Of a DNA stretch of 64,000 nucleotides, positions 1 through 64,000 are shown one piece after another. This DNA is from Endozoicomonas numazuensis (GTDB lineage Bacteria > Pseudomonadota > Gammaproteobacteria > Pseudomonadales > Endozoicomonadaceae), in NCBI RefSeq assembly GCF_000722635.1, contig NZ_JOKH01000001.1, forward strand, positions 1,298,573 to 1,362,572, given 5' to 3'. Numbering within the stretch: position 1 is the first letter of the stretch; every line of letters starts with the position of its first letter. A program made the position numbers and the translations under genes. A model generated the notes under the pieces. It worked only from the letters and a program-made list of their open reading frames with translations. It was not told the origin of the DNA and did no database searches.

Positions 1-207
1 GCCTGGACTGTTAACGAGAACACCGAAAATATCGGTGCCCGTCGTTTACACACTGTAATGGAGCGTTTGTTGGAAGAAGTCTCATACAGTGCTGCAGACC
101 TCTCCCTGGAACACAGCGAGTCACCGCTGCTGATTGATGCTGCGTATGTTAACGAGCATCTGGGTGAGCTGGTTCAGGACGAAGATCTGAGTCGTTATAT
201 TCTCTGA
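1..207 (+). CDS. hslU: HslU ATPase, C-terminal end (partial)
   Basis: This is the last 68 codons of the ATPase/unfoldase subunit of the HslUV (ClpYQ) protease. HslU unfolds substrates and feeds them to HslV in the cytoplasm. The reading frame is open from base 1 and ends at TGA 205-207. It shows the conserved sensor-2 stretch [17 protein letters not shown] and the typical terminus DLSRYIL, which docks into HslV in this family. The start lies outside the window, so hslV and most of hslU are not visible. Its last 59 bases overlap the 3' end of the convergent Wzz-like gene, an unusual arrangement. The family call is secure. Confidence 0.95.
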
Positions 208-1393
208 TTGTCTCGTCGGTCATACTGGGATAATTATGGCCGGCTATTTTCTGTCTCTCTTTTCTATTGTTAATAGCGATGCGAATAAGAGCCAGGAAAA
301 CGCCGGCCATTAATCCAAGAATACCACCTAAAGCAATAATGAGTTTTTTGTTGGGTTTGGTGGGTGAGACAGGTACCAGAGCTGGCTGTTCAATAGTGGC
401 TGGTGTCATGGCAGAAAAATCAAGTTTCAGACTGTTAAGCTGTTTCAGTTCAAATACACGACCAGATACCCCTTTAATATACGGCTTGGATGCGTCTTCT
501 TCTAGTTTTGGATTGCTGTAAAAACGATATTTTTCAGTCCTGTTTCTAATAACATCAATCCTGGATTTAAGTAGTTTTTCTCCCAGTAAATAAGTGGCAC
601 CGTTAAGAATGGTGGCATTCACTTCAGTTGCTCTAAGCTCTGTTAAGCCGGCGGCTCTAGCCTGAGTTAAGGCTTCATCCAGCTCTGTAAGTCTCAGCGA
701 GTTACTTGAAACAAAGTTTGATTCCAGGTGTTCAATTTGAGTTTTTAATTTTTGATGCTGTACACGAACCTGTGCAGAAAAATCTGCTTGCATGGTTTGA
801 TTAAACTGTTCTCGTGCATAAGGCAGAATAATTGTATTGATTACTCGAGCTGTTTCTTCAGGGTTGTCAGATGTATAGTGAATTTGAGTTCGTTTCGTGC
901 TTTTATCAGATGAAATAGAAAGATTTGATAGAAATGCCTGGTAATTAGCTGCCAGTGATTTCTTGTCTTGAGGTTGTCCGGTTTCAGGGTCAGGCATAGC
1001 CAGTAATGACTGTTTAAAGGCATATCGGCTGGTAGCTGGACTGGTAAGGTATTTCAGATAGAGCTGGTAAGCTTTGTCTGGTGTCAGATAGTTATCTGTC
1101 TGTTGACTGCCTTTATCACTGCCTTTGACTTGGTTGGGAATGAAAGGCGTACTGCTGTTCCATGCTGCAAAGCTGGCTTCTGGAGATTCATTAATAATAG
1201 CCACAGAAGTGAAGCTTTTTGGGAGCATGAATGCAATCAGAGCGGCAGCAAAAAGAGCAGTCAATGTTGATGCAAGAATCAGCCATTTATGTGAAAAGAG
1301 CTTCTCTACCAACTCGAAAAGATCGATTTCATCATCAGGATAGTGGTTATGGTATAGCGAGTTTGGAGTCAGTGGGTTATTCATGCCTGACAT
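149..1393 (-). CDS. Wzz/chain-length-determinant domain protein
   Basis: A 414-residue inner-membrane protein of the polysaccharide co-polymerase (Wzz) type. Such proteins set the chain length of O-antigen or capsule polymers made by the Wzx/Wzy route. The N-terminal part has the family hallmark of an acidic cytoplasmic stretch ([15 protein letters not shown]) followed by a membrane helix at about residues 36-56. A long periplasmic helical region follows, then a Pro-rich segment (VSPTKPNKK) before the second membrane helix at about 352-372. The C-terminal cytoplasmic tail is about 40 residues and charged, with no Walker motif, so it is not a fused tyrosine kinase. No polysaccharide genes lie beside it. 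It sits between hslU and the DUF971 gene, which are adjacent in many relatives, so it is probably an inserted gene. Confidence 0.85.
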
Positions 1394-1684
1394 AAAATCC
1401 TTAAGGCTCGATTATAGATTAGTAACTTTGCCTTATTATCCTGAATATACAAGTCGATGTCTTCTGTGATTTCATGATTACCGGCTAATACAGTTGCCTA
1501 CAAGGCTAATGGAGCAACGATTATTTCCTGGCAATATTAGGTACTGTCGTCAAGAATCTTGCGAGTATATTCAGTTGAGTGCATTGAATAATAGGTTTGC
1601 ATACTGGTTTAATGCTTGATTTCCCCTTTGTTCTGGTAGGCTACGTTCTTCCTGGATTTTGATAATTTCAAATAGGTCCTCCAC

Positions 1685-2068
1685 ATGCAGCGTAAAATCC
1701 CTGAAGCATTGAACCTCCATAGACAGTCACAGCAGCTGGAGCTGAAGTACAGCTCGGAAGAAACCTATCAGCTCAGCAGTGAAATGCTTCGTGTCCACAG
1801 CCCTTCTGCGGAGGTCAGGGGGCACGGTAATCCTGTACTGCAAACGGGTAAAAAGCAGGTTCAGATCACCAGTATGGAAATGGTGGGCCATTATGCGATT
1901 AAAATTCACTTTAGTGATGGACACGACAGTGGTATCTACGATTGGGGCTACCTGTACGACCTTTGCAGAAACCAGCAGAAATACTGGGAGGCTTATCTTG
2001 AAAAGCTTCATCAGGCGGGCGAGAGCAGGGAGCCTGATACGGACGTGGTTAAACTGATGATCAGTTGA
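1685..2068 (+). CDS. DUF971 domain protein (gamma-butyrobetaine hydroxylase N-terminal-like)
   Basis: A 127-residue small protein with the DUF971 fold, a zinc-containing domain also found at the N terminus of gamma-butyrobetaine hydroxylases. The domain is recognisable from EMLRVHSPSAEVRGHG near residue 38 and FSDGHDSGIYDWGYLYDLC at about 77-95. In many gammaproteobacteria this gene lies directly after hslVU, and its function there is unknown. Here the link is broken by the Wzz-like gene on the opposite strand. The start is the ATG at 1685, preceded by a weak AGG at 1675-1677. Its 3' end overlaps the convergent secreted hypothetical gene by 8 bases. Confidence 0.88.
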   Translation: MQRKIPEALNLHRQSQQLELKYSSEETYQLSSEMLRVHSPSAEVRGHGNPVLQTGKKQVQITSMEMVGHYAIKIHFSDGHDSGIYDWGYLYDLCRNQQKYWEAYLEKLHQAGESREPDTDVVKLMIS

Positions 2069-2546
2069 ACAATGAACCTTTGGGTTTCCAGAGGAAAACA
2101 GCTTTATCCCAGGGACATTCATAGAGCTGCATCATGGTTTTTTCGTTATGAGTCATGACTACCTGATAAGTGATAGATTCTCTCTGGGGTTTGCTGGTGA
2201 GGATGATAGTGGCAGGCCTACTCATCAGAACAGGAGTTCCACCCAGATTTCGAGTCTGCTGGTAGAGAATGTTCATGATGGTGGTAATGCTTCCGTCGTC
2301 TGGATCGTACGAGAAATTTTCGTTAAATGAAATTCTGTAAGTGCGGTTATCTGCAGGCAGGTCACTGATATTTTTACTCAGTTTGCAGTTATTCAGATCC
2401 AGATAGCCTGTGGGAGCACGGTTGCTTTTTACGGCAGACAGCAGCCAGCGGTGTCCCATGATTTTTGAGTTGGGCAGTGCCTGGGCTACAACGGGCATGA
2501 GTATAGCCAGTATCGTCAGTATTTTTACCCGGTATGAAGTTCTCAT
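2061..2546 (-). CDS. Secreted hypothetical protein
   Basis: A 161-residue protein of unrecognised family. The first 23 residues form a plausible Sec signal peptide (MRTSYRVKILTILAILMPVV, then AQA before the predicted cut), so it should act in the periplasm or be exported. The mature part is mainly beta-type with two Cys residues (NNCKLSK and LYECPW), which could form a disulphide. The general look, a short extracytoplasmic domain that ends in a WKPKG-type motif, recalls META/HslJ-like small secreted proteins, but I cannot assign a family. The gene converges on the DUF971 gene with an 8-base overlap. Coding is supported by the signal peptide and by sensible amino-acid composition. Confidence 0.75.
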   Translation of the reverse strand: MRTSYRVKILTILAILMPVVAQALPNSKIMGHRWLLSAVKSNRAPTGYLDLNNCKLSKNISDLPADNRTYRISFNENFSYDPDDGSITTIMNILYQQTRNLGGTPVLMSRPATIILTSKPQRESITYQVVMTHNEKTMMQLYECPWDKAVFLWKPKGSLFN

Positions 2547-2728
2547 GTCTGCTTTTCTTCAGAATTAGCTTTCTGAACACTGTATCGGCCACTTGACCTG
2601 AAAATTTCATAGTTGAGGTTTGTCCTGCTTCGTTCATGTCTCAGTCACAGCTCGATTAGAATTTTTCTGTACCAACTTGTAACGCAGTGACTCTCTGTAT
2701 ATCCTTTGTGCCTTTTAAAATCGTCTAA

Positions 2729-3421
<693 letters not shown>

Positions 3422-3460
3422 TACGCTTTTGAAACCACATCGCAAGATGTGTATTTAAGA

Positions 3461-3486
3461 AAAAGGACGCTTGTGCGTCCTTTTTT
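3461..3486 (+). terminator. Rho-independent terminator of adk
   Basis: The arms AAAAGGACGC (3461-3470) and GCGTCCTTTT (3475-3484) form a perfect 10-bp stem with a 4-base loop, and T residues follow. It ends adk before tsaB. Confidence 0.9.
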
Positions 3487-3573
3487 ACGTTTTCAGGATA
3501 CTCTCTCATGATCGGACAACTATATAATGCGCCGTTGAATGCATGAGATGCACCTATCTACAGAGATACTTTG

Positions 3574-4245
3574 ATGAAAATTCTGGCTCTTGATACCGCT
3601 ACAGAAGCCTGTTCAGTTGCATTGAACCTGAATGGTGAGATTGTTGAGCATTTTGAGTTGCTGCCCAGAAGACATAGTCGTGAGCTACTGGGAATGATCG
3701 ACAATCTACTGAAAAAGCAGAATGTCAGCTTGTCTGATCTCGATGCTTTGGCTTTTGGCTGTGGGCCCGGTGCATTCACAGGACTCAGAGTCGCTACGGC
3801 TATGGTGCAGGGGCTTGCCTTTGCTATTGATAAACCGGTCGTACAGGTATCAACACTAAGAGCTCTGGCTCAGGAAGGTCTCAGGGTGCATCAATCAAAC
3901 GCTGTGTTGGCGGCTATTGATGCCCGTATGGGAGAAGTGTACTGGGGAGCCTTCAAGGCCAAAGACGGACTGATGCAACCTGTTATTAACGAGAGGGTCA
4001 TAGCTCCTGAGCGGGTGATCGTACCTGAAGGTGAAGAAAACTGGTTGGGGATGGGAACAGGTTGGCAGTTCGAGGATCAGCTGGCTGCCAAAACAATTAA
4101 TTGTTTTCCTGATGCTTATCCCAGGGCGGCAGATATAGCAATTCTGGCAGCAGCCGATTTTAACGAAGGGCATGCTGTACCTGCCGAAAGAACCAGGCCT
4201 GTTTATCTCAGAGATAAGGTAGCGCTCAAAAAAAGTGAACGATAA
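3574..4245 (+). CDS. tsaB: tRNA threonylcarbamoyladenosine biosynthesis protein TsaB
   Basis: TsaB (formerly YeaZ), 223 residues, is the scaffold partner of TsaD in the complex that adds threonylcarbamoyl to A37 of ANN-decoding tRNAs. It has the ASKHA-fold start MKILALDTATEACSVAL and the FGCGPGAFTGLRVA segment at about residues 62-75, both typical of TsaB and distinct from the metal-binding TsaD. The ATG at 3574 is preferred to an in-frame TTG one codon upstream. The gene follows the adk terminator, and a TATAAT at 3523-3528 could be its -10 box. The length fits the family (about 230 residues). Confidence 0.93.
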   Translation: MKILALDTATEACSVALNLNGEIVEHFELLPRRHSRELLGMIDNLLKKQNVSLSDLDALAFGCGPGAFTGLRVATAMVQGLAFAIDKPVVQVSTLRALAQEGLRVHQSNAVLAAIDARMGEVYWGAFKAKDGLMQPVINERVIAPERVIVPEGEENWLGMGTGWQFEDQLAAKTINCFPDAYPRAADIAILAAADFNEGHAVPAERTRPVYLRDKVALKKSER

Positions 4246-4361
4246 AAATCATTCACTTCACTGATAACAGTTATAGTCCTGAAGTGCCAAGGTTTCTCAT
4301 CAATGAGGTCGGCTTTGAAACCTGCAAGGACTGATATTACCCAGTAAAGGGAGATGCTATC

Positions 4362-5165
4362 GTGGATAGCCTTCAGATTATTATTCTTGCTCTGCTTCAG
4401 GGCGTTACTGAGTTTCTGCCGATTTCCAGTTCAGGTCATTTGATTTTGCCAGCACAGCTGCTGGGATGGAGTGATCAGGGGTTAGCATTTGATGTTGCCG
4501 TTCATATAGGTACCCTGGTGGCTGTTGTAGGGTATTTTAGAAAAGATCTGATTCGGATTGGCCTGGACTGGTTTGGGTCTTTAAGTGGTAAAGGTTCAAC
4601 GGTGAATAGCCGCTTGGGGTGGTATCTGATTTTTGCTACCTTGCCAGCTATTCTGGTTGGCTTTTTATTAAAATCTATGGGCTTGGACGAAGCCATGCGC
4701 AGTATCGCAGTGATTGCTGGTACTACCTTGATATTCGGTGCTCTTTTGGGCTGGGCCGACTACAAGGGGAAAAAAATACAGCCTATAGAAAAGCTGACTT
4801 TTCGTCAGGCTATGATTATCGGGTTGGCTCAGGCTGTTGCCTTGATTCCGGGAACCTCCCGTTCTGGCATTACCATTACCGCAGGCCTCATGCTCGGAAT
4901 GACTCGTGAGGCAGCCGCCCGCTTTTCGTTCCTGCTTTCCATTCCCGTGATTTTGGGAGCCGGGTTGCTCCTGACGCTGGATCTGGTGAAAGCCACAGAG
5001 CCGGTAAACTGGAATGTTCTGTTCTCTGGTGCATTGGTCGCGGCAGTCAGTGCCTGGATCTGTATTTACTTCTTCCTGTCTTTTATCAATCGAATCGGGT
5101 TGATGCCTTTTGTGATTTATCGCTTTATTCTTGGTGCGGTATTGATTGCAGTGATGGTTGTTTAA
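4362..5165 (+). CDS. uppP: Undecaprenyl-diphosphatase (BacA/UppP)
   Basis: A 267-residue polytopic inner-membrane phosphatase that converts undecaprenyl pyrophosphate to undecaprenyl phosphate. This recycles the lipid carrier of peptidoglycan and surface polysaccharides, and the enzyme confers bacitracin tolerance. Both catalytic signatures are present: LLQGVTEFLPISSSGHL at residues 12-28 and PGTSRSG at about 165-171. About seven to eight membrane helices can be followed. The start is a GTG at 4362, supported by AAAGGGAG at 4347-4354. A strong terminator follows the stop, so it is probably a single-gene unit. Confidence 0.96.
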   Translation: MDSLQIIILALLQGVTEFLPISSSGHLILPAQLLGWSDQGLAFDVAVHIGTLVAVVGYFRKDLIRIGLDWFGSLSGKGSTVNSRLGWYLIFATLPAILVGFLLKSMGLDEAMRSIAVIAGTTLIFGALLGWADYKGKKIQPIEKLTFRQAMIIGLAQAVALIPGTSRSGITITAGLMLGMTREAAARFSFLLSIPVILGAGLLLTLDLVKATEPVNWNVLFSGALVAAVSAWICIYFFLSFINRIGLMPFVIYRFILGAVLIAVMVV

Positions 5166-5189
5166 CCGTACTTATTTTCAGAGTCAGAT

Positions 5190-5226
5190 ATAAAACCACC
5201 TTTTCAGTTTGAATGGGTGGTTTTAT
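5190..5226 (+). terminator. Terminator after uppP
   Basis: The arms ATAAAACCACC (5190-5200) and GGTGGTTTTAT (5216-5226) are perfectly complementary over 11 bp with a 15-base loop. The A and T ends would allow termination in either direction. Confidence 0.85.
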
Positions 5227-5454
5227 CGGTGAATTAAAGTTCACATTTTTTTTTGAAAAAGTGGCTTTATTTTCAGTTTGTAAATTCCAGTTGATCATTT
5301 GCTTAAACAGGCTTTACTTCTCATAGATAGCAATTAAGGGCAGGTCAGGCAAGACTGTACCTGCTTCAGATTTATAGGGATGAAAAATTTTTTCACCCTT
5401 ATAAACGCGATGAGAAAATAATGCTTAATCCAAAGCTGTTTCTGAGGATTTGAT

Positions 5455-6114
5455 ATGACTCTGAGAATTAATGATGTTGCCCCGGATTTTACGGCTCAAA
5501 CCACCCGTGGCTCTATCCGGTTTCATGACTGGATAGGTGATTCATGGGCTATTTTGTTCTCCCATCCAAAAGACTTTACTCCGGTCTGCACAACGGAGTT
5601 GGGTTATATGGCGCGTCTGCAGCCTGAGTTTGAGCGGCGGAACTGCAAGATTATTGGCTTGAGTGTGGATCCGGTTGATGACCATGAACGTTGGGCCAGA
5701 GATATTGAAGAAACTCAGGGTTACCTGCCACAGTACCCAATGATTGGTGATACAGATCTTAATGTTGCCAAGTTATATAGCATGCTGCCAGCTGATGCGG
5801 GAGAAAGCTCTGAGGGGAGAACTGCTGCTACTAATGCGACGGTTAGAACTGTGTTTATTATTGGTCCTGACAAGCAGATTAAGCTAATGATGACCTATCC
5901 AATGACCACTGGCAGGAATTTCGATGAAATACTTCGGTCATTGGATTCGATTCAACTGACCAGCAGGCACACAGTCGCAACCCCTGTGAACTGGCAGCCT
6001 GGTGAAGATGTGATTATTCCCCCTGCGGTCACAGAAGAAGAAGCCAAAAAGAAATTTCCGGAAGGGTGGAAGACCCTAAAACCTTATCTCAGAGTGGTCG
6101 CACAGCCAGATTAG
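5455..6114 (+). CDS. Peroxiredoxin, 1-Cys (Prx6/AhpC-TSA) type
   Basis: A 219-residue thiol peroxidase that reduces hydrogen peroxide and organic hydroperoxides. The peroxidatic Cys is in DFTPVCTTELG at about residue 47, and the catalytic Arg lies in the conserved region near TVRTVFIIGPDK. The long C-terminal dimerisation domain (PGEDVIIPPAV at about 184-194, then FPEGWKTLKPYLR) places it in the Prx6 subfamily. No resolving Cys is present in the usual 2-Cys position, so the 1-Cys mechanism is likely. A terminator follows at 6144-6172, so the gene is probably transcribed alone. Confidence 0.93.
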   Translation: MTLRINDVAPDFTAQTTRGSIRFHDWIGDSWAILFSHPKDFTPVCTTELGYMARLQPEFERRNCKIIGLSVDPVDDHERWARDIEETQGYLPQYPMIGDTDLNVAKLYSMLPADAGESSEGRTAATNATVRTVFIIGPDKQIKLMMTYPMTTGRNFDEILRSLDSIQLTSRHTVATPVNWQPGEDVIIPPAVTEEEAKKKFPEGWKTLKPYLRVVAQPD

Positions 6115-6143
6115 TCTCTGGTTCTTTCCTTATTTGTATACAG

Positions 6144-6172
6144 CAGCAGGCACAGCCTGCTGTTTTTTTTTT
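6144..6172 (+). terminator. Terminator after peroxiredoxin gene
   Basis: The stem CAGCAGG (6144-6150) / CCTGCTG (6156-6162) has a 5-base loop and is followed by ten T residues. Confidence 0.9.
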
Positions 6173-6353
6173 ACCGTGAAACAATTCTGCATTCCTGAGG
6201 GTGGCGAAAAATGGTTTCAGGTGCTGATGATTGATTTATGGCTTGAGTTATTCTAAATGACCGCGTTGTTCAATGAGTGATGATTTCAAGTTTTTAAACA
6301 CCCAAGCAGTGTTAAAATCCTGCTCATCTCGAAAATTTGTGAGCTGAAGGCGA

Positions 6354-7142
6354 ATGGCCCGTTCTGTCGTTGTACAAAATCATCAAGATCCTGTTAAGCA
6401 GGCCTATCTGGATACACTGCTTCAAGCAATGGATGGAGCTTGTTTGATATCGGATGCAGATAGCTGTCCGGAAGGCACTCTTATTCTTGGGTTTGAAGAT
6501 GAGCGACTTTCGTTGAAACGTGTCAGCGGCAAAGAGAAGCCCATCAGTGTTGATTTTGTTGGTGGTAAAGCGGGTCATCGACGCAAGTATGGTGGCGGGA
6601 AAGGGCAAGACATCGCCAAAGCTGTAGGGTTGAATAAAGGTGCTAAACCCCGTGTTCTGGATGCAACGGGAGGACTGGGGCGAGATGCTTTCGTTCTTGC
6701 CAGTCTTGGTTGTCAGGTCACTGTGATCGAGCGCTCTCCGGTTATTGCTGCACTGCTTGAAGACGGCATTAGACGCGCTATGGAGGATCCGGAAATTTCA
6801 GAGATCGCTACACGTATGCAGTTGATTAAAAATGACAGCCGTCGTGCAATGGAGTCTGAGCTGGCTTCAGGGGAGCAGTTTGATGTTGTCTATCTGGATC
6901 CCATGTTTCCGCATAAAGAGAAGTCAGCTGAAGTAAAAAAAGAAATGAAAGTTTTTCAGGATCTTTTATCAGGAGATCCGGATGCTGACGAACTTCTTGC
7001 GCCTGCTCTGCAACTGGCTCGATTCCGGGTGGTGGTTAAAAGACCCCGGCTATCTCCGGAACTGGGTAATGTTGCGCCGACGTATAAACTCGAGGGCAAG
7101 GCATGCAGATACGATATCCATGCTCTGAAGGCTTTTGAGTAA
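6354..7142 (+). CDS. rsmJ: 16S rRNA (guanine1516-N2)-methyltransferase RsmJ
   Basis: A 262-residue SAM-dependent methyltransferase (formerly YhiQ) that methylates G1516 of 16S rRNA. The family marks are VDFVGGKAGHRRKYGGGKGQ at about residues 67-86, the SAM-binding motif DATGGLGRDAFVLASLG at about 103-119, and the catalytic-type motif YLDPMFPHKEKSA at about 180-192. The ATG at 6354 is preceded by GAAGGCG at 6346-6352. It converges on plsB, and an inverted repeat at 7166-7202 lies between them. Confidence 0.95.
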   Translation: MARSVVVQNHQDPVKQAYLDTLLQAMDGACLISDADSCPEGTLILGFEDERLSLKRVSGKEKPISVDFVGGKAGHRRKYGGGKGQDIAKAVGLNKGAKPRVLDATGGLGRDAFVLASLGCQVTVIERSPVIAALLEDGIRRAMEDPEISEIATRMQLIKNDSRRAMESELASGEQFDVVYLDPMFPHKEKSAEVKKEMKVFQDLLSGDPDADELLAPALQLARFRVVVKRPRLSPELGNVAPTYKLEGKACRYDIHALKAFE

Positions 7143-7165
7143 AAGATTTATTGTTCTTCTGATTC

Positions 7166-7202
7166 ATCTTTCACCATCCCATAGTGAGACGGTGAAAGAT
7201 GA
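7166..7202. terminator. Hairpin between convergent rsmJ and plsB
   Basis: CATCTTTCACC (7166-7176) pairs perfectly with GGTGAAAGATG (7192-7202) around a 15-base loop. It has no strong T tract, so it is a likely but weaker bidirectional terminator. Confidence 0.55.
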
Positions 7203-7236
7203 GGCGTGCCCTTGAAGGTCGAGGTCCGGAAGTGGA

Positions 7237-9717
7237 TTAATGCTCTTCGATGGGTGCAGGCTGTGTCTTGGTTGTCTGCAGAATGCTGTGACGCACTTCG
7301 CTGGTCAGAACCTTAAAGGCTTCATCGGCAACCATTTTGACTTCATTGCCAAAATTAAGCTTATTGGTTTGAGTAATCTCGACCACATTATTCAGTCGTA
7401 GTTGCTCGATAAAGTTTTTGAACAATGCCTTGTCAAAGAACTCGGGGGCGTTCAACCCGTGAATAATTGACAGCCTCTGAGCCAGATCGCGACTCTGGTT
7501 TTCCAGTATTTCCTGCTCAATGCTGCCGCTGCCATTACTGATCAGCAGGCTTATGACCATGAAAAAGCGCTCAAGAGTCTGCGCGATGGCACGGGAAAGA
7601 ACCGTCAAGGTGACATACTGAGCAGAACTGTGCTCAGGCTGTCGGTAGTAACCTTCGTGATCACTGATAATCAGCCCTTCACTTTCCAACGTATCCAGCC
7701 ATTTTGCGACTACTTTCAGAAAGCCCCTCTCACTCCATTTAAGGAAGAGTTCGGACTTTAGATAAGGGTATAAAATGGAGCAAACCCGGAATATTTCTCT
7801 CTGTGTCATGGCACTGTTATTGATAAACAAACAACTCAGTAGGGAAGGAACTGCAAACATATGCAGAACGTTATTCCGGTAATAGGTCATCATTACCGCT
7901 GTTTTTTCATCAAGAGTGTAAACATCACCCAGAGAATCACTGAACTTGTTGAGAACATCCAGCTTTTCGACATATCGGATAACACTGTGACCATCCATGT
8001 CGGTAATAACCGTTTTGTCACTGTATGGGGATTTTTTGAGCAGCCGCAGGTAGATTTCTATCAGCAATACCAGCTCTTGTTCACCCAGAGCGTGACGAGG
8101 AGTTGAAAGCAGGGCCATGGAAACCAGGTTAACCGGGTTGATGACTGCGGCTGAGTTAATCTCACTGGCAATATTGAAAGCGAGTGTATTGGTGGTTTTT
8201 TTCAGCCACTCCGGCTTAAAACTGTCTGATAGCTCTTCCTGCCACTGTGGTACTTCTTTATCCAGAAAATCACCCATGCTGATGGGGTTTCCGAAGTTGA
8301 TCCAGGCTTTACCAAACTGATCTTTCAAGGCGGCCAGAGTACGGACAACGTCCAGAGGAGACTCTTTTTTCTTACTCTTGCCTCTCAGTTCACCCATATA
8401 GGTGCTGACTTCCAGTAACTTTTCATAGCCGATGTATACCGGTACAAAAAGCACCGGCTTGCGGTTGTCTCTCAAATAGCTTCTCAAACTGATTGAGAGC
8501 ATGCCGGTTTTTGGGTTCAGAGTCCGTCCTGTTCTGGAACGGCCACCTTCAACAAAGTATTCAATCGGAAAGCCACGACTCGAGAGAGTATGCATGTATT
8601 CATGAAAGACTGCGCTGTACAGAGGGTTACCTCTGAATGTTCTTCTCATGAAGAAAGCACCGCCCTTACGAAGAATGGTGCCAACGACGGGCATGTTCAG
8701 ATTGATACCGGCCGCAATATGGGGAGGCGTAAGGCCTTCGTAATACAAGGCGTATGAAAGCAACAAATAGTCGATATGGCTTCGGTGGCAAGGCACATAA
8801 ACAATACTGTGTTTCTGGGAGAGCTCTTTGATGGGCTCGACATTATTGATTGATACGCCGTCGTACAGTTTATTCCAGAACCAGGTCAGCAGGATGTCCA
8901 TAAACCTGAGCACCGGGTAAGAGTAGTCTGAAGCTATTTCGTTCGCATATTGTCGTGCTTTCGTTTCTGCTTCAACCAGGGTGACTTCCTGGGCGGCGGC
9001 TTCAGCTTCAATGGCTTTACGAAGCTGGGGAGTATGAATCAGACCGTTGACCAGTATTCTTCGATGAGAAAGGTCGGGACCAATGACCGACTCCCTGAGT
9101 TGGCGAAAGTGTACTCTGAGAATACGGCCCACTTTTCGCAGTGTTCTGGAATGCTCCTGACCTTCGTCCACCATGTCTCTAAGGGACATGGACGGGTTGA
9201 AGTGAACCATGGTCTGTCTACCGTGTAGCAGAATAGCCATGAATTTACTGAACCGACCACCAAGGCTGAAGTTCCAATCAAACAGAAGCTTGAGGGCAGA
9301 CTGCTCTTTATCCGGAGCACGTCCCCAAAAAATACTGACAGGTACCAGTTGCACATCCTGACCCGGATGTTCCTCGGTTTCCTTGAGTAGGTTCTCAAGG
9401 GTGTCTGCAGCTTCCGGGTGTTCTCTCTGAAGCAGAACACCTCTTTGCTGGGTCAGATAAAAATAGGCTTGATCACCGCTCTTACGATCCTTGTGAATAA
9501 ACGCATAGGGTCTTGGAAGGCCAGCTTTTCGGCACTCCTGCTCAACCACCATAAGATCAGACAGTGAGCGGTTGCGAAGAACATAGCAGACAGGTTTGTC
9601 TGGCTGAATCCCAAGGCTTTCTGCGGTGTTGTTATGAACAGTAGTTCTAACCCATGTGAACAACAGCTTTCTCAAGCTGTGAAACAAAAAGCGACTGAGA
9701 GTATTGGGTTTGTGCAT
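7237..9717 (-). CDS. plsB: Glycerol-3-phosphate 1-O-acyltransferase PlsB
   Basis: An 826-residue inner-membrane-associated acyltransferase that attaches the first acyl chain to sn-glycerol-3-phosphate in phospholipid synthesis. The HX4D active-site motif is in VPCHRSHIDYLLLSY at about residues 302-316. The glycerol-3-phosphate binding block FVEGGRSRTGRTLNPKTGM lies at about 384-402, followed by VLFVPVYIGYEK. The length matches the E. coli enzyme (807 residues). The gene is followed by a weak hairpin and converges on rsmJ. No partner genes are co-transcribed. Confidence 0.97.
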   Translation of the reverse strand: MHKPNTLSRFLFHSLRKLLFTWVRTTVHNNTAESLGIQPDKPVCYVLRNRSLSDLMVVEQECRKAGLPRPYAFIHKDRKSGDQAYFYLTQQRGVLLQREHPEAADTLENLLKETEEHPGQDVQLVPVSIFWGRAPDKEQSALKLLFDWNFSLGGRFSKFMAILLHGRQTMVHFNPSMSLRDMVDEGQEHSRTLRKVGRILRVHFRQLRESVIGPDLSHRRILVNGLIHTPQLRKAIEAEAAAQEVTLVEAETKARQYANEIASDYSYPVLRFMDILLTWFWNKLYDGVSINNVEPIKELSQKHSIVYVPCHRSHIDYLLLSYALYYEGLTPPHIAAGINLNMPVVGTILRKGGAFFMRRTFRGNPLYSAVFHEYMHTLSSRGFPIEYFVEGGRSRTGRTLNPKTGMLSISLRSYLRDNRKPVLFVPVYIGYEKLLEVSTYMGELRGKSKKKESPLDVVRTLAALKDQFGKAWINFGNPISMGDFLDKEVPQWQEELSDSFKPEWLKKTTNTLAFNIASEINSAAVINPVNLVSMALLSTPRHALGEQELVLLIEIYLRLLKKSPYSDKTVITDMDGHSVIRYVEKLDVLNKFSDSLGDVYTLDEKTAVMMTYYRNNVLHMFAVPSLLSCLFINNSAMTQREIFRVCSILYPYLKSELFLKWSERGFLKVVAKWLDTLESEGLIISDHEGYYRQPEHSSAQYVTLTVLSRAIAQTLERFFMVISLLISNGSGSIEQEILENQSRDLAQRLSIIHGLNAPEFFDKALFKNFIEQLRLNNVVEITQTNKLNFGNEVKMVADEAFKVLTSEVRHSILQTTKTQPAPIEEH

Positions 9718-10105
9718 GGAGCGGGCCGCGGCCTGAAATCAAGAGGGTAAATGACAATTTTATCATGAAAATACGGCTTTACTCGCAACTCAAGAGAAAC
9801 GAAGTCCAAGCATGTATGATCAATTAGATAGAAGCCGGGCAGTCTATTCTCTGTCAGGCTCCTAGCCGCCTTAGAGAAAATATCGTTGTATCCGTGAGCC
9901 TTTAGTGTGAATGATCAGGCTGGACGACATTTCCAGGACAAAGCTGGCTTAATCGGAGGATTCTAGCTTGAATATAGGCGGTGGCGCAAAGAAGAAAGTG
10001 TTTATCTTGCAAGATAGAGTAGAACGAACGTGAGGCTTTGAGTCTTCTGGCCATTTAGACAACTAGCCAGAGAAGCGGTATTGCCCCTCTGGATGTCCAA
10101 ATATT
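9718..10105. other. Intergenic region with a solo foldback-element end
   Basis: A 388-bp gap between plsB and the small gene after dapE. The only structure I can support is at 9845-9865, a 21-bp match with one mismatch (G to T) to the terminal inverted repeat of the foldback elements at 12026-12193 and 61262-61455. No matching opposite end was found nearby. The rest has no convincing gene. Confidence 0.6.
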
Positions 10106-10492
10106 TCAGAGCGCGTTAGGCCATGAAACAGTACTTTCTTCACCGGATTCTGTCATCTGCCACCATTCATCCATATCTTCACCATCAGACCAGGGAGCCG
10201 CATTAGCTCTCACTCTGCATTTGGCGAAATTGTTCAGACTTCTGGCGCAGGCCATATCATCATTCCATGGGGTTTTATTGGCTTTGAACCAGATGCTGGT
10301 CCAGGCTTTGCCAACGGCACCCTCGACAATCATTACAGGCGTTGACCCGCCCTGACTATGGAGGAGAAAGTCATGAACTTTCTTGCCACTGCTCAGGGAT
10401 TCAACGGTGTCAAAATGAGCCGTGAACCATTTCTGGATCATCTCAAGGCTCAGATCTTTAACATAAATTTCTAGATCTTCAACGTTATTCAT
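10106..10492 (-). CDS. Conserved-looking hypothetical protein downstream of dapE
   Basis: A 128-residue soluble protein of unrecognised family. It starts MNNVEDLEIYVKDLSLEMIQ and is rich in Trp and acidic residues, with WSDGEDMDEWWQM near the C terminus. There is no signal peptide or membrane helix. It begins 51 bases after dapE on the same strand and is probably co-transcribed with it. Normal codon use and coherent composition support coding. No catalytic motif is visible, and I propose no function. Confidence 0.78.
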   Translation of the reverse strand: MNNVEDLEIYVKDLSLEMIQKWFTAHFDTVESLSSGKKVHDFLLHSQGGSTPVMIVEGAVGKAWTSIWFKANKTPWNDDMACARSLNNFAKCRVRANAAPWSDGEDMDEWWQMTESGEESTVSWPNAL

Positions 10493-10543
10493 AAGGCCTA
10501 TAGCGTTAGAGAGCAGTCATGAACGGAAGAAACGCGTATGTGA

Positions 10544-11707
<1,164 letters not shown>

Positions 11708-11829
11708 TCACTTTGAAAGATGATTGTACCACTTAAACCGCGCCAATATAGAAAGTACAAGCTTTTGGTGTAGAGTCTTGCGTGGCTTAGGATTTGTCTT
11801 GAAATAACTTCCCGATTAAAACATGAACT

Positions 11830-11892
11830 CCGTTCACCCTGAGCCTGTCGAAGGGTGGTGGCTCTGGGCTTCGACAGGCTCAGCCCGAACGG
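11830..11892. repeat. REP-like inverted repeat
   Basis: The arms at 11830-11853 and 11869-11892 pair over 24 positions with three mismatches. The perfect core is CTGAGCCTGTCGAAG opposite CTTCGACAGGCTCAG, with a 15-base loop. The core motif TTCGACAGGCTCAG occurs in palindromic repeats of many bacteria. A shorter relative is at 47786-47822. It lies upstream of dapE and could act as a transcription boundary. Confidence 0.8.
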
Positions 11893-12025
11893 GGGGTGGT
11901 CAAATAAGGAAGTTATTTACGGACTATTCCTTAATATAGAATCAGCAAGCTGATCCTTGCCACATCACTGTGTGAATAGGATTAAGGTTATGAACAAGAA
12001 TCTGCTTGAAGGACTGAAATGAGTA

Positions 12026-12193
12026 CTAGGAGGCTGACCGAGAATAGACAGCCCGGCCTAAAATCCAGAAAGAACGGCCATCTTTTCCACTGAATTTGCT
12101 TAAATAGGTCAACTATTCGCACAAATTCAGTGAAAAAGCTGACTCGTTCTACTGAATTTTACGCTCGGACGCTATTCTCGGTCAGCCTCCTAG
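12026..12193. mobile_element. Foldback MITE-like element, copy 1 (168 bp)
   Basis: A non-coding element bounded by perfect 21-bp inverted repeats at 12026-12046 (CTAGGAGGCTGACCGAGAAT plus A) and 12173-12193. The interior is also palindromic: ACTGAATTTG near 12090 faces CAAATTCAGT near 12122, so the whole unit could fold into a long hairpin. The interior matches the reverse complement of the element at 61262-61455, for example CGGCCTAAAATCCAGAAAGA. No transposase is encoded, so movement would need an enzyme in trans. CTAG at each end is self-complementary and could be part of the repeat or a 4-bp target duplication. Confidence 0.85.
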
Positions 12194-12308
12194 GTGCATG
12201 ATTTTCGAGTAGTATTGGATTGGTCTTCGGCTGGATGTGCGTTAAAGTGCCTCTTCAAATGGGTAGTTTTACGAGCTGCCAGCAATAAGCATTGGAAGGA
12301 ATACAACA

Positions 12309-12653
12309 TTGGATGTGAAGAAGTATTGCGATATACGAAGCTTTGAGCCCGATGAACAAACACTGAAAGCACTCGAGGAAATCGAAAGGCAAACAAAGTT
12401 ATCCAATACGCTTAAGGCGCTAGTTAGTTCTGTACCACTGTATAAGATATTTGTTGAGCCCAGCCCTAAAGGTAAAACAACTTTTGATGCACTTACCTAT
12501 GACTGGCTTGAGTTTGAGAAAAGCCTTAAATCTATAGATCGCAGAAAGAGAACAGCGATATGGAATATTTCTCAGGAAGAAGGGACGCAAACTCTTTCTC
12601 ATAATTACAATAATATTAAATTCTGGAAGTGCGTAGCCAATGCAACACGTTAG
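12309..12653 (+). CDS. Hypothetical protein
   Basis: A 114-residue soluble, charged protein of unrecognised family. The likely start is TTG at 12309, 8 bases after AAGGA (12296-12300); a GTG at 12315 is the alternative. It has no signal peptide or membrane segment. A run of helices rich in Lys and Glu is visible, such as TLKALEEIERQTKLSNTLKA. Its 3' end overlaps the next gene by 14 bases, so the two are translationally linked. It lies just after the foldback element and appears AT-richer than the flanking core genes, consistent with acquired DNA. Confidence 0.65.
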   Translation: MDVKKYCDIRSFEPDEQTLKALEEIERQTKLSNTLKALVSSVPLYKIFVEPSPKGKTTFDALTYDWLEFEKSLKSIDRRKRTAIWNISQEEGTQTLSHNYNNIKFWKCVANATR

Positions 12654-13086
12654 AATAATCCTGACCTTGGCTTTATTTATTCTGATTCCTAGATTATCAA
12701 TTGCTGCAGAATGCCGAGTTGGAGTGTTAAATATTCCTGAATCCCATTGGTTAAGGCAGCAGGATGTAGAGACTCAAAAGAAAGTAATCGTATGGCTTGG
12801 CATCAGGAACTCTTACTTTTGTGATCGAATGCTTATGGCTGAGGAAATGATGCAGGATATTGAGGAGGCTGCAAGAACTGGTAATAGAGATGAGCTTGAT
12901 TTCAATATCAATCTTTCCATATCACTTGTGCCTTCTGAAAAGAAAAGAGCAGAGATAGTATTTCTGGTAGGCGAAAAAAGGCTCAACGGACTTGTAACCA
13001 ATCATCCTGAATCTTTTGATCCAATTGCGACAGGTGAAGCCTGGGGCATCATACCCGTCTTCCCAGAAGGATCGCAGGATCAATAG
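12640..13086 (+). CDS. Secreted hypothetical protein
   Basis: A 148-residue protein with a clear Sec signal peptide of about 22 residues (ILTLALFILIPRLSIAAE), so it is probably periplasmic or exported. The mature part has Cys residues at the start (ECRVGVL) and in NSYFCDRM, which could form a disulphide, and a helical acidic middle (EEMMQDIEEAARTGNRDEL). No family is recognised. It overlaps the preceding 114-residue gene by 14 bases and is presumably co-expressed with it. A strong bidirectional hairpin at 13179-13220 separates it from nth. Confidence 0.72.
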   Translation: MQHVRIILTLALFILIPRLSIAAECRVGVLNIPESHWLRQQDVETQKKVIVWLGIRNSYFCDRMLMAEEMMQDIEEAARTGNRDELDFNINLSISLVPSEKKRAEIVFLVGEKRLNGLVTNHPESFDPIATGEAWGIIPVFPEGSQDQ

Positions 13087-13178
13087 CCTCAAAGGCAGAA
13101 TTAAGACTGGTATTTTTCGATCTTCTCTCTGCTCAGGAACCAGAATCATTAACAGAAAATCAGGCGCTTGCGCCTATC

Positions 13179-13220
13179 CAAAACGCCAATGACCAGCTAT
13201 GGCCGGTCATTGGCGTTTTG
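13179..13220. terminator. Bidirectional terminator between 12640-13086 gene and nth
   Basis: The arms CAAAACGCCAATGACC (13179-13194) and GGTCATTGGCGTTTTG (13205-13220) form a perfect 16-bp stem with a 10-base loop. Terminal A and T runs suit termination from both sides. It abuts the nth stop codon at 13221. Confidence 0.88.
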
Positions 13221-13853
13221 TCAGGAAGTCTTTTCCTTAAATTCACACAGATCTTCAATGATACAGCTCCCGCATTGCGGCTTTCTGGCTTTGCAAACAT
13301 AGCGTCCATGGAGTATCAGCCAGTGATGAGCATCCAGCAGAAAATCTTTAGGGATCAGTCGGACCAGCCTTTTTTCCACTTCCAGAACATTCTTGCCCGG
13401 GGCAATCCCGGTACGGTTAGATACCCTGAATATGTGGGTGTCTACCGCCATGGCAGGTTGCTTAAAAGCGGTGTTCAGAACAACATTAGCGGTCTTTCTG
13501 CCAACGCCGGGTAAAGCCTCCAAAGCATCACGAGTATCGGGTACTTCGGAATCATGCAGATCGATCAGCATTTTGCAGGTTTTGATGACATTCTCAGCCT
13601 TGGCATTGAACAGTCCAATGGTTTTTATGTATTCCTTAAGGCCATCCACACCCAAATCAAAAATAGCTTTAGGTGTATTGGCGATTGGGAATAACTTGTC
13701 AGTGGCCTTGTTGACACCAACATCTGTTGCCTGAGCTGACAGAATTACGGCGATCAGAAGTTCAAATGGTGAAGAATAATTCAACTCCGTAGTCGGGTTG
13801 GGGTTCTGGTCCCGCAACCGGGTAAATATCTGGGTCCTTTTTTCCTTGTTCAT
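13221..13853 (-). CDS. nth: Endonuclease III
   Basis: A bifunctional DNA glycosylase/AP lyase of about 210 residues that removes oxidised pyrimidines in base excision repair. The helix-hairpin-helix with catalytic Lys is LPGVGRKTANVVLN, and the catalytic Asp is in AVDTHIFRVSNR. The C-terminal [4Fe-4S] pattern C-x6-C-x2-C-x5-C is intact in CKARKPQCGSCIIEDLC. I take the internal ATG at 13853 (MNKEKRTQIF) as the start; an upstream ATG at 13868 would add five residues. In E. coli nth follows rsxE in one operon. Here it still lies downstream of rsxE on the same strand but is separated by about 1 kb and a plus-strand gene. Confidence 0.95.
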   Translation of the reverse strand: MNKEKRTQIFTRLRDQNPNPTTELNYSSPFELLIAVILSAQATDVGVNKATDKLFPIANTPKAIFDLGVDGLKEYIKTIGLFNAKAENVIKTCKMLIDLHDSEVPDTRDALEALPGVGRKTANVVLNTAFKQPAMAVDTHIFRVSNRTGIAPGKNVLEVEKRLVRLIPKDFLLDAHHWLILHGRYVCKARKPQCGSCIIEDLCEFKEKTS

Positions 13854-14033
13854 CCGGTTTTCCTGCAAAGCCTGTGGGGTGAGAAATATCGATTGCCAGA
13901 GCTCTTTCTGAGGAGTGGGCTGGCAAATCGTGACTCAGGTCAAAAAAATATGAGGGCGATTCTAGCATGAAGGCCAGATAGCTCATGAAAGAAGGCAATA
14001 TTTTCTATATTTAATGAAACTTTTCAGGCATGG

Positions 14034-14669
14034 ATGCATGAATTCAAGATTATTGTTTTTATTCTCATTTTTTTCCTGCAGTTTGCCTTCGCATCCGATT
14101 CAGAAAGTATTTTCTCCCGAGGGAAAATCAGCAGTCTGGTAACGAATGCAGCTGAGACATTTACGGGCTATTACTCTGCCAATGATTATTTCTGCGGTTC
14201 GGTGAATGTGATGCTGGTGGAAGGCTGGGAAATAACAAGTGTCAAAGTCACCAATGGTTCCATACAAAACCAGTTCCAGTTTAAACAAAGCCGGATTGAT
14301 CGGAGTATTTTTCGGCCTAATGGCTACAGTACCAATTTACTGCAAATCAGGCAGCTGACCGGATATGTCTCCATGGCTAATATTTACTGGTCTGCCAACC
14401 CGATTGACTTCACCCTCTCAATGAAGCACAAAAAGAGTGCTCAAGTACTGCAATTTCGTATCCAGAAAGAGGTATGCAGTCTTTCCCGGGTAGGGTCGGT
14501 ATTGGTGGAACAGCTAACCAGTGAAAATGTTCGGTGGCTGATCAAAAATTCTGTGTTGGATGATCAGGGCCGGCGAGTAGGTTGGGCCCATAATGCTTTC
14601 TTTACTCCGGCTTATGTCATTATTCCTTCACCGAAAAAGTGGCCAGGCTTGGGGAGTATGCCAAATTAA
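14034..14669 (+). CDS. Secreted hypothetical protein between rsx operon and nth
   Basis: A 211-residue protein with an N-terminal signal peptide (KIIVFILIFFLQFAFA, about 20 residues) and an otherwise beta-rich soluble body. Two Cys (YFCGSVNV and KEVCSLS) may pair. No catalytic motif or family is recognisable. It is transcribed opposite to rsxE and nth and sits in the position where relatives have rsxE directly followed by nth, so it is likely a lineage-specific insertion. The start is the ATG at 14034; the Shine-Dalgarno is weak. Confidence 0.7.
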   Translation: MHEFKIIVFILIFFLQFAFASDSESIFSRGKISSLVTNAAETFTGYYSANDYFCGSVNVMLVEGWEITSVKVTNGSIQNQFQFKQSRIDRSIFRPNGYSTNLLQIRQLTGYVSMANIYWSANPIDFTLSMKHKKSAQVLQFRIQKEVCSLSRVGSVLVEQLTSENVRWLIKNSVLDDQGRRVGWAHNAFFTPAYVIIPSPKKWPGLGSMPN

Positions 14670-14826
14670 TCCTGTGTAATGTGTCTTTTATTTAGCCTAA
14701 ATAAAAGTTTGCTGAGGAAAATGCTCAGTTCCTGGAGGCAGCTAGTCGGTTCAGACGTTATCGAGAGCGGTGGAGAAGAGGTGCTTTAGAAACGGATTTA
14801 TGAAGAGTGACAGTATCTGGTTGCTT

Positions 14827-14860
14827 GCAGACTTATGGGTATGCTCTCCCATAAGTCTGC
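14827..14860. terminator. Hairpin at the end of the rsx operon
   Basis: GCAGACTTATGGG (14827-14839) pairs perfectly with CCCATAAGTCTGC (14848-14860) around an 8-base loop, just downstream of the rsxE stop on the minus strand. T tracts are short, so termination is inferred from position and stem strength. Confidence 0.65.
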
Positions 14861-14877
14861 TTTACTAAATAGCTCGG

Positions 14878-15639
14878 TTAGCTGATGTTTCCAGTCACAC
14901 GAACGCGCTTGCTTCCCGCTTCTGATAAAGGTTCCTGAGCTTTTCTGGCATCTTCCTGCCTTTTGTCGATGACATTTTTGATGGCAATCAGAAAGCCCAT
15001 AAAGACAAAGGCTCCGGGTGGAAGAATGGCGAACAGGAACTGTTTGTAATCTTGAAAAACGACAATCGTCCAGTTTTGAGCAACAGGGCCCAGCAATAGA
15101 TCCATACCTGAGAACAGGGTTCCCTGGCCGATCAGTTCTCGCAGAGCTCCCAACAGAACCAATATCGCAGCAAAGCCGGCCCCCATCATGAAACCATCGA
15201 ATGCGGCAGGCACAACAGGCTGCTTGGAAGCGTAGGCGTCTGCGCGTCCAAGTATGATGCAGTTAGTGACAATCAGAGGAATGAAAATACCCAGAATCTT
15301 GTAGAGCTCGTAGGTATAGGCCTGCATCAGTAACTCAATACAGGTAGTAAAGGAGGCGATCACCATGACAAAAACAGGCAGACGAATAGCGTCAGTAATC
15401 TGATGTCGAATCAAAGAGACAACGATATTGGAGCCCATGACAACCAGCATGGTGGCTATTCCGAGTCCCAGTGCATTTACAACACTGTTCGATACCCCAA
15501 GCAGAGGACAAAGACCCAGAAGTTGAACCAACGCCGGGTTGTTGTTCCAGAGCCCGTCCCAGGCAATTTTGGCGGCAGATTGATCAGCGAATAATGATTT
15601 TTTCTGCAGCTCTGAATCAGTAGCAACGTCATCAGTCAT
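14878..15639 (-). CDS. rsxE: Rsx/Rnf electron transport complex subunit E
   Basis: A 253-residue integral membrane subunit of the Rnf/Rsx ion-pumping NADH:ferredoxin-type oxidoreductase. It belongs with RsxA to the paired membrane subunits that hold a membrane-embedded iron-sulphur site; the paired motif [20 protein letters not shown] at about residues 40-59 mirrors the one in RsxA. At least six membrane helices are visible. The start overlaps the end of rsxG by 8 bases. It is the last gene of the operon and is followed by a hairpin. The C-terminal tail is charged and has no known motif. Confidence 0.95.
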
Positions 15640-16360
15640 CTTTCTGCTCCCTTGCCATGGCTTTCATGGCTGTTTCTCCCTGTTTAAAGAGTGCTTCCCT
15701 GTGAGAGTCAAAATAGCTCAGGGTTCGATAAACAGATGCCACAACGGCCCTGGGTGTGATAGTGGCTCCCGTAAATTGATCAAACTGGCCGCCATCTCGC
15801 TTTACGCCCCAGTCTTCAGGTGCCGGGTCCAGAAGCGATTTACCCCGGAATTGTAAAATCCAGTCAGAAACTTTGGTGTCTATTTTATCACCCAGTCCCG
15901 GCGTTTCCTTATGTTGGGTTGCTCTTACACCTGCGAGAGTTCCATCCGTGTAGATGCCAACCAGCAGTTCGATTTTTCCAGCGTAGCCATCCGGTGCAAT
16001 GGCGGGGAGAATGACCGCAACGGGTTTACCCTCCTTGAACGCTACGTAGCCATACTTTTCGGAAGTTGTTGCCAGCAAATCATTGGCAGGCAGACTGATT
16101 CGGGTATCCAGAATACTATTGTCGTGTGTTTCATCCGGAAGAATTTCTTTCAGCGCCCGGGCTTCAAAAGCACGAATCTGGGCATGAATCTTCTCTTCTG
16201 TGAAAACAAATGTCAGGGCAATAAGACCTACGGTGAGAATGGCAAACAAACCCAGTGTCAGACTGTTGCGGACTATGCTGCTGGCCAGACCGGAAGAACG
16301 CTTCTTTTCTTCAGAAGAAGGCTGCTCTGGCTCATTTTGACTTTCTTTCGCTATGGGCAT
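15632..16360 (-). CDS. rsxG: Rsx/Rnf electron transport complex subunit G
   Basis: A 242-residue subunit with one N-terminal membrane anchor (about 31-53) and a periplasmic FMN-binding domain. The covalent flavin site is the [11 protein letters not shown] motif at about residues 194-204, where the FMN is attached to the second Thr in this family. The substrate-side motif [10 protein letters not shown] is also present at about 150-159. A hydrophilic, Ser- and Glu-rich extension of about 30 residues precedes the membrane helix. It overlaps rsxE by 8 bases and follows rsxD by 50 bases. Confidence 0.94.
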
Positions 16361-16410
16361 TCGTCAGTCACTCATTTCGAATTCATTCACTCAGGGGCGT
16401 TCTATTTAGC

Positions 16411-17484
16411 TCAAGGCTGCTTTGGCAGACCCTTGTTAGGTTTTTTATGGCCATAGGTTCTGGGTTGGGTGTAATAATCAATCATGGGTGCAGCCATGTT
16501 CATTAGCAGGGTGGCAAAGGCGACACCGTCCGGATATCCACCCCAGGCGCGAATAAGATAGACAAGTATCCCGATGCCAGCACCAAAGATAAGCTTACCT
16601 TTGTTACTGGTTGCACTGCTAACCGGGTCGGTAATAATAAAAAAGGCTCCCAGCATGGTGGCACCACTGAATAAGTGGAATAAAGGAGAGCCATGGCTGC
16701 CTGATCCGGTTCCACCCCAGAACAAGGTAGACATCACCAGTATTGCTCCCAGCATGCCAACAGGGGCATGCCAGGTGAAGACCTTTTTGTAAATCAGGAA
16801 AAGGCCGCCTGCCAGATACGCCATGTTAATCCACAGCCAGCCACGTCCGGCAAAATACTGCAGTGCAGGATCTACTGACCAGAGTTCTTTCATGGTTAAT
16901 GATGAGTTCTCGCGAACAACATCCAGCGGAGTTGCCATGCTGATGGCGTCAATGTTGATAGGTTGACCCAGCAGGGGAAATATTGTGAAAAGTGCATCGC
17001 TGAAACTTTTCACAGCCGTGTGCCCATCAGCACCTGTTTCTGAGCCAAGAGGTGGCAGCCATTGAGTCATTTCCTGGGGGAAGGAAATCAATAACAGTAC
17101 ATATCCCAGCATAGCGGGGTTAAACGGATTGTTACCCAGACCCCCATAGAGCTGTTTGCCAATAATAATCGCAAAAGAAACTCCTACCAGAGTCAGCCAC
17201 CATGGGGCGAGGGGCGGCAGTGCCAGAGCCAGTAAAACGGCAGTGACAATAGCCGAGCCATCAGATAAATAAAAGCTGATGGGGCGACGTCGTATATTAA
17301 GTATCAGGGCTTCAGAGCCCAGGGCAATCAACACGCACCAGGCGAGATTGATCAAAGTCCCCCAGCCAAAGAAAACTGTCTGCATGGCCAAGCCTGGCAC
17401 TGTGGCCAGGAGAACCAGTTTCATTACCTGCTGCGTGCGGTTAGGGCCGCGAGCATGAGGGGATGTCTGCCTTACCAGAGTCAT
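16411..17484 (-). CDS. rsxD: Rsx/Rnf electron transport complex subunit D
   Basis: A 357-residue polytopic membrane subunit of the Rnf complex that carries covalently bound FMN. The flavin attachment motif is in FSGATMLGAFFIITDPVS at about residues 269-286. The early motif LGNNPFNPAMLGYV at about 116-129 is typical of NqrB/RnfD. Eight to ten membrane helices can be followed. It lies 30 bases after rsxC and 50 before rsxG. The C terminus is short and basic. Length and motifs are normal. Confidence 0.95.
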   Translation of the reverse strand: MTLVRQTSPHARGPNRTQQVMKLVLLATVPGLAMQTVFFGWGTLINLAWCVLIALGSEALILNIRRRPISFYLSDGSAIVTAVLLALALPPLAPWWLTLVGVSFAIIIGKQLYGGLGNNPFNPAMLGYVLLLISFPQEMTQWLPPLGSETGADGHTAVKSFSDALFTIFPLLGQPINIDAISMATPLDVVRENSSLTMKELWSVDPALQYFAGRGWLWINMAYLAGGLFLIYKKVFTWHAPVGMLGAILVMSTLFWGGTGSGSHGSPLFHLFSGATMLGAFFIITDPVSSATSNKGKLIFGAGIGILVYLIRAWGGYPDGVAFATLLMNMAAPMIDYYTQPRTYGHKKPNKGLPKQP

Positions 17485-17514
17485 CGTGAATTCCGACTGT
17501 TTATCAAATGAGAA

Positions 17515-20205
17515 TCAACCTGCCTGAGCGGCCAGCGCTTTTTCGGCTTCGGCTGCTTTGGTTTGTGCTTCAATCAGAGCTGCTTCCAGAGCACTGGTAT
17601 CGCCTTCTGCGTTCTCCAGTGCCCGTTGTGCTTTCTTGACCGCTGCTCTGGCCATGGCGTTCTCGATTTTCAGTTTTTTGAGATCATCGCCGACTTGAAT
17701 TTTGGCTGGAGACGAAGGTTTAGTCGCTTCAGGCTCTGTCACTGAGACTGATGGTTTACCTTGTTCCAGTTTTTCAAGCTTGCCACGACATTCGTCTACT
17801 TTTTCCTGAAGTGATGCGGTGTCATCTGAACCCGATTCCTGAGCTTTGACCCGTTCGCGCTGAGCTTTCTTCAGTGCAGCTTTGGCTATTGCCTGTTCGA
17901 TCTTGAGTTTTTTATCGTCGGCAGGCTCAGGTTGCTTCGTCTGTTGGGTATCAGCAGAAGATATATCCGGTTTTGCAGATATCAGAGAGTCAACTTTCTT
18001 TTGGCTCTCTTCCACTGCCTTTTCCAGTGCAGATGTTTCTGGGCTGCCTTCCTCTCTGGCTTTATTCAAGGCTCGTTCTGCTTTCTTTAAAGCAGCCTTG
18101 GCCATTGCCTGCTCTACTTTAAGCTTTTTCTCATCAACGGAAGGTTTGGCAGGTTTTTCTGTGGTGGTGCTAGCTAATGCATTGGCCAATGAGTCTGCTT
18201 TCTTACGGCACTCTTCCACCGCTTCCTTCAGTGCTTCAGTTTCTGAACTGCCTTCTTCAAGTGCGGATGCCAAAGCCCGTTCCGCTTTTTTCAATGCTGC
18301 TTTCGCCATCGCTGATTCTATTTTCAGTTTTTTGATGGCTTCAGCGTCCTGGGCCGTTTCTGTTTTAGGGGGGGCTGCGGACGCTGTTTCAAATTCTTTC
18401 TGTAATTTGGCAACCTGGTTTTCCAGCATGCTGACATCAGCACTTAACTTGTCAGCATCGCCTTCTCCCGATTCCTGAGCCTGACTCAAGGCTCTGCGGG
18501 TTTTCTTCAGCTGGGCGTTGGCCAGAGACAGCTGGATTTTAAGCTCTTTCTGATCTGCAGACAGTGCTGCTTTAGTGGACTTGTTACCGGCTGAACCTGC
18601 AGCAGCTTTTTTTGCCTTGGCTCTTTCAATAGCCGCTTGAACGGGGTCTATTGTTGTTCCTTTATTACCTGAAGACATTTTACCGGCCGAAGATTCTTTC
18701 TCTGCCTTTAGCTTGGCAGCGCGTTCAGCATTCGCCCGGCGCTTGGCTTCTTTTTCAGCTTGCTCTTTTTCCAGGCGGGCTTGTCGGTTTTCGTAACGGA
18801 CTTTAGAGCGTTCAGCTTTGGCGTGTTTGGCTTCCTGAGTCCGGATTTCACCTTTGGAAGCCCGGTAGTATTGGACCAGTGGAATACTGCTGGGGCAGAC
18901 GAAGGAGCATGCACCGCATTCAATACAGTCAAACAGATTGTGGTGTTTCAGTTGTTCATGGTTTTCAGACTTTGCATGCCAGTAGAGCTGCTGAGGTAGC
19001 AAAGACGACGGACAGACTTCTGCACACATACCGCATCGAATACAGGCTTGGGCAGGCATGGCGGAAGGAAATTCTTCCTGTGTACCTGCTATCAGACAGT
19101 TGGTGGTTTTAGTGACGGGGACATCGAGTTCATTCAATGTGAAACCCATCATAGGCCCACCCATAATGAGTGTTGCCAGCTGCTGATCGTTTGCGCCAGC
19201 AGAAGACAGCAGGTGTTGCGTAGGGGTGCCTAATAGCACTTCAAGATTACCCGGGCGAGCCAGTGCTTCACCCGTCATGGTTGTGATTCTTGAAATCAGG
19301 GGTTTGCCATGTTGAACAGCATCATAAACAGCGACAGTTGTGCCCACGTTTTGAACTGCAATGCCGAGGTCCGAAGGGAGTTTGCCAGAAGGTACTTCGA
19401 GCCCTGTGAGTATCTGAATCAGCTGTTTTTCACCACCTGAAGGGTATTTGGTTGGGAAAACAACCACTTTCATCTGATGACTGTGGCTGTTTTGGGCAAC
19501 GGCTTTCTTAACAGCAGCTATGGCTTCTGGCTTGTTATCTTCAATACCTATCAGGCAGCGTTCGGCATTCAGGAGGTATTGTAAGATTCTGGCACCGGCC
19601 ACCATACTGTCGGCACGTTCTCTCATGAGCATATCGTCTGCAGTGATATAGGGCTCACACTCGGTGCCATTCAGTATCAAGGTGTGTATTGGGCTTCTTG
19701 GAGACAGTTTCACGGCGGTAGGAAAACCTGCACCGCCCATGCCGGCAATACCCGATTGGCGAATATGTTCAATCAGTGTTGAAGGTTCTACAGAGGTGTA
19801 ATCTCTTATTGGTTTAAGATCGCACCACTGGTCTTTTCCATCAGGGATTATTGTAATGCACTCGTCGTGCATGCCAGAAGGGTGAGGTATCGCTTCAGAA
19901 CGGATTGCTGCAATGCTACCAGAGGTAGGGGCATGAACAGGCACACTGACGAAACCGGTAGCTCTGGCAATCATCTGTCCTTTTAATACTTGTTGGCCAA
20001 CAGTGACGACAGGTTCAGCAGGCGAGCCTGCATGTTGCGACAGAGGAAGAATTAATTTCTCTGGCATGGGGGCCGGTTTGATCGGCGTGCCAGTCGATTG
20101 ATGTTTGTTTTCTTCTGGGTGAACACCACCGGTCAGTGGCCAGACTCGCTGTCTGGATTCAGTGATGTCCTTGAGAGGCAGGTTCATACGATCTGATGCG
20201 TTCAA
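17515..20205 (-). CDS. rsxC: Rsx/Rnf electron transport complex subunit C with repeated Ala/Lys-rich tail
   Basis: An 896-residue peripheral subunit that accepts electrons from NADH through FMN and iron-sulphur centres. The first 450 residues are a standard RnfC: a nucleotide/FMN Rossmann part with [12 protein letters not shown] at about 155-166 and two [4Fe-4S] motifs, [12 protein letters not shown] (about 387-398) and [12 protein letters not shown] (about 427-438). The remaining half is a charged tail with five imperfect repeats of about 50-60 residues, each beginning near [20 protein letters not shown]. This predicts long helices or coiled coils. Such tails vary in length among gammaproteobacterial RsxC proteins. 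The start overlaps rsxB by 4 bases. Confidence 0.95.
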
Positions 20206-20789
20206 ACTGTTTGCCCTCTCATATCAGTGGCGATCAGGCCGGGTGCTTCTTCCTTGGAGGGCAAGGTCCAGCTCCAGGTACGGGTTGTTCTTTCTATGGC
20301 AATCATGTCAATACAGTCAACAGGACAGGGTTCAACACAAAGATCACAGCCTGTGCACTCATCTTTCATGACCGTGTGCATCTGTTTGGCAGCGCCGAGA
20401 ATGGCATCGACCGGGCAAGCCTGAAGACACTTGGTACAGCCGATGCATTCATCTTCACGAATATAAGCGACCATGGGAGGCTTTTCAGCGCCGTGCTCTT
20501 CGTCCAGAGGTTCTGGCTCCACGTCCAGTAAATCAGCCAGCTCATTAATGGTTGACTGGCCTCCGGGCGGGCAGCGGTTAATAGACTCTCCGCTGACAAT
20601 GGCTTCTGCATAAGGACGACAGCCCGGAAAACCACACTGACCACACTGGGTCTGGGGCAATAATTCATTTACCTGATCAATGATAGGGTTGCCCTCGACC
20701 TTAAAGCGGACGCTGGCAAAGCCCAGTATTGCACCAAAGGCCAGGGCCAGTATCAGCAGGGCAACAATGGCGAAGAAGACGATTTCCAT
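20202..20789 (-). CDS. rsxB: Rsx/Rnf electron transport complex subunit B
   Basis: A 195-residue iron-sulphur subunit with an N-terminal membrane helix (about 5-25). It then has a [4Fe-4S] domain, [16 protein letters not shown] at about 49-64, and a two-cluster ferredoxin domain, [16 protein letters not shown] and [16 protein letters not shown], between about 110 and 160. It passes electrons between RsxC and the membrane subunits. The spacing to rsxA is 19 bases, and the stop overlaps the rsxC start by 4 bases. The 30-residue tail after the last cluster is typical. Confidence 0.96.
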
Positions 20790-20808
20790 AATCCTTATCA
20801 GGTCTCCC

Positions 20809-21393
20809 TTACAGTTTGATCAGACCGGTGAAGCCCATAAAGGCCAGTGACATCAGGCCAGCACTGATCATGCCGATGGCAGCTCCTCTGAAAGGAGTAG
20901 GAACATCGGCAGCAGCAATGCGTTCACGCATGGCAGAAAATAAAACAAGTACCAGTGAGAAACCGGCAGCAGCCCCAAAACCATAGGTGGCAGAATCGAC
21001 CAGAGAGCTGTTCAGTCGGTTGCTGTTCAAGAGAGCAACACCCAACACAGCACAATTACTGGTAATCAGCGGAAGGAATACGCCGAGGACTCGGTGGAGC
21101 AGGGGGCTGACTTTCCTGACCACCATTTCGGTAAACTGAACCACAACTGCGATAACAAGAATGAAGGCAATTGTTTTCAGGAACTCCAGGCCCAGTGGAA
21201 TGAGCAGGTACTGGTAGGTCAGGTAACTGCATATAGAAGCAAGAGTGAGTACAAACGTGGTAGCCAGAGACATTCCCATGGCCGACTCCAGTTTGTTGGA
21301 GACACCCATAAACGGACAGAGGCCCAGAAACTGTACCAGTACAAAGTTGTTGACCAGGATGGCACTGATCATGATCAGTACCAGTTCGCTCAT
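20809..21393 (-). CDS. rsxA: Rsx/Rnf electron transport complex subunit A
   Basis: A 194-residue membrane subunit with six helices and the conserved motif [20 protein letters not shown] at about residues 18-37, partner of RsxE. I place the start at the ATG at 21393 ([16 protein letters not shown]) because it lines up with the E. coli protein, which is 193 residues. In-frame upstream starts at 21402 and 21459 give a non-conserved extension. It is the first gene of rsxABCDGE. In E. coli this complex keeps SoxR reduced; here it could do that or drive ferredoxin reduction, and the sequence cannot decide. Confidence 0.95.
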
Positions 21394-21765
21394 CTGTTCC
21401 ATTTTGACTCTACCGAGAGTGTGTTCGAGGGCAGGCTGACCGTTGAATGCCCTGTTCAATGATCAGCAGTGTCAATACCCGAATATGACCGTCAAGTATA
21501 TATGCCAGAAAAACACAGTTAAATGGCCTTTAAAGATCTAAAAGGAATAAATATAAAACTGCTCATGCGCTTACTTGAGCTACGAAAACCAGCCTAGAGA
21601 AACAGGGTGGACTTTTCTGGCCACATTTATTGCGAAAAACGGCGGGATTATAGCGGGATTGGAACGCTGATGCATTGTGGAAATCCATAGCTCGAATATA
21701 GAAGCTATTGCAATCAGGTCGTCAGAGAAGAAAGGGGACAGTGTGGAAAAACTATCCCGGCTAAT
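21394..21765. other. Intergenic region upstream of rsxA
   Basis: A 372-bp gap between rsxA and the marR-type gene, which is also on the minus strand. It should hold the rsx promoter, but I cannot pick a convincing -35/-10 pair. No repeat, RNA gene or further coding frame is supported. Confidence 0.5.
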
Positions 21766-22347
21766 TCAGGCGTTGTTACTTTCGTTATTGAGGCGGGACA
21801 GTAGATCCTGCCCATTACCCAGCAATGAAGAAATCAGGTTTCGCAAGTCATCTAATTCCAGGGATGAAAGGCGTCCAAATACTTGCTCATTGTATTGCTC
21901 CAGTTCCAGCAGGGTTGCATCGATCTTGCATTTCCCACTCCTTGTCAGGCGGAGCAGAACGCTTCTGCGGTCTTTGGGATTGGTGGCTTTCAGTATGTAG
22001 CCGGCTTCAACCAGCTTGTTAACTTCTACAGTGATGAAGGCACCAGAGACATTCAGCATGGAGGCTACATCTCTGACGTTGACGCCTCTGGTATTATTGG
22101 GTTCAGCCAGTGCCAGAAGAATATTCAGCTGTGGAGTACTCAGCCCGACTTTTTCAGCCATAATTTTTTTGATTGAAGTGACTGTCGAGGAGAGCTGGTC
22201 AAGATTTCGCAGCAGATTCTGATATTGGCAGGGGCGTGTATCTGCCAATTCCGGGGATGCCGGTGGCATGTCGGAGAAAGGAGATTCTGAGATCAGCGCG
22301 GCGCCAAAAGGTGCCTTGCCTGCTATAAAAGGGTTGAATTTTGCCAT
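21766..22347 (-). CDS. MarR-family transcriptional regulator
   Basis: A 193-residue winged-helix regulator. After a flexible 45-residue N-terminal extension rich in Pro, the MarR core is visible: LSTPQLNILLALAE, then the recognition region VRDVASMLNVSGAFITVEVNKL at about 105-126 and the wing NPKDRRSVLLRLTRSG at about 135-150. Members respond to phenolics or oxidants. It is divergent from the small 96-residue gene at 22383, with only 35 bases between them, so shared control is possible. The N-terminal extension is longer than usual for the family. Confidence 0.88.
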   Translation of the reverse strand: MAKFNPFIAGKAPFGAALISESPFSDMPPASPELADTRPCQYQNLLRNLDQLSSTVTSIKKIMAEKVGLSTPQLNILLALAEPNNTRGVNVRDVASMLNVSGAFITVEVNKLVEAGYILKATNPKDRRSVLLRLTRSGKCKIDATLLELEQYNEQVFGRLSSLELDDLRNLISSLLGNGQDLLSRLNNESNNA

Positions 22348-22382
22348 AACAACCTGACTGTCTTTTCATCGTTATTTTTAAT

Positions 22383-22673
22383 ATGAAAATTCCAGAGGCC
22401 TTCGCCAGGAGGCTGTCGGACTTAAGGCTGATTCGGGCTGAAATCCAGAGCTGTTTAAGGCTGAAGCCTAACGCTACTGAATGTCATGCTCGAAAGCTTA
22501 CGTCCAAAAGGTTCCTGGTCTGGCAGGCTTCTGGAGTGCCGCAGGCAAAGAAAGAACATTCCTTTCGCTCATGGCTGCCTATTGAAGATGCCTTACGGAT
22601 TTTAAAAGAATGTGAACAGGCTATCGTTCTGGTGAACTTAATGCTTAAGTCCTATTCTCGATCAGATTCGTGA
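22383..22673 (+). CDS. Hypothetical small basic protein
   Basis: A 96-residue, Arg/Lys/Leu-rich helical protein of unknown family (MKIPEAFARRLSDLRLIRAE at the N terminus, DALRILKECEQAIVLVN near the end). It has no membrane helix or signal. It is divergent from the MarR-type gene. Bases 22405-22424 inside its 5' coding part match 19 of 20 bases of the perfect hairpin arm at 39718-39737, so part of this frame may derive from a repeat. Coding is plausible but not certain. Confidence 0.5.
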   Translation: MKIPEAFARRLSDLRLIRAEIQSCLRLKPNATECHARKLTSKRFLVWQASGVPQAKKEHSFRSWLPIEDALRILKECEQAIVLVNLMLKSYSRSDS

Positions 22674-22931
22674 GTCCGGCATTCGTTCATGGCTAATCGA
22701 CTGAGGATAACAATGATAGGCTGGATTGACTATGTGTGCAGGGGAAAAAGGCACTGAAAGTGCCCATAATTGAGCAATAAAATGGTGCGTGTGCACTTTA
22801 GTGGTGAGATTTGGCTGTTTTTGATGATTTAAATGCCAAAGTAGACACTTCTCATTTTGTACTAAAAGTATTAAGTTAGCGATCCGCGACTCTATCAGCT
22901 ACTGGCTGGCAATCCCCTCTCAGGATCCAAG

Positions 22932-23465
22932 ATGTACACTCTGAAAGACTATTTTCAAGCTGAGATTATCAAGAAGCCAAACAAGAAATTTTCTTGGCTC
23001 ACTGTCGTTAGAAGAGCCCTGCGCAGCAGAAGATATAACTTTCTGTTTTGGTTTCGTATTGCCGACAAACTATATAACAGTGATAGCAGTTTCAAAAAAT
23101 CCATAGCTCGGAAAATTAATAAACGACTAATGAACCGGTATTCAGTAGAAATAATGCTGGGAGCTAAAATAGATTTGGGCTTAAGTGTAGGTCATGCCTG
23201 TGGCGTTGTGGTTACCAGTAATGTTCGAATAGGGAAGAATTTTACGATTTTACAGAATTCTACTGTGGGGTCGGATGGGAAGTGTGATGAACCGATTATC
23301 ATTGGAAATAATGTTTCCATAGGCGCTAATTCATGCATTATTGGAACAGGTATTACTATTGGAGACAATGTCAAACTAGGGGCTATGAGCTTTGTGAACA
23401 AGGATATACCCAGCAACTCCACTTATATTACAAAAAAGCAGAATGTCATTATTCCTTGTGATTGA
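22932..23465 (+). CDS. Serine acetyltransferase-like hexapeptide-repeat transferase
   Basis: A 177-residue left-handed beta-helix acyltransferase. The C-terminal half shows hexapeptide repeats of the [LIV]-G-x4 type (IDLGLSVGHACGVVVTSNVR, IGKNFTI, IIGNNVSIGANSCIIGTGIT), and the catalytic His is in VGHACG. It resembles CysE-like and polysaccharide O-acetyltransferases. The N-terminal 65 residues are basic and helical (VVRRALRSRRYNFLFWFRIAD), a form common in capsule-cluster serine acetyltransferase homologues. The gene is clearly AT-richer than its neighbours and stands alone, which suggests transfer. The acceptor is unknown, and I would not call it the housekeeping cysE. Confidence 0.82.
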   Translation: MYTLKDYFQAEIIKKPNKKFSWLTVVRRALRSRRYNFLFWFRIADKLYNSDSSFKKSIARKINKRLMNRYSVEIMLGAKIDLGLSVGHACGVVVTSNVRIGKNFTILQNSTVGSDGKCDEPIIIGNNVSIGANSCIIGTGITIGDNVKLGAMSFVNKDIPSNSTYITKKQNVIIPCD

Positions 23466-23550
23466 GAGTAGTGCCTGAAGCTTCTTTTAATCAATTGTTG
23501 TTGTCTCACAAGCTGGTACAGGTTAACTCTGCCAATGTTGTCGGGTTTAT

Positions 23551-24177
23551 TTATTCCCATAGGGGGTGTTTGGCCATAATCTGTAAAAACAGCTCAGATT
23601 CAATAAAACTTGTCAGCCATTTTTGAACGCCCTTGTAAGAGGTTGAATAGAACCAGTCTCGGTCTACATGGGCGAATTGTCGTATAAAGGGGACAATAGC
23701 CATATCTGCCAGAGTCACTTTTTGCCCCATTAAATAGTTCTGATGGCTGAGCTTGCTATTCAGCAACTCAATGAATAGCTCTCCCTGGCTACGATAATAT
23801 TCCATGGGATGCTCAGGGTGTCGATCCGCGTATTTATAACGATCCAGCTGCGGCTTGAAATCAAAATCACTTTTTTGGATCAACGCCATGATTTCAGTTT
23901 TGTCAGCTGAGTTCTCAGGTACCCAGTGCTGAGGATCATTGACAGCAAGAGCCCAGAGCATGATGTCCAGGCTTTCATCAATGACCTTGCCTTCAGGAAG
24001 TATCAGAACAGGAACGGTGCCTTTTGGAGAGGCTGAAAGCATGGACTGAGGCTTGTTTCTCAGGATTATCTCTCGGTGCTCGAGAGAAATCTCAGCATAT
24101 GTCAGAGCCAGTCTTGCACGCATGGCGTAAGGGCATCGACGAAAAGAGTAAAGAATAGGCTGATTGTTGTCGTTCAC
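23551..24177 (-). CDS. Glutathione S-transferase family protein
   Basis: A 208-residue cytosolic GST-fold protein. The thioredoxin-like N-terminal domain starts ILYSFRRCPYAMRARLALTY, with the possible active-site Cys in RCPYAMRAR at about residue 15. This suggests a Cys-type enzyme (omega or glutaredoxin-2-like) with thiol-transfer activity. The cis-Pro region KGTVPVLILPEGKVIDESLDI at about 53-73 binds glutathione. The C-terminal all-helical domain includes QKVTLADMAIVPFIRQF. It converges on the acyltransferase gene. The substrate is unknown. Confidence 0.88.
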   Translation of the reverse strand: MNDNNQPILYSFRRCPYAMRARLALTYAEISLEHREIILRNKPQSMLSASPKGTVPVLILPEGKVIDESLDIMLWALAVNDPQHWVPENSADKTEIMALIQKSDFDFKPQLDRYKYADRHPEHPMEYYRSQGELFIELLNSKLSHQNYLMGQKVTLADMAIVPFIRQFAHVDRDWFYSTSYKGVQKWLTSFIESELFLQIMAKHPLWE

Positions 24178-24338
24178 TGAGGTTCTCTGTTGTGAGAGTG
24201 CTGAAAGTGATCTGCAGCACTCATCTTTCCTGATGCTTATGGCTGTTTCAGGGATTTTGCACGAACCTGTTCAGGTTGGCCAGCTTCTGTGCTCATGGTC
24301 GATGACGAAATGATGGCTGTGTTCGACCGGTAGCTGCT

Positions 24339-25147
24339 TCAGATCCGGTGCGCGTGAGTGTGCGTCAGCACCTCAGGGTCAGGGTTTGGGTAAGTCAGGC
24401 TGGCATATATGATACCTGCGATGACGATCGTTGCCATGAGCAGGTAGGAAGCGGATAAGCCTAAGGTTGTACTGCTCCAGCCTGCCAGCAGGTAAGTTAA
24501 AAGCCAGCAGATGTGGGACAAGGAAAAATTAGCCGCAAAGTAAGCAGCCTCCTAGGCAGGCAGGAGCGGTTCACCAGGGCTCTGGCAGGTGTCTGAATAA
24601 ACGACAATTCCATACCCATCATCAAGCAGGTCAGCAGGAATAAAGGCCAACTCGGTTCTGTTGATCCGGTGATGAGAGCCAGAGCGATGAAACCGCCCCC
24701 TGCAAGTATGGCTGATCGGGCAGGCATTTTTTTCAGCCAACCGGGAAGCTTCAGAGCAATCAGCATTGAACCTAAACCTGCAACCGACATGGCCAAAGTT
24801 GTTTCCTGCTCACCGCCTTTCAGGCTCTCTTTAACATATACCCATCGCCTTTCAAGATGCTACGTTGTTGCCAGCGTTCGCTCACCCTGATCACCTACTA
24901 CTTGTAAGCTCACAGGGCTTCGCTCACTTGTCGCCTGGTAGCATCTTGAAATCCAATGGGTATAGACAGCCGTGTTAACGATCAGCATGGCACTGCCACT
25001 GGCTACGGCAAAATAAGCGCCCCATAAAGCTCTGAGTCTGGGGGGTTTCAGGTAGGAACTGAGGCCAAAGTGAAGATTATTAATTATTCCTTTCTGTCGT
25101 TTGGATTCCAGATCATAAGCCATTCGACTCCAGGAAAGGGCTTTCAT
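24339..25147 (-). pseudogene. Major facilitator superfamily transporter remnant
   Basis: Three fragments on the minus strand together spell the C-terminal half of an MFS transporter. They are 25147-24965 (RALWGAYFAVASGSAMLIVN), 24836-24560 (LAMSVAGLGSMLIALKLPGW and on) and 24540-24339 (SHICWLLTYLLAGWSSTTLG to the end). The first break is an insertion of a 128-bp foldback element at 24837-24964; removing it restores AVYVKESLKGG. The second break is a frame change near 24540-24560. The N-terminal six helices are missing, and the remnant ends at 25147 against a truncated SDR gene. It is not expected to make a functional transporter. Confidence 0.85.
24837..24964. mobile_element. 128-bp foldback element inserted at TA
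   Basis: Inverted ends at 24837-24863 and 24938-24964 read TATACCCAT, four variable bases, then TTTCAAGATGCTAC, giving 23 of 27 matches. The interior holds no open frame of note. It interrupts the MFS remnant between AVY and VKESL, and the flanks fit a TA (or TAT) target duplication, as made by IS630/Tc1-type transposases. Similar ATACCCAT...ATGGGTAT repeats are, to my recollection, dispersed in several marine gammaproteobacteria. Confidence 0.82.
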
Positions 25148-25188
25148 GTAGTCATCCCGATCAGCAAGATCCTGCCGAGTGGGGCCGA

Positions 25189-25611
25189 ATGATCAGCGTT
25201 AATATTAATGGTGTGCTCAACGGTCTTGGAGAGTTTATTGGCAAAATGAAAAAGCGTAAGGGCGGAACTGTTATTAACCTGAGCTCCATTGCCGGTGTTA
25301 AGGGCTTTCCAAATCATATGGCTTATTGTGGCACTAAATTTGCCGTACATGGTGTGTCTGAAACCTTGCGTGAAGAAGTGGCCGATGACAACGTGAGAGT
25401 GATTACTGTTGCGCCCGGTGTTGTGGGAACTGAACTGTTGAGCCACACTGCGTCAAATGACATCAAGGATGGGTATGAATCCTGGAAAGACCGAATGGGT
25501 GGGGTGATTCATCCTGAAGATATTGCCAGTTGTGTGAGCTTTGCTTACAACCAACCACAGAATGTCTGTGTGCGTGAGATCGTTGTCTCTGCTACTCGTC
25601 AACAGCCTTAA
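25189..25611 (+). pseudogene. Short-chain dehydrogenase/reductase, N-terminally truncated
   Basis: A 140-codon frame holding only the C-terminal part of an SDR enzyme. The catalytic Ser region GTVINLSSIAGVKGFPNHMA and the YxxxK pair in AYCGTKFAVHG are present. The N-terminal NAD(P)-binding motif GxxxGxG and about 100 residues are absent. The apparent start MISVNINGVLNG corresponds to an internal site of full-length relatives. The frame opens at the same junction where the MFS remnant begins, so a deletion probably fused the two. A terminator follows at 25620-25650. A short protein could be made but would lack the cofactor site. Confidence 0.85.
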
Positions 25612-25619
25612 AGCTTTCA

Positions 25620-25650
25620 GGGCAGGTCGGTACATAGTCCTGCCCTTTTT
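25620..25650 (+). terminator. Terminator after SDR remnant
   Basis: The stem GGGCAGG (25620-25626) / CCTGCCC (25639-25645) with a 12-base loop is followed by five T residues. It is oriented for the plus-strand SDR gene and lies before the convergent NhaC gene. Confidence 0.85.
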
Positions 25651-25731
25651 ATTTATTATGAAAAGACAGCTCTCAGCCTTTGCAGCAATTGTGAGGTTTT
25701 GGGATAAGCTGCCTCTTCCGTTTATGGCTGT

Positions 25732-27162
25732 TTATACTTCTGTTTCCAGTTGATTGTTGTTTTCTACAAAGTCACTGTTCGAGACTTCTTCGGCTTGCCC
25801 GTTCCTGGGCGATAGGTAAGACACGAGAATGGCTACCACGATGCATGAATATGACAACCACATGTAGGGGAGGTACTCGATTGTTGATACCCCTAAAATA
25901 CCTGCCATAAAAATACCATTATCACTCCAGGGCACCATACCTGAGGTCAAGGTACCACCGAATTCACTGTTACGAGACAGTAAATGTCTGTCTGCTTTCA
26001 TTCGGTCATAAGTTTTTGCCAGCAGTCTCGGAGTGAGGATCAAAGATACATACATGGCACTGCCCAGAAGGTTGCCCATAAAGGCGGTGACAATAGTGAA
26101 TCCAGTCAGGCTGGTTTCGCTCTTGATTTTCTTTTCCATCCTTTGGGCAATGGCAGAAATAATGCCGACTTTGTCCAGTAAACCACCAAAACCCAGACCG
26201 AAAATGATGACAGCCAAAGAGCCAAGCATGTTATACATACCGCCACTGCTCAATAGTTGGTCCAGCATGCTGATGCCGGTGTCGGGAGAGGTCAGAATCC
26301 AGGCACTTCTCAGTGACAGTATGGGATCTTGTCCCTGAAATACAAAAGCCCAAACTGAGCCAAGAAAGGCACCAAAAGAGATAACTGGAAACGCCGGTTT
26401 ATTCCTGGCCAATAGTGTAATCACAATGACAGGAGGGATCAGAGAGACCCAGGAAATATGAAAGTGAGAGTCCAGCGCCTGGGTAATCTGATCAATCTGA
26501 TTCAGGTCTATGCTTTGCCCATATTGAAGTCCAGTCATGCCAAACAGAACGATCGTGATCAGATAACTGGTTACACTGATGGGTAGCATTCTCTTGATGT
26601 GGGAGGGAACCTTAACTCCCGACATACTGGAAGCAAGAATGACACTGTCGGATAAAGGGGATAATTTGTCACCAAAATAGACGCCTGACAGAACAGCGCC
26701 TGCGATTACCGGGGCGGGTATTCCCATCCCCTGACCAATTCCCATCATGGCTATACCTGCAGTACCTGCTGCGCCCCATGAAGTACCTGTAGCCAGAGCG
26801 GTAATAGAGCAGATTAATACGGTTGTCGGTAAGAACAATAATGGACTGATACTGTTAAGGCCAAAGTAAATGATGGAGGGAACAACGCCGCCTGATACCC
26901 ACGTACCCGTTAAGACCCCAACAGACAACAGAATAAGGATGGCCGACATGCCGTCGTGAATGCCTTTGGATGCAGCTTTTTCCAGTTCATCATAGGCATG
27001 ACCCAGATAAAGACCCAGGGTTATAACCAGGAACCAGCCAGAGAAAAGAGCAAGCTGGACGGGTAGTCCAAAGCTGATGGTAAAGGAAGAAGCCAGGCAA
27101 AGAAACGTACCCAGCACCAGGCTGATCTGGAGAAGCGATGGAAGTCTTGTTGTATGAGTCAT
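25732..27162 (-). CDS. Na+/H+ antiporter, NhaC family
   Basis: A 476-residue polytopic inner-membrane protein of the NhaC/ArsB-type superfamily, exchanging sodium for protons. About eleven to twelve membrane helices are visible. Family motifs include SCATGTSWG-like ITALATGTSWGAAGTAGIAMM at about 117-137, the region YFGDKLSPLSDSVILASSMS at about 161-180, and NSEFGGTLTSGMVPWSDNG at about 400-418. Related proteins exchange malate/lactate, so the exact substrate is not certain. It appears to be a single-gene unit. The ATG at 27162 is preceded by GGAGA on its strand. Confidence 0.93.
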   Translation of the reverse strand: MTHTTRLPSLLQISLVLGTFLCLASSFTISFGLPVQLALFSGWFLVITLGLYLGHAYDELEKAASKGIHDGMSAILILLSVGVLTGTWVSGGVVPSIIYFGLNSISPLLFLPTTVLICSITALATGTSWGAAGTAGIAMMGIGQGMGIPAPVIAGAVLSGVYFGDKLSPLSDSVILASSMSGVKVPSHIKRMLPISVTSYLITIVLFGMTGLQYGQSIDLNQIDQITQALDSHFHISWVSLIPPVIVITLLARNKPAFPVISFGAFLGSVWAFVFQGQDPILSLRSAWILTSPDTGISMLDQLLSSGGMYNMLGSLAVIIFGLGFGGLLDKVGIISAIAQRMEKKIKSETSLTGFTIVTAFMGNLLGSAMYVSLILTPRLLAKTYDRMKADRHLLSRNSEFGGTLTSGMVPWSDNGIFMAGILGVSTIEYLPYMWLSYSCIVVAILVSYLSPRNGQAEEVSNSDFVENNNQLETEV

Positions 27163-27276
27163 AGGCTCTCCATAGATAGGGTTGAAAATTAAAAGTTGTG
27201 CTTTTTTATCAGATACTTAGGTATTCTGGCCTGCATGGAAATTTAGACCGCAGGAAAAAATAAAGGTGCCCTTATT

Positions 27277-27441
27277 TTGGAAGAAAAAGATAAATGGCAG
27301 GTTCCCGGAGTATTCAGACAGGTCGTGTCGATGCGAGGCTATACAGCGAAGGAACATAAACTGCTGGAACACCGTCATGGACGCCCTAAAAAGCGTCTTT
27401 TGGAAGAACTGAGCCCAAAACTATTTGTGAACACTTCCTAG
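27277..27441 (+). CDS. Possible 54-residue hypothetical protein
   Basis: A short frame from TTG 27277 to TAG 27441, preceded by AAAGGTG about 10 bases upstream. The product is basic and looks protein-like (EEKDKWQVPGVFRQVVSMRG, then RHGRPKKRLLEEL). No family is recognised. It lies between the NhaC gene and the DUF2288 gene. It may be a real small gene or the remnant of a larger one; evidence is limited to the ribosome site and composition. Confidence 0.3.
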   Translation: MEEKDKWQVPGVFRQVVSMRGYTAKEHKLLEHRHGRPKKRLLEELSPKLFVNTS

Positions 27442-27561
27442 TAATAGGTATAAAAGCAGGTTTTTTCCAGCCAAAATGATCATCAAGCAGGGCTGACTGG
27501 TTGAAAAAACCATGAATGTGGTAGGCTCTGCCTTTATTCCCGTTTATCTGACAGGTTGTTA

Positions 27562-27870
27562 ATGAGTGACTCTGTAGACCCCAATGAGCTGAACAAAGCC
27601 AAACTCAATCTGGAAACCGCCAAAATTGCTTGGGATGACCTTCAGCGTTATTTTGCGTCAGGCCATCTTCTGGCAGTGGCTCCGGGTCTTGACATTGTAA
27701 CTGTGGCTCACAGTATCTCTATTGATGATAAAGCTGTGGTGGAAGGCTGGTTGAATGAAAAGAAGCTGGGCCCCGTCAGTGATGATCAGGCAAGAAACTG
27801 GCATGACCAAAAAGCGGATTTATGGGCTGTCGTCGTGCGTCCATGGGTGCTGGTTCAGGACAGGAACTGA
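27562..27870 (+). CDS. DUF2288 domain protein
   Basis: A 102-residue soluble protein recognised as DUF2288 from LETAKIAWDDLQRYFASGHLLAVAPGLDIV (split here: residues 18-47) and the C-terminal ADLWAVVVRPWVLVQ. This family is widespread in gammaproteobacteria and cyanobacteria and has no known function. The ATG at 27562 is preferred over a TTG at 27556 because of AGG at 27552-27554 upstream and the usual start MSDS. It is followed after 9 bases by arfB and probably forms one unit with it. Confidence 0.85.
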   Translation: MSDSVDPNELNKAKLNLETAKIAWDDLQRYFASGHLLAVAPGLDIVTVAHSISIDDKAVVEGWLNEKKLGPVSDDQARNWHDQKADLWAVVVRPWVLVQDRN

Positions 27871-27879
27871 GCACAGTCC

Positions 27880-28296
27880 ATGCTGAAGATTTCCAATACC
27901 GTTACGATCCCTGTCGATGAGATAGAGCTCAGTTTTATCCGTGCTCAGGGGGCAGGGGGACAGAACGTTAATAAAGTCTCCTCGGCCGTTCATTTAAGGT
28001 TTGATATCAAAGCATCATCCTTGCCTGATTTTTATAAAGAAAGGCTGCTGGCTTTCAGTGACCAGAGGATTACTTCTGATGGGGTCATTGTTATCAAGGC
28101 GCAGTCATTCAGAACTCAGGAAAAGAATCGTGAAGATGCTCTGAGTCGGCTGCTGGGGTTAATTCAAAAGGCGACGGTGGTTTCTAAAAAAAGAAAAGCA
28201 ACCAAGCCTACCCGGTCCTCACAGAGAAAGCGCATGGATCGGAAAAATCAGCGGGGTAAGACCAAAGTGCTGAGAGGTCAGGTAAAAGGCTGGTGA
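27880..28296 (+). CDS. arfB: Alternative ribosome-rescue factor / peptidyl-tRNA hydrolase ArfB
   Basis: A 138-residue protein (YaeJ) that enters stalled ribosomes lacking a stop codon and hydrolyses the peptidyl-tRNA. The catalytic GGQ is in RAQGAGGQNVNKVSSAVHLR at about residues 20-39. The C-terminal tail is basic and unstructured (KKRKATKPTRSSQRKRM), as needed to occupy the empty mRNA channel. The length matches E. coli ArfB (140). It lies 9 bases after the DUF2288 gene and 33 before ybaK. Confidence 0.95.
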   Translation: MLKISNTVTIPVDEIELSFIRAQGAGGQNVNKVSSAVHLRFDIKASSLPDFYKERLLAFSDQRITSDGVIVIKAQSFRTQEKNREDALSRLLGLIQKATVVSKKRKATKPTRSSQRKRMDRKNQRGKTKVLRGQVKGW

Positions 28297-28329
28297 TAAT
28301 GCGTTGATTTCAGAGAGTAGAAGTAAGTT

Positions 28330-28809
28330 ATGACACCCGCTATTAATGCTGCCAAACGAGCCAGAGTTCAGTATTCAGTCCATCAATATGAACATAATCC
28401 AAACTGTGATTCCTACGGTGCAGAAGCCGCAGAGAAAATGGGACAAGACCCCTTACAGGTATTCAAAACCTTGATCGTATCCCTGGATTCAGGGAAGTTT
28501 GCGGTAGGTATTGTACCTGTTGCCTCACAGCTGGATCTTAAAGGAATGGCTGTAGCCTGCGGTGCCAAAAAGGTGATGATGGCTGACCAGGGCGATGCTG
28601 CACGTATAACAGGCTACCTTCCTGGTGGCATTAGTCCACTGGGTCAGAAAAAACGGCTACTGACTGTTTTGGATAAAAGCGCGGAATCCTTTGATACTAT
28701 TTATGTCAGTGCGGGAAGAAGAGGTTTGGAAATAGAGCTTAAACCTTCCGACCTTCTGGAATTGACAGCCGGCCAATGGGGAGCAATTGCGAAAAGTTAC
28801 AGCGGTTGA
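28330..28809 (+). CDS. ybaK: Cys-tRNA(Pro)/Cys-tRNA(Cys) deacylase YbaK
   Basis: A 159-residue editing protein that hydrolyses Cys mischarged on tRNA(Pro). The YbaK/ProRS insertion domain is seen in QVFKTLIVSLDSGKFAVGIV at about 41-60 with the catalytic Lys in this segment. GYLPGGISPLGQKKRL at about 95-110 is the diagnostic GxxPGGxSPxG loop. It has no tRNA-synthetase domain, so it acts in trans. It follows arfB by 33 bases, so DUF2288, arfB and ybaK may form a small translation-quality operon. Confidence 0.95.
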   Translation: MTPAINAAKRARVQYSVHQYEHNPNCDSYGAEAAEKMGQDPLQVFKTLIVSLDSGKFAVGIVPVASQLDLKGMAVACGAKKVMMADQGDAARITGYLPGGISPLGQKKRLLTVLDKSAESFDTIYVSAGRRGLEIELKPSDLLELTAGQWGAIAKSYSG

Positions 28810-28981
28810 GCTTTATCCGTCATCCCTCTTTCTGTTCTGTATCTACCACACGGTCGTTTATGATCACTGGTGAGATATTTCGTTGATTTATGTAATTTTT
28901 TCATGGAATGGCTTGCAAAAAATCTGGCTGATCATAGGATGGCTGATTCATAGGTGTTGGATACAAGAGACTTTCTGATTG

Positions 28982-29908
28982 ATGATAAAACGATTTGCTT
29001 CTTTTATGGCCATTCTCATGGCGTTCAGTTTTGTCCTAAATGTGCCGGTGGCAGATGCCAAGAAGTTTGGCGGAGGCAAGAGTTTTGGTCGCTCCCAAAG
29101 TACAGCCTCAGCACCTAAACAGCCTGCAGCTTCGCCTCAGCAAGGTAGCAAGCAAACAGCTGCTCAAAGCTCCCGTAAAGGTATGTTGGGAGGGTTGTTG
29201 GGCGGCCTGCTGGCAGGAGGTCTGATTGCCGCTTTGTTTGGAGGTGCGTTCAGTGGTCTCCAGATCATGGATATTCTGATTCTTGCCCTGTTGGCTTTCG
29301 TACTTTTCAAAGTATTCCGCAGTATGAATCGAGCCAAAGCTATGGCCGCAGGTCATGGTGGTCATCATGCTCATTATACCCCTGAGCAACCAGGGCAGAG
29401 TCAGCAACCTCCTTCACTGGGTGGCTTGTTTGGCCAGAATAAAGAGCAACAAGATGTCATTGGAGAGACTACTCAACCTTCAGGGTTTGGCTCAGCCCAG
29501 CCTCAAGCGGGTTTTGGAGCCAGTGATGTACCCATGAATCTGCCCGATGGTTTCAATCTGAGCGAGTTCATGAATGGTGCCAGAGATCATTACCGTACGC
29601 TTCAGGAAGCCTGGAACAAGAATGATCTGGAAACCATTCGCGAGTATCTGGATCCTGAACTGTTTCTGCAGTTAAAAGCGGAAAGAGCCACCCTGACGGC
29701 TGAGCAGCATACAGAAGTGATGTTTGTAGACGCTGAGCTGGGCAGGGCTGATTACAATGCCAGTGTGGCAGAAATCAGTGTGCGTTTTACGGGTAAATAT
29801 CGCGATACCGTTGAAGGTGTGGAAGAAGATATCAAGGATATCTGGCACCTGCAGCGCAATCTGGTAGAACCTGATGCGCCTTGGCTGATTGTAGGCATCG
29901 AAGAGTAA
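28982..29908 (+). CDS. Tim44-like domain membrane protein
   Basis: A 308-residue protein with a cleavable or anchoring N-terminal helix (FMAILMAFSFVLNVPVADA). A Ser/Gln/Ala-rich linker follows, then a Gly-rich transmembrane region at about 65-110 (MLGGLLGGLLAGGLIAALFG, then MDILILALLAFVLFKVF), and a C-terminal Tim44/MRPL45-like domain at about 185-308. In mitochondria this fold contacts membranes and the import motor. The bacterial protein is uncharacterised and presumed to sit at the inner membrane. The ATG at 28982 is preferred to the TTG one codon upstream. A weak hairpin follows at 29919-29941. Confidence 0.88.
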   Translation: MIKRFASFMAILMAFSFVLNVPVADAKKFGGGKSFGRSQSTASAPKQPAASPQQGSKQTAAQSSRKGMLGGLLGGLLAGGLIAALFGGAFSGLQIMDILILALLAFVLFKVFRSMNRAKAMAAGHGGHHAHYTPEQPGQSQQPPSLGGLFGQNKEQQDVIGETTQPSGFGSAQPQAGFGASDVPMNLPDGFNLSEFMNGARDHYRTLQEAWNKNDLETIREYLDPELFLQLKAERATLTAEQHTEVMFVDAELGRADYNASVAEISVRFTGKYRDTVEGVEEDIKDIWHLQRNLVEPDAPWLIVGIEE

Positions 29909-29918
29909 AAGGTGTAAA

Positions 29919-29941
29919 GGGAAAGGGGCTCTGCCTTTCCC
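29919..29941 (+). terminator. Hairpin after Tim44-like gene
   Basis: GGGAAAGG (29919-29926) pairs with CCTTTCCC (29934-29941) around a 7-base loop, with a modest T-rich tail. It is a probable terminator. Confidence 0.6.
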
Positions 29942-30043
29942 TGATTTTACAGATTTTTAGCAAAATCGTCGTAAACCCTAGCCCAATCGGGCGGGGATAT
30001 AAGACGGGAACGCGCAGAGCGTTCCGCCTGCAAGTTGGTTCAA

Positions 30044-30262
30044 TCATTCGGGTGTACTCTGACTGTTCACGTACTCTTTCAATGTCTCAATAGTTGCACC
30101 TCCAGCGCTACAGGCAAAATAAGATCGTGACCACAACCTTCCAGATTTGCTCTGCGTCATAAGGTGTGTATTCAGCATTCTTAACCGTCTGGACGATACT
30201 GATTTCAAGTTATTCACCATGACACTGATCGCCAGCCCAGATGAACCACTAATTTCGTAACA
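30044..30262 (-). pseudogene. tnpA: TnpA (Y1 transposase) C-terminal remnant
   Basis: On the minus strand, upstream of and divergent from tnpB, about 72 codons read as the C-terminal half of an IS200-type Y1 transposase. They include VMVNNLKSVSSRRLRMLNTH and LWSRSYFACSAGGATIETLK, then EYVNSQSTPE and a stop at 30044-30046. The Tyr in EYVNSQ lies where this family has its catalytic Tyr. The N-terminal half with the HUH metal motif is lost, and a stop codon interrupts the frame at 30263-30265. It cannot be active. Confidence 0.85.
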
Positions 30263-30383
30263 CTATGCCGTCTGCGAAGGTAGTCATGTAGTAAATCCTT
30301 ATCGTGTACACTCACTTGAAATAACCCGTAATAAGTATATTATTTCAAGCATTTTAGTAATGAACGCTCACTTGTAAATAGCT

Positions 30384-31552
30384 ATGCTGAAAGCCACCAA
30401 AGTACGCATCTACCCGACACCGAAACAGGCGGATTTTCTCAATCGCCAGTTCGGTTCTGTGCGCTTTGTGTGGAACAAGGCATTGGCTATCAAGACCCAT
30501 TACTACAGGGTACAGGAACAGAACCTCTCCCCGAAAAAAGACCTGAAGCCATTGCTGGCGACTGCCAAGAAAAGCCGCAAGTACTCATGGCTGAAAGAGA
30601 CTGATTCGATTGCACTGCAACAGTCCATTATCAATCTGGACAAGGCTTTCCAGAACTTCTTTAACCCTAAACTGCAAGCCCGGTTTCCCCGATTCAAGTC
30701 AAAGCATGGTAAGCAAAGTAGCTACCACTGCACCTCCGTTTCCGTGGGCAATGACTGGATCAAGGTACCTAAATGCCAACCCATCAAGGCCAGAGTTCAC
30801 CGGGAGATAGCCGGGAAGGTTAAGTCTATCACCTTGACCAGAACGGCCAGCGACAAGTATTACGCTTCCATTCTTGCCGAAGATGGCCAGAAAGTAAACC
30901 GGTTGCTGCCCTGCAAGCCAGCAAGGTTGTGGGCATAGATGCCGGTTTGACCGATATCGCCATTACCAGCAATGGGCTGAAGACCAGTAATCCACGATTC
31001 CTGAAGAACGCCCAGAGAAACCTGAAGCGCAAGCAGAAAGTGCTGTCCCGTTGCAAGAAAGGCTCCAAAGGCAGAGCCAAGGCCAGACTGCTTGTTGCAA
31101 AGGCGCATGAGCGTGTCGCCTTTGCCCGTAATGACTTCCAGCACAAACTGTCCAGACAACTCGTTGACGAAAACCAAGCGGTGGTTGTGGAGACGCTGAA
31201 GGTCAAGAACATGCTCAAGAACCATTGCCTTGCCCGATCCATTGCCGACGCAGGCTGGCATTCCTTCGTCATCAAGCTCGACTATAAAGCGAAACAGGCC
31301 GGTAAACATCTAGTGAAAATTGACCAGTGGTTTGCCTCGTCAAAAACCTGTTCCTGCTGTGATCGAAAGCAAGAGGAAATGCCGCTCAATGTGCGGTCAT
31401 GGACGTGTGATTGTGGAGCTGTCCATGATCGGGACATTAACGCCGCCATCAACATAAAGCGGCAAGGCATTTTGAAGTTAAAGGCGGAAGGGCTGTCCGT
31501 CTCTGCTGATGGAGGCCAGCGTAAGTCCGGCACACTGCCGGTTGCTGCCTGA
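30384..31552 (+). pseudogene. tnpB: TnpB RNA-guided nuclease gene, split by a 1-base deletion
   Basis: Two overlapping frames (30384-30938 and from 30929) together encode a TnpB of about 389 residues. The N-terminal helix-turn-helix/WED part begins MLKATKVRIYPTPKQADFLN. The C-terminal RuvC part has GIDAGLTDIAIT (first Asp), VVVETLKVKNM (Glu), the zinc-ribbon Cys pairs in CSCC and CDCG, and HDRDINAAINI (last Asp). Adding one C after position 30900 restores KVNPVAALQASKVVGIDAG, so a single-base deletion is the simplest explanation. GTG at 30929 could restart translation but would give only the nuclease half. Confidence 0.88.
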
Positions 31553-31575
31553 GAAGTCAGAAGCCTTGCTCGATA

Positions 31576-33299
31576 GAGGGTGTCTTAAAAGCCAAAATTC
31601 AAACCCAGTGAGGCGCTTTGCTCGGTGTAGAATGACACTTCATTGGGACTCTTTCCCAGCTGTCCATTTTTTCTATAAATGGGTGACACTTCTCAAACAA
31701 CGCCCAGAGAAGCCAGTTGTACCATAAAATAGCGTAAATATTGGCCTTTACAGCCCTACTCAGGTTGTAAGCCAGCAAGTGCAAACCAAATTCCAGTTTA
31801 ACCTTTTCCAGCCCCTTGCGACGGAAGCGGTTTAATCCCTGTACATCCCGTAAATAGGCAAACACAGGTTCAACCATCGCCTTCCTTTTGCTGAAAGACT
31901 TTTTGGCTTTCGGATGCTGCATAACCTGCCTCAGTGCATCTTTAGCATCATCCATTGCATAGCGCTTTATGCGCCGCCCCTTCTTATTGCTCGTGCATTT
32001 ATCTTTGAGAAGGCAGCCTTCGCAAGGCCCATTGCCATATATCTTCTGCTCCTTTGTGCGAGCGCTCCCTTTTATCTTACCAATGGGAGTCAACTCTTTT
32101 CCTGCAGGGCAACGATAAACGTCATTGGTTTCATCGTAATAAAAATGTCCCTTCTGGAACTTTTTGGATTCTTTGGGTTTGCCTGGTTCTTTACCCTCAG
32201 GGCATAGCAGGCTGATATCGTGCTCCAGACTGGTTGCAATGACTTCATCATTAAAATAACCAGCATCCAATAGCATTTCATCGACTGGTTTACCCGTGAT
32301 CTGCATTGACTGATCAAGCATTGGATTTACGACAGTAGTTTCATTGGTAGGGTCTACAGCCTGAGCCAGTACCACCCGCTTGTTATTAGCTAATACGGAT
32401 GGCTTGTAACTCGTTGTGTACCCTCGCCCCCGTTTCATCTTTTGGACAACAGCTTCAGGCTCTGTAGGGCTTACGACAGCACTTTCTGACTTACCGTTCT
32501 TCTTTCGCTTCGCGTTGCGTTCAACGACTGCTTCGAGAGCACTGCTGGCCATCTCCAGATTCTTTTGGCTTTCAGGGCAATCTGGATGGTTGTCAGCTTG
32601 CGTTTGTGCTGCTTCATGCACCTGTTGCGCAGCTTCCTGCTTCATCAGGTTGTAATTTGAGCAAGCGGCTTCTATAACGGTCCCATCACCAGCCAGACAA
32701 CTTCCATCGGAGTCTGTTTTTTTGAGAACGGCTCGTGTCAGGCTTTCAAAGAAAGCACCGGTCATGGACTCGCTGTGCATATTGATGAAGCGACCAATAA
32801 TGGCATGGTCTGGAAAAATCCCTCCGGTAACCCACATACAGCCAAGATCGACACGGGCTAATCGTTCCAGAGTTCTCAACGAGGTAATGCCTTGCATAAT
32901 GCCATAGAGAATCAAACCCATCATATTACGGGGTGAATAAGGAGGACGTCCTTCTAATGCATACCTTTGCTCAAAATCAGACCAGTCCTGTTCATCAAGA
33001 AGGGATGCAACGGTAAAAGGTGTTTTTTGACCGGTTAGTTCAAGGTGCTCTTTCAGGTTAGTGTTGCCAAGAGTGATTGCGTTGGGGTCAGGAGCAACAA
33101 AACGTCGTTTGCCTGTTTTGTTGGCTGATCTTTTGGATTCATCCTGTTTTTTGTGATCAGAACTACTGGCTGTACCTGAAAAAATATCGAGCTGTGGAGC
33201 AGTATTAATTTTTATTTGAGTTCTTGTCGTCATGCTGAAGCCGGTAAAGCTACTTGAATATACAGATTACCGGCTTGTAGTAGGTTTTGCGACACCCTC
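31576..33299 (-). mobile_element. IS1182-type insertion sequence, intact, 1724 bp
   Basis: Inverted ends GAGGGTGTCTTAAAA (31576-31590) and, read inward from 33299, GAGGGTGTCGCAAAA match in 13 of 15 bases. The flanks carry a direct repeat GATA at 31572-31575 and 33300-33303, consistent with a 4-bp target duplication. The single transposase gene is intact. The target is the loop of the right-end hairpin of the IS200/IS605 element. Confidence 0.9.
31599..33233 (-). CDS. IS1182-family-like DDE transposase
   Basis: A 544-residue transposase reading without interruption across the element. The N-terminal region has the IS1182-type helical start (EGRPPYSPRNMMGLILYGIM at about 94-113) and the DDE catalytic domain: Asp in CLAGDGTVIEAA, Asp in LLDAGYFNDEV, and Glu in VEPVFAYLRDVQGLNRFRRK near residue 470. 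A Cys cluster (CPAGKELTP, GPCEGCLLKDKC) lies before the Glu, as in related proteins. Intact ends and frame suggest it could still be active, and it may supply copies elsewhere in the genome. Confidence 0.9.
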   Translation of the reverse strand: MTTRTQIKINTAPQLDIFSGTASSSDHKKQDESKRSANKTGKRRFVAPDPNAITLGNTNLKEHLELTGQKTPFTVASLLDEQDWSDFEQRYALEGRPPYSPRNMMGLILYGIMQGITSLRTLERLARVDLGCMWVTGGIFPDHAIIGRFINMHSESMTGAFFESLTRAVLKKTDSDGSCLAGDGTVIEAACSNYNLMKQEAAQQVHEAAQTQADNHPDCPESQKNLEMASSALEAVVERNAKRKKNGKSESAVVSPTEPEAVVQKMKRGRGYTTSYKPSVLANNKRVVLAQAVDPTNETTVVNPMLDQSMQITGKPVDEMLLDAGYFNDEVIATSLEHDISLLCPEGKEPGKPKESKKFQKGHFYYDETNDVYRCPAGKELTPIGKIKGSARTKEQKIYGNGPCEGCLLKDKCTSNKKGRRIKRYAMDDAKDALRQVMQHPKAKKSFSKRKAMVEPVFAYLRDVQGLNRFRRKGLEKVKLEFGLHLLAYNLSRAVKANIYAILWYNWLLWALFEKCHPFIEKMDSWERVPMKCHSTPSKAPHWV

Positions 33300-33316
33300 G
33301 ATAGGGCGGGGAGCAG

Positions 33317-34156
33317 TCACTTGCTGGCCACCATGGAGCTATCGGCCATGACCTGTTCATACTTCTGGGTCAGCACCTGCATTTTCTTGAGAATGGATTC
33401 TGTGGTAACGGATATAACCGTAGGCACAAAACGGCCATCCTTATACTGAGTAAATCCTGATTTGGAAAACATCCATTGAGCTTTAACCTTCGAAAGGAGT
33501 TTCCTGATTTCGGGTGTATTCATCGGGGACTGATGGAGTTCATCTAATGAGTCTTCGAACAGTTTCAGAGATTCTTCAAAGCTTTTCTCAAAGTCGCCCC
33601 CTTCAACCTCCCAAGCCAATGCCTGGTAATACATAGCAATTTTCTGGCTGAGTGCCCGCTGCCGGCCTGAAATGTTCACCAGTCTGGCTTTGCTGGTTGC
33701 AGAGTGCTTTTCAATCAGAGTAACCAGCTCATTACTGCTGTTAAAAACAGTTAAAGCTTGTTGAATGAGGCCAGTTGCTGCCTGTTTATTCGGTTCAGTC
33801 AATGCCATCTTTTTGTAAGCCTGCCAATGGATATCAACATCAGTCAGTTGACTTTTAATTTCATCAGTGGGGGCGTATTCCGACAATGCCTGAAAGTTGC
33901 TTTCAAAGAGATCGATGCTTTTATCGCGCTGCTCTTTGGCGTCTTCTGAGTTAATGTCGGCACCTATCATGAGATAGCTTTTTGCGATTCGCTGAGAAAG
34001 CATCCGTTGCAAACCCGAAGTATTAACCGCTTCAGCATCGTTTAAGGCGGCTGTACCTGTCCCTGAGTACGCCAGCAAATACACCATTACAAAGCCCAGA
34101 TGTCGAAAGCGACATAAAAACGGGCGGAAGCCGGGGAGTATTCTGGAAATATGCAC
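33317..34156 (-). CDS. PilJ/NarX-like sensor-domain protein
   Basis: A 279-residue exported or membrane-anchored protein. An N-terminal hydrophobic segment (FVMVYLLAYSGTGTAA) is followed by two copies of the PilJ-type four-helix sensory module found in NarX and PilJ. The first contains GLQRMLSQRIAKSYLMIG at about 49-66, and the second SGRQRALSQKIAMYYQALA at about 163-181. There is no kinase, HAMP or methyl-accepting domain, so it is a free-standing sensor or binding protein. Its stop codon (33317-33319) lies inside the right end of the IS200/IS605 element, so the last residues may have been altered by that insertion. Confidence 0.78.
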   Translation of the reverse strand: MHISRILPGFRPFLCRFRHLGFVMVYLLAYSGTGTAALNDAEAVNTSGLQRMLSQRIAKSYLMIGADINSEDAKEQRDKSIDLFESNFQALSEYAPTDEIKSQLTDVDIHWQAYKKMALTEPNKQAATGLIQQALTVFNSSNELVTLIEKHSATSKARLVNISGRQRALSQKIAMYYQALAWEVEGGDFEKSFEESLKLFEDSLDELHQSPMNTPEIRKLLSKVKAQWMFSKSGFTQYKDGRFVPTVISVTTESILKKMQVLTQKYEQVMADSSMVASK

Positions 34157-34390
34157 TGTTATTATTCACTCTTTGCACTGTTTATGAGCAGCCTGCCCAA
34201 TAAAGGATTCAACAGGCTGTGTCAGAATCAGGAAAAGCAGAATATGTGCCAGAGATGTCTATTTGTCGGAAAAGCTATACGATGGAAGTAGTCTGTATTT
34301 AAATGCCGCTGAATCTGGCAAAATCATTTCATATTAGTCACTGCGGCAACACCCTGTTCGCGCCAGTCATCAACAGAATTATGGCTCAGC

Positions 34391-35857
34391 ATGTTTGAAC
34401 AAACCTTCAAGAATCTAGACGATATCCTTCATAAAGACGCAGGGTGCTCCAGCGAGCTGGATTACACAGAGCAAACCTCATGGATGCTGTTCCTGAAGTA
34501 CCTGGACGACCTGGAATACCAGCGTTCCCAGGAAGCGGAGATGATGGGTGATGACTACAGCTACATCATCGACAAGGCTCACCGCTGGAGCGAGTGGGCA
34601 GCGCCAAAAGATAAAGACGGCAACTTCGACCACAACGAAGCCATGACCGGCTCCGACCTGATGGAATACGTCGATGGTGAACTGTTCCCCTACCTGAAAG
34701 GTTTTAAACGGCGTGCCGCCAGCCCCAATACCATCGACTACAAAATTGGCGAGATTTTTGGCGAGATCAAAAACAAAATCCAGAGCGGCTACTCACTGCG
34801 AGACTGCCTGGAGAAAGTGGATGAACTGCGCTTCCAGAGCCAGGAAGAAAAGCACGAACTCTCCCACCTGTATGAAACCAAAATCAAGAATATGGGCAAT
34901 GCCGGGCGCAATGGTGGCGAGTATTACACCCCACGCCCGCTCATCCGCGCCATGATTGATGTGGTACACCCAAAAACCGGTGAAACAATCTACGACGGTG
35001 CGGCAGGTTCAGCAGGCTTCTTGTGCGAAGCCTACGACTATTTGCGCCAGGGCGGAGCCGCCAAAAAGAAGCTCTCCACCAGTGACCTGACAACCCTGCA
35101 GGAAAGCACCTTCTACGCCAAAGAGAAGAAATCCCTCGCCTATGTGATTGCGATTATGAATATGATCCTCCACGGCATTGAAGCGCCCAATGTGCTGCAC
35201 ACCAACACCCTGACGGAAAGCCTGAAAGATATTCAGCCCAGCCATCAGCACGATGTGATTCTCGCTAACCCGCCCTTTGGTGGCAAAGAGCGCAAAGAGG
35301 TGCAGCAGAACTTCCCCATTAAAACCGGGGAAACCGCCTTCCTGTTTTTGCAGCACTTTATCAAGATGCTCAAACCCGGTGGCCGTGCGGCGATAGTTAT
35401 CAAAAACACCTTCCTCTCGAATACCGATAACGCCGCCATTGCCCTGCGTAAAGAACTGCTGGAAAACTGCAACCTGCATACGGTGCTGGACTGCCCCGCC
35501 AAAACCTTTTTAGGCGCAGGGGTAAAAACCGTGGTGCTGTTCTTTACCAAGGGAGAAGCCACCAAGAATGTCTGGTTCTACCAGCTTGACCCTGGCCGCA
35601 GCCTGGGCAAAACCAATCCGCTGAATGACAACGACCTGAAAGAGTTTGTCACCCTGCAAAAGGCCTTTGGTGATTCGGAGAAATCCTGGTCGCTGGCTGT
35701 GGATAACCTTGATGCAAACACCTGGGACTTGTCGGTGAAAAACCCCAATGTGGATGATGAGGTGAAGCTGCGAGCGCCTTCTGAGATTATCGAAGAGATC
35801 ATTGCCCTGGATAAAGAGAGTGAAGGGATTCTGGCTAGTATTCGAGGGTTACTGTGA
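34391..35857 (+). CDS. hsdM: Type I restriction-modification system, methyltransferase subunit HsdM
   Basis: A 488-residue N6-adenine methyltransferase that with HsdS forms the modification enzyme and with HsdR the restriction complex. The N-terminal HsdM domain starts MFEQTFKNLDDILHKDAG. The SAM site DGAAGSAGFLCEAYDYL is at about residues 202-218, and catalytic motif IV NPPFGG at about 293-298. The gene overlaps hsdS by one base (TGATG at 35855-35859). GC content is higher than in hsdS. Nothing suggests damage, so modification is likely active. Confidence 0.97.
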   Translation: MFEQTFKNLDDILHKDAGCSSELDYTEQTSWMLFLKYLDDLEYQRSQEAEMMGDDYSYIIDKAHRWSEWAAPKDKDGNFDHNEAMTGSDLMEYVDGELFPYLKGFKRRAASPNTIDYKIGEIFGEIKNKIQSGYSLRDCLEKVDELRFQSQEEKHELSHLYETKIKNMGNAGRNGGEYYTPRPLIRAMIDVVHPKTGETIYDGAAGSAGFLCEAYDYLRQGGAAKKKLSTSDLTTLQESTFYAKEKKSLAYVIAIMNMILHGIEAPNVLHTNTLTESLKDIQPSHQHDVILANPPFGGKERKEVQQNFPIKTGETAFLFLQHFIKMLKPGGRAAIVIKNTFLSNTDNAAIALRKELLENCNLHTVLDCPAKTFLGAGVKTVVLFFTKGEATKNVWFYQLDPGRSLGKTNPLNDNDLKEFVTLQKAFGDSEKSWSLAVDNLDANTWDLSVKNPNVDDEVKLRAPSEIIEEIIALDKESEGILASIRGLL

Positions 35858-37125
35858 TGGCTCGATGGTCAAAAGATAAGCTCGTAAACCTGACGACAAA
35901 AATAGGTAGCGGTGCAACACCTAAGGGAGGCAAAGCTGCTTATAAGGTTGAAGGAATATCATTAATTCGCAGCATGAATGTTCATGATAACTATTTTAAG
36001 CCAAAGGATCTTGCATTCATTGACGAGCAACAAGCAGATAAGCTTTCAAACGTTGTAGTTGAAAAGCTGGATGTTCTTCTAAATATTACTGGCGCATCTG
36101 TTGCTCGATGCTCAGTGGTAAACGAATCTTATTTGCCTGCAAGAGTTAACCAGCACGTTGCGATTCTACGACCAAAGAGTGAGGTAATCGATAGCCACTT
36201 TTTGTCTTATTTACTGGTTTCACACGAATACAAGAAAAAATTACTTCATTCTGGGAATAAAGCAGGGTCTACACGGGAAGCTTTAACTAAAAGCCAACTG
36301 CAAAATTTTGAAATTGAGTTTCCTGAACTCCCAGAACAAAAACGCATCGTCGCCATTCTGGATCAAGCCTTTGCCGAGATTGAGCAAGCCCGCGCCCTTG
36401 CCGAGAAGAACCTCAACAACGCCCGTGAACTGTTTGAAAGCTACCTGCAGCAGGTGTTTAGCCAGCGTGGTGAGGGGTGGGTTGAGGCGGATATTGAGAG
36501 CCTTGTTAGTAATGGGATTTTAGATAAGCCACTTGATGGTAATCATGGTGACATACACCCCAAAAAAGCTGACTTTGTGGAGAAAGGTGTGCCTTTCATT
36601 ATGGCATCTGATCTTGTAGATGGGACAGTTGACACTGGTGGTTGTAATTTCATCACCCGACAGCAAGCAGATACTTTAAGAAAAGGGTTCGCAAAGGATG
36701 GTGATGTTTTAATTTCTCATAAAGCTACAATCGGTCGTACAGCAATATTAAAGACTGATTTGGATTACGTAATGCTGACTCCACAAGTAACCTATTATCG
36801 GATTCTTGATGGAAGCTCGCTTGCAGCTGAATATTTATATTGGTATTTCAATTCACCTGTTTTTTTGAAAGAAATGAGGATCGTCGCAGGTGTTGGTTCC
36901 ACTAGATCATATATTGGAATAACCAAGCAGCGTCAGTTACAAATTTCATTTCCAGATATTGATATACAAAGGAAAATCAGCCAAAAATTATGCTCTCTGG
37001 ACAAAGAAATAAAAAGAATAGTTCCAGTTTATGAACGGAAACTGGCAGCTCTCGACGAACTCAAAAAATCCATCCTACAACAAGCCTTCACCGGCCAGCT
37101 AACAACAAGTAAGGAAGTCGCCTGA
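35857..37125 (+). CDS. hsdS: Type I restriction-modification system, specificity subunit HsdS
   Basis: A 422-residue DNA-recognition subunit with two target-recognition domains (about 5-150 and 215-375). They are separated by conserved helical spacers such as LPEQKRIVAILDQAFAEIEQ and a C-terminal copy ending KLAALDELKKSILQQAF. Each target domain reads a half-site of the bipartite recognition sequence. The target domains are visibly AT-rich, while the spacers are GC-richer, a sign of domain exchange. The ATG at 35857 overlaps the hsdM stop, and the stop overlaps the hsdR start by one base. Confidence 0.96.
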   Translation: MARWSKDKLVNLTTKIGSGATPKGGKAAYKVEGISLIRSMNVHDNYFKPKDLAFIDEQQADKLSNVVVEKLDVLLNITGASVARCSVVNESYLPARVNQHVAILRPKSEVIDSHFLSYLLVSHEYKKKLLHSGNKAGSTREALTKSQLQNFEIEFPELPEQKRIVAILDQAFAEIEQARALAEKNLNNARELFESYLQQVFSQRGEGWVEADIESLVSNGILDKPLDGNHGDIHPKKADFVEKGVPFIMASDLVDGTVDTGGCNFITRQQADTLRKGFAKDGDVLISHKATIGRTAILKTDLDYVMLTPQVTYYRILDGSSLAAEYLYWYFNSPVFLKEMRIVAGVGSTRSYIGITKQRQLQISFPDIDIQRKISQKLCSLDKEIKRIVPVYERKLAALDELKKSILQQAFTGQLTTSKEVA

Positions 37126-39716
37126 TGAATACTGCAGGGAAGCGTAACGAAGCCGATACCCGTGCCGAACTGATTGACCCAAAACTCAAAGCCGCTGGCT
37201 GGAGTGTGGTGGAGCAGAGTTACATTCGTCGTGAGGTTATCTGTCCCGGCATTATCTTAACCGGCGGCAAGCGTGGCCCTGCAGTCACCAGTGATTATGT
37301 ATTGGTCTACCGTGGCCGTAAGCTGGCTGCGGTGGAGGCGAAGAAAGAAGGTTTAAGTTATACCGAAGGGGTTCGCCAAGCCAAGGACTATGCGACAAGG
37401 TTGCAGTGCCGTATCGCTTATGCCACCAATGGCCATGAGATTTACCAGATTGATAGGCAAACAGGAGAAGAGGCGCTGGTTGATGACTTCCTCTCACCTG
37501 AGGCGCTCTGGTTACTGACCTTTGCAGATCAAGATAACGGCGCTCCCGATTATAAAGCCGTCTGGCGTAACCGTTTCAGTGCTATTCCCTTTGAAATCAA
37601 AGGCGACTGGCAACCCCGTTACTACCAGGAAAACGCCATTAATAATGCGCTGGAGGCCATCGCCGAAGGCAAGCAACGCATACTGCTCACCCTGGCGACA
37701 GGCACGGGCAAAACCTGTATCGCCTTTCAGATTGCCTGGACGCTGTTTCAGGGGCGCTGGAGCCTGAGCACACAGAAAGCGCCGGATGCTTCTACTCGAC
37801 GACCCCGTATTCTGTTTCTGGCAGACCGCAACGTACTGGCGAATCAGGCCTTTAATGATTTCTCCGCCTTTGGTGACGATGCGATTGTGCGTATTGCGCC
37901 AGACGCTATAAAGAAACATGGCAAGGTGCCCAAGAATGCCAGCGTGTTCTTCACCATCTTCCAGACCTTTATGAGCGGTAAGGATGAAGACGGCAACGAT
38001 GCCCCGTACTTTGGTGATTACCCAGCAGACTTCTTTGATTTTATCGTGATTGATGAGTGTCACCGGGGCGGCGCGAACGATGAAAGCAGCTGGCGGGAGA
38101 TTCTTAACTACTTCAGCCCTGCCGTTCAGCTGGGTTTAACAGCAACACCGAAACGCACCGAGAATGCCGACACCTATGGCTACTTCGGTGAGCCTGTGTA
38201 CAGCTACACCCTCAAAGAGGGGATTAACGATGGTTTCTTAACGCCATTCAAAGTGTACCCCATTGTCGGCACCATGGATGAGTATATTTATACCCCCGGC
38301 GATGGCGTGCTGGTGCAGGGAAAACCAGAGCCCGGCAAACTCTACAAAGAGGGTGACTTTAACCGCACCATTATCATCCCTGCCCGTGAACAGCGGCGGG
38401 TGAAATACTGGATGGACAAGATTAACCCTCACCAAAAGACCATCGTCTTCTGTGCCACCCAATCCCACGCAGGCATGGTACGTGACTTCATCAATCAGTA
38501 TGCCGTTAAGAAAGGCTGGACAACCAATACTAGCTACTGTGTGCGTGTTACGGCCAACGATGGCACTGCCGGTGAGAATGACCTCAAGACATTCTCTGAT
38601 AATGAGAAGACCATTCCGACCATTCTCACCACCTCGAAAAAGCTATCGACTGGCGTAGATGCCCGAAACGTACGAAATATTGTGTTGATGCGCCCCTGTA
38701 ACAACATGATCGAGTTTAAGCAGATTATCGGACGCGGCACCCGGGTTTTTGAAGGCAAAGAGTTCTTCACTATTTACGATTTTGTGAAGGCTCACCATAA
38801 CTTCTCTGACCCCGAGTGGGATGGCGAACCTATCGCACCTGAACCCTGCAAGGTGTGTAGCGAAAGCCCTTGTATCTGCGTACCGGAACCCTGTGGCGAA
38901 TGTGGTTTTCACCCTTGCGCCTGCCCCGAGCCGAATTGCCCGGAATGTGGTCAGCAACCTTGCGCTTGCCCCGAGCCGAATTGCCCAGAATGTGGTCAGC
39001 AGCCTTGTGCCTGCCCCAGGCCGAATTGCCCGGAGTGCGGCCAGCGACCTTGCGTGTGTGGCCCCAAAGTCTGTGAAGTGTGTGGCGATTCTCCGTGTTC
39101 CTGTGAAACCCCTCCGCCGCCAGAGAAGATCATCATCAAGCTCCACGATGGCAAGGCCCGGCAGATTAAGCATATCTCTTCCGTGATGTACTGGGGGCCG
39201 GATGGGAAGCCCATCACCGCGAAAGAGTTTGTTGAGCGCATGTTTGAAGACCTGCCTCGCTTCTTCACCAATGAAGATCAGCTGCGTGAGATATGGGGCG
39301 ACCCAGATACCCGCGAGAAGCTGCGTCAGGACCTCACAGAAGCAGGCTATGACGATGAAAAGCTCGACAGCATGAAAGAGCTGATAGATGCCCGGGACAG
39401 TGATGTGTATGACGTTCTGGCTTATGTCGCTTATGCCGCTGAGGTACATACCCGGAAAGAGCGAGCAGAGAAGGCCAAACCACTGATCTACAGCGCATTC
39501 ACTGATGAAAAGCAGCAAGAATTTATCAACTTTGTTTTGGATAAGTACGTTCAGGATGATGTCGATGAACTGTCCAAGAGTAAAATGCGCAGCATGGTCG
39601 AGCTGAAGTACAACACGATCAGTGATGCGGCTGAGGTGCTGGGTTCCCCAGCCGTGATTGGTAAAACCTTTATGGGCTTTCAGAAGTATCTGTATCAGAC
39701 GGATACACTGAGCTAA
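37125..39716 (+). CDS. hsdR: Type I restriction-modification system, restriction subunit HsdR with Cys-rich repeats
   Basis: An 863-residue DNA translocase and endonuclease. The N-terminal PD-(D/E)xK nuclease is seen in SDYVLVYRGRKLAAVEAKKE at about 58-77. The helicase motor has Walker A LATGTGKT at about 190-197, the DEAD-like box DECHRGG at about 308-314, TATPKR, and motif VI IIGRGTR. After the motor, residues 573-662 consist of six 15-residue repeats of the pattern C-x2-C-x4-C-x-C, giving 24 Cys. A C-terminal helical domain that binds HsdM/HsdS follows. The repeats look like zinc-binding knuckles. The gene ends just before a perfect 25-bp hairpin. Confidence 0.95.
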   Translation: MNTAGKRNEADTRAELIDPKLKAAGWSVVEQSYIRREVICPGIILTGGKRGPAVTSDYVLVYRGRKLAAVEAKKEGLSYTEGVRQAKDYATRLQCRIAYATNGHEIYQIDRQTGEEALVDDFLSPEALWLLTFADQDNGAPDYKAVWRNRFSAIPFEIKGDWQPRYYQENAINNALEAIAEGKQRILLTLATGTGKTCIAFQIAWTLFQGRWSLSTQKAPDASTRRPRILFLADRNVLANQAFNDFSAFGDDAIVRIAPDAIKKHGKVPKNASVFFTIFQTFMSGKDEDGNDAPYFGDYPADFFDFIVIDECHRGGANDESSWREILNYFSPAVQLGLTATPKRTENADTYGYFGEPVYSYTLKEGINDGFLTPFKVYPIVGTMDEYIYTPGDGVLVQGKPEPGKLYKEGDFNRTIIIPAREQRRVKYWMDKINPHQKTIVFCATQSHAGMVRDFINQYAVKKGWTTNTSYCVRVTANDGTAGENDLKTFSDNEKTIPTILTTSKKLSTGVDARNVRNIVLMRPCNNMIEFKQIIGRGTRVFEGKEFFTIYDFVKAHHNFSDPEWDGEPIAPEPCKVCSESPCICVPEPCGECGFHPCACPEPNCPECGQQPCACPEPNCPECGQQPCACPRPNCPECGQRPCVCGPKVCEVCGDSPCSCETPPPPEKIIIKLHDGKARQIKHISSVMYWGPDGKPITAKEFVERMFEDLPRFFTNEDQLREIWGDPDTREKLRQDLTEAGYDDEKLDSMKELIDARDSDVYDVLAYVAYAAEVHTRKERAEKAKPLIYSAFTDEKQQEFINFVLDKYVQDDVDELSKSKMRSMVELKYNTISDAAEVLGSPAVIGKTFMGFQKYLYQTDTLS
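38841..39110 (+). repeat. Six tandem 45-bp repeats inside hsdR
   Basis: Six in-frame 45-bp units encode variants of PNCPECGQQPCACPE. The middle three are nearly identical at the base level (for example TGGTCAGCA-CCTTGCGC), while the outer ones have diverged. Expansion and contraction by slippage or unequal recombination is likely. Confidence 0.92.
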
Positions 39717-39770
39717 CCCAGGAGTCTGTCGGACTTATACTCGAAAGTATAAGTCCGACAGACTCCTGGG
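39717..39770. terminator. Perfect 25-bp hairpin between hsdR and tag
   Basis: The arms at 39717-39741 and 39746-39770 are exactly complementary over 25 bp around the loop CGAA; each outer end reads CCCAGGAGTCTG. It separates the convergent hsdR and tag genes and would form a very stable hairpin in either transcript. It lacks a T tract, so it may be a repeat element serving as a boundary. Nineteen of 20 bases of the arm recur at 22405-22424. Confidence 0.7.
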
Positions 39771-39773
39771 TGT

Positions 39774-40355
39774 TTATGCAGGGTATGAGGGGCAGGTCAC
39801 AAGGTGGTCGTTCACCATGCCCATGGCTTGCATGTAGGCATAACAGATGGTGCTGCCGACAAATGAAAAACCTCTTTTCTTAAGGTCTTTGCTCATGGCG
39901 TCGGACTCGGGTGTGGTAACCGGTACTTCTGATAACGATTGCCATTGGTTCACTACGGGAGTGTGATTAACAAAAGACCAGATGTATCGGTCGAAGCTGC
40001 CAAATTCTTCCTGTATTTTCAGAAAGGCTTTTGCGTTTTTTATAGCGCTGTTCACTTTCAGCCGGTTTCTTACAATGCCTTCATCCAGCAAGAGTCTTTC
40101 TACGTCTTGATCGGTGTATTGAGCAACCATGTTCGGGTCAAAGCCAGCAAAGGCCTTGTGATAGCCTGATCTGCGTTTGAGGATGGTGATCCAGCTAAGG
40201 CCTGCCTGGGCGCCTTCCAGAATCAGGAACTCAAACAGTTTTTGATCATCATGACAAGGAACTCCCCATTCTTCGTCATGGTATCGGATGTAGTCCGGGT
40301 CATTGGTGCACCACGTACAACGTTGATTTGTCAAAAGAATGACTCCCGTTTTCAT
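39774..40355 (-). CDS. tag: DNA-3-methyladenine glycosylase I
   Basis: A 193-residue base-excision repair enzyme that removes 3-methyladenine from alkylated DNA. The zinc-site and substrate pocket start is RCTWCTNDPDYIRYHDEEWG at about 12-31. The conserved block FEFLILEGAQAGLSWITILKR at about 41-61 and the C-terminal FVGSTICYAYMQAMGMVNDH at about 163-182 are diagnostic. Length is normal (E. coli 187). The start may be the ATG at 40355 or a later codon; the first eight residues are not conserved. It is transcribed toward the perfect hairpin shared with hsdR. Confidence 0.95.
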   Translation of the reverse strand: MKTGVILLTNQRCTWCTNDPDYIRYHDEEWGVPCHDDQKLFEFLILEGAQAGLSWITILKRRSGYHKAFAGFDPNMVAQYTDQDVERLLLDEGIVRNRLKVNSAIKNAKAFLKIQEEFGSFDRYIWSFVNHTPVVNQWQSLSEVPVTTPESDAMSKDLKKRGFSFVGSTICYAYMQAMGMVNDHLVTCPSYPA

Positions 40356-40459
40356 TCACAGGTAGTGTGACATTGTATTTAACTACTCAATGGCAGGTTC
40401 AGGCTGTTTTCAGTCGCTTTGGCTAAGCTGATACAGTAGCAACTTCATGGAACGAAGTC

Positions 40460-43400
40460 ATGCCATCCCAAGCTTCATCATCTGGCTCTGTTTTGCCACC
40501 AACATCGCCTCGTTTACCGGATGCGTCCCCATCAGACATTGTTGCTTCATCAGACATTGTTGCTTCATCAGGCTTTCGGGATGTTTCTGTCGTTGAAGGT
40601 GAGAAGGGGCTTACCTCTTCAGATGATGAAGACTGGCACACCCCGCCTCAGAGCCTGGACACCCGAAATCCTCAGATAGTCAACGCGCAACCCTTGATTC
40701 AGATCGATGAGACACCTGCTCTTGCTGAAGCAGCTCCGGAAGCCTCTGTCATCGCAAACCCCGCTCGGCCTCAAATCAAATCGAGTCTGTTTGAAAGGCT
40801 GTTGGCCTCAGTCATTATCTGGGTGCTGGACTTTAAAAAAGTACGAGCAAAAGTAAGCTTTCGAAGGGCAGTTGTTGTCAGGCAGCTGAACAAGCAATTG
40901 AAATGGGTCAGAAAGGCTATTCGTAATAAGCCCGGAAAGAAAACTCTGGATGAGCGCAGAGTCTTGAAAAGGCAGTTGATGCGCTTGCGCAAAGAGAAAA
41001 AGCAGGCAAGAGTCGCAAGAGATTATGAAATTCGTAGCTATCTCAAACTGTTTCGAGCGCTAAAAGCTTTGCATAAAGGGCAAATACAGGAGCATACCGT
41101 TCACCTTGACGGATTGGCGTTGCAAGGCGACAAAGCCACCTTAAGAAATGTTGAATTAAGAGTCCATAAGGTGGAGCTGGTGGATTCGGATACAGGTGAA
41201 ACCTACCCTAAAATCACGGTGGATATTAAAGGTTCTGTTGACGTAAATGCGCCTGGTCAGCGCCCTCTTAAGATGGACGTTGAGATCAAGGATATGGAAA
41301 CCAGTATTCAGGGCAGGATGGTTCCTGGCATTAATGCCTATATCAGTGGGAAGGGCGTTACGGGCCTGTTTAAGGCTCTTCATCGTATACGTAAACAGAA
41401 AGGAAAATTCTTCCAACTGAGTAGAGCAGGGATCTCCATCGGAAAAATAAAAGCCTCTCTGGATGAGCTTGATCCAAAAACCCTGATTGCGATCAAAGGG
41501 AACTCGAAGACTACGTTAAAAGAGGATGTTAGCAAGGCGTTTTCTGTTCTGGGGCATCCATTTGATCTGACGGTGGACGAACTTGAAGTCGCCCGGAAAG
41601 GAGTTGTAGCGCCACTGGCAAAAATGGAAGCACTCAAGCTGGCCTATGAACTTAAACCCCTGGATCAGAGAGAAGGAGAGACGGAAAGAACACTGACGGT
41701 TAAGGCGGGTGTGATAGATGTTGATACCGGAGGTGTTTCTGATGCTCTGTATGGTGCTGCCCGAGAGAAAAGACTTAAACCTATGGGCTTAATGCTATCT
41801 GACACTGCTAACAACTTTGACTGGATTTCTGAACTGGAAAAGCAGTCCGCCGGACTCAGGGCTGAAACCAGGGAACTTAGCCTTGAAGTAAAGGTGCATG
41901 TATCAAAAGACGCAGAAGGGCAGATGGTTGTCGGGGATTCTCATGTGGAATTCGGTTCAGACCATATAATGCTTCGGAACAAGGGGGCTGCAAAAGTACA
42001 TATGGATCTGGATGGGGTTCATCTGGAAGGTGATCTGACCGGTGAGAAAACAGAATTTAGTGGTCATGCAACAGCTTGTTCAGGTGGCCTGGAGCTAAAT
42101 CAGAAACTGGGGACTGGCACCGGTAACCGCATTGATTGTCACTCAGACTTTACTGGCCAGGGTGTCAAAGTGTCCGGGACTCTGCAGAAGGGGCAGCTTA
42201 CAACAGATGTAGGGGCTGAACGGTTAACGGTTGATACTCATGGCCATCCCTCTTCCATACACCTGGGTAATACTCGAATTGAGCTGCCAGGAAATCTGAG
42301 TGGGCAGATGCAGGCGCTATCAGTTTGCCTCAAAGCTGATCAAAAAAGCAGTTCTGAATTAAAGGCGGGTGCAGGCAAGACTCATTTCTCAGGTAGTGGG
42401 CAGGTGGTTGTTAACACCCAGACCAGTAAATTGTCTGTTCCCGTTCGCGGCAATGTAACACTGGGTCATTGTGAGATCACGACAGAGAAGTTCAAAGAAG
42501 GCGATTTAAAGCAGCCTGTAACGGTCACTGAAGTCACTCCGGGTAATCTCAGTATTGATGGGGTCAAGGCCAGCTCTGTCAAGGTTGGGAATCTGACCAC
42601 AGAGCTGGATGAGCAGCGTTCCGGATTTGTTCATCTGAACGATATTTTTGTGGATGGCGATGACCTCATTAAAGATCTGGAGCTTCTTCCAGAAGCCTCT
42701 CGAAAAAAAATACCCACAGGTTTTCTGAAGGGTAGAAAGTTGAAAGCCTCAGTAAAAGTGAAGGTAGAGAATGGTTTTATCGATCCAAAAACAGCAGAGT
42801 TTGTTTCCTGTGACCTGAACGAAGAGGATGTGGATACATCAGCCTGGACACAGTGGGAATCTTGGAATCAATGGTTCAAAAGTGGTCTTATCAATGCTGC
42901 CAAGTGGGCTTCGGTCAAGGGCATGAGTGTGGTGAATGGACAGCTCTTTATCTCAATGGGGGTTGGTCCCGTGAGTTATCCTATTTCTGTCATGAAGGTT
43001 CCGGCGGAAGCCGTTCGAGGCGAAAAGCTATCTTTGCCCGTTTTACTGCATCACTACACGGGAGTTTGTTGGGGCGAAACTTCAAAAGATGACAAGACAG
43101 TGATCGATAAGATTAATGCAGGAGATTTGCAAGCTTTGTCGACGCTGATCCCTTATTGTCGTCGTGCAGGGCCTGACCGTGGTGAGCGCATATTGAAGAA
43201 ATTGCAGCTGGAGCCCTGGATTGAAAAATCAAAAGGTGGGGATCAGCTCGCCACCAGTTATTTAAAAACGTTAACAGGGCTTTTATTTGAGTACCCGGGC
43301 ACAGCAGGTCGTGGTCTTATGTTATTCAGAAGTCTTGGGTGGTCTATTACCCAGCCTCTTGCTGAACTTCTGTTAAAACCACCTTACCGGACTGAGATTG

Positions 43401-44098
43401 ATCCTGTAGCTCTGGCTCTTTCAGTCTCTGAGCTAGGTCTGTACAACGAAGCACTCGAAGTTATGGACGAAGCGCTAAAGAAGAAGCCCGACGATCCACG
43501 ACTTAATTTTCATGCATGCATCGTTTTAAGAAATTGGGTCAAATCGATCAAGCCAGGCAGCATGAGAGAAGATGATAAAGAATATCTGGTTATTCAGTCT
43601 GCCCGCAGGCTGTCAGCTGCAGCCAGAAAAGGTTATCCCGCAGCGCAGTTACTTCAAAAACAATTATGTAATGAAGAAGAGCCTTATGCATTACTGGCTG
43701 AAGCTGGTTCACTATTGACCCATGTTCATCAACCATCTGCTTTCTATAAAGCGCTGAGTCGACTAGAGCAAATGGCAGCACTGGGAGAGAGTGTTAAGGC
43801 GAGGGTTGCTAAATCTATTCTGGCCAACAGAATTGAAAACAGCCGGAAAATCTTTATTCATCCCACTGCCAAGGTTGAAAAGAGTATCCATGAGCTGGAA
43901 AAACGGATTAAACATAAAGGAGTGCATGGCACCAAGCCTGACGAACTGTACAGGCTGGGTATACGGTACCTCTATGGCATAGAAGGAAAAGTCTCCAACC
44001 CTGCCAGAGCTATCCAGCTGTTGAAACAGGCCAGAGATCGAGGTGAATCCAGAGCTATGCTGCATTTGGAGCTGGCAGAGTCGGTCGTGGCTGATTAA
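40460..44098 (+). CDS. Very large hypothetical protein (1212 residues) with beta-rich core and helical-repeat C terminus
   Basis: I do not recognise a family. Residues 1-105 are disordered and rich in Ser, Pro and acidic residues, with a tandem SDIVAS duplication encoded by an 18-bp repeat (40532-40567). A short hydrophobic helix (LFERLLASVIIWVL, about 110-123) is followed by about 80 strongly basic helical residues. From about 210 to 800 the sequence is a long run of alternating beta strands (HLDGLALQGDKATLRNVELR and on), resembling AsmA/TamB-type or other repeating-groove proteins. Residues 830-1212 are helical with TPR/Sel1-like stretches (GLYNEALEVMDEALKKKPDD; YLYGIEGKVSNPARAIQLLK). It has no classical signal peptide. 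Its stop abuts the convergent ABC gene. Confidence 0.85.
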   Translation: MPSQASSSGSVLPPTSPRLPDASPSDIVASSDIVASSGFRDVSVVEGEKGLTSSDDEDWHTPPQSLDTRNPQIVNAQPLIQIDETPALAEAAPEASVIANPARPQIKSSLFERLLASVIIWVLDFKKVRAKVSFRRAVVVRQLNKQLKWVRKAIRNKPGKKTLDERRVLKRQLMRLRKEKKQARVARDYEIRSYLKLFRALKALHKGQIQEHTVHLDGLALQGDKATLRNVELRVHKVELVDSDTGETYPKITVDIKGSVDVNAPGQRPLKMDVEIKDMETSIQGRMVPGINAYISGKGVTGLFKALHRIRKQKGKFFQLSRAGISIGKIKASLDELDPKTLIAIKGNSKTTLKEDVSKAFSVLGHPFDLTVDELEVARKGVVAPLAKMEALKLAYELKPLDQREGETERTLTVKAGVIDVDTGGVSDALYGAAREKRLKPMGLMLSDTANNFDWISELEKQSAGLRAETRELSLEVKVHVSKDAEGQMVVGDSHVEFGSDHIMLRNKGAAKVHMDLDGVHLEGDLTGEKTEFSGHATACSGGLELNQKLGTGTGNRIDCHSDFTGQGVKVSGTLQKGQLTTDVGAERLTVDTHGHPSSIHLGNTRIELPGNLSGQMQALSVCLKADQKSSSELKAGAGKTHFSGSGQVVVNTQTSKLSVPVRGNVTLGHCEITTEKFKEGDLKQPVTVTEVTPGNLSIDGVKASSVKVGNLTTELDEQRSGFVHLNDIFVDGDDLIKDLELLPEASRKKIPTGFLKGRKLKASVKVKVENGFIDPKTAEFVSCDLNEEDVDTSAWTQWESWNQWFKSGLINAAKWASVKGMSVVNGQLFISMGVGPVSYPISVMKVPAEAVRGEKLSLPVLLHHYTGVCWGETSKDDKTVIDKINAGDLQALSTLIPYCRRAGPDRGERILKKLQLEPWIEKSKGGDQLATSYLKTLTGLLFEYPGTAGRGLMLFRSLGWSITQPLAELLLKPPYRTEIDPVALALSVSELGLYNEALEVMDEALKKKPDDPRLNFHACIVLRNWVKSIKPGSMREDDKEYLVIQSARRLSAAARKGYPAAQLLQKQLCNEEEPYALLAEAGSLLTHVHQPSAFYKALSRLEQMAALGESVKARVAKSILANRIENSRKIFIHPTAKVEKSIHELEKRIKHKGVHGTKPDELYRLGIRYLYGIEGKVSNPARAIQLLKQARDRGESRAMLHLELAESVVAD

Positions 44099-45436
44099 CT
44101 ATTGCAATTTATGCAATACTTCAACGACCAATGAAGTCTGGATGTGTTTTTTGATGAGCGAATCAATTTTTTGAGTATTACTATGGTCAAGGTTTGCATC
44201 CCATTCATCCAGAAGAAGAAAGTCATCGTTGCGATCAAGAATATACTCCAGATTTTTTAGTTGAACCTCTCCAGTGGAGTTTGAGCGTGTTTTCTTGCCT
44301 AAAAAATCAATACTGGACTGATAAAGCCATGCATTTGGTAATAGTGTCTTAATCTGTTTCAGGTAGGAGGTTTTTCCACTTCCATTTTTCCCTGTAATTC
44401 TATATCTCCCTTTGTTGATTTTTTTTTGAATAACCCGTTCCATAAAATCATCAGGCTGGATTGTTTGACGCCTTTCCAAATCTTCAATAACCAGGTTATA
44501 GGGAGTGGAGGTAAAGTCTACTTCAAATGGTGTGAGCTTATTCTGAAAGTGGATTAATTCTTGGTGTTTGGAACGAAGGAGAATCGCTCGACTGCTCATG
44601 ATATTTAAGTCGTGAACGTAAGCGAAGAATTGAAGTGATCTTGGTAGTACCGCTACAAGAGCACCATAAAATGAAGCCTCTTGCTCTCCAGTAAGAATAA
44701 TGGTCGAAACTATGATTATGATTGATAAGGTGATAGGTGCGCTGGTAGCCAGTTGTTCAAGTGAAGTGTATTTTGCATTGAGATCAAAAAAATGCTGAAG
44801 GCGCTTGAAATGTTTTTTTGATTCATTGTTCTTTTGATTTTCAGGTGCGCAGTAGTGATTGTTCCATAAAACGTCTAAACAACTATTGATGTTGAGTTTA
44901 CTGTTCTGTATTTCTTTTCCTGATTTCTTGAAGCTTTCTTTGAATAAGAGCAGTGATAGAAAAGAAAGCATTAGTCCAAGGGCACATGCTATCGAATATG
45001 TTGGCCCAAGGGTTAACCAGAAAACGATTAGCGTTAGAATTACGCCTAAGTACGTCGAGTAAAGTTCAAGATGACATTTTATAAATTCTTCTAGTGTTTG
45101 GTTCGATTCTCCCGAGAGCCAAGCAAAAGTCTTGTCTTTGTTATCACGGGTATTGTACTTTTGTTGACTGTCCAAACGGTTAAAAACAAATTGATAGTAG
45201 TTTTTGATTGAATGATTGATCGACAGTGTTGTGAATATTTGGGCGATAGAGCTGATGAGGTAACCTGACAAGGCGCATAGGAAAAAGTAGACAACAAAAC
45301 GAGTTGCTGCATAAAAGTTGAGCTCGGCTACAGAAATCCCCGCTTTTGCTATCAGCCATGTAGAAGCAGCAATAGATACTTGTTGGGTAGTTATAAGAGA
45401 AAGACTGATTATTGTGTATTTGTTATTAGTGATCAT
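44099..45436 (-). CDS. Compact ABC exporter half-transporter with degenerate signature
   Basis: A 445-residue fusion of membrane and ATPase domains. Residues 1-280 hold about five to six hydrophobic helices of an exporter-type domain. The ATPase part has Walker A GKNGSGKT (349-356), a possible Q-loop Gln at 373, Walker B FLLLDE (406-411), D-loop NLD and the switch His at 442 (EVLHKLQ). The signature is NSTGEVQ (386-392) instead of LSGGQ. It is 100-150 residues shorter than usual exporters and lacks a C39 peptidase domain. It overlaps the upstream 179-residue gene by 4 bases. The AT-rich composition suggests acquisition. A substrate made by the same cassette is likely. Confidence 0.85.
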   Translation of the reverse strand: MITNNKYTIISLSLITTQQVSIAASTWLIAKAGISVAELNFYAATRFVVYFFLCALSGYLISSIAQIFTTLSINHSIKNYYQFVFNRLDSQQKYNTRDNKDKTFAWLSGESNQTLEEFIKCHLELYSTYLGVILTLIVFWLTLGPTYSIACALGLMLSFLSLLLFKESFKKSGKEIQNSKLNINSCLDVLWNNHYCAPENQKNNESKKHFKRLQHFFDLNAKYTSLEQLATSAPITLSIIIIVSTIILTGEQEASFYGALVAVLPRSLQFFAYVHDLNIMSSRAILLRSKHQELIHFQNKLTPFEVDFTSTPYNLVIEDLERRQTIQPDDFMERVIQKKINKGRYRITGKNGSGKTSYLKQIKTLLPNAWLYQSSIDFLGKKTRSNSTGEVQLKNLEYILDRNDDFLLLDEWDANLDHSNTQKIDSLIKKHIQTSLVVEVLHKLQ

Positions 45437-45972
45437 AGCCTGGTCAGAAAGAACATTAAGGTTAATGTCAGTGCAAGAAAGATAGATAGAAAAATGCTTT
45501 TGATTAATAATTGCTTCTTGTAAGACTGGATCAAATTTTTAGCAGAATTAACTTGTTTTTTTATATTTTTCGGCTTTGAATCTTTGAACATCTCTATGAA
45601 GGTTTTTAGGAAAGTTATCCTTTTGAAAATACTGTAATGCTCTGGGTTTAGAAAAACCAGGTCGTCAACAGTTAATGCTCTCACAATTAAACAGGGTGTC
45701 TCTGTTCTAAGGGGGTAGTAGTCAGGACAGTGAATACTGGGGGATTGGTTGATGCTATAGGTTGCGCCTATCATTAGCTGTCTTTTGACGTATTTAACCT
45801 TTCCTTTCCTTTGTAACTGTAAAAGTTTTTTTAAATCGAAGTCAAAAGGGAACATTTTTCCCTTTCTGAAAGGGTGATCAAGGACAAGAAATTCTCTTAT
45901 GTATTCACGGATAGCTGGATACACCGATTTTGCGCCAAGATGTGCAGGTTTTTGAGAAAGCGTCCAGATCAT
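45433..45972 (-). CDS. Tail-anchored hypothetical protein, partner of the ABC transporter
   Basis: A 179-residue basic protein with a soluble N-terminal region of about 150 residues and one C-terminal membrane helix (SIFLSIFLALTLTLMFFL, about 158-175). This implies a cytoplasm-facing tail-anchored topology. No family is recognised. Notable segments are REYIREFLVLDHPFRKGKMF, LMIGATYSINQSPSIHCPDY and LIVRALTVDDLVFLNPEHYS. Its stop overlaps the ABC transporter start by 4 bases, and the 48-residue peptide gene lies 76 bases upstream on the same strand. It could be a maturation, immunity or transporter-accessory protein. That is inferred only from the layout. Confidence 0.75.
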   Translation of the reverse strand: MIWTLSQKPAHLGAKSVYPAIREYIREFLVLDHPFRKGKMFPFDFDLKKLLQLQRKGKVKYVKRQLMIGATYSINQSPSIHCPDYYPLRTETPCLIVRALTVDDLVFLNPEHYSIFKRITFLKTFIEMFKDSKPKNIKKQVNSAKNLIQSYKKQLLIKSIFLSIFLALTLTLMFFLTRL

Positions 45973-46049
45973 TCGTACACCCTACGACTTGAAACCATAG
46001 ATGATGATAAAATTCACATAACCCCAAAGGGAATGTAACTCTTAAATAT

Positions 46050-46196
46050 CTACCATTTCCAGCTGTCTTCAGCCGATTTTTTGCTGAAAGGAAAACGCAA
46101 GAATCTTTTGAAACCTAAAGATCGCTGAACCAGTCTCTTGTCTTTATCTTTGAATGGGCGGGTAAACCGTGGTTCTAAGGCGCTAGAGTATTGCAT
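46050..46196 (-). CDS. 48-residue cationic peptide, first gene of the ABC cassette
   Basis: A short frame below usual gene-caller limits: ATG at 46196, stop TAG at 46050-46052. The peptide runs MQYSSALEPRFTRPFKDKDK, then RLVQRSLGFKRFLRFPFSKK and SAEDSWKW. It has 13 Lys/Arg against 5 Asp/Glu, seven Phe, two Trp and no Cys, so it is cationic and aromatic. AAGG lies 9 bases before the ATG, and a promoter with TTGACA is about 55 bases upstream. It is followed by the tail-anchored protein and the ABC exporter on the same strand. A secreted peptide or RiPP-type precursor is a reasonable inference, but no double-Gly leader is evident. Confidence 0.6.
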   Translation of the reverse strand: MQYSSALEPRFTRPFKDKDKRLVQRSLGFKRFLRFPFSKKSAEDSWKW

Positions 46197-46229
46197 GAGT
46201 TTTTACCTTAACTTTCATTAGCAGGTAGC

Positions 46230-46257
46230 AGTTTAGGTGGTCGCTAAATGCTGTCAA
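46230..46257 (-). promoter_or_regulatory. Promoter of the peptide/ABC cassette
   Basis: On the minus strand, TTGACA (46257-46252) is a perfect -35 box. After 16 bases follows TAAACT (46235-46230), a four-of-six match to the -10 box. Transcription would start near 46222, giving a leader of about 26 bases before the ATG at 46196. Confidence 0.6.
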
Positions 46258-46339
46258 GCCAAGTTGTTAACTGCGAAATGCATTTGGCTGCCGCGATTTT
46301 TCATGTTTGTTTGAGGGTGGCGCAAAATATTGTTCTCGA

Positions 46340-47572
46340 TTAGTAACGCTTTTTCCTGAAAGCATAAGACCCCATATTACCCAGTGTTTGCAGAAGTACA
46401 TTCCATCCGGAAAGCTGGGTGTTGGGCTGTTTGCCTTTCCCCATCAAAGACAGCTGGGCTTCATACCAGGTCAGATCCAGCATGGCTATTTTATCCAGTA
46501 TTTCAATTCCCGTAGACTTGAACTGAACGGTTGTTTTGAAGTCAGGGTTATTAATAACTTGTTGTGGCAGATCTGGTTGCATGGCCATGGGTCTGCCCAA
46601 ACCGATCATATCGCAGGCATTTTCCTGCAGTGCCGCACGCATGGCTGGTGCGGAGCGGAATCCACCCGTCACAACCAGCACCTTATCAGTGTGTTGTCTG
46701 GCCTTGATGGCATACTCAAGAAAGTAAGCTTCCCGCTTCAATGTGCTTTCTTTCAGGTCTATCCCCATCATGGCAGGGGATTCATAAGTGCCACCAGACA
46801 CTTCGATCAGATCAATTCCGGCTTCTGATAAAGCCTGGACAACCTTCATGGATTCTTCTTCTGAAAGGCCGTCTTTCATAAAGTCTGCAGAATTTAATTT
46901 GATGCCAATAGGAAATGAATCACCTACGGTGTGTCGTATAGCCTTGAAAACGTCGAGCACAAACCTTTGTCGATTCTCCGGCGAGCCCCCCCACTGGTCA
47001 TTTCTCTGGTTGTGCCTTGGAGAAAGAAACTGGTTGACCAGGTAGCCATGGGCTGAGTGTATTTGTACCCCCTGAAAGCCCACTTCTTTAGCCAGACGAG
47101 CGGACGTCGAGAAAGCTTTTATAACGTCGTTTATTTCTTGTTCAGTCATGGCTCTGGGTTTTTTAAAGCCTTTTTCCAGTTCACCTTCCAATGCGATAGC
47201 GGAAGGTGCCAGAGGCTCACTGCTCATGAATGAAGGGATCTGTTTGCCTGGATGATTCAGCTGGGCCCAGAGTTGAGTGTTGTTCACCGTACCGTGGCGA
47301 ACCCATTCACGAAATATTGAAAGGTCACTCTTCTGGTCTAAAACCACATTTTTGGGCTCACCTAAAGCATTTCTGTCTACCATCAGGTTGCCAGTCACAC
47401 AGATCCCTGTCCCGCCTTTTGCCCATGTCTCGTAGAGTTTGAAAAGCTCTGGGGTAGGATTATGGTCTCGATCACCTAATTGTTCGCTCATAGCGGCTTT
47501 GAAAAAGCGGTTCTTGATCGTAACAGAGGTGGTCAGGTGAAGATCTGAGTCCAGATGAATATCTGTGGGCAT
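46340..47572 (-). CDS. NADH:flavin oxidoreductase, old yellow enzyme family
   Basis: A 410-residue FMN-dependent TIM-barrel oxidoreductase. Family motifs are TIKNRFFKAAMSEQLGD near residues 18-34, GTGICVTGNLMVDRNALGEP at about 54-73, and IHSAHGYLVNQFLSPRHNQR at about 166-185 with the following WGGSPENRQRF. These match the class related to YqjM/2,4-dienoyl-CoA reductase N-terminal barrels and reduce activated C=C bonds. There is no C-terminal FAD/NAD domain. It appears to be a single gene. The natural substrate is unknown. Confidence 0.93.
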   Translation of the reverse strand: MPTDIHLDSDLHLTTSVTIKNRFFKAAMSEQLGDRDHNPTPELFKLYETWAKGGTGICVTGNLMVDRNALGEPKNVVLDQKSDLSIFREWVRHGTVNNTQLWAQLNHPGKQIPSFMSSEPLAPSAIALEGELEKGFKKPRAMTEQEINDVIKAFSTSARLAKEVGFQGVQIHSAHGYLVNQFLSPRHNQRNDQWGGSPENRQRFVLDVFKAIRHTVGDSFPIGIKLNSADFMKDGLSEEESMKVVQALSEAGIDLIEVSGGTYESPAMMGIDLKESTLKREAYFLEYAIKARQHTDKVLVVTGGFRSAPAMRAALQENACDMIGLGRPMAMQPDLPQQVINNPDFKTTVQFKSTGIEILDKIAMLDLTWYEAQLSLMGKGKQPNTQLSGWNVLLQTLGNMGSYAFRKKRY

Positions 47573-47853
47573 GGGATGGATCCTTTTCCAGGCTTGTCAG
47601 AGGAAAGTCTGCGTCTTGTTATGAGTACTGCCTGAGGTCGTATATTAAAGACTCTGTCCGGGAAAATGAAAGAAAAGAATAACAGCAGTGACAGAAAGCC
47701 GGTAATCAGACGACAAATCATCGGCTTCTTGTCAGGGGCTATTGATCATTGAGTATGCCCGGAAACGATCTTCTTGTTAGCACTAAGCCTGTCGAAATCT
47801 ATACCATTATTCTCGACAGGCTCAGAATGAAAGGAGTCTGTATGGTAATTAAC
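47573..47853. repeat. Intergenic stretch with short REP-like inverted repeat at 47786-47822
   Basis: Between the GH5 and OYE genes, AGCCTGTCGA (47786-47795) pairs with TCGACAGGCT (47813-47822) around a 17-base loop. The arms share the core of the longer inverted repeat at 11830-11892. No gene is supported in this gap. Confidence 0.65.
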
Positions 47854-49053
47854 CTAGCCTCTGGGAGCTTCAATAGCGTCAGACAAAACCTGCCATATCG
47901 GGTTTCTGTCGTTATAGGGGCGCTCCGGTGACTCACCCGCTTCTACTGCTTGCCAGTATTTCCAGTTGAGGGGTTTACTGCCTAATTCGTAGTCGTAGCC
48001 ATCCCATTCATCTTCCCTGAATGAATAGAAAGCCCAGTGTAGCTGTCGTGTATTAAAGAGCTCTGTCAGATCTTCCAGGAAATCAGCAGCACCAGGGTTT
48101 TGTCGATAAACGCCGTACTCTGAAGCAACCAGTCTATTGGTTGAGATGACATTCTCTCTGGCCCAGTCAAACATAGGTGAGAGATAAGCTTCCAGCTGTT
48201 CTTTATCCCAATGGATGGGCAGTCCTGCATAGGGGACCGTACCAGGGTATTCGTAGGCTTCTTTACCGCTCTTGATTCTCAGGCTATTGCTGCGGTTTGT
48301 GTAGTTAAACGGTTCGTACATATGGAAGGCGTAGAGCACTTTGTTGTCTTCCAGTTTTGGCCAGTAGACGAAAGCTGTAGGCTGAGCATACCAGCCGCTG
48401 TCGACCATGATGGGGGTTTCAGTATCGACGGTTCGAATAGCCTTTATTACCTGATTATAAAAAGCAGGCAGATCGTGGGACGTTCCCTGATATTTTTTGT
48501 ACCAGATGTCATAACGAGCCAGATCACCGTGCTCTCCCATACCGGTAGACATTTCCGGAATCGGTTCGTTGATGAGATTGTAAGCAACGATGTTGTCGAA
48601 ACCTTTTAGAGCCCGGGCAATATCCTGCCAATATTGTGCTGACTGATCCCACCATTTTTTATCTTGCCAGATCCTGGGGTCCGGTTTTCCGCCGTTATTC
48701 TGTGTCCAGCGACCACCGGGCAAACCCAGCGGTGCTATAACCACTTTTAAACCATACTTGCGTGCCCAGCCAAGAGCTTGTTTCAGGGTATCCAGGTCTT
48801 CTTGAACCAGTTGTTGATAATTGTCGAGATTACCCGCAAGAAAGTCTTTTTCCTGACTGTTCCATTTGCTGAATGTGACACGGACCCACTCAATACCCGC
48901 GTCGCTGGCCGCCTTATAGTTTTGTTCTGTGGGCTGGCTGTTGAAGAAGTTAGTGCCTCGTTTCTGTTCATCCCAGAAATCAATTTTGGCCGCCTGAGCG
49001 TTCATGGCAAACAGGCTAAATAGCAGTAGTGTGTGCAACCACTTGAAGGGCAT
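47854..49053 (-). CDS. Secreted glycoside hydrolase family 5 (cellulase-type)
   Basis: A 399-residue protein with a 21-residue signal peptide (LHTLLLFSLFAMNAQA) and a GH5 TIM barrel. The acid/base Glu is in IVAYNLINEPIPEM at about residues 155-168, and the nucleophile Glu in RLVASEYGVYR at about 313-323. Other active-site marks are GIEWVRVTFSKW near the start and LYAFHMYEPFNYT at about 241-253. It is exported and probably hydrolyses beta-glucans or related polysaccharides; subfamily and substrate cannot be fixed. No carbohydrate-binding module is attached. It is transcribed alone. Confidence 0.92.
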   Translation of the reverse strand: MPFKWLHTLLLFSLFAMNAQAAKIDFWDEQKRGTNFFNSQPTEQNYKAASDAGIEWVRVTFSKWNSQEKDFLAGNLDNYQQLVQEDLDTLKQALGWARKYGLKVVIAPLGLPGGRWTQNNGGKPDPRIWQDKKWWDQSAQYWQDIARALKGFDNIVAYNLINEPIPEMSTGMGEHGDLARYDIWYKKYQGTSHDLPAFYNQVIKAIRTVDTETPIMVDSGWYAQPTAFVYWPKLEDNKVLYAFHMYEPFNYTNRSNSLRIKSGKEAYEYPGTVPYAGLPIHWDKEQLEAYLSPMFDWARENVISTNRLVASEYGVYRQNPGAADFLEDLTELFNTRQLHWAFYSFREDEWDGYDYELGSKPLNWKYWQAVEAGESPERPYNDRNPIWQVLSDAIEAPRG

Positions 49054-49232
49054 GGAAGGATTATCCTTGGACTGTTGTTCTTGTTTTCAGTCTAAGGGAG
49101 GAGCAAAGATGACATGTAGCAGGAGATGTACTTAACTGGGGGCTCCTGGGCTTCTGATCAGGAAAAAGAGCTGTCGGTTTTTAAAGCGGACAGGTATTCT
49201 GTTAGTTCATTCATTCCAGAGATTTTCAATCC

Positions 49233-49712
49233 ATGAAAATTACTGACAAAAAAGTCGCACTGATCCATTACACCCTGAAAAATGCCGGGGGAGAAGTACT
49301 GGACAGTTCTGAAGGTCATGATCCTCTGGCATACCTTCATGGTGAAGGCAATATCATTGCCGGACTGGAAAGTGCACTGGAAGGAAAGTCGGCTGGTGAT
49401 AAATTGGAAGTCTCTGTAGAGGCTGCTGAAGCCTATGGTGAATATGATGAAAGTCTGGTTCAACCCATTCCCCGGTCTCAGTTTGGCGAGCATGATGTAG
49501 AAGTGGGTATGCAGTTCCATGCTGATACCGCTGTAGGTCCTCGTGTTGTCACTATTACAGCTATCGACGGCGATGAAGTGGTTATTGATGCCAATCATCA
49601 ACTGGCTGGTGAAGACCTGAACTTCTCGGTTGAAGTGGTTGAGGTGCGTGATGCTTCTGAAGAAGAGCTGGACCATGGCCATGTTCATGGACCGGGTGGT
49701 CACGAGCACTGA
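49233..49712 (+). CDS. slyD: FKBP-type peptidyl-prolyl isomerase SlyD
   Basis: A 159-residue cytoplasmic isomerase and chaperone. The FKBP half includes ALIHYTLKNAGGEVLDSS and the catalytic-pocket segment DPLAYLHGEGNIIAGLESAL at about 30-49. The insert-in-flap chaperone domain follows with GMQFHADTAVGPRVVTITAI at about 92-111. The short His-rich tail HGHVHGPGGHEH can bind nickel, as in SlyD proteins involved in hydrogenase maturation, though it is shorter than the E. coli tail. A terminator with a duplicated T-rich half follows. No hydrogenase genes are in the window. Confidence 0.93.
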   Translation: MKITDKKVALIHYTLKNAGGEVLDSSEGHDPLAYLHGEGNIIAGLESALEGKSAGDKLEVSVEAAEAYGEYDESLVQPIPRSQFGEHDVEVGMQFHADTAVGPRVVTITAIDGDEVVIDANHQLAGEDLNFSVEVVEVRDASEEELDHGHVHGPGGHEH

Positions 49713-49720
49713 TGAGTTAT

Positions 49721-49783
49721 AAAAAAGCCGGGTTGTCATCCCGGTTTTTTTATAACTACTGCCCGGTTTTTTTATAACTACTG
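49721..49783 (+). terminator. slyD terminator with a tandem 22-bp duplication
   Basis: CCGGG (49728-49732) pairs with CCCGG (49740-49744) flanked by A and T runs, a typical terminator. The downstream 22 bp (CCCGGTTTTTTTATAACTAC plus TG) occur twice in tandem, at 49740-49761 and 49762-49783, a recent duplication that leaves a second possible stem partner. Confidence 0.85.
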
Positions 49784-49790
49784 ATAGGTG

Positions 49791-50699
49791 TCAGCTTCGC
49801 TTAAAGGAGAGTTTGTTTCTGAAAGTTCCTTCAGGCAGCTTGGTCAGCAGAACACCCAGCATTAGAAACAGCGTAAGAAAGAGAGATTCGTGGCTGAGCA
49901 TTCTGCCATTCAACAGACTGTCTAAACACAGTGCAATCACCGGAAAAATCAGGAAACAGATAGAAGCCTGGAATGGGCTGGCCAGCTTGTTCAGCTGGAA
50001 ATAAGCCATAATGCCACCAATCCCCGCAATAGAGCCAAGATAGATTACTGCACTAAGAGAAAGAACAGAAAAACTCGACAGATCTGGCGTTTCCATGAAA
50101 TAACCCGTAATCATCAGAAATACGGCAGCGACCAGGCAGGGCAGGGCGTTATACGTCAAAACATGAATACCCTGACAGCGAGTCTGAACATTGGTGTAAA
50201 TCAGGGCATGCATAAGTACGGCAACGACCAGTGCTGCCACACCAATCAGGCTACCATGACTGTTGACCGACATTTCATTGCCAATAATAGTGATCAGACT
50301 ACCCAGAGCAATGACCAGCCCCAGCAATTGATGAATAGCGACCTTTTGCTTCTGAAGAAACACCGACAGGATCAAAACGGCCACAGGCATGTTGGCGAAT
50401 ATGATGGATGCCAGTCCTGAAGAAATAAACTGCTCGCCAAAAATCATCAGGGTGAAAGGAATAGCGAAATAAAACAGACTGATCAGAATAAACTCCAGCC
50501 CTTTACCCTTTGGAAACCAGATTGTGACACCTTTCATTCTGGCCAGGAGAATAATCAGGGGGGCGGCCACTGCAAAGCGAATGCCTGTAGCGGTAATGGG
50601 GGGGATGGTAGCAACAGCCAGTTCCATAGCCAGCCATGTCGTGCCCCAAATGAAGCAGACAGTAATAAATAAAAGGCTGACCTGGGTCTTTGTGTTCAT
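49791..50699 (-). CDS. EamA/DMT-family transporter
   Basis: A 302-residue inner-membrane exporter of the drug/metabolite transporter superfamily, with ten membrane helices in two EamA repeats. The first repeat has CFIWGTTWLAMELAVATIPP at about 13-32, and the second SAVIYLGSIAGIGGIMAYFQ. The ATG at 50699 (MNTKTQVSLL) with GAGGA upstream is chosen; a longer in-frame start at 50786 would overlap the divergent promoter region. Such proteins often export amino acids. The divergent Lrp/AsnC gene is a likely regulator, which supports an amino-acid substrate by inference. Confidence 0.9.
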   Translation of the reverse strand: MNTKTQVSLLFITVCFIWGTTWLAMELAVATIPPITATGIRFAVAAPLIILLARMKGVTIWFPKGKGLEFILISLFYFAIPFTLMIFGEQFISSGLASIIFANMPVAVLILSVFLQKQKVAIHQLLGLVIALGSLITIIGNEMSVNSHGSLIGVAALVVAVLMHALIYTNVQTRCQGIHVLTYNALPCLVAAVFLMITGYFMETPDLSSFSVLSLSAVIYLGSIAGIGGIMAYFQLNKLASPFQASICFLIFPVIALCLDSLLNGRMLSHESLFLTLFLMLGVLLTKLPEGTFRNKLSFKRS

Positions 50700-50821
50700 G
50701 CCAACATCCTCGTAAAACATTAAATGGCTATTTATGATGAGAAAGTTTACATGTTTAGGCTGGAAAAATGTTTTCATATTTGTCATGATTTAGTTTATTT
50801 TGTGAAAAATTATTCTCCATT

Positions 50822-51280
50822 ATGATTGATAAAAAGGATAAATTGATTCTCGACTGTATTCAGCGAGATGCTTCCATTCCTGTGGCTGATATTGCCGATA
50901 AAGTAGGGTTAACGGTGTCTCCCTGCTGGAAGCGGTTAAAAAGGTTGGAAGAAGCGGGATTTATTACTCAGAAGGTGGCGCTGCTGGACAGTGACAAACT
51001 GGGACTAAATCTTACTGCTTTTGTTAATATCAAAACCCAGAATCACAGTAATGACTGGTATGAGACTTTTGTTTCACAGGTGAGTGATTTTGTGGAAGTG
51101 GTTGAGTTCTACCGAATGGCCGGTGAATACGACTACATGATGAAAGTGCTGGTCAGGGATATGGCGGCTTTTGATGTGTTCTATAAGCGGTTGGTAAACA
51201 GTGTGACCGGTCTGAGCGATGTCACTTCTTCCTTTGCCATGGAGAAGCTCAAAAATACGACTTATCTGCCTTTGGAGTGA
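50822..51280 (+). CDS. Lrp/AsnC-family transcriptional regulator
   Basis: A 152-residue regulator with an N-terminal helix-turn-helix (IPVADIADKVGLTVSPCWKR at about 19-38) and a C-terminal RAM ligand-binding domain (about 65-140, including RMAGEYDYMMKVLVRDMAAF). Members sense amino acids and often control a divergent exporter. The gene is divergent from the DMT transporter with 122 bases between the starts, so it probably regulates that gene and itself. The ATG at 50822 has no strong Shine-Dalgarno, but MIDKKDKLILDCIQRDA matches the family start. Confidence 0.92.
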   Translation: MIDKKDKLILDCIQRDASIPVADIADKVGLTVSPCWKRLKRLEEAGFITQKVALLDSDKLGLNLTAFVNIKTQNHSNDWYETFVSQVSDFVEVVEFYRMAGEYDYMMKVLVRDMAAFDVFYKRLVNSVTGLSDVTSSFAMEKLKNTTYLPLE

Positions 51281-51632
51281 TCTGTTTTCAACAAGGGCTT
51301 TGTGTTCCAATATTACGTTTCAGAGCCCTCTCTTCTGGAGTTTAAGTCTCGCAATACTCTATGCCACTCATTTCCTTTGTACCCCCCCTCACTCCAAACC
51401 CAGACAATTATCTGACGGTGAATTTAGATTCATGACCTCTAATAGGGCTTGATGTTCACTTTCAGAGCATAGATTCATAATTTTGTCGCCTAGAGCTGCA
51501 ATGATTCTGGCACTTCCCTTGCTTAGGGAAAAAAAGATAATAAATCTAATAACCTCTTACAAACATACAGGAATGTATGTAAAATCCGGCACTATAAGAA
51601 ATATGAGTTAGCCTTCTGGAATCAAGCAAGTC
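51281..51632. other. Intergenic region before the RND operon
   Basis: A 352-bp gap. Its only supported content is the promoter/operator at 51557-51585, described separately. No gene or other repeat is evident. Confidence 0.6.
51557..51585 (+). promoter_or_regulatory. RND operon promoter with embedded acrR-like operator
   Basis: A -35 TTACAA (51557-51562) and a -10 TAAAAT (51580-51585) are separated by 17 bases. The spacer contains the palindrome ACATACA (51563-51569) GGAA TGTATGT (51574-51580), almost the same half-sites as the E. coli AcrR operator. A TetR-type repressor bound here would block RNA polymerase directly. The TetR gene at 56208 is the obvious candidate. Confidence 0.8.
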
Positions 51633-52922
51633 ATGAATAAGAAATATCTGCTGACAGGGATAGGCGCACTGGTGATTGCATTTGGTGTATACCGTTTTGC
51701 ACAGCTCACCACGCCAGATATTGGAGTGATGGAATCACCGCCTGCCCGAGTCGAAGTTCAGGTGATGAAACCTGCCTCCGTATCCAGCTGGGCTTTCGCA
51801 GAAGGTACTGCTGAAGCTCTCCGTAAATCATTCCTCAACTTCGAGCAGTCAGGCAAGGTCGTTTATATCGGTGAGATGGCCGATGACAGTCAGCTTCGTG
51901 AAGGTGTCCGTGTGTTCGGGCCTTCTGAAGATGTGCGTAAAGGACAGTTGCTGGCACAAATAGACAACCGTGAAAGCGTTGCCGACGTTCGCTCTTTGGA
52001 AGCTCGTCTTCAGTCTGCCAGAGAAAGAAAGAAAGAAGCAGAAGCGGGCAAGGCAAGAGCAGAGAATGATCTGTCTCAGGCTCGATCTGATTATGAGAGA
52101 ACGTCAAAAATCTATCAGAAAGGTGTCGTTTCCAGAGAAGAGTTTGAGCGTGCCAATACTGATCTGAAAAATGCTGAAGCCGGTTTGTCCTCTGCAGAAA
52201 GCTCCCTGCAAGCCGCTATTGCCGAGAGCAAAAGTATTGCGGCTGATCTCAACCGGGCTACGGTCAGTCTGGAAAAAACCAGCCTTTTTGCCCCTTTTGA
52301 CGGGGTGATCACTTCCATGAATATTCTTGAGGATAATTATTATTATCCTCCTGCCGGTGCGACTTCCAGCAAAGAGAGAGAAGTATCCAGTGCCATTGTG
52401 GTTGTAGACGACAGTTCTTATGAAGTCAGACTGGAAGTGCCGGAGTTGTCGTTCTCAGGCATCGAAGAAGGTCAGACTGTTTATTTAGCGCATGATGACC
52501 AGGCTCTGTATCAGGCTGAGAAAAATGGCTTTACCCAAGGTGCCTTTGTTAAAGGCAAAGTCTGGTCTGTCAGTCCTTCTATCAGTCTTCAAACTCGTTC
52601 CCTGCAGGTCAAGGTAAGAACCGAGGGAGATGCCAGTGCCATTCGTGACGGTATGTTTGTACAGGCCTGGATTGCGACGGAAGAAAAGCAGGATGTTCTG
52701 ACTCTGCCCTGGCAGACCCTTTCTTTCCGCAACGGTGTGCCTTTTGTCTATGTTGTGACACCGGAAAATACTGTGGAATTGCGTTGGGTGGATCTGGGGC
52801 TTCAGGGTCTGGATCGGGCTGAAGTGCTGGAAGGGGTTTATGAAGGCGAAAAAGTCGTCATTCGTGGACAGCATCTTCTCACCCCGGGAACCAAGGTTGA
52901 AGTGCTGGGAGCCAAGCAATGA
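51633..52922 (+). CDS. RND efflux periplasmic adaptor (membrane fusion protein)
   Basis: A 429-residue adaptor that links an RND pump to an outer-membrane channel. The N-terminal helix (about 5-24) anchors it. The barrel-sandwich lipoyl halves are around KGQLLAQIDNRE at about 103-114 and KTSLFAPFDGVITSM at about 214-228, flanking a long coiled-coil hairpin (about 117-205, LEARLQSARERKKEAEAGKA). A beta-barrel and membrane-proximal domain follow, ending LTPGTKVEVLGAKQ. The stop overlaps the permease start by 4 bases. No outer-membrane channel gene is in the window, so a TolC-like protein elsewhere is needed. Confidence 0.94.
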   Translation: MNKKYLLTGIGALVIAFGVYRFAQLTTPDIGVMESPPARVEVQVMKPASVSSWAFAEGTAEALRKSFLNFEQSGKVVYIGEMADDSQLREGVRVFGPSEDVRKGQLLAQIDNRESVADVRSLEARLQSARERKKEAEAGKARAENDLSQARSDYERTSKIYQKGVVSREEFERANTDLKNAEAGLSSAESSLQAAIAESKSIAADLNRATVSLEKTSLFAPFDGVITSMNILEDNYYYPPAGATSSKEREVSSAIVVVDDSSYEVRLEVPELSFSGIEEGQTVYLAHDDQALYQAEKNGFTQGAFVKGKVWSVSPSISLQTRSLQVKVRTEGDASAIRDGMFVQAWIATEEKQDVLTLPWQTLSFRNGVPFVYVVTPENTVELRWVDLGLQGLDRAEVLEGVYEGEKVVIRGQHLLTPGTKVEVLGAKQ

Positions 52923-55900
52923 ACTGGTTTAAGAATAAGCTGTTTCTGGAAACCTTGCTTGGCCGATTATTACTGGGACTGTTTTTGTTGGTCGGGGTGA
53001 TGTCATACAACACCATGGTGAGGGAGAACTATCCAGATCTGGAAATCCCTCAGGCTTTGGTGACCACTTCCTGGCCTGGTGCTTCACCCGAGCAGGTGGA
53101 GAAAGAAGTGACCAAGCCACTTGAGGATGAGATTCGTAACCTCAAAGGGCTGAAAGCCTATAGCAGTGGGTCCTATAACTCTTACTCAGTCATTGCCGTA
53201 GAGTTTGATGCGGATATGCCCATGTCAGATGCTATGCAGAGACTGAGGGCCAAAATTGATACCGCAGAAAGCCAGTTTCCCAGTACCGATATAGAAAAAC
53301 CGGAAATTGAGGAAATGAGTGTTTCCGAATCTCCGGTCATTAGTTGGGTGCTGCACGGAGATGTGGATGACCTGATCCTGACCGATATGGCCAAGCAGGT
53401 CGAGGCCAAACTTGAGTCTATCCCTTCCGTTAAAAAGGTTAATCTGGGGGGACTGAGGGAAAAAAGTCTTCATATTCGACTGAAACCCAATAAGCTCAGA
53501 GCGTTGGGGATTTCACCTTTAACGGTCAGAGACCGTTTACAGGCAGCCAACCAGGATATGGCCTGGGGGCAGTTTGAAGGGGAAGAGAGTACTTTTAACC
53601 TTTACCTGGAAGGTCGCTTTGACAGTCCGGATAAAATACGACAGCTACCCATTGTTCGGCTGGATGATAACCGCCCGGTAAGACTGGGCGAAATTGCTGA
53701 AGTCAGTCTGCGACTGGATAAAGAGAAAAGTCGAACATTCTTCAGTCTTAAAGGCAGTGAATATACCCGGGGTGTGACTCTGGATGTGGTCAAGCGTCCG
53801 GGTGCAGATACCATTGCCGTTATTGCTGAAACCGAAAGGCTGGTCGCTGAACTGGTAGGCTCCAAAACCTGGCCTCGTGCACTGGAATTGATCAGTGTGA
53901 CAGATGATCGTGAGTTGATAGAACAGTCGTTTGACGATATCTACAGCTCTATGCTTCAAGCTACGTTGCTGGTATTCATTATTCTGATGATACTGCTGTC
54001 CTGGCGAGAAGCGCTGATTGCCGGTCTGGCTTTACCTGTGACTATGCTGGCGACTCTGGCCATCATGGCAGGCATGGGTTACAGCTTTAACTCCATGATC
54101 ATGATTGGCATGGTACTGGCTCTAGGTATGCTGGTGGATGTTTTCATCCTGGTAATGGAAGGCATGCATGAGGGGCTTTTTGTCAGAAAAGAGTCGTTTA
54201 ACAAAGCAGCTATCAACACGGTTAAAACATTTGCTCTGCCCGCTTTTGCCGGACAGCTGACCACGATTCTGGCCATGGTGCCCATGATGATGGTGGGCGG
54301 TATCGATGGTAAATTTATTCGTATCCTGCCTATTACCATTACCGTTGCTCTGCTGGTCAGTCTGCTGATTGCTTTTGTGATCTGTATTCCTCTGTCTCGT
54401 TACATGCTGGAAAAAGCAGCAGATGGTGGCAAGGAACTGATGATGGACAAGATCAGTCAGCGCTATCGAGGACAGCTCACTGACTGGTTGCTGAATTCAC
54501 CCCTGAAAAGCAAGAAACATGCGACAGCTTATATTGTGGGTGCTTTTGGTATGTTCATGTTGAGTATGGTCATTGCGGGTAAACTTCCGGTGATGATGTA
54601 TCAGGAAACCGATGATAGAAAGATTGGTGTTTCCATTGAACTGCCACCTCAGGCGACATTGGATCAGGCTCATGCAGTGGCGAAGAAAGTCGGTACTTAC
54701 CTGCGTGAGCAGGATTGGGTTGAGAAAAACATCGCTTACATTGGGGCAAAAACACCTGTTGCAACAGGCACCTTGAAGGAAGCCCTGTTGCCTAATGAGG
54801 CCTGGAATCAGGTAGGCTTTACCGTCATTCTGGTGCCAAAGAGTGAGCGGGATCAGCTTTCTTTTGAATACCTGGATGAGATGCGTGCCGGTATTGATAA
54901 AGTCATTGCTGATGAAGCTGGCTTGCAGGTTCACCTGACTCACGTTGGCGGAAAGCCGAGTGGTGAAGATCCTATACAGATCGAACTGACAGGCTCTGAC
55001 TACGATGAGCTGATGGCTATTTCTGCCGAAGTCCGTCAGGCGTTGAGTGAACAGGCAGGTGCAGTTGGTGTGAGGGATAATCTTGGCGCATCTCTCAGGG
55101 AGATTCGTTTCCATTTGAAAACAGAAAAGCTCAACTTTTATGGTATCAGTGAGTCAACGGTTGCTCAGCAGATTCGCATAGCCATGGAAGAAGATGAGTT
55201 CGGTAGTTTCAAGATGGAAGGTATTCAGGACGATCCGGATATTCGTATCAGTATGCAGTGGCCAAGCCGTGGTAATGAAATGGGTGGGCCTCAGCATATC
55301 TCGGAAATTCGTTTGCTGAGGGTTATAGCAGACGATGGGCGTTCAATAGCGCTGTCTGATATTGCGGACTTTGAGATTATCGAAACCCCCAGAGTATTTG
55401 TTCACAGTGCCAGTTTGAGGGCTGTGACGGTTCAATCCAGAGCTGAGGGGCGAACCGCTGCTGATATCGTAGCCGGCATTATGCCAGAACTGGAGAAAAT
55501 GCAGACAGGTTGGCCAGAAGGCTACAGCTATACCATTGGAGGAGAAAACGCTCAGTCAGCAGAAAGCTTTGGCAGTATGGGCGCCGCCTTTATCATCGCC
55601 GTCGTAATGATTTTTATCTTGCTGACTCTGATGTTTAACTCCATGTTGCAGCCTGTGATCATACTTTTCATCGTGCCTCTGGCGATTATGGGAACCTTTA
55701 TTGGTTACTTGTACTTTAATGTACCCATTACGTTCTCTGCTTTGGTGGGTTGTATCTCGCTGGCAGGTATTGCTGTCAACAACGGGATTGTTTTGGTGGA
55801 AACCATGAATAACCATCTGGCCAGTGGTATGAGTGTTCGGGAATCTGCAGCAAGAGGTGCAGCTGATCGACTGCGGCCGGTTATCAGTACCAGTCTGACA

Positions 55901-56089
55901 ACTATTCTGGGTCTGATTCCTTTGGCATTAAGCGATCCTCAGTGGTACTCACTCTGTCTGGCGATCATCTTTGGTCTGATGGCATCTACAGTGGTAGCAA
56001 TGTTTATCGTGCCAGCACTGTATCTGTTGTTGACCAAGCCAGTGAACGCCGCAGTGAATCAAAATCATGCTCTGTCAGCTCAGGCATGA
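52919..56089 (+). CDS. RND efflux permease, HAE1-like with unusual proton-relay residues
   Basis: A 1056-residue trimeric inner-membrane pump of the AcrB superfamily with twelve membrane helices and two large periplasmic loops. PGASPEQVEKEVTKPLEDEI at about 59-78 is typical of the porter domain. In TM4 the usual Asp-Asp pair is replaced by VDV (ALGMLVDVFILVMEGMHE at about 400-417). In TM10 the usual Lys is replaced in GIAVNNGIVLVETMNNH. So the classical proton-relay triad is incomplete, as in some divergent RND subfamilies. It overlaps the adaptor gene by 4 bases. Substrate is unknown. Confidence 0.93.
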   Translation: MNWFKNKLFLETLLGRLLLGLFLLVGVMSYNTMVRENYPDLEIPQALVTTSWPGASPEQVEKEVTKPLEDEIRNLKGLKAYSSGSYNSYSVIAVEFDADMPMSDAMQRLRAKIDTAESQFPSTDIEKPEIEEMSVSESPVISWVLHGDVDDLILTDMAKQVEAKLESIPSVKKVNLGGLREKSLHIRLKPNKLRALGISPLTVRDRLQAANQDMAWGQFEGEESTFNLYLEGRFDSPDKIRQLPIVRLDDNRPVRLGEIAEVSLRLDKEKSRTFFSLKGSEYTRGVTLDVVKRPGADTIAVIAETERLVAELVGSKTWPRALELISVTDDRELIEQSFDDIYSSMLQATLLVFIILMILLSWREALIAGLALPVTMLATLAIMAGMGYSFNSMIMIGMVLALGMLVDVFILVMEGMHEGLFVRKESFNKAAINTVKTFALPAFAGQLTTILAMVPMMMVGGIDGKFIRILPITITVALLVSLLIAFVICIPLSRYMLEKAADGGKELMMDKISQRYRGQLTDWLLNSPLKSKKHATAYIVGAFGMFMLSMVIAGKLPVMMYQETDDRKIGVSIELPPQATLDQAHAVAKKVGTYLREQDWVEKNIAYIGAKTPVATGTLKEALLPNEAWNQVGFTVILVPKSERDQLSFEYLDEMRAGIDKVIADEAGLQVHLTHVGGKPSGEDPIQIELTGSDYDELMAISAEVRQALSEQAGAVGVRDNLGASLREIRFHLKTEKLNFYGISESTVAQQIRIAMEEDEFGSFKMEGIQDDPDIRISMQWPSRGNEMGGPQHISEIRLLRVIADDGRSIALSDIADFEIIETPRVFVHSASLRAVTVQSRAEGRTAADIVAGIMPELEKMQTGWPEGYSYTIGGENAQSAESFGSMGAAFIIAVVMIFILLTLMFNSMLQPVIILFIVPLAIMGTFIGYLYFNVPITFSALVGCISLAGIAVNNGIVLVETMNNHLASGMSVRESAARGAADRLRPVISTSLTTILGLIPLALSDPQWYSLCLAIIFGLMASTVVAMFIVPALYLLLTKPVNAAVNQNHALSAQA

Positions 56090-56107
56090 ATGGCTATCAG
56101 TGAATGA

Positions 56108-56148
56108 AATATTTTTCCGTTCCCTTCAAGGGGGGGCGGAAAAATATT
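56108..56148 (+). terminator. Hairpin between RND permease and TetR genes
   Basis: AATATTTTTCCG (56108-56119) pairs perfectly over 12 bp with CGGAAAAATATT (56137-56148), with an inner CCCTT/AAGGG pairing possible. It probably attenuates transcription from the pump genes into the regulator gene. Confidence 0.7.
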
Positions 56149-56207
56149 AGTAGCAATGAGTGACTCAGAAATTGTGTTTAATGGTAAATGAAGGTGTGAG
56201 CTGAGTT

Positions 56208-56819
56208 ATGGCTCGAAGAACCAAAGAAGAGGCTGAAGAGACTCGTCAGCTTCTTATGAAAACAGCGTTAAGACTGTTCAGCGATCAGGGTATTCAGACT
56301 ACGACACTGGCCGCTGTAGCCAGAGAGGCGGGTGTTACCCGGGGAGCTATCTACTGGCATTTCAAAGATAAGGCCGACATGTTGGAGGCGCTCTGGGATA
56401 AAATCATGCAGCCGATGGAACTGGTGTATGAAAAGCTGCGTGGAGATGTCAGTGGTGATCCACTTCTGGTGTTGGAGCAGATAGCCGAGAGCTTTTTTCT
56501 GCTGGCAGCATCTAATGAAGACTTTCAGCAAGTGCTCAAAATCACCATGCAATCTCAGAGCGACCCCTTGTTGGCAGAACGGTGTCAGCAACTCTGCAGA
56601 GAAGAGATGGAGTCGCTCAGTAGTCTGATGACCCAAGCTCGAGATAAAGGTATTTTGAGAACCGATCTTTCGGTAAAGGGTGCTTCTCTGACGTACTATG
56701 GTTTTATTGAGGGAGTAGCCGGTAACTGGTTAAACAGTGGCTGTGATCCATTGCTGGTGGAGGAAGCCAGGCCTATTGCCAGAGTTCTGATCCAAGGATT
56801 GCGCAAGACCCCAAATTAA
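56208..56819 (+). CDS. TetR/AcrR-family repressor of the RND pump
   Basis: A 203-residue regulator. The N-terminal helix-turn-helix is TTLAAVAREAGVTRGAIYWH at about 33-52, very close to AcrR, and the start MARRTKEEAEETRQLLMKTA matches AcrR/TtgR-type proteins. The C-terminal ligand domain is all-helical. It lies 118 bases after the permease gene on the same strand, behind a hairpin. Together with the acrR-like operator in the pump promoter this makes it the probable local repressor, released by pump substrates. Confidence 0.9.
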   Translation: MARRTKEEAEETRQLLMKTALRLFSDQGIQTTTLAAVAREAGVTRGAIYWHFKDKADMLEALWDKIMQPMELVYEKLRGDVSGDPLLVLEQIAESFFLLAASNEDFQQVLKITMQSQSDPLLAERCQQLCREEMESLSSLMTQARDKGILRTDLSVKGASLTYYGFIEGVAGNWLNSGCDPLLVEEARPIARVLIQGLRKTPN

Positions 56820-56830
56820 TCGTAGCCCTT

Positions 56831-56860
56831 ACACAGGTTGGTCGTATGCCAACCTTGTGT
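56831..56860 (+). terminator. Hairpin after TetR gene
   Basis: ACACAGGTTGG (56831-56841) pairs with CCAACCTTGTGT (56849-56860) with one bulge and a 7-base loop, 11 bases after the TetR stop. The T tract is poor. Confidence 0.5.
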
Positions 56861-56867
56861 CTTGCCA

Positions 56868-57209
56868 GATGTTTATTTCCGATTAGCTTACCAAGCTGGA
56901 TTAACAAGAAACCTCTATCAGGTCACTCTAAGACCTTTAACGTACTTACAGTTAAGGCAGAAGATTCGACCAAGAGTGGCTCAGATTAATCTCAAGGAAG
57001 AAACTGATGAAGAGAGCAATCCACAGCAGGATACTCCGAATGGAGGGCTATTCAGTATCTGGCCCAGAGATATCAGTGGACTGTTCAAAGGAGGAGGTAA
57101 ATGGTTTGGTTCAGAAAAACTGAAAAAGGAGTCCGGGTTTGATGAGTCCTGGTTTGTTCTATTGATGATTTCATGGCTTTCATCAAATTCAATATCAAGA
57201 ATCAACTGA
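56868..57209 (+). CDS. Doubtful hypothetical protein
   Basis: An open frame of about 113 codons if translated from a TTG at 56868 (then PDVYFRLAYQAG). The longer version from TTG 56838 begins inside a hairpin and is less credible. The product has an acidic, Asn/Gln-rich middle (NLKEETDEESNPQQDTPNGG) and FSIWPRDISGLFKGGGKWFG after it. No family, signal peptide or good ribosome site is visible. It may be a real lineage-specific gene or a remnant. It fills most of the 495-bp gap before the YdjM-like gene, in which I see nothing else. Confidence 0.3.
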   Translation, partial: DVYFRLAYQAGLTRNLYQVTLRPLTYLQLRQKIRPRVAQINLKEETDEESNPQQDTPNGGLFSIWPRDISGLFKGGGKWFGSEKLKKESGFDESWFVLLMISWLSSNSISRIN

Positions 57210-57314
57210 TCGTTTAGTGTAGAGGTTTTTCCTTCCCGCCTATCAAGTGAGAGAGTATAGTGACGCTCTTTTTGTGAAACCTTTCAGCTTTCAGGAGCTA
57301 GAATAGTTTCATCC

Positions 57315-57953
57315 TTGATGTCTTTTGATTCCGGTTGTATGCGACATATCACTTCTCCGTTAGCTGGTTGTTTGCTGGCGGCTTCTGTTCTGGCAGGGCG
57401 TCATTATTTTCCAGAGTACTTTCAAGTTATCGCCCGGTTTGAATCAGCGCTGCTTTTTCTGGCCGGGCTGATTGCAGGCATTCGGCTACCTGATATTGAC
57501 CTGGCTCTTCCAGGCTTTAGTCACCGCTCAGGGATTACCCATTCGTGTCTTCTGGCCGTATTGCCATTGATGTTTAATTTACCTTTTATTGCGGGAGGTT
57601 TAGCTCTGGGCATTGCTCTGCACTTGTCATCGGATATTCAGCCCAAGTCATGGTCAGGAGGGGCATTGATCAAATTCCCTATTCTGGGCAGTATCGGAAT
57701 GTTTTCACCACTCTGGATTTTATTGAATATTGTGGGCTGCTTTGTAGTGCTGTTTCATACCTTGCCACAGGAACATGAGACGGGGCGGTGGGCTATTTTG
57801 GCAGTGATGCTGACAGGGGGGGGCTGGTATTTTCTGAATGAGGAAAAAAAACGGCTTTTCCCATTGATGACTCTGGCATTCAGCCTGTTACTGGTGCACC
57901 AATACCGAAGTGGCCAGTTGAGTGTTGAGATTGTTATTCAATACTTTGCTTGA
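57315..57953 (+). CDS. YdjM-like/DUF457 membrane metal-dependent hydrolase
   Basis: A 212-residue polytopic membrane protein. The family signature of buried acidic and His residues is present: RLPDIDLALPGFSHRSGITH at about residues 57-76, and HLSSDIQPKSW at about 97-107. These are the putative metal ligands in the LexA-regulated YdjM group, whose substrate is unknown. About six membrane helices can be followed. The start may be the ATG at 57315 or the Met at residue 9. It converges on trhO across a shared hairpin. Confidence 0.8.
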   Translation: MMSFDSGCMRHITSPLAGCLLAASVLAGRHYFPEYFQVIARFESALLFLAGLIAGIRLPDIDLALPGFSHRSGITHSCLLAVLPLMFNLPFIAGGLALGIALHLSSDIQPKSWSGGALIKFPILGSIGMFSPLWILLNIVGCFVVLFHTLPQEHETGRWAILAVMLTGGGWYFLNEEKKRLFPLMTLAFSLLLVHQYRSGQLSVEIVIQYFA

Positions 57954-57960
57954 GGAATAG

Positions 57961-57992
57961 TGGCGCACTCGCTTTCTTGAAAGAGTGCGCCA
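57961..57992. terminator. Shared hairpin between YdjM-like gene and trhO
   Basis: TGGCGCACTC (57961-57970) pairs perfectly with GAGTGCGCCA (57983-57992) around a 12-base loop, between convergent genes ending at 57953 and 57998. Confidence 0.65.
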
Positions 57993-57997
57993 AGAGC

Positions 57998-58987
57998 TTA
58001 TTGCTTTCCTGCTGCCAGTGCTCGCTGTTGTTCACGCATTGCCTGCTTGGCTTCTCTACGATTTTGCACTGTATTGCCTACGCCTCCCCCCAGGTGTACT
58101 TCACCCCGTTTTCTGGCGAGCTGAATCTGGTGTTCGCGCTCACGGAATCGCTGCTTCTGGTCTGGAGTATGTTTATCAAAACAATGAGGGCAGCTGACGC
58201 CTTGCTCAAAATGTTCACTGAGCTGCTCCTGCTCAGTGATGGGCAGGCGACAAGCATTACACTGATCGTATTGCCCCTTCTCCAGCTGATGGTTGACAGT
58301 TACCCGATCATCGAAGACAAAGCATTCACCTTCCCAGGTGGATTCTTCCTGAGGGACCTCTTCAAGGTATTTCAGAATTCCACCTTTCAGGTGAAAGACC
58401 TCTTCAAAGCCTTGTTCTTTCAGGTAGGCCGTTGACTTCTCGCAGCGAATGCCTCCGGTACAGAACATGGCCACTTTTTTGTGTTGCTCTGGATTCAGAT
58501 GATCCTTGACGTATTGAGGGAACTCTCTGAACGTTTCAGTGCTGGGGTTAATGGCATTCTTGAACGTGCCAACCTGAACTTCATAATCATTCCGGGTATC
58601 GACAACCAGAACTTCAGGGTCATTAACAAGCTCATTCCATGATTGGGCGTCAACATAGGTGCCGACCAGGTGATTGGGGTCAATACCCTCTACCCCCATG
58701 GTGACAATTTCTTTCTTTAATTTGACTTTAGTGCGCTTGAACGGCATCGCCTCTGTATAGGATTCTTTGTATCCAAGGTCGGTGAGGCGGGGGTCGCTTT
58801 TTAGCCAGTCTAACAGTTTGTCTATAGCTTCCCGGGTGCCGGCAACGGTGCCATTAATACCTTCCTGAGCTAACAGCAGGGTTCCATGAACTCCGTTATC
58901 TTCCATCACTTTTAGAAGATTGGGTTTAATGGATTCAAAGTTATCCAGGGAAACAAACTTATAGAGCGCACAAACGACGATTGACAT
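57998..58987 (-). CDS. trhO: tRNA uridine(34) hydroxylase TrhO (rhodanese family)
   Basis: A 329-residue enzyme (formerly YceA) that uses oxygen to form 5-hydroxyuridine at tRNA position 34. An N-terminal acylphosphatase-like domain ([20 protein letters not shown] and on) precedes the rhodanese domain with the active-site Cys in [13 protein letters not shown] at about 173-185. A Cys-rich tail (CNACRLPI and CPHCFDKH) and a basic C terminus follow, as in full-length TrhO. I start at the ATG at 58987 ([11 protein letters not shown]), the family start; the frame is open 16 codons further upstream. Confidence 0.95.
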
Positions 58988-59152
58988 AAAGGGTCCTGTT
59001 GCTGGCCGGAGCGTAAATCCGGTGCAGTGTTTCAAAAGCCTTCTCTATTGGGAAGCGAGAAAACCAGTATGCTGGCCTGGAGGAAGACCAGCAGGAAAGG
59101 ATAGCAAAGAGGCGCTACACAAGGCTATAGGGGTAAACTGAGGATGGCTGAT

Positions 59153-59554
59153 TCAGCTTTGAAGCCAGATATCCTTGGCCCAATGCCAGACTGAGGGCCA
59201 GGTGACTTCGGAGATGTTTCCTTGAGTCCAAAGACCTACTTCGCCTTCGGCGGAGACGCAGTAGAAGTCCCCGTTGTGTTCACAAAGAGGCAGTAAGTCT
59301 CGTGGCACACCCTGATCCCAGGCTATAGCAGCAACTTCGGGTAGATAAGTATGAGACAGGGAGTCTTTTATGGTGACAGGTTCCATAGAGCCATAAACTA
59401 CATCACTGACCTGTAGCAGAAACTCCCTGAAGTCAGAAGGGATGGGGATCAATAATTGCTCTTCGGCTTCGATAATCTCATCTTCATCAGGAAGCTCTAG
59501 CGGCGTGGGCACCTCGACGGCACTTTCCCTGAGTTCATCAATGACATCTTCCAT
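59153..59554 (-). CDS. SMI1/KNR4 family protein
   Basis: A 133-residue acidic protein with the SMI1/KNR4 (SUKH) fold: EIIEAEEQLLIPIPSDFREF at about 26-45 followed by LLQVSDVVYGSM, and a C-terminal VTWPSVWHWAKDIW. In bacteria such proteins are often immunity proteins of polymorphic toxins, but free-standing housekeeping-like copies also occur, and no toxin gene is adjacent. I start at the ATG at 59554 (MEDVIDEL) with CAGG upstream; the longer frame from 59626 adds a non-conserved stretch. It lies 90 bases downstream of the rhlE stop on the same strand. Confidence 0.82.
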   Translation of the reverse strand: MEDVIDELRESAVEVPTPLELPDEDEIIEAEEQLLIPIPSDFREFLLQVSDVVYGSMEPVTIKDSLSHTYLPEVAAIAWDQGVPRDLLPLCEHNGDFYCVSAEGEVGLWTQGNISEVTWPSVWHWAKDIWLQS

Positions 59555-59644
59555 AGCAATAACCTGTAATGACGCAGTAATTGGAGAAAAGCCTCTGAAG
59601 AACACAGAGGCTATCAAGTGGCTCATTGGAGCCAGATATTCTGA

Positions 59645-60958
59645 TTATCTGCGACCTTTGCCTGATCTGCCAGCCTGGGAAGGCTTTTTATGGGTACTGC
59701 TTGAACGAGGTTTAAAAGCAGGCTTTTTTTTGTCCCCGGCAGGTTTTTTACCGGGTTGGCCTGCGGATGAGCGGGTTTTGCGGGTTTTTTTTGCGGGAGC
59801 CTGGTCGGTAAGGATGACATTAACACCTTCTTCGAAGTAAGGGACTGGCTCAACCTCCAAAGGCTTTTTAATCAGTTTGCGAATGGCTTCCAGCAGTTTT
59901 TTCTCTTCCGGATTCATCAGGGAAATAGCTCGCCCCGGGCTGCCGGCACGACCTGTTCGACCGATACGGTGGACGTAGTCTTGTGGGACTTTTGGCAGGT
60001 CATAGTTGATCACTAAAGGCAGCTGATCCATGTCCAAACCACGGGATGCTACATCGGTTGCTACCAGAACCCGGTATGCACCAGCCTGAAATTCAATCAG
60101 AGTTCTGCTGCGAAGATACTGGCTTTTATCACTGTGCAGAGCCGTTGCGCTGATGCCTTCATCGTCCAGCAGGTCGGCTATTTTGTCAGCTGCTTTTTTG
60201 GTTCGAACAAAAACCAGTACTTGCTCCCATTTGCCACCTTCAATGATGTAGCTGAGAATTTCTGGCTTGTCCTGCTGGTCGACGGGGTAGATTGACTGTT
60301 TGACCGTGTTGGCCGCTGAGTTGGGGTTCTCAATTTCGATTTTTACCGGGTGGCGCTGGAACTCATGGGCCAGTGCCTTGATCTCTTTGGAGAACGTAGC
60401 TGAGAAAAGCAGGTTCTGGCGTTTTGCGGGCAGAGCCTCAAGAATTTGATCCAGTTCGGTTTTAAAACCAAGGTCCAGCATTCTGTCGGCTTCATCCAGA
60501 ACCAGAATCTTCAGGTGATCGAGTGTCAGGTGTTTTTTTCGAATCAGGTCCAGCAGTCGACCTGGTGTCGCAGTTAAAACATCCGCTCCAGCCTTCAGTG
60601 CAGTAATCTGGGGCTCAATGTCTACACCTCCGTAGGCGACTGTTGAACGGAGGGAAAGGTTTTGGCCATAGCGCACTACGCTTTCACCCACCTGGACAGC
60701 CAGCTCTCGGGTAGGTACCAGAATCAAAGCCCTGACAGGGTGATTTTTCAGAGACCTCATTTCAGAGAGACGGTGCAGAAGCGGCAGGGTAAAGCCTGCT
60801 GTTTTACCGGTACCGGTCTGAGCTGAAGCCATGACATCACGGCCTGTCAAAACCATAGGAATGGCTTTGGCCTGAATCGGTGAGGCTTTTTTATAACCTT
60901 GTTCAGTGACTGCCTGGAGTAGAGGTTCACACAAACCAAGGGATGAGAAATCAGTCAT
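59645..60958 (-). CDS. rhlE: ATP-dependent RNA helicase RhlE
   Basis: A 437-residue DEAD-box helicase involved in ribosome assembly and RNA turnover. Motifs run in order: Q motif ASPIQAKAIP at about 26-35, Walker A AQTGTGKT at about 47-54, PTREL, DEAD in VLDEADRMLDLGF at about 152-164, SAT, and HRIGRTGRAG at about 331-340. The core is RhlE-like (FSSLGLCEPLLQAVTEQGYK at the start). A basic, Lys/Arg/Ser-rich tail of about 60 residues ends GRSGKGRR and probably binds RNA. A paralogue of another subfamily lies upstream at 61624. Confidence 0.93.
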   Translation of the reverse strand: MTDFSSLGLCEPLLQAVTEQGYKKASPIQAKAIPMVLTGRDVMASAQTGTGKTAGFTLPLLHRLSEMRSLKNHPVRALILVPTRELAVQVGESVVRYGQNLSLRSTVAYGGVDIEPQITALKAGADVLTATPGRLLDLIRKKHLTLDHLKILVLDEADRMLDLGFKTELDQILEALPAKRQNLLFSATFSKEIKALAHEFQRHPVKIEIENPNSAANTVKQSIYPVDQQDKPEILSYIIEGGKWEQVLVFVRTKKAADKIADLLDDEGISATALHSDKSQYLRSRTLIEFQAGAYRVLVATDVASRGLDMDQLPLVINYDLPKVPQDYVHRIGRTGRAGSPGRAISLMNPEEKKLLEAIRKLIKKPLEVEPVPYFEEGVNVILTDQAPAKKTRKTRSSAGQPGKKPAGDKKKPAFKPRSSSTHKKPSQAGRSGKGRR

Positions 60959-61065
60959 TTTGATCTGTAGACCTCTAAGACATGAAATGGGCTGGGGATT
61001 GTACAGCAGTCTGTAAAGTTCTGCATTGGGGTTTACCCAGCCCCCGGGGTAGTCTGATGGGTGGA

Positions 61066-61245
61066 TTAGAACTGCTTGCGCAGTCGAATGGGCAGTTTCC
61101 GGAATTCCATCTCATAATACCCCTCTGATCCCACCATCCACCAGGCAGTGTCATAAAGCCATTGAGCCATGCCATAAAGACCTTCTTCATAGGTATTGAT
61201 GACGCCCGTCAGGGTGATCTCTCCAAGGCTCTGATTGACATTCAT
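61066..61245 (-). CDS. 59-residue hypothetical protein
   Basis: A small frame from ATG 61245 to TAA 61066, just under the common 60-residue cut-off. The product begins MNVNQSLGEITLTGVINTYE, continues with an aromatic helix (GMAQWLYDTAWWMV) and ends KLPIRLRKQF. The strongly amphipathic and patterned sequence looks like a true protein. No family is recognised and no clear Shine-Dalgarno is present. The 194-bp foldback element ends 16 bases upstream of the ATG, so its promoter may have been displaced or replaced by that element. Confidence 0.5.
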   Translation of the reverse strand: MNVNQSLGEITLTGVINTYEEGLYGMAQWLYDTAWWMVGSEGYYEMEFRKLPIRLRKQF

Positions 61246-61261
61246 GACTCTACAACACCGT

Positions 61262-61455
61262 CTATGAGCCTGACCGAGAATAGTGGTCGAGAATAGTGGT
61301 CGAGAATAGTGGTCGAGAATAAAATTCAGTAGAACGAGGCCATTTTTTCGATAAATTTGTGCGAATAGTGGGCCTATTCAATCAAATTTATCGGAAAAAT
61401 GGGCCGTTCTTTCTGGATTTTAGGCCGACCTGCCTATTCTCGGTCAGGCTCCTAG
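61262..61455. mobile_element. Foldback MITE-like element, copy 2 (194 bp)
   Basis: Bounded by 21-bp inverted repeats at 61262-61282 and 61435-61455 that differ at one position (CTAT versus CTAG at the outer end). The interior is palindromic and matches copy 1 at 12026-12193 in inverted orientation. Next to the left end, a 13-bp unit GTGGTCGAGAATA is repeated three times (61283-61321) and accounts for most of the length difference. No protein is encoded. It sits between the 59-residue gene and srmB. Confidence 0.85.
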
Positions 61456-61565
61456 CTCAGGGCCTTTCAGTTTGAACGTGGAATCAGAGCTGCAACCATT
61501 CAATGTGAAGTACTCATTCTTGATGATGAGGTGAGTTTCGAGCGGGGAGTGTCTAGTTCAGGCTG

Positions 61566-61603
61566 GGCTGGTTTTCTTACAGCAAAGTCTAAGAAAGCCA
61601 GCC
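61566..61603 (-). terminator. srmB terminator-like hairpin
   Basis: GGCTGGTTTTCTTA (61566-61579) pairs with TAAGAAAGCCAGCC (61590-61603) with one G-T pair and a 10-base loop, about 20 bases after the srmB stop on its strand. Confidence 0.65.
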
Positions 61604-61623
61604 TCATGCAGGCTCAGCTCTAT

Positions 61624-62961
61624 TTAGTTCTTCTTACGCTTCATAGGTTCAAAGCCTGCATCAACAGATTCTGTAACTCCCTCGCTGGCGGGCTTACGGC
61701 GCTTACCTACGTTCTTTTTAACGCGTTGCCGTGTTTTTCCTGCCGCTGCTTTTTCTTTCGCGGTGACTTTCTTTTTCTTGCTGCCAGCGGCTTTTCCGGA
61801 AGCTTTCAGCTTTTTAGGGCCTTTCCAGCTGCCTCTCAGTTCTTTTATAGAGCGTTTCTCGAAGCGTGTTTTCAGATAACGCTCAATCCCTGACATCAGA
61901 TTCCATTCGTTGGGGCCAATGAGGGAGATGGCCAGGCCTTTTTCACCGGCTCGTCCGGTACGGCCAATACGATGCACGTAATCGTCACCGTTGCGCGCCA
62001 TGTCAAAGTTAATAACCAGATCAATGCCTTTGATATCGAGGCCTCTGGCAGCTACATCGGTCGCGACAAGAATATTGATCTGACCTGAGGCCAGCATGGC
62101 CATCATCTTCTTCCGTTCCTTATGATCCATTTCACCGTGGAGCACCCCGGCTTTCAGATCACTGTAGCGAAGAAAAGCGCACAGCTGGTCGGCATAGTTT
62201 CGGGTGTTGGAGAACACAATAGCTTTGTCGAAGCTCTCGTTTTCAAGCAACCAGCGGGTCAGTTTTTCTTTATGCTTTTGGTCATCAGCAAGCATGATTT
62301 GCTGGTGAATGTTTTCATGTTTGTCTCTGGCGGTATTTAAAGTCAGAGATTCTGGCTGGTTCAGAACCAGGCTGATCAACTCACCCATGCCTTTCTGTTG
62401 CAGAGTGGCAGAAAATAGCATGGTTTGGCGCTCCTGACGGCATTCAGAAGCAATTTTAAGCATGTCTGGGCTAAACCCAAAATCAAGCATGCGATCAGCT
62501 TCGTCCAGAATCAGGTATTCCAGATCACTGAAGTCAGTATTGTTGTTCTCCATATGCTCAAGCAGGCGGCCAGGTGTGGCAATTAACACTTCAGGGTTTT
62601 TTCTTAGTGTGTTGACTTGATGACGAAACTGGTCGCCACCTGTAATCAGCCCTGCTGTGAGATGAGTAAACTGAGCCAGACTTTCTGTTTCTTCCATGAC
62701 TTGTCTGGCCAGCTCGCGGGTGGGAACCAGAATCAGCATGCGAGTGCTGGAACGGGGGGCTGGATTATTCTGGAAATGATTCAGGGCAGGCAGCAGGAAC
62801 GCTGCAGTCTTGCCACTGCCGGTTTCAGAACTCACCATCAGGTCTTTCCCATCCAGTGCTTTTGGGATCACTGCCGCCTGGACAGGGGTGGCCTCGCTGA
62901 AATCTCTTTCAGTCAGGGCTTTTTGCAGTCGTTCATGCAGTGCCAGGTCAGAAAAAAGCAA
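61624..62961 (-). CDS. srmB: DEAD-box RNA helicase, SrmB-like
   Basis: A 445-residue ATP-dependent RNA helicase. Motifs: Q motif ATPVQAAVIP at about 24-33, Walker A SETGSGKT at about 45-52, PTRELARQV, DEAD in ILDEADRMLDFGFSPDML at about 151-168, SAT, and HRIGRTGRAGEKG at about 329-341. The start FSDLALHERLQKALTERDFS resembles SrmB, which acts early in 50S assembly. The C-terminal 75 residues are very basic (GSKKKKVTAKEKAAAGKTRQ). The subfamily call rests on similarity by eye, so RhlE-like or DbpA-like alternatives are less likely but possible. Confidence 0.88.
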   Translation of the reverse strand: MLFSDLALHERLQKALTERDFSEATPVQAAVIPKALDGKDLMVSSETGSGKTAAFLLPALNHFQNNPAPRSSTRMLILVPTRELARQVMEETESLAQFTHLTAGLITGGDQFRHQVNTLRKNPEVLIATPGRLLEHMENNNTDFSDLEYLILDEADRMLDFGFSPDMLKIASECRQERQTMLFSATLQQKGMGELISLVLNQPESLTLNTARDKHENIHQQIMLADDQKHKEKLTRWLLENESFDKAIVFSNTRNYADQLCAFLRYSDLKAGVLHGEMDHKERKKMMAMLASGQINILVATDVAARGLDIKGIDLVINFDMARNGDDYVHRIGRTGRAGEKGLAISLIGPNEWNLMSGIERYLKTRFEKRSIKELRGSWKGPKKLKASGKAAGSKKKKVTAKEKAAAGKTRQRVKKNVGKRRKPASEGVTESVDAGFEPMKRKKN

Positions 62962-63256
62962 GTGATACTCCTTGGTTTCGGTGTCTTCATGAGGGGGCTG
63001 GCATTCTATGCCTCTATTATGGAAAAGACCATAAAAGTCACATTATTGGGTCGTTACTATCACTGACCAGATGGTTATAGAACATTTCTTCATCAGCACT
63101 GTCTAAATAGTGCCTGAACGAAAATCCTCGAATAGCTTATAGATCAAGACGTCTACGTCATATTTACCGTATGAAGTTTTTCCTAAAGCTTGGCTTTTAA
63201 CGCTAGAATAGCCCTAATCATGTCTATTTCCTTCATTCTTCGGCTCAAAAATAATC
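62962..63256. other. Intergenic region before the terminal transposase
   Basis: A 295-bp gap between srmB and the transposase. It should hold the left end of the insertion sequence, but the other end is outside the window, so the terminal repeat cannot be identified. No gene is supported. Confidence 0.5.
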
Positions 63257-63724
63257 ATGCGACAGGTACAATCCAGACAACTTCAGATCGGTGAAGTGGA
63301 TATTGGTAGCATTGAACTCGATCATCGGTCCCGTGATGATATTCCCCAGATCCTGCTTGGCTTACAACACCTCTATTTGAATGCCGAAGCCCGGGATTTA
63401 GTCTTTTCTCTTCTGGAGCAGGCTGTCCCTGAAAATATCAGCCCTGACAGGGGGCGACCAGGAATGCAGCTGTGGAAGATCCTTGTTCTGGGTGTACTCC
63501 GGTTAAATCTTGATTGGAACTATGACCGGCTTCGGGAAATGGCCAACCAACACGCCACCATCCGGGCAATGCTCGGTCACGGGATGTATGACCTGTATGA
63601 ATATAAGCTCCAGACGATTAAGGATAACGTCTCACTTTTAACCCCCGAACTGCTCAATCAGATTAATGAAGTCGTTGTGGCTGAAGGCCATAAAATAGTT
63701 GGAAAAAAAAAGAAGATCCGCTGA
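63257..63724 (+). CDS. Transposase, N-terminal frame (upstream of frameshift)
   Basis: This 155-residue frame includes a helix-turn-helix region (PGMQLWKILVLGVLRLNLDW, then YDRLREMANQHATIRAMLGH) that should bind the element ends. Alone it would lack the catalytic residues, which lie in the -1 frame downstream. It stops 10 bases after the slippery run at TGA 63722-63724. If frameshifting occurs, a full transposase is made; without it, a truncated DNA-binding protein that could act as a repressor. Confidence 0.8.
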   Translation: MRQVQSRQLQIGEVDIGSIELDHRSRDDIPQILLGLQHLYLNAEARDLVFSLLEQAVPENISPDRGRPGMQLWKILVLGVLRLNLDWNYDRLREMANQHATIRAMLGHGMYDLYEYKLQTIKDNVSLLTPELLNQINEVVVAEGHKIVGKKKKIR

Positions 63725-64000
63725 GAGGTCGCTGTGACTCTTATGTTTTAGAAACCGATGTTCATTTCCCGACAGATCTCAACCTTTTGTTTGATGCAGT
63801 CAGAACTGTCGTTGTTCTTACTGCACGCTTTGCAGCCAGGGCTGAGGTAAGTGGTTGGCGACAGTGGCAATACAACCTGAATCAGTTGAAAAAAATGTAT
63901 CGTCGTGTACAGATATTACGACACTCTACTTCGAAAGATCCTGCCAAAAAACTTCAAAGGGACAAGGAAATCCGACAAGCCTGTCAGAACTACCTGAATG
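63257..64000 (+). mobile_element. ISNCY-like insertion sequence, partial, with -1 frameshift
   Basis: The first frame (63257-63724, 155 codons, RQVQSRQLQIGEVDIGSIEL at the start) is a transposase N-terminal domain. The continuation is in the -1 frame: EDPLRGRCDSYVLETDVHFP, then DLNLLFDAVRTVVVLTARFA, and it stays open to base 64000. The shift occurs at nine A residues (63703-63711) that include the heptamer A-AAA-AAG (63706-63712), a known slippery site. The continuation matches the conserved middle of ISNCY-type transposases. It is either programmed frameshifting or a homopolymer mutation. The 3' end of the element is outside the window. Confidence 0.85.

Follow-up and report, generated by a model that had tools for sequence, protein, structure and literature searches.

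Oxidative tryptophan chemistry on ribosomal peptides is known from P450s and radical SAM enzymes, and darobactin and others are RiPPs in which aromatic residues are cross-linked at i,i+2 spacing. The DUF6875 (cytochrome P422) proteins, ZigI and its relatives, have been described as heme-binding tryptophan oxidases, and in the accessible part of that description the named substrates are small tryptophan-derived molecules, not peptides (PMC13307353); the chemistry reported for other DUF6875 enzymes is, within the same part, indole hydroxylation. Another point of comparison is offered by the pfl and pos RiPP pathways with their aKG-HExxH peptide beta-hydroxylases, which the available part of the source presents as a precursor, an oxidative maturase and a transporter (PMC12636437).

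We analysed a window of 64,000 nucleotides, that is, the whole stretch of DNA under study, from Endozoicomonas numazuensis (contig NZ_JOKH01000001.1). It holds three genes that we read, with a probability of roughly 70%, as a horizontally acquired RiPP-like cassette, in the intact relatives of which the DUF6875 protein would be a heme maturase acting on a C-terminal W-x-W motif (Table 1). The W-x-W at the presumed modified site, which is WNW in 6 of the 13 relatives, is reminiscent of the darobactin type, but the window segment has no radical SAM or P450 gene and the motif lies at the extreme C-terminus. With the ZigI-type proteins, as far as the accessible part of the source describes them, the cassette proteins have in common PF21780, the Cys of [VM]CP[FW] (in the relatives) and a likely indole or tryptophan substrate, whereas their genetic partners are a ribosomal W-x-W peptide and an ABC exporter and not small-molecule genes, a C-terminal membrane helix is found in most of them, and the window copy is without the Cys and 52 residues (PMC13307353). 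The layout of the cassette is that of the pfl and pos pathways, but the maturase and the peptide differ from those given in the available part of their description (PMC12636437).

Table 1. Features of the cassette and of the inserted segment (window positions; strand given where it applies).
Feature	Position	Strand	Basis or remark
Whole inserted segment, 2268 bp, cassette and promoter region, between two convergent host genes	44083..46350		blastn against sister-species locus L111
Putative sigma-70-like promoter, TTGACA-16-TAAACT	46230..46257	minus	10 of 12 matches; mean of 1.0 expected by chance in the region
Shine-Dalgarno-like AAGG, 9 bases ahead of the peptide ATG	46206..46209	minus	
48-mer peptide gene	46050..46196	minus	48-codon ORF
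C-terminal Trp-Lys-Trp, the conserved W-x-W end	46053..46061	minus	13/13 relatives end W-x-W
DUF6875 gene (179-mer)	45433..45972	minus	PF21780, E 4.2e-13; without 52 residues (49-100) compared with L006
Codon 41 (Phe for the invariant Cys of [VM]CPF) and deletion junction after Phe43	45843..45852	minus	Protein alignments, invariant analysis
C-terminal hydrophobic (membrane) helix, residues 159-177	45442..45498	minus	KD 2.26
Compact ABC half-exporter gene (445-mer)	44099..45436	minus	54/57 positions invariant in 12 relatives kept
Walker A, GKNGSGKT	44369..44392	minus	ABC alignment
ABC signature (STGEV)	44264..44278	minus	ABC alignment; 32 residues after the Walker A Lys
Walker B / D-loop, LLLDEWDANLD	44186..44218	minus	ABC alignment

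The first-pass annotation had described three minus-strand genes in series, and all of the ORFs were found where it had placed them, with the 4-base overlap (ATGA) of the 179-mer and ABC genes; the gap between the peptide gene and the 179-mer gene measured 77 bases instead of the 76 given there. The Shine-Dalgarno sequence that it had named is also present ahead of the peptide ATG. Of the promoter that it had proposed, the hexamers are in place (TTGACA at 46257-46252 and TAAACT at 46235-46230, with a spacer of 16 bases), but one promoter-like site was found in a region where shuffles give a mean of 1.0, and a site scoring at this chance level is no evidence by itself. The cassette is AT-richer than its flanks, as had been claimed: its GC content is 37.5%, while 619 sliding windows of equal size average 47.1% (SD 2.4%), none of them being as low, and the lowest (37.6%) must overlap the cassette or lie near it. 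The observation is thereby confirmed and the finding is real, while its interpretation was partly supported.

DNA homology to the sister-species locus ends at window position 44082 (5667 in L111) and restarts at 46351 (5703 in L111) in blastn, and the sister genome has 35 bp where the window has 2268 bp. The genes on either side of the cassette adjoin each other in a same-genus genome (G006), with a protein identity of 75% for the 1212-residue protein (window 40460-44098) and 88% for the oxidoreductase (46340-47572), which we take to be of the OYE type. A second same-genus genome (G001) has a homologue of the oxidoreductase followed within about 120 bp by a homologue of the window gene at 39774-40355, and between the two lies neither the 1212-residue gene nor the cassette. 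In the relatives sample of 58 genomes, the window genome included, DUF6875 and the ABC protein were each matched once, both times by the window's own gene, and the 57 other genomes gave no DUF6875 match at E up to 0.01 and no ABC match at E up to 1e-8. The empty site in the sister species, the absence from relatives and the AT-rich composition point to the acquisition of one promoter region together with three genes and speak for horizontal transfer of the cassette as one segment; loss in the relatives instead of gain is less likely. No integrase gene was seen among the ORFs of the inserted segment.

Relatives of the ABC gene were followed in 80 loci, of which 76 entered the neighbourhood counts because the ABC gene was unrecovered in four (L047, L054, L072 and L077). 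A DUF6875 gene stood next to the ABC relative in 8 of the 76 according to a scan of the genome contigs, and all eight have an upstream short ORF with a Shine-Dalgarno-like site and the ending [GA]-W-[NK]-W. The 80 loci have 15,456 ORFs with 20 aa or more, and a W-x-W ending was found in only 15, of which 8 are the cassette peptides. A DUF6875 search that was blind to the peptide and covered plasmids and 398 Pseudomonas-genus genomes brought five new ABC-linked loci, L085 (Moraxella osloensis plasmid), L086 (Methylophaga plasmid), L093, L094 and L095, with the peptide endings WRW, WSW, WNW, WNW and WKW, respectively; the ten matches in the Pseudomonas-genus genomes comprised two known loci (L002 and L006), three of these new ones and five distant ones without an ABC gene. 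The set of three genes recurs in distantly related bacteria. All 13 DUF6875 and ABC loci, in addition to the window, carry a W-x-W peptide, five of them having been found by the DUF6875 search alone, whereas no W-x-W ORF was seen at 11 DUF6875 loci without an ABC gene (L087, L096-L100, L113, L114 and L116-L118, with L087/L113/L114 and L096/L117 as near-duplicates; about 1.5 kb on each side for all but L087). Partner and ABC genes without a peptide, the routine occurrence of which the first-pass annotation named among the observations that would count against it, were not seen in the 13 relatives; L007, with no W-x-W and remnants only, is outside this count, and beside its ABC gene the peptide leader is joined to the tail of DUF6875.

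DUF6875 was matched by 42 plasmid records, three of which were examined (Moraxella, Methylophaga and one Rhizobium), and the ABC protein was matched by 6 plasmid records, to which none of the other 39 (38 Rhizobium, 1 Streptomyces) belongs. The phage records gave no match and the viral contigs no relative. There were 0 matches in 299 genomes from the Moraxella cuniculi family, a set with no positive control, and one, L004 itself, in 295 from the Shimia sagamensis family. The class sample contained 1 match in 369, the window's own, and in the phylum sample DUF6875 was matched in 6 of 398, by the window's own protein and five without an ABC gene.

In the alignment of the 14 peptides (window and 13 relatives) M1, W46 and W48 are invariant and S8 and F11 nearly so, with a leader consensus like M..[YF]S.P.S.AFT and a middle that varies in length and sequence. 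The relatives' peptides are ORFs of 40-70 codons just upstream of the DUF6875 gene, and the 14 aligned precursors combine a conserved leader and core in a short frame beside the gene of a modifying enzyme. The window peptide has the leader-like N-terminal half MQYSSALEPRFT and ends in DSWKW, and it is divergent, with 16-31% identity to the relatives; two or three Cys occur in 11 of the 13 relatives' peptides and none in the window, L014 and L085. Of the pairs formed by the five peptides from Pseudomonas, five had a finite dS and gave dN/dS values of 0.13-0.46, and the other five were saturated in dS; by this measure, which the first-pass annotation had suggested, the relatives' peptides are under purifying selection. 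The short ORF that it had expected ahead of the partner gene is present in 13/13 relatives, which goes against a refutation of its proposal. Since frames this short are common and the promoter scores no better than chance, the 48-mer could be taken for a chance ORF, but this is most improbable and was ruled out by the conservation in 13/13 relatives, which puts the frame beyond chance, together with the invariant W-x-W and the purifying selection in the relatives. We also rejected the idea that the 48-mer is the start of the 179-mer put out of frame: the 179-mer already has the DUF6875 N-terminus (its W3 is W5 of L006), and in the relatives the peptide is a gene separate from DUF6875. Judged from the alignment, the 48-mer is a conserved peptide gene, and its conserved features are the leader start and the C-terminal W-x-W, not charge; the description of the 48-mer as cationic holds for the window (net charge +8) but not for the family, since the 13 relatives range from 0 to +5.

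The 445-residue ABC protein shows both parts of a half-size ABC exporter, a membrane domain, seen as five hydrophobic peaks, and an NBD with Walker A, signature, Walker B/D-loop and switch His. G349, S387-G389, D410-W412 and H442 are invariant in 15/15 aligned ABC proteins. Its scores are below the curated cut-offs of Pfam ABC_tran and of the NCBIfam models listed, and the PDB sequence matches are partial, mostly stretches of ABC-F and ABCB-type NBDs among the best 60 of 282; the NBD of this family is presumably compact compared with typical exporters. At 23 of the 76 ABC loci phmmer detected a partner cluster of proteins of mostly about 280-300 residues, and all five members scanned passed the curated cut-off of TIGR04267 (aKG-HExxH-type peptide beta-hydroxylase), the maturase type of the pfl and pos pathways in the available part of their description (PMC12636437). 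An ORF of 41-43 codons lies upstream in 6 of the 8 TIGR04267 loci inspected (L011, L013, L015, L016, L017 and L031; three distinct sequences), L023 has one of 30 codons and at L043 none was seen. Because the partners scanned are peptide beta-hydroxylases, they support, independently of DUF6875, the view that the compact ABC family serves modified peptides. The ABC gene also occurs without the other two genes in some genomes, for example L003 and L105. No recognised partner accompanies it in L003, L008, L009, L019, L020 and the plasmids L104 and L105, and a search of the first five for remnants of DUF6875 and the W-x-W peptide found none; the annotation of L104 splits the gene into two pieces with an IS3 transposase gene between them.

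Cys46 of the [VM]CP[FW] motif is shared by all 17 of the other aligned DUF6875 proteins, among them distant ones whose loci have no ABC gene (L099 is outside this 17-row alignment, and the broken DUF6875 of L012 is outside all protein alignments), and the invariant Cys of [VM]CPF is probably the heme ligand. The ABC-linked relatives are 231-246 residues long, except for the broken L012. The predicted model of an intact relative appears to resemble AglA, a cysteine-ligated heme enzyme (rmsd 3.1-3.5, identity 12-14%), where the Cys44/Cys46 equivalence is based on aligned ranges and conservation and not on residue-level superposition; by itself, Foldseek found nothing in the PDB at E <=0.001, and a PDB sequence search with the DUF6875 profile, run to E 10, gave 0 matches. 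Another Pfam family, at 12-14% identity, holds AglA together with the heme-dependent guanidine hydroxylases of the YqcI/YcgG type (GntA, DcsA and ChmN), which have, in the available part of the source, an arginine-type substrate (PMC12866846), unlike the presumed tryptophan of DUF6875. Heme binding and tryptophan oxidation are predicted here from knowledge of the family, the W-x-W as the substrate is proposed from the present comparison, and the chemistry and bioactivity of the cassette are likewise presumed. An invariant Cys and a predicted, perhaps AglA-like fold in the relatives' full-length proteins would be out of place in plain bacteriocin export, in which an unmodified cationic antimicrobial is pumped out by the ABC protein and the 179-mer serves as an immunity or escort protein. 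We consider such a system unlikely, as the relatives' peptides are neutral to mildly basic and an unmodified peptide gives no obvious reason for the invariant W-x-W, even if the charge of +8, the small, tail-anchored 179-mer that fits an immunity protein and the loss of the active-site Cys in the window copy agree with it. The cassette has no recognised immunity gene.

The 179-mer had been taken for an unrecognised tail-anchored accessory protein. Its membrane helix was recovered at residues 159-177, and a comparable C-terminal segment is found in 10 of the 12 relatives measured (L012 is outside this count) and is absent from L085 and L086, but the protein is recognisable: it matches DUF6875 (PF21780) with E 4.2e-13 and 50.2 bits over profile positions 94-175 of 178, above the gathering cut-off of 24.5, while the intact L006 scores 78.1 bits over positions 5-168. 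By this match it is a truncated DUF6875 member that keeps the family N-terminus and the C-terminal helix, with 52 residues (49-100 of L006) gone in frame and the gap starting directly after the [VM]CPF motif. It lacks H49-54, E58-62, H69-85 and E93-97 of L006, including two strands of the DUF6875 fold, which is thus incomplete, and its AlphaFold pLDDT is 67.5 against 92.1 for the intact relative, with low confidence in the N-terminal half. The window enzyme has probably lost its predicted heme ligand, and with 52 residues missing and Phe in place of Cys, heme chemistry has probably been lost with it.

The 179-mer keeps 29 of the 32 positions that do not vary among 12 relatives, the missing stretch containing none of the 32, and the three changes are Cys46 to Phe, Ala134 to Ser and Leu137 to Ile; in the leave-one-out control the intact relatives keep from 32/38 (L086) up to 32/32, with 32/36 in L004. 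In 11 of the 12 comparisons the core identity falls short of the value predicted from the ABC protein; the mean shortfall is 0.04, with a residual SD of 0.039, and the largest, for L005, is 0.10. These figures suggest that the 179-mer has been constrained for most of its history, perhaps with a mild recent relaxation, and since nearly all invariants are kept, either the damage would be recent or the protein is kept as an escort; the loss of Cys and segment would be recent or else tolerated in a non-catalytic role. The missing residues and the Phe, the low model confidence and the slightly reduced core identity could also mean that the window copy, and only this copy, is a decaying remnant with a broken enzyme from which nothing functional is made, and decay is known elsewhere from the leader-tail fusion of L007, the broken DUF6875 frame of L012 and the IS3-split ABC gene of L104. 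We regard this as a real possibility that falls somewhat short of an even chance, and it is compatible with our reading of the family, but none of the three frames is interrupted, the W-K-W end is preserved, and the 29/32 DUF6875 and 54/57 ABC invariants kept are in proportion no worse than those of L086 and L004, the intact relatives that diverge most. The 48-mer, proposed in the first-pass annotation as the exported product, is likely to be the precursor of that product, and because the enzyme beside it has probably lost the heme ligand, the peptide made here may carry no modification, or the system may be disabled. The outcome is stronger than the first claim in tying a conserved peptide family to a heme-enzyme family, and weaker in that the window maturase is probably non-catalytic.

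In the mechanism that we propose for the intact cassettes, the DUF6875 protein would bind heme through the Cys of [VM]CPF, recognise the peptide leader and oxidise the C-terminal W-x-W, either by indole hydroxylation, which is reported for other DUF6875 enzymes, or by a link between the side chains of both Trp, which is favoured by their fixed i,i+2 spacing around a free residue. Most ABC-linked DUF6875 proteins would be tethered by their membrane helix beside the ABC half-exporter, which would then export the product, and the leader would be removed by an unlinked protease. In the window the 179-mer may persist as a leader-binding escort that hands the unmodified peptide to the exporter, unless the damage is recent. 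The inserted segment has no fourth gene and its three proteins match no Pfam peptidase family, and thus no leader peptidase is encoded, but this is not decisive because a published RiPP cluster also has none nearby, as far as the available part of the source describes it (PMC12636437). The published chemistry on small tryptophan-derived molecules (PMC13307353, in its accessible part), the position of the presumed modified site at the extreme C-terminus and the freedom of the central peptide region in length and sequence raise the question of whether the peptide is a scaffold on which Trp is modified and later freed as a small molecule; this is improbable to us, as the segment has no further enzymes to release or elaborate such a molecule and an exporter-type pump adjoins the pair in 13 relatives. 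Returning to an exported, modified peptide, we can suggest only tentatively, and with some doubt, that the cassettes represent a RiPP class of a new kind. Its maturase would be a Cys-ligated heme protein of the DUF6875 family, no P450 but AglA-like in fold, which would hydroxylate or cross-link the two tryptophans in the C-terminal W-x-W of a peptide that has its own compact ABC exporter, with the window enzyme, its heme site gone, as a constrained leader-binding escort. A literature search found no report of a peptide family tied to DUF6875, and a preprint (bioRxiv 10.64898/2025.12.11.692455) was outside its reach, so a prior report of the same RiPP type may exist.

It seems that the cassette connects an undescribed peptide family with a heme family known from a small-molecule pathway, and if the intact relatives act as predicted, they would provide a further route to oxidative tryptophan chemistry on ribosomal peptides. 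The minimal set of three genes could be transferred to E. coli unchanged, and the invariant W-x-W gives one defined site for mass spectrometry. The window copy, in turn, would be a natural test for a second, non-catalytic role of the enzyme.

Among the 13 relatives, the DUF6875 and ABC loci of other genomes, 11 (L002, L004, L005, L006, L010, L012, L018, L086, L093, L094 and L095) have an upstream peptide with two or three Cys, so the cassette product may contain a disulfide or thioether. In L012, which is the same locus as L090 and L091 (Pseudomonas sp. LP_7_YM), the ABC gene and a peptide ending in W-K-W are still present, but the DUF6875 frame is broken. The fusion in L007 seems to have arisen by deletion, and the ABC gene of this locus is still open. 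On pNP7-3, the ABC gene is annotated in two parts flanking an IS3-family transposase gene. Elsewhere in the window, the AT skew probably stems from the C-terminal region of the RnfC-like protein.

Coordinates of features in the window and in two compared loci
Sequence	Positions	Feature
Window	17515-20205	Presumed RnfC-like protein; C-terminal region long, repetitive, Lys/Ala/Glu-rich
Window	18001-19000	Strong AT skew
L007, Pseudomonas caspiana	1582-1950	Peptide leader region joined to DUF6875 gene tail
L104, Moraxella osloensis plasmid pNP7-3	3001-5604	ABC gene of the cassette's family

Genes of the same compact ABC family are also preceded by aKG-HExxH-type peptide beta-hydroxylases (TIGR04267; five of five scanned). 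Upstream of the ABC gene lie ORFs of 41-43 codons (L011, L013, L015, L016, L017 and L031) and, in between, a protein of ~360 residues (L013, L016, L017, L031 and L043), the L013 copy of which had no match in Pfam. It is probable that these loci represent a second undescribed RiPP type.
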